DNA of 28,702 nt, from positions 1 through 28,702 of the IMG/VR virus record IMGVR_UViG_3300030060_001008, one strand, 5' to 3'. The stretch comes from a virus. Position numbers and translations under genes: made by a program. The notes under the pieces were generated by a model, which was given only the letters and a program-made list of their open reading frames with translations, did no database searches and was not told where the DNA came from. This document shows, one piece after another, positions 1-28,702 of this stretch (within the stretch, counting starts at the first letter, position 1; each line of letters starts with the position of its first letter).

Positions 1-1
1 A

Positions 2-442
2 AAAGAATATTTTAATGAATTAATTAGAGTAAGTGAAAACCAAATTATTTGGGGTGCAAATTATTTTGGGATGCCATTTGATAAAATGATTATTTGGGAT
101 AAAAAAATAGGTGATAATGATTTTGCAATGGCTGAAATAGCCTCACACTCTTTCACTTCATCTACTAAAATATGTTCTTTTTTTTCTGGGGCAAATAGGA
201 ACGGCAAAAACACAACAAGAATACACCCAACACAAAAACCAGTTAAGCTGTATGAATGGTTATTAATGAGATACGCAAAGAAAACAGACAAAATACTTGA
301 CACTCATTTAGGTTCTGGAAGCATTGCAATAGCTTGTCATAATTTAGGTTATCACTTAACCGCTTGCGAGCTTGACAAAGAATATTATGAATCTGCAATG
401 AAAAGAATAAATAATCATACTGCACAATTAAGAATATGTTAA
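2..442 (+). CDS. DNA methyltransferase, 5'-truncated by window edge (first of two tandem paralogues)
   Basis: The frame is open from base 2, so the start and the catalytic DPPY-type motif lie before the window. What is visible begins with KEYFNELIRVSENQIIWGAN, which aligns with KQIIWGVNYF of the next gene, and continues to the SAM-binding motif ILDTHLGSGS near the end. Motif I placed after the catalytic motif is the beta-class arrangement of N6-adenine or N4-cytosine methyltransferases. The last 74 residues are identical to those of the downstream gene at 59 positions, while the central part (about residues 25-70 of the visible piece) is quite different. An internal ATG at 71 is not the real start, because homology to the neighbour extends upstream of it. 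It ends one base before the ATG of its paralogue. Confidence 0.85.
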   Translation, partial: KEYFNELIRVSENQIIWGANYFGMPFDKMIIWDKKIGDNDFAMAEIASHSFTSSTKICSFFSGANRNGKNTTRIHPTQKPVKLYEWLLMRYAKKTDKILDTHLGSGSIAIACHNLGYHLTACELDKEYYESAMKRINNHTAQLRIC

Positions 443-443
443 T

Positions 444-1106
444 ATGAAAATCACTAATGAAGATAATATGCAACTAATGGCAAGATATGAAGATAATTAC
501 TTTGACTTGGCTATTGTTGATCCTCCTTATGGTATTGGTGCATCTGAAATGACTATGGGTAGTGGCAAAAACAAAAAATATAAAAAAGGTAAAAAATGGG
601 ATAAAGAAATACCAATCGCAAGTTTTTTTAAAGAACTAAAAAGAGTAACAAAAAAACAAATAATATGGGGTGTTAATTATTTTGATGGTATGGGTTTAAG
701 AGGTGGTAGAATAATTTGGAATAAGTTAGGTAAAGACATAGGCAGAAGAAAAGTTGCACCAAGCTTTAGCGAGTGTGAAATAGCGTATTATAGCGAAGTT
801 AATACTGTCAAAATGTATTCATACACTTATATAGGTAATGTTCAAGGCAATAATTATCAAGTCCTATGGAGTGGCACAAACAGAATACATCCAACACAAA
901 AGCCTGTAAAACTATATGAATGGTTATTAATGAATTATGCAAAAGAGGGAGATAAGATTTTAGATACTCATTTGGGTAGTGGGTCAATAGCAATAGCTTC
1001 TTATAACTTAGGATATGATTTGACTGCTTGTGAATTAGACAAAGATTATTATCAAGCAGCTATAAAAAGAATTAACCAACATAAACAACAACTAACAATA
1101 TTTTAA
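444..1106 (+). CDS. DNA adenine or N4-cytosine methyltransferase (beta class), second tandem paralogue
   Basis: This 220-residue protein transfers a methyl group from SAM to an exocyclic amino group in DNA. Catalytic motif IV, DPPYGIG, is at about residues 27-33, and the SAM motif LDTHLGSGSIAIA is near residue 172 onward, followed by LTACELDKDYY, where an acidic residue would hold the SAM ribose. The order IV then I marks the beta class. The length suits a small phage orphan methyltransferase. RIHPTQKPVKLYEWLL, just before motif I, is characteristic of this class. The ATG follows the previous stop by one base, so the two genes are probably co-translated. The recognition sequence cannot be read from the protein. 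The next gene is a nuclease, but no standard restriction pairing is proven. Confidence 0.9.
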   Translation: MKITNEDNMQLMARYEDNYFDLAIVDPPYGIGASEMTMGSGKNKKYKKGKKWDKEIPIASFFKELKRVTKKQIIWGVNYFDGMGLRGGRIIWNKLGKDIGRRKVAPSFSECEIAYYSEVNTVKMYSYTYIGNVQGNNYQVLWSGTNRIHPTQKPVKLYEWLLMNYAKEGDKILDTHLGSGSIAIASYNLGYDLTACELDKDYYQAAIKRINQHKQQLTIF

Positions 1107-1108
1107 AT

Positions 1109-1471
1109 ATGGGTGGAAGATCAAGCCAACAAAAGGGCAAAAGATTTGAATTATCTATTGCTAATAAATTAAAAGAATTATTTAACATTAAAGTAAGAAG
1201 AACTCCGCTTTCAGGCGGCATGGATTTCAAAGGTGACATTATTTGTATTGATGACAAAAGCATAATAAGTGAATTTAGTTTTGAATGTAAGAACCAAGAA
1301 AAGCTAAACATTTGGAAGGCATTAGAACAAAGTAGAAATGATGCACCACGTGGCAAAACACCATTAGTAGTATTTACTAAAAACTTTCAATTAGATTACT
1401 GTGCCATAGAATTAAATGACTTTTTAAATTTATTATTAGAACTTCAGGAATTTAGAAATGAACGTACTTAG
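1109..1471 (+). CDS. PD-(D/E)XK nuclease, Holliday-junction-resolvase-like
   Basis: The protein has 120 residues and shows a compact PD-(D/E)XK core: E13 in the first helix, D43 in the strand FKGDI, and E59-x-K61 in FECKN, preceded by RRTPLSGG, a basic loop usual in archaeal-type (Hjc-like) resolvases and related phage nucleases. By family it should cut branched or structured DNA, for example to clear recombination junctions before packaging. It starts two bases after the methyltransferase stop, and its 3' end overlaps the next methyltransferase gene by 14 bases, so it is embedded in the modification cluster. An alternative is a site-specific restriction or homing-type nuclease protected by the flanking methyltransferases. 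No second DNA-binding domain is visible, which favours the resolvase reading. Confidence 0.65.
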   Translation: MGGRSSQQKGKRFELSIANKLKELFNIKVRRTPLSGGMDFKGDIICIDDKSIISEFSFECKNQEKLNIWKALEQSRNDAPRGKTPLVVFTKNFQLDYCAIELNDFLNLLLELQEFRNERT

Positions 1472-2285
1472 TTTATTTGATGGCATGAGTTGTGGGCAGA
1501 TTGCTTTAAATAAAGCTGGCATAAAATATAATAAATATTTTGCTGCTGAAATTAAAAAACACGCCATTAAAGTAACACAACACAACTATCCAAACACAAT
1601 TCAATTAGGTGATGTAACAAAAATTAAAGCAAAAGATTTGCCACAAATAGATTTATTAATTGGTGGTTCACCTTGTCAAGATTTTAGTAGGGCTAACAAA
1701 GAACGTAAAGGAGTTGAAGGAACTAAAAGTAGTTTATTTTTTGAATATGTAAGAATATTAAAAGAATGTAAACCAAAATATTTTTTATTAGAAAATGTAA
1801 TTATGAGTAATTATAATTATTGGTTTATTTGTAATGAATTAAATTGTGAGCCAGTTAGAATATGTGGCAGCTTAGTTAGCGCTGCATTAAGAGATAGATT
1901 GTATTGGACTAATATACCACCTTTTAGCTATGATATAACTGGTAGATTAATTAGTAATATTCCACAACCTAAAGATAAATTAATAATGTTGCAAAATATA
2001 TTAGATTCAGGAACAACTAATAAAAGAAAACATACTTGTTTGAACACTTCTTCTGGTGTGGGTGGAAAACAAAAATATTTAATACATAGAAATAACACTA
2101 CTGGAATGATAACTTTAATAAATGAGGGCAACAAAGTTAGAACAGTAAATCAAAATGAATTAGAAAAGTTACATAATATTCCTAAAGGATATACAAATAT
2201 TTTAAATCAAAAAAAAGCGGGTGATTTAATTGGTGACGGTTGGACTGTTGATGTAATAACACATATATTTAAAAATATTAAATGA
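1458..2285 (+). CDS. DNA (cytosine-5) methyltransferase, Dnmt3/Dcm-like
   Basis: This 275-residue SAM-dependent enzyme methylates carbon 5 of cytosine. Motif I is LSLFDGMSCGQIAL (residues 4-17). Motif IV is GGSPCQDFS with the catalytic Cys73. Motif VI is LLENV (about 110-114). Motif VIII is RDRLYWTNI (145-153, R-D-R in place of QxRxR). Motif X is LIGDGWTVDVI (257-267). This variant set is typical of phage Dnmt3-like enzymes. The target-recognition part between VIII and IX (about 155-225) is short, making the protein smaller than most Dcm enzymes. It overlaps the nuclease gene by 14 bases, and its stop overlaps an ATG (2282) that opens only a nine-codon frame. In many phages such enzymes supply 5-methylcytosine for TET-type hypermodification; whether that applies here is inference. 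Confidence 0.93.
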   Translation: MNVLSLFDGMSCGQIALNKAGIKYNKYFAAEIKKHAIKVTQHNYPNTIQLGDVTKIKAKDLPQIDLLIGGSPCQDFSRANKERKGVEGTKSSLFFEYVRILKECKPKYFLLENVIMSNYNYWFICNELNCEPVRICGSLVSAALRDRLYWTNIPPFSYDITGRLISNIPQPKDKLIMLQNILDSGTTNKRKHTCLNTSSGVGGKQKYLIHRNNTTGMITLINEGNKVRTVNQNELEKLHNIPKGYTNILNQKKAGDLIGDGWTVDVITHIFKNIK

Positions 2286-2315
2286 AATCAAAAAAATTTA
2301 TAGTTTTGTAAGAAC

Positions 2316-2816
2316 GTGGATAAAAACAAAGTATTATCATTATTAGCTGAATATCATAATAAATGGATTTCAAATGTTGATGCTTTAATAAATGATGAAA
2401 ACATAGATGCTGAAGATATAGTACAAGATATGTATTTAAAAATTCATGGATCAAAAGATGAGGTAATAAAAAAAGCAATACAAAACAATAAACCACATAT
2501 TGGATATGTCAATAAAATTTTGTACACTATGTACTTAAAAGCGCAGAAAGAAGAAAGCATAAAAACAGAATTAAAAGATAATCATACAATAGAAACTAAA
2601 GAACCAGAAATAAACAAATTTAATATAGAAAAGAAGATAGATGAAATAGTAAATTCTTTTTATTGGTTTGATAGAAAACTATTTAATTTATATAGAAAGG
2701 AATTTCATACAATTCGGAGTTTAAGTAAAGCAACTAAAATTAGTCATGTAGTAGTACAAAACACCATAAGCAAGTGTAAAAAAAAAATTAAAAGAAAATT
2801 AAAAAATGAAATCTAA
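2316..2816 (+). CDS. Sigma-70-like RNA polymerase sigma factor (phage)
   Basis: The 166-residue protein has the layout of a small sigma factor. Residues 32-44, AEDIVQDMYLKIH, match the conserved region 2 helix pattern of ECF-type sigma factors (xEDxVQxxFLK). The C-terminal part, LSKATKISHVVVQNTISK followed by basic residues, looks like a region 4 helix-turn-helix that reads a -35 element. GTG at 2316 is the best start: no ATG lies between the upstream stop and the region 2 motif, and the N-terminus MDKNKVLSLLAEYH is plausible. The ATG at 2282 is in another frame and stops at 2311. The gene lies upstream of the terminase and tail genes, the usual place for a late regulator. Its targets could be the two 39-base repeats at 6110 and 14801 (inference). 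Confidence 0.68.
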   Translation: MDKNKVLSLLAEYHNKWISNVDALINDENIDAEDIVQDMYLKIHGSKDEVIKKAIQNNKPHIGYVNKILYTMYLKAQKEESIKTELKDNHTIETKEPEINKFNIEKKIDEIVNSFYWFDRKLFNLYRKEFHTIRSLSKATKISHVVVQNTISKCKKKIKRKLKNEI

Positions 2817-3171
2817 AGGTTTAGGAGATAGTATAGAAAAGATAACTAAAGCAACAGGAATAGATAAAGTAGCTAAATTTATATTAGGTGAAGATTGCGG
2901 ATGTGAAGCCAGAAAAGAAAAACTAAATAAACTATTCCCATATAAAAATGCTAAATGCTTAATAGAAGAAGAATACAACTATCTAAAAGAATTCTTCAGC
3001 AAACATAGAAACACATTAACCAACTTAGAACAAAAAGAACTATTAAAAATATTCAATAGAGTATTCAATGCCAAAAAAGAATCATCAAACTGCGGATCTT
3101 GTGTAAGGGACTTAATACAACAAATGAAAACTTTATACAAAACCTATGAAGAAGAAAACAAAGAAAAGTGA
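2806..3171 (+). CDS. Conserved phage protein of unknown function with cysteine pairs
   Basis: I do not know a function for this 121-residue protein. It opens with MKSKGLGDSIEKITKATGID and contains GEDCGCEARKEKLNKLFPY (about residues 28-46); the N-terminal half resembles conserved hypothetical proteins of marine Bacteroidetes phages. A second cysteine pair lies in SNCGSCVRDL near residue 97. The CxC and CxxC pairs could bind a metal such as zinc, but no complete known finger is formed. The rest is charged and helical. Its start overlaps the sigma-like gene by 11 bases, which suggests translational coupling. A role in regulation or DNA metabolism is possible from its place only. Confidence 0.8.
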   Translation: MKSKGLGDSIEKITKATGIDKVAKFILGEDCGCEARKEKLNKLFPYKNAKCLIEEEYNYLKEFFSKHRNTLTNLEQKELLKIFNRVFNAKKESSNCGSCVRDLIQQMKTLYKTYEEENKEK

Positions 3172-3295
3172 ACACAAAACAAGAAAAGAAACAGAACAAA
3201 AATTACTAATATATCTAAAGGAATATGAAAACAGAAAAAATAAAAATATCCAAGATAAAAAGGAATCCGAACAATCCGAGATTAATAAAGGATAA
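3146..3295 (+). CDS. Possible small lysine-rich protein (doubtful)
   Basis: An ATG frame of 49 residues starts inside the end of the preceding gene and runs into the ParB-like gene. The product starts MKKKTKKSEHKTRKETEQKL and is strongly basic and helical, then turns into low-complexity lysine, asparagine and glutamate. It covers the 53-base gap between its neighbours (3172-3224), which would otherwise be empty in a genome with almost no gaps. The 71-base overlap with the ParB gene and the composition bias, expected by chance in A-rich DNA, argue against it. Confidence 0.25.
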   Translation: MKKKTKKSEHKTRKETEQKLLIYLKEYENRKNKNIQDKKESEQSEINKG

Positions 3296-3851
3296 TAAAT
3301 TTCATAAACTTGTAAAGTCAATAAAAGAGTTTCCTGAAATGTTAGACATTAGGCCAATAGTAGTAAATGAAGAAATGATTGTGCTTGGTGGAAACATGAG
3401 ATTGAAAGCTTGTCAAGAAGCTGGACTAAAAGAAATTCCTGTAATCAAAGCAAGTGAATTAACAGAGAATCAACAGAGAGAATTTATAGTAAAAGATAAT
3501 GTTGGTTTTGGTGAATGGGATTGGGATATGATAGCTAATGAGTGGGATAATGACATACTTGATGAATGGGGTTTAGATATTCCCATAGATAAAAAAATAG
3601 ATGAATTAGAAGATGATGATGAAATAGAATTACCTCAATCTGTACAATTAGAGCCACCAAAAGAATATATTTTAATTATGGCAGAACCAAACAGTGTTGA
3701 ATGGGAAGAATTAAAAGAAAGTTTACAACTCAAAATGGTTAAAAATGGTGGTTATAAAAAAGGTAGTCCATTTGAAAGTGCAAGTATTGAAAGAGTATTA
3801 TGGTGGAATGAATTTAAAAAAAGAATAAATGATAATAGCAGTACCAAGTAA
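3225..3851 (+). CDS. ParB/Srx-fold domain protein
   Basis: The protein has 208 residues. Residues 1-75 carry a ParB N-terminal (sulfiredoxin-like) domain: KISKIKRNPNNPR, then PIVVN and VLGGNMRLKACQEAGLKEIP, which contains the GxxR nucleotide-binding loop of CTP- or ATP-using ParB-like proteins. The second part has WDWDMIANEW-type acidic and tryptophan-rich segments and ends with a domain containing WEELKESL and NGGYKKGSPF. There is no ParB helix-turn-helix or ParA partner, so a partition role is unlikely. Such proteins are common in phages beside terminases and DNA modification genes. It overlaps the downstream glycosyltransferase gene by 23 bases, suggesting a linked function in DNA modification or packaging. 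Confidence 0.82.
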   Translation: MKTEKIKISKIKRNPNNPRLIKDNKFHKLVKSIKEFPEMLDIRPIVVNEEMIVLGGNMRLKACQEAGLKEIPVIKASELTENQQREFIVKDNVGFGEWDWDMIANEWDNDILDEWGLDIPIDKKIDELEDDDEIELPQSVQLEPPKEYILIMAEPNSVEWEELKESLQLKMVKNGGYKKGSPFESASIERVLWWNEFKKRINDNSSTK

Positions 3852-4554
3852 AGGCAGAGCTGGATTAACTACAACTAATAAAATTTTTAAAAATTCAGCT
3901 ACATTTTTTATTCCTAAAAGTGAATATCACCAATATAAATCTATTGTAAAAAATATTGAATGTGTACCTAATGAAGTACAAGGAATAACAGCAACAAGAA
4001 ATTATATATTAAATAATTCTAATGATAAAAGGGTTGTTATGTTAGATGATGATATTAAAAAAATTGGATATGTAAAAAGAAATGAAAGAAATGTAAATCA
4101 TATTAATCTAAAAAAATATGATGAGTATTTTTGGATAGATGAGTTTAATAAATATTTTGAATTAACAGAACAATTAAATTATAAAATTTGGGGAGTAACA
4201 ACAGATGATAGTACAAGAAGTGCTTATAGTTATAAACCAATTATGTTTAAAACATATGCTTTAGGCTCTATAATGGGAATCATAAATGATAAAGAATATT
4301 TATTTGATGAAAGCTTTTTAGTAAAAGAAGATTATGAAATATGTTTAAGGCATATTAAAAATAAAGGTGGCATACTTGGAATAAAATATTTATACTGGGC
4401 AAACAAACATTATAAAGATGCTGGTGGTTGCAAAGATTATAGAACAGTAAATATGGAAAAAGAATGTATTAAAAAATTAATAAATCTTTATCCTTCAATG
4501 ATAGCAAAAGTAAAAAGAAAAGGTACAGAATTTGGAATAACTTTAACAATGTAA
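3829..4554 (+). CDS. Glycosyltransferase resembling the TET/JBP-associated (TAGT) family
   Basis: This 241-residue protein begins MIIAVPSKGRAG, contains GITATRNYIL (52-61), and has a DDD metal and sugar-nucleotide motif at 73-75 after the strand RVVML, the GT-A arrangement. Later it has KEDYEICLRH (166-175), the acidic segment before the acceptor site, and NKHYKDAGGC (192-201). This set matches, from memory, the phage TAGT family, predicted to add sugars to hydroxymethylated pyrimidines in DNA. No signal peptide or membrane segment is present, so it acts in the cytoplasm. It overlaps the ParB-like gene by 23 bases and lies just upstream of the terminase. No TET/JBP dioxygenase is visible in the window, so its acceptor is unknown. 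Glycosylation of a protein or another substrate remains possible. Confidence 0.72.
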   Translation: MIIAVPSKGRAGLTTTNKIFKNSATFFIPKSEYHQYKSIVKNIECVPNEVQGITATRNYILNNSNDKRVVMLDDDIKKIGYVKRNERNVNHINLKKYDEYFWIDEFNKYFELTEQLNYKIWGVTTDDSTRSAYSYKPIMFKTYALGSIMGIINDKEYLFDESFLVKEDYEICLRHIKNKGGILGIKYLYWANKHYKDAGGCKDYRTVNMEKECIKKLINLYPSMIAKVKRKGTEFGITLTM

Positions 4555-4558
4555 TAAA

Positions 4559-4903
4559 ATGGCAAATGAACAAAACTTAAATCCTTTTAAAAAAGGACAA
4601 TCAGGCAATCCAGCTGGAAGGCCTAAAGGAAGTAAAAATAGAAGTACAATAGCAAGAAAGTGGTTAGAAGCTACTGAGAAATCTAAGAATCCTATAACTG
4701 GTGAATTAGAAGAATTAACGCAAGAAGATATAGGAACACTGGCATTGATTAAAAAAATGCGCCAAGGAGATGTAAGAGCATATAAAGAACTAATGGATTC
4801 ATTATATGGAACTGCAAAAGAAACTATTGATTTAAATACTAATGATGTGGGTATTGATTTTGATGAATTAATGGAAGCAATGAAAAAGAATGGTAAACAA
4901 TAA
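4559..4903 (+). CDS. terS: Terminase small subunit candidate (DUF5681-like)
   Basis: The 114-residue protein begins with NPFKKGQSGNPAGRPKGSKN (residues 8-27), the signature of the DUF5681 family found directly upstream of phage large terminases. The basic N-terminus followed by a helical stretch (RSTIARKWLEATEKS) would suit DNA binding. By position it should recognise the packaging site and load the large subunit. Its 3' end overlaps the large terminase gene by 14 bases. No classical helix-turn-helix can be drawn with confidence, so the name rests on family signature and position. Confidence 0.8.
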   Translation: MANEQNLNPFKKGQSGNPAGRPKGSKNRSTIARKWLEATEKSKNPITGELEELTQEDIGTLALIKKMRQGDVRAYKELMDSLYGTAKETIDLNTNDVGIDFDELMEAMKKNGKQ

Positions 4904-6089
4904 ATTTTTAGTTCTTAGCAATCCATCAAGATACTTTATATATACCGGGGGCAGAGGTTCTGGCAAATCATTTGCAGTTTCCTTTTTAGCTTTAATGCTA
5001 ACAATATCAAAAGAAAGGCATAAGATTTTATTTACAAGATATACTTTGAGGTCTGCTGCTATTTCAATTATTCCTGAATTTAAAGAAAAAATAGATTTAT
5101 TAAATTACAATAATTTATTTCATATAACTAAAGATGAAATAATATGTAAAGATACTGGAAGCAAGATTTTATTTAGAGGTATTAAAACAAGTTCGGGAGA
5201 CCAAACTGCAAATCTAAAATCATTACAAGGTATAACAACTTGGATAATAGATGAAGCAGAAGAAATGGTTGATGAAGATATATTTGATAAAATAGATTTA
5301 AGTGTAAGGCAACAAGGAATTAAAAACAGGGTTATCATGATAATGAACCCAGCAACTAAGGAACATTGGATTTATAAAAGATTTTATGAAGATAAAGGTG
5401 TACAAGCTGGAATGAATGGAACTAAAGGAAATGTAACTTATTGTCATAGTACTTATTTAGATAACATTGAAAACCTAAGCGCAAGTTATATAGAACAAAT
5501 AGAAAGCATGAAAGAAAGAAGGCCAAGTAGATACAAGCATACTATACTTGGTTCATGGTTAGATAAAGCTGAAGGAGTTATATTTACTAATTGGAAAATA
5601 GGAAAGTTTAAACAAGTAGGTAAAAATGTATTTGGCCAAGATTATGGATTTAGCAATGACCCTACAACTTTAGTACAAACCAATATAGATAAAGAGAATA
5701 AAGTTATTTATGTTAAGTTATGTTTTTACCAACCTAAACTAACTACAAGTGATATAGCAACACTAAACACTAAATTTGCAAATAGAGATTTAATAGTAGG
5801 TGATTCAGCCGAACCAAGATTAATTTCTGAGTTAACAAGAAACAATAATATAGTAGCAGCAATAAAAGGCCAAGGTTCAATAACTTATGGCATTAGCTTA
5901 TTGCAAGATTATGATTTAATTATTGATGAAGAAAGTACAGATTTAATTAAAGAACTAAATAACTACTGTTGGTTAGAAAAGAAATCACAAACACCAATAG
6001 ATAAATTTAATCATGCTATTGATGCTTTAAGATATGCAGTTAGCTATCAATTACAGAATCCAAATAAAGGTGAATATCATTACTATTAA
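4890..6089 (+). CDS. terL: Terminase large subunit
   Basis: This 399-residue motor packages DNA into the prohead and cuts the concatemer. Walker A is GGRGSGKS (20-27). Walker B is TTWIIDE (116-122) with catalytic E122. The coupling segment VIMIMNPA (148-155) follows. The C-terminal RNase-H-fold nuclease has acidic residues in FGQDYGF (D251), VGDSAEP (D305) and HAIDALRYA (D378). The order and length match PBSX-type large terminases (Terminase_3). The ATG at 4890 overlaps the small subunit gene. It is followed by a short gap with the first 39-base repeat. In most phages the portal gene comes next, but here the portal is 11 kb downstream. Confidence 0.96.
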   Translation: MVNNKFLVLSNPSRYFIYTGGRGSGKSFAVSFLALMLTISKERHKILFTRYTLRSAAISIIPEFKEKIDLLNYNNLFHITKDEIICKDTGSKILFRGIKTSSGDQTANLKSLQGITTWIIDEAEEMVDEDIFDKIDLSVRQQGIKNRVIMIMNPATKEHWIYKRFYEDKGVQAGMNGTKGNVTYCHSTYLDNIENLSASYIEQIESMKERRPSRYKHTILGSWLDKAEGVIFTNWKIGKFKQVGKNVFGQDYGFSNDPTTLVQTNIDKENKVIYVKLCFYQPKLTTSDIATLNTKFANRDLIVGDSAEPRLISELTRNNNIVAAIKGQGSITYGISLLQDYDLIIDEESTDLIKELNNYCWLEKKSQTPIDKFNHAIDALRYAVSYQLQNPNKGEYHYY

Positions 6090-6109
6090 AAATAAATATT
6101 AAATTCCTA

Positions 6110-6148
6110 TATAACAAAGTCAAAAAAAAAACATTTATATAATATGAA
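6110..6148 (+). promoter_or_regulatory. Promoter-like 39-base repeat, copy A
   Basis: This sequence matches 14801-14839 at 35 of 39 positions without gaps. The shared core is TATAACAA, four mostly variable bases, ten A's, then CATTTATATA, one variable base and TATGAA. It ends on the start codon of the small gene at 6144, and it lies in one of the few gaps of the window, directly before the tail gene block. It lacks the TANNTTTG element of host promoters. I infer a phage-specific (middle or late) promoter, or a shared translation leader, or both. Confidence 0.6.
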
Positions 6149-6242
6149 GCTTATTAAAAAGATAATTAAATACATTAAATATATTGAACAAGAAAAACTT
6201 AAATTAAGTATTAAAGCATATACATCAACTAACCTTTTTTAA
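6144..6242 (+). CDS. Small basic peptide of unknown function
   Basis: The ATG lies at the end of the 39-base repeat and opens a 32-residue frame, MKLIKKIIKYIKYIEQEKLK and 12 more residues, ending two bases before the next ATG (6244), the same one-base spacing used by real gene pairs here. The product would be a basic amphipathic helix. It could be a genuine small protein or a translated leader that couples the promoter to the following tail gene. No family is recognised. Confidence 0.45.
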   Translation: MKLIKKIIKYIKYIEQEKLKLSIKAYTSTNLF

Positions 6243-6243
6243 T

Positions 6244-6888
6244 ATGGCAATTAAACTAACTATACCAGAATCACTAAATGAAATCACTTTAGGCCAATAT
6301 CAAAAATGGCTTAAAATAACTGATGGCAAAGAAATGAATACTTTCTACCAACAGAAGATGATTGAGATATTTTGTAAAACAAGGTTAATAGATGCTTTAA
6401 GAATGAAAGTAACAGACATTAATAAAATTACTTTTGACTTAAATAAAATATTTGAAGATAAACCAGCATTTAAAGATAGGTTTAGAATGAATGAAAAAGA
6501 ATTTGGCTTTATTCCTAAATTAGATGATATGACTTTTGGGGAGTATGTTGATTTAGATAATTATCTTAATGAATGGGAAACAATGGATAAAGCAATGGGT
6601 GTTTTATTTAGACCAATATCATTTAAAAGAAAAGGGCAATACAGAATAGAAGAATATGAAACTGCAAGTAAATATAATATGAAGAATATGCCTTTAGATA
6701 TTGTAATGGCTTCACTACTTTTTTTTTGGAATTTAAAAAAAGAATTATTGAAACATATAGTGAACTATTTACAGAATCAGCAAGAAGTGAATTTGCCTCC
6801 ACATCTGATAGCTTCATTAAAAAATGGGGTTGGTATCAATCCATTTACGGACTCAGTAAGGGAGATATTAGAAACATATCAGAAGTAA
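6244..6888 (+). CDS. Tail assembly chaperone-like protein (G-type, unshifted product)
   Basis: The 214-residue protein has LNEITLGQYQKWLKIT near the N-terminus, a pattern seen in tail chaperone-like proteins of Bacteroidetes phages, and DDMTFGEYVDLDNYL in the middle. From about residue 165 the frame differs in character: LPPHLIASLKNGVGINP looks like the shadow of the overlapping frame, which carries the more protein-like KKWGWYQSIYGL. A -1 slippery site sits at the change point. By analogy with lambda G and GT, this would be the abundant short form needed for tail assembly. Typical neighbours, the tape measure and tail tube genes, are in the window but further downstream. Confidence 0.65.
   Translation: MAIKLTIPESLNEITLGQYQKWLKITDGKEMNTFYQQKMIEIFCKTRLIDALRMKVTDINKITFDLNKIFEDKPAFKDRFRMNEKEFGFIPKLDDMTFGEYVDLDNYLNEWETMDKAMGVLFRPISFKRKGQYRIEEYETASKYNMKNMPLDIVMASLLFFWNLKKELLKHIVNYLQNQQEVNLPPHLIASLKNGVGINPFTDSVREILETYQK
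6719..6742 (+). promoter_or_regulatory. Candidate -1 programmed ribosomal frameshift site
   Basis: Nine T's (6719-6727) are followed by GGAAT and then T_TTA_AAA_AAA_G (6732-6742). Read in the frame of the 6244 gene, the second part contains the heptamers T_TTA_AAA and A_AAA_AAA, both of the X_XXY_YYZ form, and the T run gives T_TTT_TTT. A -1 shift at any of them joins the 6244 frame to the frame that ends at 6986 and is open from 6678. The fusion through T_TTA_AAA would be about 247 residues. The long T run could instead be a sequencing indel. Confidence 0.6.
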
Positions 6889-6986
6889 CTAAATTAAAGT
6901 TGCATCAATGTTTGTATATGTTATCATTTGAAAAGGACAAAGCAAAAGTTGAAGAAAGTATTTTAAAAAGAAATGCAAAAGGATAA
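6726..6986 (+). CDS. Tail assembly chaperone C-terminal part (T-type, -1 frame)
   Basis: The frame overlaps the 6244 gene by 163 bases and has no ATG at its 5' end; only TTG at 6726 could start it alone, inside the T run. It contains FIKKWGWYQSIYGLSKGDI and LHQCLYMLSFEKDKAKVEE, a tryptophan-rich helical pattern that I associate with C-terminal parts of phage tail chaperones. It is therefore best read as a -1 frameshift extension of the upstream gene rather than an independent gene. The end overlaps the next ATG (6973) by 14 bases. Read as GT-like, it would recruit the tape measure protein during tail assembly. Confidence 0.65.
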   Translation: MEFKKRIIETYSELFTESARSEFASTSDSFIKKWGWYQSIYGLSKGDIRNISEVTKLKLHQCLYMLSFEKDKAKVEESILKRNAKG

Positions 6987-7239
6987 AATAATAGAAGAAC
7001 TAATAGAAAGGAAACTATTCTTAGAAGATGATGTAATTGTTCTTGCAGATGGTTATGAAGATGCCATGATTGGTGTTACTGCTACAAAACCATTAAGAGT
7101 AATATATGACTTTTGGAAATGTTTAGACATTACTATAAAAGATGAAAATATGAGTTTTGATGATGCATTAGATTTTTTAAATGAATTTATAGAAGAAGAT
7201 ATGGGCGGACATTCTCCCTTATACATAAAAAATATATAG
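6973..7239 (+). CDS. Hypothetical protein in tail gene block
   Basis: The 88-residue acidic protein (MQKDKIIEELIERKLFLEDD at the start, FLNEFIEEDMGGHSPLY near the end) is helical by composition and has no recognised domain, signal peptide or membrane segment. It overlaps the frameshifted chaperone frame by 14 bases and ends one base before the next ATG, so it is part of the same translation-coupled block. Its place between a chaperone-like gene and tail completion genes suggests a virion assembly role; nothing in the sequence confirms that. Confidence 0.75.
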   Translation: MQKDKIIEELIERKLFLEDDVIVLADGYEDAMIGVTATKPLRVIYDFWKCLDITIKDENMSFDDALDFLNEFIEEDMGGHSPLYIKNI

Positions 7240-7240
7240 T

Positions 7241-7696
7241 ATGAATAGTTTTTACAGAGTAATAGACAATATTAAAAATGCAATAAGTGCTGAACCATTT
7301 AATCATCAGGTTACATTTGGAGATATAGCAGACATTGATTTGCAAAAACAAAGCTTATACCCATTGTGCCATATAATGGTTAATAATGCAACTATTACTA
7401 ATAACATAGTTCAGCAGAACATGACAATATTTTTAATGGATTTAGTAGATGTAAGCAACTCAGAAGATGCAAGTTTATTTTTAGGTAATGACAATAGGCA
7501 AGACATACTAAATACTCAATTAGCATTAGGCACAAGAATAATGAGAGTATTACAAAAGGCAGATGCATATAGAGATGAATTTGAAATTGTAGGTGATGCA
7601 ACTTGTGAACCATTTACAGAAAGATTTGAAAACATGTTAGCTGGCTGGGCAATAACATTTACTATTAACACTTATACAGATATGACTTATTGCTAA
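7241..7696 (+). CDS. Putative tail terminator / tail completion protein
   Basis: The 151-residue protein has SFYRVIDNIKNAISAEPFN at the N-terminus, a hydrophobic strand MTIFLMDLVDVS in the middle, and ENMLAGWAITFTINTY near the C-terminus. This pattern, a short helix then beta-rich core ending in a W-x-I-x-F-x-I strand, resembles the minor tail or tail-terminator proteins that lie beside HK97-gp10-like genes. Its stop TAA shares an A with the next ATG (7696). The assignment rests on order and pattern, not a diagnostic motif. Confidence 0.5.
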   Translation: MNSFYRVIDNIKNAISAEPFNHQVTFGDIADIDLQKQSLYPLCHIMVNNATITNNIVQQNMTIFLMDLVDVSNSEDASLFLGNDNRQDILNTQLALGTRIMRVLQKADAYRDEFEIVGDATCEPFTERFENMLAGWAITFTINTYTDMTYC

Positions 7697-8190
7697 TGAA
7701 AAATTTTGAAGAAGCATTAAAGAAGTATGCCGAATACGTCATAAAAAAAGCTAAAGAGAATTTAGCTAAGGGAGGCAAATATGGCTCACAAGATAAAACT
7801 GGTGCTTTATCAAATAGTTTAAGTTATAATATTAATAAAGGAAAGGTTTCATTTTTAGCTGAGAATTATGGAGTGTTTCAGGATCAAGGTGTAAAAGGTG
7901 CAAAGTCAACATATCCTGAAAGTAGGACATCACCATTTAAGTACACTAATAAAATGCCACCAAGCAATGTATTTGATAAATGGAGCATTAGAAGTGGAAT
8001 AGCACCAAGAGATAAAAAGGGAAGGTTTATAAAAAGGAAATCATTAAACTTTTTAATAGCCAGAAGCATATATAAAAAAGGAATTAGGGCAACTATGTTT
8101 TTTACTAAACCATTTGAAGAAGCATTTCCATTATTTGAAGATGAAATATTAGAAGGGTTTTTAGAAGATAATTTAAATTTAGAAGAATGA
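7696..8190 (+). CDS. HK97 gp10-like head-tail joining / tail completion protein
   Basis: The 164-residue protein begins MKNFEEALKKYAEYVIKKAK and continues through GALSNSLSYNI and ENYGVFQDQGVKGAKSTYPE, the short amphipathic helix plus 'tyrosine, valine, glutamine, G' region typical of HK97 gp10-like proteins, which finish the tail end that meets the head. A TTG two codons upstream (7690) is less likely than ATG 7696, which forms a TAATG overlap with the preceding stop. The middle contains the basic segment RDKKGRFIKRKS. The stop overlaps the next ATG (8187). Confidence 0.7.
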   Translation: MKNFEEALKKYAEYVIKKAKENLAKGGKYGSQDKTGALSNSLSYNINKGKVSFLAENYGVFQDQGVKGAKSTYPESRTSPFKYTNKMPPSNVFDKWSIRSGIAPRDKKGRFIKRKSLNFLIARSIYKKGIRATMFFTKPFEEAFPLFEDEILEGFLEDNLNLEE

Positions 8191-9221
8191 GTACAAGAAT
8201 ACAAACAAGGTCACCATATTATATAAGACCAGCAAATGTAACTGGATTGACATCAACACAATTAAAGCTATATATTTTTAGTGGTGTGATTGGAGATAAG
8301 CCAGCTTCACCACAATATACACTTACTAAGAAACCTATCAATAGTGAAACAAGTGTAACATTTGAAATAAGTGAATTAATACAAGATTACTTTTCTCATG
8401 CTTTTACTGGTTCATATTCTGGTGCTGGATCAACTCTATGGGTAATTGCTGATTTTCAATATACAACAGCAAGTGCAGTAACAACTTCATCAAGTACATT
8501 TTTAGCATTTGATTCATTTAGTGAGTTTAAGAATGGTGCAAACTATCTTTTAAATTTAGATGATTTAGTAACTGCAAGTTATATGCAATATAATAAAGGA
8601 ACTACAATAGTATTGCCAATAAATGCTGAATCAGCAACTAATGTAACATTCAAATTAAATGGCTCTAATGTTCAAACAACTGCAATAACAGACAATGGAA
8701 ACACTAATCAAAAAATCCAATATATTACTTATTCTGGTACTGCTGATAGAATTGATATTGCTGGGAATGTAGGTGACACAATTATAACACTTGAAGAAGT
8801 AGAAGAATGCAAATACACACCTATTAAAATAACATTCATAAATAAGAATGGAGCATTGCAAGATTTATGGTTCTTTAAAAAGTCATTAGAAAACATGAAT
8901 GTAACTAAAAGTGAATTTAATAGGAATTTATTAGATAGAGTTAATGTAAGCTATACAACAACTGAAGCTTCTAAAAGAACATATGATATAAATGCAAATG
9001 AATCAATAAGCATTAATTCAGGTTTTGTTGATGAAGCCATGAATCCAACATTTGAAGAATTATTAGTTAGCAATTTAGTATGGATGACAAAAGACAGTAC
9101 AGTATTTCCAATGAAGGTTGCTGATAGTTCACTAAGTTTTAAAACAAGTTTAAATGATAAATTAATAAACTATGCTATCAATTTTGAATATGCATTTGAT
9201 TTAATTAATAACGTACATTAA
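8187..9221 (+). CDS. Virion structural protein, tail-tip or baseplate candidate
   Basis: I do not recognise a named family. The 344-residue protein is rich in serine, threonine and asparagine with alternating hydrophobic residues, as in beta-structured virion proteins. It begins MSTRIQTRSPYYIRPANVTG and contains FEISELIQDYFSHAF (about 55-69) and KITFINKNGALQDLWFFKKS in the second half. The overlap of the stop with the next ATG, and the position between tail completion and tape measure genes, point to the tail tip. The reading as a distal tail or baseplate component is inference. Confidence 0.6.
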   Translation: MSTRIQTRSPYYIRPANVTGLTSTQLKLYIFSGVIGDKPASPQYTLTKKPINSETSVTFEISELIQDYFSHAFTGSYSGAGSTLWVIADFQYTTASAVTTSSSTFLAFDSFSEFKNGANYLLNLDDLVTASYMQYNKGTTIVLPINAESATNVTFKLNGSNVQTTAITDNGNTNQKIQYITYSGTADRIDIAGNVGDTIITLEEVEECKYTPIKITFINKNGALQDLWFFKKSLENMNVTKSEFNRNLLDRVNVSYTTTEASKRTYDINANESISINSGFVDEAMNPTFEELLVSNLVWMTKDSTVFPMKVADSSLSFKTSLNDKLINYAINFEYAFDLINNVH

Positions 9222-11437
9222 TGCAAGAATTAATATTATATATCAGGCCACAATTTAGAAACAATGTCACGCAAGATTATGTGAAGGTAGACATGTTTAG
9301 TGATGAAAATGTAACATTAACACAAGTGATTCAAGATGTAAGAGATATTGATAAAGTGTTTACAGATTTTTCACAAACTTTTAGTTTACCAGCATCACAA
9401 ATTAATAATAAACTATTTCAACATTGGTACAATCCTGACATAGATGGATTTGATAGCAATATACAAAGTGAAGCAATCATTGAACTAAATTACCAACCTT
9501 TTAAAAGTGGCAAAATACAACTTCAAGAAGTTAAAATGAAGAACAATAAGCCAAGTGTTTACAAGGTTACTTTTTTTGGTAAAACAGTTTCATTGAATAA
9601 TACATTTGGTGAAGACCAGTTAGATAATTTAGCTTGGTTAAATAATTTTACTTTTGAAAATTCACCAGCAAATGTTGAAGCTGGTTTAAATTTAGGTTTA
9701 GATTTTACTGTTGATTCTGTTTCATATACTGATGCAATTATACACCCATTAATTTCAAGGCAACAAAGATATATTTTAAATTCAGGTGGGAATAATACTG
9801 ATGCTGGAAATATATCAGCAGCTAATACAGTAAATAATGACCAAAGGGGTGTAATGCCAGAAGATTTAAAACCAGCTATAAAAGCAAGTTTAATAATTAA
9901 GGCAATAGAAGAACAATATGGAATTACTTTTAAATCAAGTGAATTTTTTGATTCAACTGCATTTAGTAATTTGTATTTATGGTTAAATAGAAAAGTTGGC
10001 AAATATTCTTTTGATTATGATTTAATTGTTGATACTACTTTTACTTGTAGTGATACTGCATTTCCATCTTCATGCACATTTTTTAATTCTACTTCAGCTG
10101 CTTTATTTGATAACGGTAAATGGAAAATAGAGAACACTCAATCACCTTTAAATTTAAATGATTTTAATTATATTACTAAAGTTACACCTACTGCTACATA
10201 TGCTTCTACAAGTTATACAGTAGAAGTTGTTGATTCATTAACTGATAATGTATTAGGAACTTTAACTGGTATTGGAACTAACACTTTGACAGTTGCAGTA
10301 GATACAGTTCAAAGCCCATTTTCACTAAATCCTTTACCTATTGGTGCTAAAAAAGAATTAATCACAAGGGTAGTTTCTGCATCAAATTTTGAATTTGAAT
10401 CTGAAATAACAGTTCAATTAATTGATGGTTTTATAACTGGGGGTGGTTCAGGTACAATTTATAAATCAGTTTATACATCAGTAAGTTCAACACTTGCAAC
10501 AACATCTGGTTTACTATTGCCAACGCAAGAAATACCAGAAATGAAAATAATTGATTTTTTGAAAGGTTTATTTAAGCAATTTAATTTGACTGCATTTCTA
10601 AATGATAGTAATGAAATAGTAGTAAAAACATTAGATGATTTTTATGGTGATTCAACTACTACTCATGATATTAGCCAATATGTTAAAACAGATGAAAATA
10701 CAGTAAGTGAAGCGCTTCCGTTTTCAGATATAAATTTTAGTTATCCAGAACCTAATACTAAACTTGCGCAAGCATATAGCAATATACACAACAGAAAGTA
10801 TGGTTCTTTAGATTATATTTCTGATGCAAGTAAAAGAAATCAATATAAAGTTGACTCACCGTTTGGGCATATACTTTATGAAAGGTTATTAAATTTGGTT
10901 AATGGCCTTTCTTCTGATGTTCAATATGGTTTGACTGTAAATGAATCAGATAATGAAGTATTAACAAAACCATTATTATTTTATGGAGTTTATCAAACTA
11001 CAATAGCTGCTTCATCTGCTATTAATTATTTGCCATCAACAAGGCCTGATGATGGGGGTTTAGCACCATCAGCTACACCAGTTTCAATGAGAGATTATTG
11101 GATGCCTCACAACGCAAATGAATTAGGAACTGCATCTACTGCACCAGCATTTAATTTAAACTTTGGTAGTGAGATTAATAGTTACACATTAACTGATTAT
11201 GGTGGTGATAATAATTCTTTATTTCAAAAGTTTTATCAAAATTATATTACAAGAGTATTTAACACAAGAACAAGAATATTTAAATACAAAGCCATATTAC
11301 CATTAAAGTTTTTATTGACTTATTCATTAGCTGATAAAGTGTTTGTAAATGGAAGATCATTTACTATAAATAAAATAACAACTAAACTACAAACTGGAGA
11401 ATCATCACTTGAATTATTAAATGAACCAACATCATGA
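9221..11437 (+). CDS. Large tail-tip / baseplate-like structural protein
   Basis: The 738-residue protein has an N-terminal region with DVRDIDKVFTDFSQTFSLPA (about 41-60) and FKSGKIQLQEVKMKNN, followed by long beta-rich, asparagine- and threonine-rich stretches. The pattern (a strain-tolerant N-terminal module that sits on the tail, then a variable body) suits a tail-tip or baseplate hub protein of Bacteroidetes siphophages. LPTQEIPEMKIIDFLKGLFK, around residue 430, resembles the segment before a helix in hub proteins, but I cannot assign an enzyme activity. The start forms a TAATG overlap with the preceding gene and the stop an ATGA overlap with a small gene. Confidence 0.6.
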   Translation: MQELILYIRPQFRNNVTQDYVKVDMFSDENVTLTQVIQDVRDIDKVFTDFSQTFSLPASQINNKLFQHWYNPDIDGFDSNIQSEAIIELNYQPFKSGKIQLQEVKMKNNKPSVYKVTFFGKTVSLNNTFGEDQLDNLAWLNNFTFENSPANVEAGLNLGLDFTVDSVSYTDAIIHPLISRQQRYILNSGGNNTDAGNISAANTVNNDQRGVMPEDLKPAIKASLIIKAIEEQYGITFKSSEFFDSTAFSNLYLWLNRKVGKYSFDYDLIVDTTFTCSDTAFPSSCTFFNSTSAALFDNGKWKIENTQSPLNLNDFNYITKVTPTATYASTSYTVEVVDSLTDNVLGTLTGIGTNTLTVAVDTVQSPFSLNPLPIGAKKELITRVVSASNFEFESEITVQLIDGFITGGGSGTIYKSVYTSVSSTLATTSGLLLPTQEIPEMKIIDFLKGLFKQFNLTAFLNDSNEIVVKTLDDFYGDSTTTHDISQYVKTDENTVSEALPFSDINFSYPEPNTKLAQAYSNIHNRKYGSLDYISDASKRNQYKVDSPFGHILYERLLNLVNGLSSDVQYGLTVNESDNEVLTKPLLFYGVYQTTIAASSAINYLPSTRPDDGGLAPSATPVSMRDYWMPHNANELGTASTAPAFNLNFGSEINSYTLTDYGGDNNSLFQKFYQNYITRVFNTRTRIFKYKAILPLKFLLTYSLADKVFVNGRSFTINKITTKLQTGESSLELLNEPTS

Positions 11438-11595
11438 AAGAATTAATTGAAGCATTAGAATTTTGCAAGGAAAATAATATATATGATCATAACATAAATA
11501 TTGCATTAGGTAAAAACTTATATGCACAAACTTTTGAAGAAGGTGCAATACAAAAAAAAATAAAAGAATATGAAAACTATCTTAGTAGAAATTGA
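11434..11595 (+). CDS. Small hypothetical protein before the tape measure gene
   Basis: A 53-residue frame, MKELIEALEFCKENNIYDHN at the start, begins at an ATGA overlap with the large tail gene and ends 26 bases inside the tape measure gene. The tight coupling on both sides and the coding-like composition (an N-terminal amphipathic helix) support a real gene. It fills the 132-base space that would otherwise separate the two tail genes. No family is recognised; a small chaperone or tail accessory role is a guess from position. Confidence 0.65.
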   Translation: MKELIEALEFCKENNIYDHNINIALGKNLYAQTFEEGAIQKKIKEYENYLSRN

Positions 11596-13513
11596 TGTAG
11601 AGGGCGCACCACAGGCCATTAAAAATATTAATGACTTAGAAAATGCTATTGGTTCATTAGAAGATGAATTAAAACAAGCCGAATTTGGTAGTGAAGAATT
11701 TAAAAAATTATCAAGGGAATTAACCAAAGCGCAACAACAATTAAAGAATACAGAACTTGCATTAGAATCTTTAGATTCAGAACAAGTTGCAAGTGAGTTT
11801 GGCGCATTGACTGGGGCAGTAGGTGATTTAACTGGTGCATTTGTTTTACTTGGCGGTGAAGATAGCCCAGTATCAGAAGTTGGTGAAAAAATTAGTACTG
11901 CTATTGGTATATCAATGGCATTTAAAGGAGCAATTGAAGGTATCAGTGCTGGTAGAAAATTATTAAACAATGCATTAGCAACATCAAACACATTACAAAA
12001 AATTAATAATACTGTTACTGTTGCTGCTACTGCAATTATGGGTTTATTTAGTAAATCTGTAAAAGCTACATCATTATCATTTAAAGTTTTAAAAGGTGCA
12101 ATAATGGCAACTGGTATTGGCGCTTTAGTTATTGGAATATCTTCAGCAATTAGCGCCATTGGAGATTGGATTAGCGGTACTGGTGATGCTGAAGAAGCAG
12201 CTGAAAAATTTGCAGCAGAAATAGAAGAAACTAACCGAGCATTAGATAAACAAACAAAAGCTTTTCAAAATGTTGGTAGAGAATTAGATAGAAATTTAAA
12301 ACTTCAAGTGGCATTAGCAAAAGCGCAAGGCAAATCAAATAAGGAAATTGCTAAGATGGAAGAAAATACATTGAAGCAAAAAATATTAAACATTAATAAA
12401 GAAATAGCTGCAACAACTAAAATGTATAAACTAAAACTTGAACAAAATAAAGATGCAATTTTGATGGGTTTTACTGAACAACAATTAAGGGAAACAAATG
12501 CAAAAGGAATGGGCGATTTATTTAATAAAGAAGCCGAATTGCAACAACAAAGAAAAGATTTAGCTGCTGACTTAGCAATAATGATTAAAACAAATAATGC
12601 TAATGAAATAAAAGAAGAAAAAAAGAAACAAGAAAAAATAACAGAAGAAGAAAAAAAAGCATCTGATAAAAGAAAAGAAGAAAGAAAGAAAAATAAAGAA
12701 CAAGCAGAAAAAGATGCTAAAGAACAAGCTGAAAAAGAATTACAAAGGCAAAGAGAGCATGAGCAAAATTTAGCAGATATTAGAAATGAATTTTTATTAG
12801 AGTTAGAAGAAGAAACAGAAATATATAGACAAAGTTTTTTAACAGAACAAGAAATAGAGATTGAAGCAGTACAAGATAAATATTTTAGATTAAAAGAATT
12901 AGCAATACAACATGGTGAAGATACTACGCAATTAGAATTAAATGAAGAAAAAGCAAAAGCAGATATAAGAAAAAAGTTTGCTGATGAAGAATTAGCTAAT
13001 CAAAGGCAATTAAATGACCAAAAATTAACAATTGCATCTGATGCTTTAGGTGCTATAAATGGTTTAGTGCAAGCATTTGCAAAAGAAGATGAAGAAAGTG
13101 CAAGAAAAGCATTTAATGTAAATAAAGCAGTAGGAATAGCACAAGCAATAATATCAACTGCTCAAGGTGTAATAAATGCATATGCAAATCCAGTTGATGT
13201 TGCAAGTGGTGTAGCATTTGCCAAGTCAGCAATTATTGCAGCAACTGGAGCAGCGCAAATAGCAGTTATTTCAAAAACAAAATTTGACAGTCCAGAACAA
13301 GCACCAGCACCAGCACCATCAACTGGCATAGGTGGGGGAACTGGAGCAACAACGCAACCGCCAGCATTTAATGTAGTAGGCCAATCAGGATTTAATCAAA
13401 TAGCAACCGCATTAGGCCAAGGTCAACCGCCTATACAAGCATTTGTAGTATCACAAGATGTAACAACTGCACAACAATTAGATAATGCAATAATACAAAC
13501 CGCAACTTTTTAA
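11570..13513 (+). CDS. Tail tape measure protein
   Basis: The 647-residue protein starts MKTILVEIDVEGAPQAIKNI, the usual N-terminus of tape measure proteins, then has heptad-rich helices (IGSLEDELKQAEFGSEEFKK). A hydrophobic, glycine- and alanine-rich segment lies at about residues 170-200 (ATGIGALVIGISSAISAIGD), the membrane-insertion part. A long charged coiled coil rich in K, E and Q follows at 340-500, then a second alanine-rich region. The C-terminus is proline- and glutamine-rich. If tail length scales at about 0.15 nm per residue, as is known for siphophages, the tail would be near 95-100 nm. Confidence 0.88.
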   Translation: MKTILVEIDVEGAPQAIKNINDLENAIGSLEDELKQAEFGSEEFKKLSRELTKAQQQLKNTELALESLDSEQVASEFGALTGAVGDLTGAFVLLGGEDSPVSEVGEKISTAIGISMAFKGAIEGISAGRKLLNNALATSNTLQKINNTVTVAATAIMGLFSKSVKATSLSFKVLKGAIMATGIGALVIGISSAISAIGDWISGTGDAEEAAEKFAAEIEETNRALDKQTKAFQNVGRELDRNLKLQVALAKAQGKSNKEIAKMEENTLKQKILNINKEIAATTKMYKLKLEQNKDAILMGFTEQQLRETNAKGMGDLFNKEAELQQQRKDLAADLAIMIKTNNANEIKEEKKKQEKITEEEKKASDKRKEERKKNKEQAEKDAKEQAEKELQRQREHEQNLADIRNEFLLELEEETEIYRQSFLTEQEIEIEAVQDKYFRLKELAIQHGEDTTQLELNEEKAKADIRKKFADEELANQRQLNDQKLTIASDALGAINGLVQAFAKEDEESARKAFNVNKAVGIAQAIISTAQGVINAYANPVDVASGVAFAKSAIIAATGAAQIAVISKTKFDSPEQAPAPAPSTGIGGGTGATTQPPAFNVVGQSGFNQIATALGQGQPPIQAFVVSQDVTTAQQLDNAIIQTATF

Positions 13514-13525
13514 AAACAAAACAAA

Positions 13526-14617
13526 ATGGAAATAATAGAACTTTTATTAGATGAAGAAAATGAAACTGCTGGAATAGACGCAATAAGTATTGTATCATCA
13601 CCAGCCATTGAATCAGATTTTATAAAACTAAAATCACAAGAAATCAAATTTGCAAAAGTAGATGATGAGAAGCGGATCTTAATGGGCGCTGCTTTAATAC
13701 CAAATAAACCTATATATAGAAAGGATGAAAAGAAAGAATACTATGTATATTTTTCTGCTGATACAGTACGTAAAGCAAGTGAGTTATTCTTTATGAATGG
13801 AAATCAAAACAATGCAACCTTAGAACACAATATGAACTTAAACGGTTTAACAGTTGTTGAATCATGGATAGTAGAAGGTGATCAAGATAAAAGCAAAATC
13901 TATGGCCTTGATGTTCCAGTAGGCACATGGATGGTTTCAATGAAAGTAAACAATGATGAAATCTGGAATGAATATGTAAAAACAGATAAAGTAAAAGGAT
14001 TTTCAATTGAAGGGTATTTTGCAGACAAAGCAAACATAAAAGCAAGTGTAGAAGATGTTGCTGAAAAAGAAGCAGAAGAAAAAATAGAAAAAATTAGAAA
14101 CCTATTTAAAAAAAAAGTTGAATTAGAAACTTACAATGATTATCCTGATGCAGTTAGTAATAATGCTAAAAGGGGAATAGAACTAAATAAAAAAGTAAAT
14201 AATAAATGTGCTACACAAGTTGGCAAAGTAAGGGCACAACAATTAGCAGATAAAAAAAATATAAGTGTAGACACTATTAAAAGAATGTATAGCTATCTAA
14301 GTAGGGCAGAAACATATTATGATGAAAGTGATACTAAAGCATGTGGAACAATATCTTATTTATTGTGGGGCGGTAAAGCTGGTTTAAGGTGGTCATTAAG
14401 TAAATTAAAAGAACTTGATGAAGTTAATTTAGCATCAATGGTTATTGATGAAGATTATGCAGTAATAGATGATAGATTAGCTTATAGCACACAAGCCAAA
14501 GCAGAAGAAATGGCAATCAATATTGGGTGTTCTGGATTCCACACACATATATACCAAGATTTAGAGGGCAATGAAAAAACATGGTACATGCCATGTGAAA
14601 AACATATAAATAAATAA
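13526..14617 (+). CDS. XkdF-like prohead protease with fused C-terminal domains
   Basis: The 363-residue protein has three parts. Residues 1-170 match the XkdF-type serine protease family (Peptidase_S78_2-like): DAISIVSSPAIESDF, GAALIPNKPIYRKD, ATLEHN and VVESWIVEGD, then VPVGTWMVSMKVNNDEIW and VKGFSIEGYF. Residues about 200-300 hold a helical domain, YNDYPDAVSNNAKRGIELNK to LLWGGKAGLRWSLSKL, which occurs in other phages beside capsid or portal proteins. Residues about 330-363 have a cysteine/histidine cluster, GCSGFHTHIYQ and WYMPCEKH, that might bind zinc. It should mature the scaffold and capsid. It lies 8 bases before a small cysteine-rich gene. The catalytic residues are not identifiable with certainty by eye. 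Confidence 0.8.
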   Translation: MEIIELLLDEENETAGIDAISIVSSPAIESDFIKLKSQEIKFAKVDDEKRILMGAALIPNKPIYRKDEKKEYYVYFSADTVRKASELFFMNGNQNNATLEHNMNLNGLTVVESWIVEGDQDKSKIYGLDVPVGTWMVSMKVNNDEIWNEYVKTDKVKGFSIEGYFADKANIKASVEDVAEKEAEEKIEKIRNLFKKKVELETYNDYPDAVSNNAKRGIELNKKVNNKCATQVGKVRAQQLADKKNISVDTIKRMYSYLSRAETYYDESDTKACGTISYLLWGGKAGLRWSLSKLKELDEVNLASMVIDEDYAVIDDRLAYSTQAKAEEMAINIGCSGFHTHIYQDLEGNEKTWYMPCEKHINK

Positions 14618-14619
14618 AA

Positions 14620-14766
14620 ATGGGAAATAAACTAACAGACGGAGAAAAAAGTAGAACCTCACCAAAGGGCGGTAAAAGGGGTTGTTTATGTAAAGACAAT
14701 ACATATAGTGTTAAATGTTGTGATGGATCATTAAGGGCGCAAGGAATAGGCAAAACACAAGCATAA
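14620..14766 (+). CDS. Small cysteine-rich conserved phage protein
   Basis: The 48-residue product starts MGNKLTDGEKSRTSPKGGKR and contains GCLCKDNTYSVKCCDGSLRA followed by QGIG. The pattern CxC, seven or eight residues, CC, with QGIG at the end, matches a small family I associate with virion gene blocks of Bacteroidetes phages. The two cysteine pairs suggest a metal site or disulfide staple. The ATG is two bases after the protease stop with an A-rich leader. Its place between protease and scaffold suggests a minor head component. Confidence 0.75.
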   Translation: MGNKLTDGEKSRTSPKGGKRGCLCKDNTYSVKCCDGSLRAQGIGKTQA

Positions 14767-14800
14767 AAACAAGCATAATTAAAAAAAAATAAAAAAAAGG

Positions 14801-14839
14801 TATAACAAGTTGAAAAAAAAAACATTTATATAGTATGAA
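14801..14839 (+). promoter_or_regulatory. Promoter-like 39-base repeat, copy B
   Basis: Matches 6110-6148 at 35 of 39 positions, with the start codon of the scaffold gene (14835) at the same offset. TTG at 14810-14812 is followed by ten A's and CATTTATATA. It stands in a 68-base gap before the scaffold and capsid genes, whose products are needed in large amounts, and two hairpin terminators follow downstream. A phage-specific late promoter is the likely reading. The host-type TANNTTTG element is missing. Confidence 0.65.
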
Positions 14840-15485
14840 AGCAAATGACATGTTAAATAAAATTAAAACCATTATTGGTGGAATTGAACTAACTGAAGAA
14901 GTTAGAGAAGTTGAATTAGCTGAAATGAAACTACAAAATGGCACAGTAGTAGAAGCAGAAGAATTTAAAAAAGGGGAAGCTATATTCATTAAATCAGATG
15001 ATGAAAGAATTGCAATGCCAGTTGGAGAGTATGTTCTTGAAGATGGTAAGCTTTTAGTAGTTGAAGAAGAAGGAATTATAGCAGACATGAGAGACGTGTC
15101 TGATGATGTACCCGCAAAAGAAGAAGATATGAAAGAAGATATCAAAGAAGAAATGGCTGAAGAAGCAGCTGTTTATGATTGGGAAGGAATGGAAAAAAGA
15201 ATCAAGAACCTTGAAGATGCCATTGCTGACCTTAAAAAAGATAAAGTTGATGCACCTGAAGATGTAGAAGCAACAGAAGAACTTTCTGAAGAAACAAATG
15301 AAGAAGTTAAATCTGAATTATCTAAAGAAGAAATTAAAGAAAATGTAGATGTAGAACTTTCAGCTGAAGTTGCTGAACCAGTAAAACACAATCCAGAAGC
15401 TTCAAATGAAAGTAAGTTTACATTGAATAAAACTAATTATCCTAAGACATTACAACAAAGGATATATGACAAATTAAATAACTAA
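14835..15485 (+). CDS. Capsid scaffolding protein
   Basis: The 216-residue protein is strongly acidic and helical: EEVREVELAEMKLQNGTVVE near the start, then a coiled-coil stretch (WEGMEKRIKNLEDAIADLKK, about 116-135), a glutamate- and valine-rich middle, and a C-terminal NYPKTLQQRIYDKLNN, a short helix of the kind that contacts capsid protein. Acidic, coiled-coil proteins placed just before the capsid gene are typical scaffolds, here cleaved or expelled with help from the XkdF-like protease. The start lies at the end of the 39-base repeat. It ends 12 bases before the capsid gene, with an A-rich leader. Confidence 0.82.
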   Translation: MKANDMLNKIKTIIGGIELTEEVREVELAEMKLQNGTVVEAEEFKKGEAIFIKSDDERIAMPVGEYVLEDGKLLVVEEEGIIADMRDVSDDVPAKEEDMKEDIKEEMAEEAAVYDWEGMEKRIKNLEDAIADLKKDKVDAPEDVEATEELSEETNEEVKSELSKEEIKENVDVELSAEVAEPVKHNPEASNESKFTLNKTNYPKTLQQRIYDKLNN

Positions 15486-15497
15486 AAACAAATAAAA

Positions 15498-16439
15498 ATG
15501 GCAACAAGTTTAACAACTACATATGCTGGTGAATTTAAAGATAAATACATTGCAGCAGCATTAACAAGTGGAAAAACACTTGACAATGGAGGTGTAACAA
15601 TACTTCCAAACATTGCTTATAAAGAAGTAATGCAAAAATCAGTAATGGGAGATGATTTAATAGTAAACGCAGGATGTGATTACACAGATGCTGGTACTTT
15701 AACACTTACTGAAAGAGTTCTTGAAGTAGAAGAATTCCAAATCAATAAAACAGAATGTAAAAAGACATTTGCTCAATCTTGGCAATCTGCTGAAATGGGT
15801 TATAGTGTTCAAAACCAAAGTTTACCAAAATCATTTGCAGATTTTATTGTACAACAGTATGTTGCAAAGATTGCTGCTAAAACTGAAACTAACATTTGGG
15901 CTGGTGTTAATGCTAATGCTGGTGAGTTTGATGGATTCACAACTATTGCTGGTGCTAACATAGCTGATTTAGCTGGTGGTGCAATTGTAGTTGGAACAGA
16001 TGTTACTGCTTCAAATGTAATTACTGAATTAGGTAAAGTAGTTGATCATGTTGCTACTAACACTCCTGCAATCTTAGATAAAGAAGATTTAAGAATTTAT
16101 GTTGGAAACAAAGTATTTCAAGCTTATGTAAGAGCATTAGGTGGTTTTGCATTAACTGGTGGTGCTGGTACTGATGATAAAATGACACAATGGTATAATG
16201 GTGGCGGACTTACTTTTGATGGTATTCCAATCTTTTTAGCGCCTGGTATGCCAGCTAACAAAATGATGTGTACGCAAATTTCAAACCTATTCTTCGGATG
16301 TGGTGTTCTTGGAGATTTATCTGAATTAAGATTAATTGATACTGCTGATACTTTAGGTGACCAAAATGTAAGATTTGTTGCACGTTTTAAAGCTGGTGTT
16401 CAAATCGGTCTTTTAGGTGAAGTAACTTATTATACCTAA
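15498..16439 (+). CDS. Major capsid protein (HK97-fold type)
   Basis: The 313-residue protein comes directly after the scaffold gene and before a strong hairpin. It has LTLTERVLEVEEFQINKTEC and FAQSWQSAEMGYSVQ in the first half, FIVQQYVAKIAAKTETNIW (a helix that fits the HK97 spine helix) and FLAPGMPANKMMCTQISNLF with VRFVARFKAGVQIGLLGEV at the end, as in capsid proteins of Bacteroidetes siphophages. Small glycine and alanine residues are frequent, as in other abundant virion proteins. The A-rich leader AAAAACAAATAAAA before the ATG suits a Bacteroidetes ribosome. No N-terminal delta domain is obvious, so a separate scaffold agrees with the preceding gene. Confidence 0.9.
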   Translation: MATSLTTTYAGEFKDKYIAAALTSGKTLDNGGVTILPNIAYKEVMQKSVMGDDLIVNAGCDYTDAGTLTLTERVLEVEEFQINKTECKKTFAQSWQSAEMGYSVQNQSLPKSFADFIVQQYVAKIAAKTETNIWAGVNANAGEFDGFTTIAGANIADLAGGAIVVGTDVTASNVITELGKVVDHVATNTPAILDKEDLRIYVGNKVFQAYVRALGGFALTGGAGTDDKMTQWYNGGGLTFDGIPIFLAPGMPANKMMCTQISNLFFGCGVLGDLSELRLIDTADTLGDQNVRFVARFKAGVQIGLLGEVTYYT

Positions 16440-16460
16440 GATATAATTTAATTAATAACC

Positions 16461-16490
16461 ATTAAAGGGGGATTAATTTCCCCCCTTAAT
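16461..16490 (+). terminator. Hairpin terminator after the major capsid gene
   Basis: ATTAAAGGGGG (16461-16471) pairs with CCCCCCTTAAT (16480-16490) across an eight-base loop, with one A-C mismatch. The run of GC pairs is striking in this AT-rich DNA. No long T tract follows, so it may act as a weak terminator, a processing site or a stabiliser of the capsid mRNA 3' end. Confidence 0.7.
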
Positions 16491-16506
16491 TAAAAACAAA
16501 AACAAG

Positions 16507-17055
16507 ATGGCATGTGATATTAGTTTAGGGAGAAAAGTCCCTTGTAAAGATGTAATAGGCGGAATAACTAAAGTGTATTTTGTTAATTTTGGGGATTTAG
16601 GTACAGTAACTACAAATTCAGGTGATGAAATTAGTGATATGACTGGAACTGCTTCAGCATATGAATATGATGTAAAAGGAACAAGTGCTTTAGAACAAGC
16701 AATTAACTCATCAAGAGATAATGGCACAACATTCTTTGAGCAAACCTTAACACTATCTTTACCAAAATTAAGCAAAGAAGATAATAAAGAAGTAAAATTA
16801 CTTTCATACGGAAGGCCACATATTGTGGTAGAGGACAACAATGGTAATTGTGTGATGTGTGGAGTTGAGTATGGTTGTGATGTAACTGGTGGTTCAATTG
16901 CTACTGGTGCTGCAATGGGTGATTTTGCGGGTTATTCTTTGACACTTGTTGGAATGGAAAAACTTCCAGCACAGTTCATTGAAAGTGCAGTTGCTGGCAA
17001 TCCTTTTGCTGGAATGAGTGGAACATTTACAATTGTTCAGGGAACCAATAGTTAA
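16507..17055 (+). CDS. Major tail (tube) protein
   Basis: The 182-residue protein begins MACDISLGRKVPCKDVIGGI, has FFEQTLTLSLPKLSKEDN in the middle, and ends with a region holding GYSLTLVGMEKLPAQFI (about 143-159). The paired beta-strand pattern, with the 'GxxxTLxGxEK' strand near the end, resembles tail tube proteins of Bacteroidetes phages. It is bracketed by two hairpin terminators (16461-16490 and 17109-17146), which suits a highly expressed, single-gene mRNA. Its place directly after the capsid gene, far from the tape measure gene, is unusual. A head decoration protein is an alternative. Confidence 0.7.
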   Translation: MACDISLGRKVPCKDVIGGITKVYFVNFGDLGTVTTNSGDEISDMTGTASAYEYDVKGTSALEQAINSSRDNGTTFFEQTLTLSLPKLSKEDNKEVKLLSYGRPHIVVEDNNGNCVMCGVEYGCDVTGGSIATGAAMGDFAGYSLTLVGMEKLPAQFIESAVAGNPFAGMSGTFTIVQGTNS

Positions 17056-17108
17056 AATAGGCACAAAATTCATAGTTTAGTGTGATTCAATATATAGTTA
17101 AGTTGGCT

Positions 17109-17146
17109 AAAGGAGGGTTACAAATTTGTTTCTCTCCTTTTTTTTT
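17109..17146 (+). terminator. Rho-independent terminator after the tail tube gene
   Basis: AAAGGAG (17109-17115) pairs with CTCCTTT (17134-17140), and nine T's (17138-17146) follow. The loop contains the palindrome ACAAATTTGT. This is the most classical terminator of the window. Confidence 0.82.
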
Positions 17147-17165
17147 AAAAGTAAAATAAAAAAAG

Positions 17166-17516
17166 ATGCAAATAATTACCAAAAGCGGAACAAGATTACT
17201 AAATTTAATTCCAAGGGAAACTATTGATAATTCTAAGGTGTATAAAGTAACTATAAAAAGTGAAGAACAAAATAAAGTTATTTTAACGGATTCTAATGCA
17301 TCTTTTACATTAGTTAAGTACTATTACACTTATAGCACAACACAAGCCCTTGAAGAAGCTAATTTTTACACTGTGGAAGTTAATAATACAACTGATAATA
17401 CTTTAATATTTAAAGACAAATTATTTTGTACTGATCAAACACTATCTACTTTTGAAATTAGCAATAATGTATATATTGAAAAATCAACAAGCAATAATGA
17501 ATACATTTATGCTTAA
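17166..17516 (+). CDS. Hypothetical beta-rich virion protein
   Basis: The 116-residue protein (MQIITKSGTRLLNLIPRETI at the start) has alternating hydrophobic residues throughout, such as KVYKVTIKSEEQNKVILTD and FYTVEVNNTT, suggesting a beta sandwich. It has no signal peptide or membrane segment. It lies after a terminator and 13 bases before the portal gene, and has an A-rich leader. The pattern would suit a small head or tail accessory protein, but I recognise no family. Confidence 0.7.
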   Translation: MQIITKSGTRLLNLIPRETIDNSKVYKVTIKSEEQNKVILTDSNASFTLVKYYYTYSTTQALEEANFYTVEVNNTTDNTLIFKDKLFCTDQTLSTFEISNNVYIEKSTSNNEYIYA

Positions 17517-17529
17517 ATAAAATATTTAG

Positions 17530-19344
17530 ATGGATAATTTACATTTAATACAATTAAACCAATATGAAAGACCAGTAATCACTGAAGAAAAAAACAGAGA
17601 TTGGATTGGTATTGGTGAACATAATGATTACTATCAGAATTTGATAGATGCATTCATGGATTCAACTACTAACAATGCAGTTATAAATGGTATTGTAGAT
17701 AGAATCTATGGCAAAGGTTTAGATGCTACTGATAGCCATAAAAAGCCAGAGGAATATGCAAACATGAAATCTATCTTAAAGAAAAAAGATTTAAGAAGGG
17801 TTTGTCAAGATTTAAAATTATTAGGTGAGGGTGCTTTTCAGGTTACATATCAAGGCAATAAAATAAAAAGCATTACACATTTTCCAAGGGAAACTTTACG
17901 TGCTGAAAAATGCAATGAAGAAGGTGATATAGAAGCTTATTATTATAGTGCTGATTGGAAAGATGTTAATAGAAATACTAAATTAAAAAGATTTCCAGTA
18001 TTTGGTTCAGGCGCACAAAATGAAATTTTTATAGTTAGAAGGTATGTAACTGGATATTACTACTACTCACCAGCTGATTATCAAATAAGCTACGCAACAT
18101 TAGAAAAAGAGATTGCTGACTATTTAATTAATGATTGCCAGAATGGTTTTTCAGGCACTAAAGTGGTGAATTTTAACAATGGTGTACCAGATAGGGAAAA
18201 ACAGTTAAATATCAAGAATGACGTAATGTCAAAACTGACTGGAAGTTATGGTGAAAAAGTAATAATAGCTTTTAACAATGATGCAGAAAGTAAAACAACT
18301 ATTGATGATGTTCCTTTGAATGATGCACCAGCACACTACTCATATCTTAGTGAAGAATGCTCTAAAAAGATAATGGTAACACATAGGGTAACATCACCAA
18401 TTTTAATCGGTTTAAACTCAGCTAATGGGTTTTCAAGTAATGCAGATGAAATTAAAAATGCTTCATTATTATTTGATAATGTAGTTATAAAACCATATCA
18501 AGAATTGCTGATAGATGCATTGGATGAGATGATGTCCATAAATGGTATATCATTAAATCTTTATTTCCAAACTATTGAACCTTTAGAATTCATTGAAATA
18601 GATAAAGATATGGATGCTGAAGTAATAGAAGAAGAAACTGGTATTGATGTTGAAGATCAAGATTTTAAAGAAGAAGATGAATACCAACAAATAGAAGAAA
18701 TAATTAGTAAATCTAAACTAAGCAAAGAAGAATTAAGTGATGAAGATTATGAAGTTATTTTAGATGGTTTAGAAGGTGAAGTAATGGATGAAGATTGGGA
18801 GGAAGTTGCTGAACGTGATTATTTAGAAACTAATGATGAAGAAGATTGGGCAAATAGTTTAATTAAAACTGATTTAGCAAGTATTGATGATAGGCCAAGC
18901 GGATTTAGTATTTTAGATAAATCATATTATAAGATTAGATTTAAATATACTAAGGGTTCTAATAAACCAAATAAAAAAGGCAATAAATCAAGGCCATTTT
19001 GTGAAGCAATGATGGCAAGAACTGCAAATAAAATAGTTTATAGAATTGAAGATATAGATAAAGCAAGTACAGTAGCTTTTGAAAAATCAGCTAAACTGCC
19101 AATGCATGATGGTCAATCATATTCACTCTTTAAATTCAAAGGCGGTGTATATTGTAAACACAAGTGGGTGCAAGTATTATATAAATTAAAAAAAGGCAAA
19201 GAAAAAGGAACTGAAGATATTGCTGACTATAAAAAAGTAAAATCAATTCCTAAAAGTTACAGACGTTCACCAGCTGGAAGCAATAAAGCAAAAGTAGCGC
19301 CAATTAACATGCCTAATAACGGACATTATCCGGGAGTTAAATAA
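17530..19344 (+). CDS. Portal protein with fused C-terminal domain
   Basis: The 604-residue protein would form the dodecameric DNA channel of the capsid. The first 360 residues have portal features: MDSTTNNAVINGIVDRIYGK (about 38-57), DLKLLGEGAFQVTYQ, HFPRETLRAEKC, then THRVTSPILIGLNSANGFSS (about 286-305) and KPYQELLIDALDEM. A very acidic linker follows (about 360-445). From about 457 a separate domain contains YYKIRFKYTKGSN, SRPFCEAMMARTANKIVYR, LFKFKGGVYCKHKWVQ and a C-terminal NNGHYPGV. Cysteine and histidine placement in this domain resembles the MuF-like minor head domain of Bacteroidetes phages. The portal sits after capsid and tail tube genes and 11 kb from the terminase. Confidence 0.85.
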   Translation: MDNLHLIQLNQYERPVITEEKNRDWIGIGEHNDYYQNLIDAFMDSTTNNAVINGIVDRIYGKGLDATDSHKKPEEYANMKSILKKKDLRRVCQDLKLLGEGAFQVTYQGNKIKSITHFPRETLRAEKCNEEGDIEAYYYSADWKDVNRNTKLKRFPVFGSGAQNEIFIVRRYVTGYYYYSPADYQISYATLEKEIADYLINDCQNGFSGTKVVNFNNGVPDREKQLNIKNDVMSKLTGSYGEKVIIAFNNDAESKTTIDDVPLNDAPAHYSYLSEECSKKIMVTHRVTSPILIGLNSANGFSSNADEIKNASLLFDNVVIKPYQELLIDALDEMMSINGISLNLYFQTIEPLEFIEIDKDMDAEVIEEETGIDVEDQDFKEEDEYQQIEEIISKSKLSKEELSDEDYEVILDGLEGEVMDEDWEEVAERDYLETNDEEDWANSLIKTDLASIDDRPSGFSILDKSYYKIRFKYTKGSNKPNKKGNKSRPFCEAMMARTANKIVYRIEDIDKASTVAFEKSAKLPMHDGQSYSLFKFKGGVYCKHKWVQVLYKLKKGKEKGTEDIADYKKVKSIPKSYRRSPAGSNKAKVAPINMPNNGHYPGVK

Positions 19345-19352
19345 ATTAAGAT

Positions 19353-19865
19353 ATGGCAAAAGCATTATTCATAACACGTCAAGATTTAGTCACTTTTACA
19401 AGTGCCAATGGGAATTTAGATCCAGATAAATTTCTACCCTATATACGTTTGGCGCAAGACATTCACATGCAAAACTATTTAGGCACAGATTTATATGAAA
19501 AGATTGAAAAGCTTATTAGAGATGGTGAATTAACAGAATTATTAAATCCTAACTATTATAATTTAGTAAAAGATTATTTGAAAGACATGTTAATATATTG
19601 GGCAATGGTAGAATATTTACCTTTTGCTGGTGTTAACATAACTAATGGTGGAATCTTTTCACATAGCCCAGAAAATGCAACTGCATTAGATAAAGATAGA
19701 GTAGATTTTTTAATTGAGAATACAAGAACTAAAGCACAACATTACACAAATAGGTTCATTGATTACATTTGTTTTAACACTAATTTATTCCCAGAATATA
19801 ATAGCAATTCAAATGGTGATATTGATCCTGATACTGTTGCTAATTTTGGGGGTTGGGTTTTATAA
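19353..19865 (+). CDS. Head-tail connector (adaptor) protein candidate
   Basis: The 170-residue protein starts MAKALFITRQDLVTFTSANG and contains YIRLAQDIHMQNYLGTDLYE (about 30-49) and LKDMLIYWAMVEYLPFAGVN, the helical core seen in a family of Bacteroidetes phage proteins (DUF6712-like) that follow the portal gene. It ends with TVANFGGWVL. The order portal then adaptor is the usual one in siphophages, and the length matches connectors of the gp6/gp15 type. The start follows the portal stop by eight bases. Confidence 0.72.
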   Translation: MAKALFITRQDLVTFTSANGNLDPDKFLPYIRLAQDIHMQNYLGTDLYEKIEKLIRDGELTELLNPNYYNLVKDYLKDMLIYWAMVEYLPFAGVNITNGGIFSHSPENATALDKDRVDFLIENTRTKAQHYTNRFIDYICFNTNLFPEYNSNSNGDIDPDTVANFGGWVL

Positions 19866-19884
19866 ATATTAAATAAAAAAAAGT

Positions 19885-20937
19885 ATGTCAGATTTTGGTA
19901 AAATATATGAAAGTTCTTGGTTTGGGGTTGGTGTTTGTGATAATACTATTGGATGGGGTTCTTCTTATAAATCCATAGCAAACTGCTCAGATGCTTCATT
20001 TAGCTATTCTGCTGATAGTTATGCTCAAGATGGTAGTAACCCTACACCTACTATTACTGGTGATGCTGGGGGTACTTTTAGTGCTACACCAAGCGGTTTA
20101 AGTATTAATTCATCAACTGGTGAAATAACATTATCAACATCAAGTGTAAATTCATATACTGTTAAATATGAGTTATCTGATGGAACATTTACAGAACAAA
20201 CAATTGGCATAACTGCTGCAAGTTATTCAAATATTAATTCATTTACTTTTGATGGAGTGGATGAATACATATCAGCCGATTTAGATGGCACTGGTACTGG
20301 AAGTTCAGTTTTTGCATCAGGAACAGATTTAGAATTTACACTTTCTTTTTGGTTTTACAGAAATTCAACCTCAATAAGACAAGGAGTATTTCAATGGGCT
20401 AATGCTTTAAGTTCAGGCAGCCCGTTTTTATTAATTCAACAAACCAATAATAATTTAAAAGTTTTTTGGGATGGTGGCTATAGGATTACTACAGCAACTG
20501 CACAAAGTAATTGGTATCATGTAGCAGTTACAAGAACTGCCTCAGATAATACTGTAAGAGCTTATTTAGACGGTTCTGAGGTTGGAACTTTTGATGATGC
20601 TGGAACACCAGCACTACAAAGTGTTGCTACTGAAATTTATTTTGGTAATGGTTACCAATATTATTTTAATGGTTTGATAGATGAAGGAGCAATATGGAAT
20701 AGTGCTTTAAGTTCAACTGCAATAACAGAAATTTATAATTCAGGTGCGCCAAATGACTTAGATAATTTAAGCAATGCTGGAGACCCATTAGTATGGTATA
20801 GAATGGGAGAGGAAGCAACTTTTTCAAATCCTGGCGGAACTGGAAATTGGACATTAACAAATCAAGGAACTTCTTCAAACAATGCATTAAGCTATAACAT
20901 GGAAGAAGCCGACAAAACAACTACTACACCAAGTTAA
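19885..20937 (+). CDS. LamG/concanavalin-type virion adhesin
   Basis: The 350-residue protein has an N-terminal segment with ESSWFGVGVCDNTIGWGSSY (about 9-28), a tryptophan- and glycine-rich motif repeated in virion proteins of this phage type. Next comes an Ig-like putative domain (GLSINSSTGEITLSTSSVNS, about 72-91). A LamG-like jelly roll follows from about 118: FTFDGVDEYISADL, LEFTLSFWFYRN, NWYHVAVTRTASDNTVRAYL and YFNGLIDEGAIWNSALSS. Such domains bind carbohydrate, so a receptor-binding or decoration function on the virion is likely. Threonine and serine are abundant. No signal peptide is present, which agrees with a virion rather than a secreted role. Confidence 0.78.
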   Translation: MSDFGKIYESSWFGVGVCDNTIGWGSSYKSIANCSDASFSYSADSYAQDGSNPTPTITGDAGGTFSATPSGLSINSSTGEITLSTSSVNSYTVKYELSDGTFTEQTIGITAASYSNINSFTFDGVDEYISADLDGTGTGSSVFASGTDLEFTLSFWFYRNSTSIRQGVFQWANALSSGSPFLLIQQTNNNLKVFWDGGYRITTATAQSNWYHVAVTRTASDNTVRAYLDGSEVGTFDDAGTPALQSVATEIYFGNGYQYYFNGLIDEGAIWNSALSSTAITEIYNSGAPNDLDNLSNAGDPLVWYRMGEEATFSNPGGTGNWTLTNQGTSSNNALSYNMEEADKTTTTPS

Positions 20938-20949
20938 AAAATATAAAAA

Positions 20950-21186
20950 ATGATATATGCAATAATTAACATATCAGATTTATCAAATATTGATTTTAAT
21001 GAAATTGGAGAAACAAATGAAAACAGTATAAGAAAATCAATTGATAAATCTAAATTTGTTATAAAATATAATATTGAACCAAGTTTTATAAAAGATGGCT
21101 CTGTTATTCCAATAGAACAATTATCACATCAAGATTGTTTAGAATTAATGCAAACTTCTGAATGGTCAGAGCCAATGCCTGAATAA
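20950..21186 (+). CDS. Small hypothetical protein after the adhesin gene
   Basis: The 78-residue protein (MIYAIINISDLSNIDFNEIG at the start, ending in QTSEWSEPMPE) is acidic with a conserved-looking EWSEPMPE tail. Similar short proteins often follow tail-fibre or LamG genes in these phages. Its stop TAA overlaps the next ATG by one base. It might be a fibre chaperone or small virion protein; the sequence alone does not decide. Confidence 0.72.
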   Translation: MIYAIINISDLSNIDFNEIGETNENSIRKSIDKSKFVIKYNIEPSFIKDGSVIPIEQLSHQDCLELMQTSEWSEPMPE

Positions 21187-21314
21187 TGAGAGGAACACTA
21201 AAAATAGAAATTGCTCCAAAACGTAAAAGAAAAGGCATACATGCTAAGAGCAAAACAAGTAAATTAAAAGGTAGTAAAAACTACTCTAAAAAATATAATG
21301 GACAAGGAAAATAA
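21186..21314 (+). CDS. Small very basic conserved phage protein
   Basis: A 42-residue protein: APKRKRKGIHAKSKTSKLKG then SKNYSKKYNGQGK at the end. The lysine-rich 'RKRKG(I/V)HAK(S/T)KTS' followed by 'NYxKKYxGQGK' pattern recurs in small proteins of Bacteroidetes phages, as I remember it. The TAATG overlap upstream and a 17-base overlap downstream support a real gene too short to be noticed otherwise. The charge suggests nucleic acid binding or a ribosomal-protein-like fold; the function is not known to me. Confidence 0.75.
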   Translation: MRGTLKIEIAPKRKRKGIHAKSKTSKLKGSKNYSKKYNGQGK

Positions 21315-21621
21315 CATAGTAATGGAAGACCACAATTTATTGATAGCGTTGGCTGGTATAGTTAGCGCATTAGGACTAAAAGAGGTTTGGAATATTTGGA
21401 AAAAAAGAATGGATATTTCAGCAAAGAAAGAAGAACGTGAAGATGGTCTTTCATTAAAAGTTATTCATGAGTTAAAAGAAAAAATTAGTGCCTTAGAATT
21501 GAAGATAGATGTATTAATAACAGAGAATACAGAACTAAGAGTAAAGATTGCTAAGATGGAGGAAAGGTTAATTCAAAATGCTAAAAAATCAGCATCAAGA
21601 AAAAGAAAACCAAATGAGTAA
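21298..21621 (+). CDS. Membrane-anchored coiled-coil protein, lysis-associated candidate
   Basis: The 107-residue protein has one membrane segment near the N-terminus (NLLIALAGIVSALGLKEVW, about 13-31), followed by a long helical coiled coil (ELKEKISALELKIDVLITEN, then ELRVKIAKMEERL). It overlaps the previous gene by 17 bases and precedes the amidase gene. Proteins with this layout often lie before endolysin genes in Bacteroidetes phages and may act as holin-like or holin-regulating factors; a virion role is also possible. Confidence 0.65.
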   Translation: MDKENNIVMEDHNLLIALAGIVSALGLKEVWNIWKKRMDISAKKEEREDGLSLKVIHELKEKISALELKIDVLITENTELRVKIAKMEERLIQNAKKSASRKRKPNE

Positions 21622-21632
21622 TTATTACTCAC

Positions 21633-21661
21633 ATAGTAGTGAAGATATTAAATACTACTAT
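21633..21661. promoter_or_regulatory. Perfect 8-base inverted repeat before the amidase gene
   Basis: ATAGTAGT (21633-21640) and ACTACTAT (21654-21661) form a perfect inverted repeat with a 13-base centre. It lies in the 66-base gap before the amidase start (21688). No T tract follows, so it may be an operator or an mRNA hairpin rather than a terminator. Confidence 0.45.
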
Positions 21662-21687
21662 ACATATGTTAAATCAAAAAAACAATT

Positions 21688-22203
21688 ATGAGAGAAGTAA
21701 AATATATTGTAATTCATTGTAGCGCAACAAAAGAAGGTGTAAATGTAAGCGCAGCAACTATTGATACATGGCATAAAAGAAGGGGTTGGAATGGAATAGG
21801 TTACCATTATGTAATCGGAATTGACGGAGCTATAGAAGCTGGAAGGGCAGTAAATACAATGGGCGCACATGTTGGTGGTGGTGGAAATAGAGCATCTATT
21901 GGCATTGCTTACATTGGTGGTGTTGATGCTAATTTAAAAGCAAAAGATACAAGAACAGAAGCGCAAAAGAAGTCATTGATCAAGATAATTGAAATATTAA
22001 AAAATATTTATCCACAAGCTTCAATTCATGGTCATAGGGACTATTCAGTAGACAAAGATGGTGATGGTGTAGAACCACATGAATTTATGAAAATGTGTCC
22101 ATGTTTTGATGCAGAAGTAGAATACATGGAATATCAACCTAAAAGTTTTAAACCCAAAAGCAAAAAAGCAAGGGACATTAAAAAATCAAAATCTAAGAAA
22201 TGA
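21688..22203 (+). CDS. N-acetylmuramoyl-L-alanine amidase endolysin (T7 lysozyme type)
   Basis: The 171-residue enzyme cleaves the bond between MurNAc and L-alanine in peptidoglycan. Zinc ligands of the Amidase_2 family are visible: H10 in IVIHCSAT, H116 in HGHRDYS and C137 in KMCPCFD, with K135 two residues before the cysteine as in T7 lysozyme, and Y41 in GYHYVIG. AHVGGGGNRASIGIAYIGG (60-78) is the core strand region. The C-terminal 25 residues are lysine-rich (KSKKARDIKKSKSKK). There is no signal peptide, so it needs a holin to reach the cell wall. The gene overlaps a holin-like gene at ATGA (22200). Confidence 0.93.
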   Translation: MREVKYIVIHCSATKEGVNVSAATIDTWHKRRGWNGIGYHYVIGIDGAIEAGRAVNTMGAHVGGGGNRASIGIAYIGGVDANLKAKDTRTEAQKKSLIKIIEILKNIYPQASIHGHRDYSVDKDGDGVEPHEFMKMCPCFDAEVEYMEYQPKSFKPKSKKARDIKKSKSKK

Positions 22204-22397
22204 GCAATAAAGTAAAAAATATAATAACTAACATTCTTGGCATAGCATTATTTATTTTTAATGTATATATGTACTATTATGGTGAAGAATCCTTTGCAAG
22301 TTTTGTTAGTATATTAGCAGTATCATTAGCATTATTTTTATTTAAAGGAACTGAAACAAAACAATGGTTAAAAAAAGCATTAGCCAAATTCTCATAA
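22200..22397 (+). CDS. Small two-span membrane protein, holin candidate
   Basis: The 65-residue protein has two hydrophobic segments, IITNILGIALFIFNVYMYYY (about 8-27) and FVSILAVSLALFLF (about 35-48), with charged ends (MSNKVK, KGTETKQWLKKAL). This is the size and layout of a class II holin, and it lies between the amidase and the spanin-like genes with overlaps on both sides. The sequence does not match a holin family that I can name. Confidence 0.65.
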   Translation: MSNKVKNIITNILGIALFIFNVYMYYYGEESFASFVSILAVSLALFLFKGTETKQWLKKALAKFS

Positions 22398-22792
22398 TAT
22401 GTTTTTTAATTTGTTGTTCACCTCAAAAAAGGTTAAATAGATTAGTTAGAAAATATCCACAATTAACACAGTTAGATACTATTAGAATTATTGACACTAT
22501 TGTTATAGATAATTTTAATTATGATACTATTGAAACTGTAAATTATCATGATACAACTATTATAGTAAATAATGAAAGAGTTGAAGCCAGATACTTTTAT
22601 GACACCCTTAGGCAAGAGATATACCATGAAATCACGTGTAAAAGTGATACAATTATTCAGGATAGATTTATACCTGTTGAAAAGGTTATTGTTCAGGAAC
22701 AAAAAACATGGCAGAAATACAAGCCGATGGCTATCTTTAGTATTGTAATTTTAATTGCATTAGCTATACTTAAAAGAATTGGTTTAGTATGA
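22364..22792 (+). CDS. Single-gene (unimolecular) spanin candidate
   Basis: The 142-residue protein begins MVKKSISQILIICFLICCSP, a lipoprotein signal with candidate lipobox cysteine C17 or C18. The body is a periplasmic stretch rich in D, T and I (TIRIIDTIVIDNFNYDTIET). The C-terminus holds one membrane span (MAIFSIVILIALAILKRIGL, about 121-140). A lipid anchor for the outer membrane plus a C-terminal inner-membrane span is the layout of unimolecular spanins such as T1 gp11, which fuse the two membranes in the last step of lysis. The gene overlaps the holin-like gene by 34 bases and the metallophosphoesterase start by 4. C-1 at the lipobox is unusual for E. coli but could suit Bacteroidetes. 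Confidence 0.68.
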   Translation: MVKKSISQILIICFLICCSPQKRLNRLVRKYPQLTQLDTIRIIDTIVIDNFNYDTIETVNYHDTTIIVNNERVEARYFYDTLRQEIYHEITCKSDTIIQDRFIPVEKVIVQEQKTWQKYKPMAIFSIVILIALAILKRIGLV

Positions 22793-23847
22793 AAATTAAT
22801 AAATCAGAAAAAGGTAGAGGCAATGCAAGGTACAGATTAACACATGATGAAGTTAATGTATTAAGAAAATACAGGAGAATAAAAGAAGAAGCAGAATTAC
22901 AAGGTGTCAATCCAAATGACATTCATTCAGGTTGGATAAAATCAAAAGAATCTTCATTATATTTTAAAAATAGCGGTTACAGAACTAATGATTTAAAACA
23001 ATTCAAAAAAGATTTAGTAAAAGATTTAAAAGAATATGCGCCTGATTTCAATAAAGTTAAAAAACCTAAAGTACATGATGGCCATTGCTTGTTATTATCA
23101 CCAGCAGATATTCACATTGGAAAGCTTTGTAAATCCTTTGTAACTGGTGAAGAATACAATAAACAAACCGCAGTTATTAGAACTTTAGAAGGTGTACAAG
23201 GTTGCTTAGAAAAAAGCAAAGGGTTCAATATAGACAAAATTATTCTAATAATTGGCAATGATGCCATGCATATTGACAGTTCAAGTGGTGGAAAAACAAC
23301 AAATGGTACTGTTCAGGATGTAGACGGATTATTTTATGAGCATTTTCATATTGCTAAAAGGTTATATATTAATATAATAGAAACTTTATTAGAATTTTAT
23401 CCTGATATTCATATAGTTTATAATTCATCTAATCATGATTACTTGACTGGGTTTTGTTTAGCTGATGTAATTGCAACATATTTTAGAAACAATAAAAATA
23501 TAAGTTTTGACATTAGTTTGCATCACCGTAAATATTTTACGTACTATAATAATTTAATTGGCAGTACACATGGCCATGGTGCAAAATGGGACTTGTTACC
23601 TTTATTAATGGCTGATGAAGCAAAAGAATGGAGTAATACAAAGTATAGATACATGTTTACCCACCATGTTCATCACAAAGTTGGTAAAGATTATGTGGGT
23701 TGTACATTAGAATCTTTCCGTAGTCCATCACCAGCTGATACATGGCATTCTAAGATGGGTTATACCTCATCAAATAACCAAGCTATTGAAGCTTTTATAT
23801 TTTCAAAACATGATGGCCAAGTTGCCAGATTGACACACCTTTTTTAA
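22789..23847 (+). CDS. Calcineurin-like metallophosphoesterase
   Basis: The 352-residue protein has the metal-binding motifs of the family in order: LSPADIHIGK (D107-x-H109), IIGNDAMHI (N157-D158), SSNHDYL (N215-H216-D217), GSTHGHG (H261, H263) and FTHHVHH (H292 to H296). N-terminal residues 15-95 are helical and basic and may bind DNA. This phage type is usually predicted to act on nucleic acids (as in SbcD/Mre11) or nucleotides; the substrate is unknown. It ends the late block, overlapping the spanin gene by ATGA, and is followed by the gap that holds the early promoter. No partner ATPase (SbcC) is seen in the window. Confidence 0.85.
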   Translation: MKINKSEKGRGNARYRLTHDEVNVLRKYRRIKEEAELQGVNPNDIHSGWIKSKESSLYFKNSGYRTNDLKQFKKDLVKDLKEYAPDFNKVKKPKVHDGHCLLLSPADIHIGKLCKSFVTGEEYNKQTAVIRTLEGVQGCLEKSKGFNIDKIILIIGNDAMHIDSSSGGKTTNGTVQDVDGLFYEHFHIAKRLYINIIETLLEFYPDIHIVYNSSNHDYLTGFCLADVIATYFRNNKNISFDISLHHRKYFTYYNNLIGSTHGHGAKWDLLPLLMADEAKEWSNTKYRYMFTHHVHHKVGKDYVGCTLESFRSPSPADTWHSKMGYTSSNNQAIEAFIFSKHDGQVARLTHLF

Positions 23848-23854
23848 TTTCCCT

Positions 23855-23882
23855 AAAAACCCCTATTTGATTCCCTGTTTTT
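23855..23882 (+). terminator. Weak hairpin followed by T-rich tract, possible end of late transcripts
   Basis: AAAAAC (23855-23860) could pair with GTTTTT (23877-23882) and is followed by a T-rich stretch to 23895. The stem has a single GC pair and a long loop, so termination is uncertain. Its place between the late block and the early promoter is what makes it plausible. Confidence 0.35.
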
Positions 23883-23902
23883 ATTTTTTTTCTTTGCAAT
23901 GT

Positions 23903-23933
23903 TTTGTTTTATATATATATTTATATATATTTG
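23903..23933 (+). promoter_or_regulatory. Bacteroidetes-type promoter of the early module
   Basis: TTTG (23903-23906), 19 bases, then TATATTTG (23926-23933) matches the Bacteroidetes consensus TTTG/TTG at -33 and TANNTTTG at -7. Transcription should start near 23940, about 15 bases before the ATG at 23955, giving a short leader. The TA-repeat spacer is easily melted. It is the only full match I found in the gaps of the window and precedes the replication genes. Confidence 0.78.
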
Positions 23934-23954
23934 TTAAATAATTACAACTAAACT

Positions 23955-24047
23955 ATGAAAAAATTAATATTAGAATTTACTGCCTTAACTGCTATATTTC
24001 TTATAGCATATCATTTAATAACAACTATAATTTTAAAAATATCATAA
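23955..24047 (+). CDS. Small single-span membrane peptide
   Basis: The 30-residue peptide begins MKKLILEFTALTAIFLIAYH and continues LITTIILKIS, one hydrophobic span after a basic start. It is the first gene after the early promoter. The leader AACTAAACTATGAAA is repeated exactly at 27310, supporting translation. The stop is followed two bases later by the next ATG. The function is unknown; small membrane peptides are common as first early products. Confidence 0.6.
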   Translation: MKKLILEFTALTAIFLIAYHLITTIILKIS

Positions 24048-24049
24048 CT

Positions 24050-24259
24050 ATGGAAAAAGATAATACATTATATGTACATGAATCAGAAATGCTTTGGAGT
24101 GAAAACGGTGAAGTTTATTTACAATGTGGAAATGGTAGAATAGTATTTAATGCTGATACTTTATTTAATGACATTCCACACTTAGCAGCATTAGCACTAA
24201 AAGAAAGAAAGAAACAAGAAAATGAAATTCTTGAATTATTAACTAAAATAAAAGAATAA
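24050..24259 (+). CDS. Small early protein of unknown function
   Basis: The 69-residue protein (MEKDNTLYVHESEMLWSENG at the start) has a short beta-rich first half and a charged helical C-terminus (LKERKKQENEILELLTKIKE). The ATG is two bases after the preceding stop with an AACT leader, and the following gene starts one base after its stop. No family is recognised. Confidence 0.72.
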   Translation: MEKDNTLYVHESEMLWSENGEVYLQCGNGRIVFNADTLFNDIPHLAALALKERKKQENEILELLTKIKE

Positions 24260-24260
24260 A

Positions 24261-24437
24261 ATGGTAAGAACATTTTACATACCAGAAAACAAACGTGAAC
24301 TAATGATGAAGTTTGTTGAATTAGCTGAAAAGAATGGTGTAAGCTATTCTAAATTATTTTGTCAATATATGGAAGATTATGTTGAAGAAAATAGTAAAAG
24401 CGAATGTGAAAAATTATTAACTAAAATTAAATTATAA
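24261..24437 (+). CDS. Ribbon-helix-helix-like small DNA-binding protein candidate
   Basis: A 58-residue frame: MVRTFYIPENKRELMMKFVE, then LAEKNGVSYSKLFCQYMEDY. A short strand followed by two helices with the turn NGVS is the layout of Arc/MetJ-type ribbon-helix-helix repressors. It starts one base after the preceding stop and ends two bases before the next ATG. It could regulate the early operon; the target is unknown. Confidence 0.6.
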   Translation: MVRTFYIPENKRELMMKFVELAEKNGVSYSKLFCQYMEDYVEENSKSECEKLLTKIKL

Positions 24438-24439
24438 TT

Positions 24440-24637
24440 ATGCAGATAACAACAACTAAACAAGTATTTCAATTTCAGGATGGCCAAACTGATGTGGAAG
24501 TAAGTATTGAAAAAAAAGAAGGCCAACCCAAAATAATAACTTTTACAAGTTATGAAACTAACCACCACCTAATTGTTGAAACTGGTGAATTTGATGAACT
24601 CTATAAAATATTAACACAAGTAAAATCAATGCTATGA
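24440..24637 (+). CDS. Small early hypothetical protein
   Basis: The 65-residue protein begins MQITTTKQVFQFQDGQTDVE and ends with EFDELYKILTQVKSML, a beta-rich N-terminus with a C-terminal helix. It ends with an ATGA overlap with the next gene. No family recognised. Its length and position match the run of small early genes, whose products often modify the host. Confidence 0.7.
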   Translation: MQITTTKQVFQFQDGQTDVEVSIEKKEGQPKIITFTSYETNHHLIVETGEFDELYKILTQVKSML

Positions 24638-24948
24638 GTTTAAACCACTATATGACATACCTTGAAGAATGGGAACGGTTTGATAGGTCAACAGAACTAA
24701 ATGAAGAACTTAAATTTTTAGTTCTTAGAATAAACTACAATAAAAGATTATTATGTTCTAATACTTGGACACCAACAAAAAAAGATATAATAATACACAA
24801 GGAAAGATTTAATCAATATTTAGAATTGTTTAATGAATTAGATAATAAACTAAAAATAAATGATTATAATTATTTCCCTAAAAGAATGAAAACTATAAAA
24901 GAATCAATAATAACAATTAGAAACTATGAGAATAAAAGAATTAGCTAA
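24634..24948 (+). CDS. Early hypothetical helical protein
   Basis: The 104-residue protein (MSLNHYMTYLEEWERFDRST at the start) is charged and mostly helical, with W and Y in the N-terminal part and a long basic C-terminus (FPKRMKTIKESIITIRNYEN). It overlaps the neighbours at both ends (ATGA at the start, 23 bases at the end). No domain or signal is visible. Confidence 0.7.
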   Translation: MSLNHYMTYLEEWERFDRSTELNEELKFLVLRINYNKRLLCSNTWTPTKKDIIIHKERFNQYLELFNELDNKLKINDYNYFPKRMKTIKESIITIRNYENKRIS

Positions 24949-25303
24949 AAAATATAATCTTGGAAAAAATGATTTCTGGGAACTAAAAAGAGGTCAAAAA
25001 AGCATGTGGATCATTACCCATGATGCAATAGAAAAAATTGCAATAATAGAAAACATTGAACTAACTAAATTTGAAGTATTAAATACTGAAGTGGATTTTG
25101 CAAGGTTTTTAATTACAATGCAAAAAGGAGATAAATCTATTGTAAGTGTTGGTGAAGCATCTACAAAAAATTGCACATCAAACTATTATGGATGCATGGC
25201 CGAAAAACGTGGAATTGATAGATGTGTACTAAAATTAATAAATGCTTATGAATATGGCATCTATTCTGATGTTGAAGCTGATGCATTTAAACAAACTAAC
25301 TAA
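24926..25303 (+). CDS. Phage recombination-associated conserved protein
   Basis: The 125-residue protein contains SVGEASTKNC (about 73-82), then YYGCMAEKRGIDRCVLKLIN (about 85-104) and YSDVEADAF near the end. The pattern 'GEAS...N...Y..(A)MAEKRg.DR..LKL' recurs in conserved proteins coded beside phage exonucleases and single-strand binding proteins; I think they assist annealing or recombination, but I cannot name the activity. The gene lies directly before a RecE/Cas4-type exonuclease, with an SSB-like gene further down. The N-terminal part (IKELAKKYNLGKNDFWELKR) looks like a small helix-turn-helix. Confidence 0.62.
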   Translation: MRIKELAKKYNLGKNDFWELKRGQKSMWIITHDAIEKIAIIENIELTKFEVLNTEVDFARFLITMQKGDKSIVSVGEASTKNCTSNYYGCMAEKRGIDRCVLKLINAYEYGIYSDVEADAFKQTN

Positions 25304-25313
25304 ACTATATATT

Positions 25314-26018
25314 ATGAAAAAAGAACACTTAAGCTATTCAGCATTAACACAATTTAAAAAATCTCCAAATCATTTACTTGCATACTGGGAAGGAAAACAA
25401 AAAACAACAGATGCAATGTTATTTGGTTCATTAATACATAAAATTATACTACAACCTGAAACATTTGACTTTGAATATGTAGTATTTGAAGGCAAAGCAA
25501 GAAGGGGAAAAGAATGGGTAGAATTTGCAGAAATAAATAAAAACAAAACTATAATAAAACAAAGTGAATTAGATGCAGCATTAGAAATAACAAATGCAGT
25601 TGCTAATGATAAAATATTTATGGACTTAATAAGCAAATGTACTAAAACTGAAAAACGTGTAGAATGGGTTGAACAAGGAGTTAATTTTAAAGGGTTTGTT
25701 GATATGGTTGGTGATGGATGGATAGCAGACATAAAAACATGTACTGATGCCCTTAAACTCAAAAGAGATATATACTATAATGATTATAAAATGCAAGGTG
25801 CAATGTATTTAGAAAGTTTTCCGCCAAATACTAAATATTATATTATTGCAGTAGAAAAAAACATACCATACAATGTAAAGGTGTTTAGATTAGCTGAAAA
25901 TATGTTAGAAGCTGGATATTTAGATTACATTGATCTAACTGCAAAGTATAATGAATGGGATGGCAATCCACAAGGATATGCAGAAGAAATAGAAGAACTA
26001 TCATTCAAAGAAGATTAA
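25314..26018 (+). CDS. PD-(D/E)XK exonuclease (RecE/Cas4-like)
   Basis: The 234-residue protein begins MKKEHLSYSALTQFKKSPNH. The catalytic pattern is visible: H42 in LFGSLIHKIIL, D130 in GFVDMV, D139-x-K141 in ADIKTC, then Q161 and Y165 in KMQGAMYLES, the arrangement of phage RecB-like nucleases (DUF3799, RecE C-terminal type). It should digest one strand of double-stranded DNA ends to make single strands for annealing. The ATG at 25314 is preferred over an ATG frame that starts inside the previous gene at 25242, since that would overlap by 62 bases and add a low-complexity tail. Confidence 0.87.
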   Translation: MKKEHLSYSALTQFKKSPNHLLAYWEGKQKTTDAMLFGSLIHKIILQPETFDFEYVVFEGKARRGKEWVEFAEINKNKTIIKQSELDAALEITNAVANDKIFMDLISKCTKTEKRVEWVEQGVNFKGFVDMVGDGWIADIKTCTDALKLKRDIYYNDYKMQGAMYLESFPPNTKYYIIAVEKNIPYNVKVFRLAENMLEAGYLDYIDLTAKYNEWDGNPQGYAEEIEELSFKED

Positions 26019-26041
26019 TATAAACCAATAAACCATAAATT

Positions 26042-26245
26042 ATGAATATAAAAATAAAAGAAACATTGAATCATCATGAAATAGATTTTTTAATTGATGT
26101 TCTAAAACAGGATAAAACTAATTTACAATCTATTTTAAATAATAAAGAATTAGATTATGTATTTAAAATGCATAATAAATTAATTTATAAGATGAATATT
26201 ATTTTAAAAGATGAATTGAAAAAAATAACCAATAAAAACAAATAA
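26042..26245 (+). CDS. Small early helical protein
   Basis: The 67-residue protein (MNIKIKETLNHHEIDFLIDV at the start) is helical with lysine-rich C-terminus (ELKKITNKNK). It lies between exonuclease and single-strand binding genes, with 23 bases before it and 2 after it. No family is recognised; a partner for the recombination set is a guess from place. Confidence 0.68.
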   Translation: MNIKIKETLNHHEIDFLIDVLKQDKTNLQSILNNKELDYVFKMHNKLIYKMNIILKDELKKITNKNK

Positions 26246-26247
26246 AC

Positions 26248-26577
26248 ATGAATGTAAAAGGTAAAATAACAAAAATACTTGATACTAAAACTGGTACAAG
26301 TAAAGCTGGGAAGGAATGGAAAAAAACATCTTTCCTATTAAAAACAGATGAAGAATATAATAATCTATATTGCTTTGAAATATTTGGAGAAGAAAAAGTA
26401 GATAAATTTCTTCAATGGAATGGCAAAGGTGATACAGTTACTGTTGACTTTAATGTAATTACTAATGAATGGAAAGGAAGTTACTATACTGCTTTAAATG
26501 CTTGGAAAGTGTTTAGAGATGATAATGCTTCAGTACAAACAGAAGAAATGGCTGAAGAAGGGGACTTACCCTTTTAA
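26248..26577 (+). CDS. Single-stranded DNA-binding protein (DUF3127-like OB fold)
   Basis: The 109-residue protein begins VKGKITKILDTKTGTSKAGK, then EWKKTSFLLKTDEEYNNLYC and FEIFGEEKVDKFLQWNGKGD, the beta pattern of the DUF3127 family found in Bacteroidetes and their phages. It ends in EMAEEGDLPF, an acidic tail ending in proline and phenylalanine, as in bacterial SSB tips that recruit partners. It lies in the recombination and replication module. It should coat single-stranded DNA. Confidence 0.82.
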   Translation: MNVKGKITKILDTKTGTSKAGKEWKKTSFLLKTDEEYNNLYCFEIFGEEKVDKFLQWNGKGDTVTVDFNVITNEWKGSYYTALNAWKVFRDDNASVQTEEMAEEGDLPF

Positions 26578-26606
26578 GTATAGGAAAACTATAAAACTAT
26601 TAGAAG

Positions 26607-26990
26607 ATGTTGGATTTGAATTCAAAACTTATAAAAGATTTGCTTAAACAAGGGTTAACACCTAAACAAATAGCAAAAAAATATAATGTTAAATACTATG
26701 TTATTTATGATTTGATAAATAAAGATGAAATAACACTATTAATGATACAAGGGTACACAATGCGCCAAATATCTAAAAAACTTAATTTAACATATACTAT
26801 TGTTAAAAAATATATAAACAGATATAGAAGGAATACTGTGCCAGTTCATTTTGATTCAAAAACTGAAGCATATTATAATAATGAAGATGACTATTTAAGG
26901 ATTCCTGAATATACTTGGGAATCCTTAGATGATAATGAAATATTTGCTTATAATAGATATAACAATAAACACAAGGCATACTATGAATAA
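26607..26990 (+). CDS. Early protein with two helix-turn-helix motifs
   Basis: The 127-residue protein carries two helix-turn-helix-like segments: LLKQGLTPKQIAKKYNVKYY (12-31) and MIQGYTMRQISKKLNLTYTI (46-65), each with the turn after A/S-K-K. The C-terminal half is acidic and rich in tyrosine and asparagine. This is the layout of a resolvase-like DNA binder or operon regulator. The gene overlaps the next ATG by 8 bases. The target is unknown. Confidence 0.72.
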   Translation: MLDLNSKLIKDLLKQGLTPKQIAKKYNVKYYVIYDLINKDEITLLMIQGYTMRQISKKLNLTYTIVKKYINRYRRNTVPVHFDSKTEAYYNNEDDYLRIPEYTWESLDDNEIFAYNRYNNKHKAYYE

Positions 26991-27306
26991 AGAGATAGCA
27001 AAAGAATTAAAATCATTTATAAAACACATTGCAAATAGATATTCTAATAAAGAAAGAGAGGGCAACTATAATAATGAAAAATTTGTTATCAGTGAAATAA
27101 TACCAACTTCAGATAATACCGCAGTAGTATATTTCAAAAAAAATACTGGTAAAGTTGCAGTTGGTTTTTTTTATTATATTAATAGAGGAATTTCAAAAGG
27201 ATGGAAATATTTTTTTCCAACTGATTCACATATTAATGGTATGCAAAGTTTTTTATATTATAAACTTGAAGCTGAAAGAATAAACTATAAACACAATTTT
27301 AACTAA
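26983..27306 (+). CDS. Early hypothetical protein
   Basis: The 107-residue protein begins MNKEIAKELKSFIKHIANRY and has a beta-rich middle, FVISEIIPTSDNTAVVYFKK and VAVGFFYYINRGI, then a helical end. The ATG at 26983 overlaps the preceding stop by 8 bases; a further upstream ATG (26929) would overlap far more and is less likely. No family recognised. Confidence 0.7.
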   Translation: MNKEIAKELKSFIKHIANRYSNKEREGNYNNEKFVISEIIPTSDNTAVVYFKKNTGKVAVGFFYYINRGISKGWKYFFPTDSHINGMQSFLYYKLEAERINYKHNFN

Positions 27307-27309
27307 ACT

Positions 27310-27813
27310 ATGAAAGAATTACCATACTTTAAATTTTATCCGTCACAATGGATAACTGGAAACATTAGCTTTTTAAGCTTTGAAGAACAAGGAGCATTTA
27401 TGAAAGCATGTTGTTTTTATTGGGCGCAAGATTGCAAATTAAAAACACAACAAGTCAAAAGAATAATTCCTGAAGAATTATACAATTCATTATTAGATAA
27501 TGGTTTAATAAAATCTGATGGTGAATATATAATAATATCATGGTTAGATGAACAATTAGAAGAAAGGAAAAAAAGACATGAAGCTAATGTAAAAAATGGT
27601 AGAAAAGGTGGCAAAAAATCTGCTGAATTAAGAGCATCAAACCAAGGGGGGCTTGAGAGTGGCTCAAGGGCGGGGGTTGAGCATGGCTCAAGCATTAAGA
27701 TAAGAAAAGATAAGATAAGAAAAGAAAAGATAAAAGGGTTTGTAGGGGAAAAACAATTTACAGACCCAAATCTACATATTGATGATGAATTAAAAAATAT
27801 TTTAACCAAATGA
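27310..27813 (+). CDS. Phage replisome organiser / replication initiator (DUF1376-like)
   Basis: The 167-residue protein begins MKELPYFKFYPSQWITGNIS, followed by FLSFEEQGAFMKACCFYWAQ, the signature of DUF1376 and replisome-organiser N-terminal domains with a winged helix. NGRKGGKKSAELRA follows at about 97-110, the basic linker usual in these proteins. Then comes a coded low-complexity stretch (GGLESGSRAGVEHGSS, IKIRKDKIRKEKIK), which reflects DNA repeats. Such proteins bind the origin and load the helicase, and here the helicase gene follows with an ATGA overlap. The leader AACTAAACTATGAAA is identical to that of 23955. Confidence 0.82.
   Translation: MKELPYFKFYPSQWITGNISFLSFEEQGAFMKACCFYWAQDCKLKTQQVKRIIPEELYNSLLDNGLIKSDGEYIIISWLDEQLEERKKRHEANVKNGRKGGKKSAELRASNQGGLESGSRAGVEHGSSIKIRKDKIRKEKIKGFVGEKQFTDPNLHIDDELKNILTK
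27646..27735. repeat. Candidate replication origin inside the replisome organiser gene
   Basis: Two adjacent 24-base repeats (27646-27669 and 27670-27693) agree at 19 positions. Each contains an inverted repeat: CTTGAG-AGTGG-CTCAAG (27652-27668) and TTGAGC-ATG-GCTCAA (27677-27691). They are strikingly GC-rich in AT-rich DNA. They are followed by a purine-only stretch built on AAGATAAGA and GAAAAG units (27697-27735), an AT-rich region. GC-rich iterons followed by an AT-rich tract, inside the initiator gene, is the organisation of the lambda origin in gene O. Confidence 0.6.
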
Positions 27814-28670
27814 TTTTAAAAAACAAAGATTCATTAGATTATTTATTTAGGTTTCAGGAAGGTAAAATAAAACTTGGTTTAGGTATTAATACAGAGTTGG
27901 ATAATTACATTAGATACAAGCAAGGAAACTTTAATGTTATTGTAGGACTTGACAATGTTGGTAAAACTGCTTGGATATTATATTACTTTCTTTGCTTAAC
28001 TAAACACCATGATATTAAACATGTAATCTGGTCAGGTGAAAATAAAGCTGGTCAATTAATAAGAGATTTAATACAAATGTATACTGGTAAAAAACTAAAT
28101 GAATTAACAAAAGAAGAAATTAGATTTAATAATAATTTATTAAGTAAGTATTTTATTTTTATTGATAATTCAAAAGTATATGACCATAAAGAATTATTTA
28201 AACTATTTAAAGAATCTGGTGCTGATAATTGTTTAATTGACCCTTTTACTGGCATGAACCATAATAGAAGTGTTAATCAGTTTGAAAGAAATTATCAATT
28301 TTGTAATGATGTTAGACAATTTTGTAATGAAACTAAAAAAACAGTTTACATAAATACACATCCACAAACAGAATCAGCAAGAAGGGTTTATCCAGCTAAT
28401 CATTTATTGGAAGGTTACATACAACCTTGTAAAAAATCTGATGTTGAAGGTGGCCAAGTGTTTGCAAACAGATGTGATGATTTCATAAGCATACATAGAT
28501 TAATTAACCACCCTGATTTATGGATGCTAACAGAAATTAGAATAGAAAAAATTAAAGATAAAGAAACTGGTGGAAGATGTACAAACCTTTCTGAACCTTT
28601 GAGGTTTGACTTCAATGCTGGAATGGGTTTTACAATTGGTGGTGTAAATGCTTTAAAAACTAAAAACTAA
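27810..28670 (+). CDS. DnaB-like replicative helicase core (RecA-fold ATPase)
   Basis: The 286-residue protein has GLDNVGKTAW (46-55, Walker A), SGENKAG (75-81) with a glutamate as in the DnaB catalytic position, NCLIDPFTG (140-148, Walker B, D144), INTHPQT (181-187) and VEGGQVFANRCDDFISIHR (212-230), close to the DnaB motif that contains the arginine-bearing loop. It corresponds to the RecA-like motor of DnaB and lacks the N-terminal primase-binding domain, so it is shorter than the usual 450 residues. The gene overlaps the replisome organiser at ATGA, and both should work together at the fork. Confidence 0.84.
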   Translation: MILKNKDSLDYLFRFQEGKIKLGLGINTELDNYIRYKQGNFNVIVGLDNVGKTAWILYYFLCLTKHHDIKHVIWSGENKAGQLIRDLIQMYTGKKLNELTKEEIRFNNNLLSKYFIFIDNSKVYDHKELFKLFKESGADNCLIDPFTGMNHNRSVNQFERNYQFCNDVRQFCNETKKTVYINTHPQTESARRVYPANHLLEGYIQPCKKSDVEGGQVFANRCDDFISIHRLINHPDLWMLTEIRIEKIKDKETGGRCTNLSEPLRFDFNAGMGFTIGGVNALKTKN

Positions 28671-28674
28671 AACT

Positions 28675-28702
28675 ATGGATGAATTAGAACTACTATTAAG
28701 AA
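28675..28702 (+). CDS. Start of a further early gene, truncated by the window end
   Basis: ATG at 28675 opens a frame (MDELELLLR) that runs out of the window. The leader AAACT before the ATG is the same as in other early genes, and the spacing after the helicase stop is four bases, so the gene is probably real. Its product cannot be judged from nine codons. Confidence 0.55.

Follow-up and report, generated by a model that had tools for sequence, protein, structure and literature searches.

To our knowledge, the known phage DNA glycosylation systems all begin from a hydroxylated or hydroxymethylated base. In the ParB-TET/JBP-TAGT(-PIG-L) operons of record L008 and its relatives, Mycobacterium phage Acadian and Arthrobacter phage Lilmac1015, TET is located exactly between ParB and TAGT, and the operon either lies directly before the terminase (L008) or is separated from it by one PIG-L gene (Acadian). 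The beta-glucosyl-HMC-alpha-glucosyl-transferase of T6 (ggt; PHROG 842; also filed as TAGT) adjoins a dCMP hydroxymethylase gene (gene 42) and needs a first glucosyltransferase; the T2/T6 enzyme puts the second glucose on glucosylated hmC (PMC13216743).

Here we consider a locus from a 28.7-kb virus record, the whole of which is referred to as the window. Its first gene is cut and replication genes are found at the far end, hence the record is probably a fragment of a larger genome. As in the operons with TET, a ParB-like gene is situated directly upstream of a TAGT gene; TET/JBP was not found in this fragment.

The locus and its conserved unit

In the initial annotation, a Dnmt3-like C5-methyltransferase, a ParB-like protein and a TAGT-like glycosyltransferase, lying within 3.1 kb directly before the terminase and without a visible TET, were proposed to form a hypermodification cassette. 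We confirmed the positions and frames of all three genes (1458-2285, 3225-3851 and 3829-4554, all on the plus strand). The methyltransferase (1458-2285; PF00145, E 1.8e-38) is indeed Dnmt3-like: among solved structures, DNMT3A/3B match its sequence best, along the entire length (E about 1e-29), with HaeIII behind them (1.5e-17). The end of the ParB-like gene (3225-3851) and the start of the TAGT gene (3829-4554) share 23 bases (3829-3851), and a similar overlap is seen in many relatives, suggesting translational coupling; the two genes are probably coupled in this manner. The next gene after TAGT (4559-4903, plus strand; DUF5681, PF18932, 59.1 bits) is a candidate for the terminase small subunit, this role being assigned because the gene precedes the terminase large subunit (4890-6089, plus strand; PF04466, 123.7 bits; PF17288, 75 bits). 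Thus, the linkage of the glycosyltransferase to the terminase is supported.

Of 85 loci, 80 have a ParB-like gene upstream of TAGT, in 71 of them no more than 100 bp away and often with the two genes overlapping; three of the other five loci are cut off and two have no ParB. These counts, as well as the counts of records below, include related sequences, and most records are fragments. One record of the window's own clade, G014, has no adjacent ParB, so the adjacency is not absolute. In the neighbourhood comparison, ParB was the only gene that consistently adjoined TAGT. The genes following the pair in most neighbourhoods are terminase subunits from several unrelated clusters, thus the two genes seem to have travelled together from one packaging module to another. 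Sugar-tailoring genes (PIG-L, WbqC, UDP-glucose dehydrogenase) also occur among the neighbours in relatives.

The methyltransferase does not follow this pattern, as it was present in five of the 47 records examined. It is also missing from the closest relative (L003), where the glycosyltransferase is 98% identical, the gene order is the same, and no methyltransferase is found between the same flanking genes, encoding a PDDEXK protein and a sigma-like protein. Thus, what holds together as a unit is the ParB-TAGT pair, not a three-gene cassette, and the methyltransferase is an accessory neighbour. The proposed cassette retains the TAGT, the ParB partner, the terminase linkage and the absence of TET, while its grouping with the methyltransferase is not borne out.

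The glycosyltransferase and its ParB-like partner

The protein encoded at 3829-4554 scores 40.5 bits against PF20691 (TAGT) over residues 1-200, above the curated cut-off of 27.5 bits, and the motifs named in the initial annotation are present, which supports its TAGT-type identity. It matches phrog_842 (the T6 ggt class; 4e-21) far better than phrog_25200 (the TET-linked TAGTs); a phmmer search against PDB sequences yielded no match. Fifty relatives all share residues R10, R57, D73-D75, E167, G199-G200 and R205. Of these, D73-D75 is the metal/NDP-sugar motif, and E167, together with D168, is the putative base region. D73-D75, E167, D168 and G199-G200 are conserved alike across the TET-linked and TET-less clades. 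Many positions (K8, P137, W190, H194 and others) are specific to the window's TAGT clade and could reflect an altered acceptor, although neutral divergence would give the same pattern.

The AlphaFold2 model of this protein (pLDDT 88.5) has the GT-A fold with the acidic motif, so that a placement outside this fold, which had been named as grounds for rejecting the assignment, was not obtained. Foldseek matched the model to TarP/TarS/WrtF (GT-A), VIA-align to GalNAc-T and cellulose synthase (GT-A; Z up to 14.9), and the viral TAGT models of BFVD resemble it with TM about 0.8. AvpGT, a nucleoside 3'-O-glucosyltransferase (PMC11959488), is among the better fold matches (VIA-align Z 13.0), yet not above the others, so it was dropped as support for a 3'-OH acceptor.

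The ParB-like protein (3225-3851) exceeds the cut-off of ParB_N (PF02195, 35.5 bits; cut-off 26.3 bits). The ParB/sulfiredoxin fold occupies its N-terminal half and is followed by a conserved C-terminal part (QSVQLEPPKEYILI ... GGYKKGS ... ERV). The AlphaFold2 model is weaker here (pLDDT 78, pTM 0.51); in its N-terminal part it nevertheless matches structures of ParB-CTP/CDP and sulfiredoxin, in agreement with the ParB-like identity proposed earlier. Residues N17, S32, G56, N92, Y148, L169 and R190 are invariant in 32 relatives. There is also a match to ParB-methyltransferase proteins of phages, in their ParB part (phrog_498, E 7e-29); since ParB both precedes TET and matches such proteins, the ParB partners presumably act on DNA.

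Both genes evolve under purifying selection: dN/dS against close relatives is 0.07-0.14 for the glycosyltransferase gene, and the range for the two genes together is 0.02-0.17.

Phylogeny and the search for acceptor-making enzymes

In the TAGT tree (65 rows; unrooted, so that it does not give the direction, TET loss versus gain), the window's TET-less clade comprises 41 rows (support 98/99), and another clade (100/100) unites nine TET-linked TAGTs. Two further TET-less groups (100/99 and 97/89) stand apart. Another two TET-linked rows cluster with T6 ggt and with the ctUhy936 protein, which is linked to a hydroxymethylase (100/99). The TET-linked row L173 has a very long branch and is placed among TET-less rows, a position that is not trustworthy.

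The initial annotation had reported no TET/JBP in the window, and both the Pfam profile and a broader TET profile agree with this. The Pfam TET/JBP profile found none in 49 records, in the window together with L003-L007, in Ariadne (a Microbacterium Quhwahvirus) and Streptococcus phage Javan291, or in the whole genomes of four bacteria that carry related loci. As actinophage TETs score poorly with this profile (21-25 bits), we built the broader one, which recovered the left-out Acadian and Lilmac1015 proteins at 2e-10 and 3e-12, respectively; among 45 genomes or records it detected, besides these controls, only L008's own record.

Among the members of the window's clade are a prophage that looks complete and records bounded by terminal repeats. 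Five records, G014, G026, G038, G041 and G046, carry exact repeats of 77-127 bp at their ends, the first three being members of this clade; the 77-bp repeat of G026 resembles, as judged by eye, a tRNA 3' end, as at a prophage att site. In Pfam scans, where absence of a match does not equal absence of function, no oxygenase or hydroxymethylase was seen in G041 and G046 (all families listed for genes longer than 60 aa), or in G026, scanned for its non-structural genes, and G014, scanned in part. The same scans showed dCTP deaminase in G026 and ThyX in G014.

As the clade-wide and whole-genome searches were negative and most TET-linked TAGTs group in a clade of their own, the window's lineage is TET-less, not merely cut off from its TET. 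A TET beyond the window, one of the sources of the acceptor suggested initially, is thus disfavoured: the clade lacks it even in the records with terminal repeats, and no slot is open between ParB and TAGT.

Thymidylate-synthase-type hydroxymethylases, characteristic of T-even type glycosylation, were not found either: PF00303, covering dCMP and dUMP hydroxymethylases, had no match in 47 records, the window among them being a fragment. Hence the second suggested source, a known hydroxymethylase supplying hydroxymethyl-nucleotides, is disfavoured as far as the phage side is concerned. TGT (PF01702) was absent from 49 records, this family search not testing every DpdA, and radical SAM (PF04055) was absent from 46. 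A DpdA/TGT enzyme in the TET slot had been considered, as Acadian gp2 is annotated as queuine tRNA-ribosyltransferase, but Pfam shows gp2 to be a divergent TET/JBP. Radical SAM as a general replacement of TET was rejected, being seen once (L187) and absent from the 46 records.

Possible modes of action

The family, the ParB partner and the terminase linkage all point to phage DNA as the substrate, and the pair most likely glycosylates it. Since no known maker of hydroxymethylpyrimidines was found in the lineage, either the first enzyme is an unrecognised one, or the acceptor chemistry is new. We hold these two alternatives close to each other, and place a target other than DNA third.

Our tentative preference, falling just short of an even balance, is that 3225-3851 and 3829-4554 form one ParB-TAGT pair of a long-standing TET-less phage lineage, glycosylating DNA at a non-hydroxymethyl acceptor. 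The ParB-like protein, with its CTPase/sulfiredoxin-type fold, would recruit the glycosyltransferase to phage DNA at roughly the time when the DNA is packaged. With an NDP-sugar of host or phage origin as donor, the GT-A enzyme would then transfer the sugar to a DNA nucleophile other than a TET- or thymidylate-synthase-type hydroxymethyl group. This acceptor might be an exocyclic amine, on either an ordinary or a methylated base, or a terminal hydroxyl; a third candidate is a base oxidised by an undescribed route. The sugar-modified phage DNA might resist nucleases. An acceptor not yet described, the third possibility raised in the initial annotation, is the candidate left standing after the others were disfavoured.

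The stricter version, where the ParB-guided enzyme sugars DNA directly with no prior hydroxymethylation (e.g. at an exocyclic amine or an end hydroxyl), is possible but doubtful. Several points weigh against the preferred reading as a whole. We know of no case of a GT-A enzyme directly glycosylating an unmodified DNA base. The retained ED motif, typical of O-glycosyl transfer, would fit a hydroxyl better than an amine, and a hydroxyl-making enzyme could belong to a family outside Pfam. The fragmentary state of most records, and the presence of ThyX in G014 along with its lack of an adjacent ParB, count on the same side.

The same motif would suit the closest alternative, namely, that an enzyme encoded by the phage or the host, from a family that the profiles miss, makes an ordinary hydroxymethyl- or hydroxypyrimidine as the acceptor, the whole being a standard hypermodification system. 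Several other TAGTs do adjoin a source of hydroxymethyl groups (TET in some; gene 42 in the case of T6 ggt; a PF00303 protein in that of the ctUhy936 TAGT), and in one Lachnospiraceae locus radical-SAM and MetK-like proteins lie beside the ParB-TAGT pair, so other first enzymes may exist. However, only ParB is a constant neighbour of TAGT, two TET profiles were negative, and the scanned genes of G041, G046 and G026 (in the latter, the non-structural ones) showed no such enzyme; we therefore regard this alternative as rather unlikely.

Somewhat less likely still, the target could be a protein (ParB, terminase or a virion protein) or a host glycan, with the ParB linkage reflecting recruitment or regulation. 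This would agree with the lack of a hydroxymethylated acceptor source in the searched records, and the closest solved folds use polypeptide, teichoic acid or glycan acceptors. At the same time, GT-A fold similarity is uninformative on the acceptor, both the sequence and the tree put the protein among DNA-associated TAGTs, and ParB is a partner in TET operons and DNA-methyltransferase fusions as well.

The scheme of the initial annotation, where the methyltransferase makes 5mC, a TET beyond the window oxidises it and TAGT glycosylates the product, draws on the proximity of the three genes and the fragmentary nature of the window; it is very improbable, given that 42 of 47 records and L003 lack the methyltransferase, the clade lacks TET, terminal-repeat records included, and the ParB/TAGT overlap leaves no room for it. 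That the pair is a decaying remnant which kept ParB and TAGT after TET loss is hardly credible in view of the low dN/dS, the intact motifs and the wide divergence of the 41-row clade.

If direct ParB-guided glycosylation of DNA does occur, it would constitute a new class of DNA modification spread across many phage lineages.

Comparison with known systems

The locus shares with the operons of L008, Acadian and Lilmac1015 the ParB upstream of TAGT; it differs in that the two genes overlap with no TET between them, and in that most TET-linked TAGTs belong to a clade separate from that of the window. T6 ggt is of the same Pfam/PHROG family as the window's protein, but the two fall into separate clades, and the hydroxymethylase adjoining ggt has no counterpart here. 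A well-populated and conserved TAGT lineage keeps its ParB and its place before the terminase without a recognisable base-making enzyme. It is possible that TET-less ParB-TAGT pairs have already been described in the TET-TAGT literature.

Two TET-less arrangements are known from phages with complete records. Javan291, deposited as complete, has the ParB-TAGT-terminase order without TET; its TAGT is about 25% identical to that of the window and belongs to a different clade. In Microbacterium Quhwahvirus (Ariadne and relatives, 56 records; complete genome), gp92-gp94 include a ParB-glycosyltransferase pair without TET, with a UDP-glucose dehydrogenase gene downstream and the terminase not adjoining. 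The Ariadne glycosyltransferase is very divergent (PF20691 does not recognise it, and the phrog_842 match is weak), being by its sequence only a possible member of the TAGT group. Besides Javan291 and the Quhwahvirus isolates from Microbacterium foliorum, prophage-like loci of Pontibacter mangrovi HB172049 and Flavobacteriaceae Ap0902 carry a TET-less pair. As distant TET-less relatives thus exist in cultured hosts, the nature of the acceptor can be addressed by nucleoside mass spectrometry.

Gene neighbourhood of the ParB-TAGT pair

Three methyltransferases are encoded in the window phage, namely the C5 enzyme and two DNA methyltransferases of the N6/N4 type, the latter being tandem paralogs (both phrog_67; window 2-442, truncated at the window edge, and 444-1106). 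Upstream of the ParB-TAGT pair there is also a small sigma-factor-like gene (window 2316-2816), which is recurrent among the nearest relatives of the window (L037/G016 and L036).

In other relatives (G050, G051, G044 and L084), the pair is immediately preceded by PIG-L deacetylase and WbqC genes, with an MgsA_C-like gene downstream. In records G045 and G046 (loci L080 and L081), ParB is followed by two tandem TAGTs; in G046, a class I SAM methyltransferase is situated between ParB and the first of them. In a Lachnospiraceae MAG (locus L187, 2429-5843), the pair is followed by a radical-SAM protein and a protein with the N-terminal domain of S-adenosylmethionine synthetase, possibly representing another acceptor-making enzyme adjoining a TAGT.

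In Mycobacterium phage Acadian (locus L180), the gene order is ParB-TET-TAGT-PIG-L-terminase, the TET being gp2 (813-1691; PHROG 6059). This protein is annotated as queuine tRNA-ribosyltransferase, but it is a divergent TET/JBP; the label of PHROG 6059 looks wrong.
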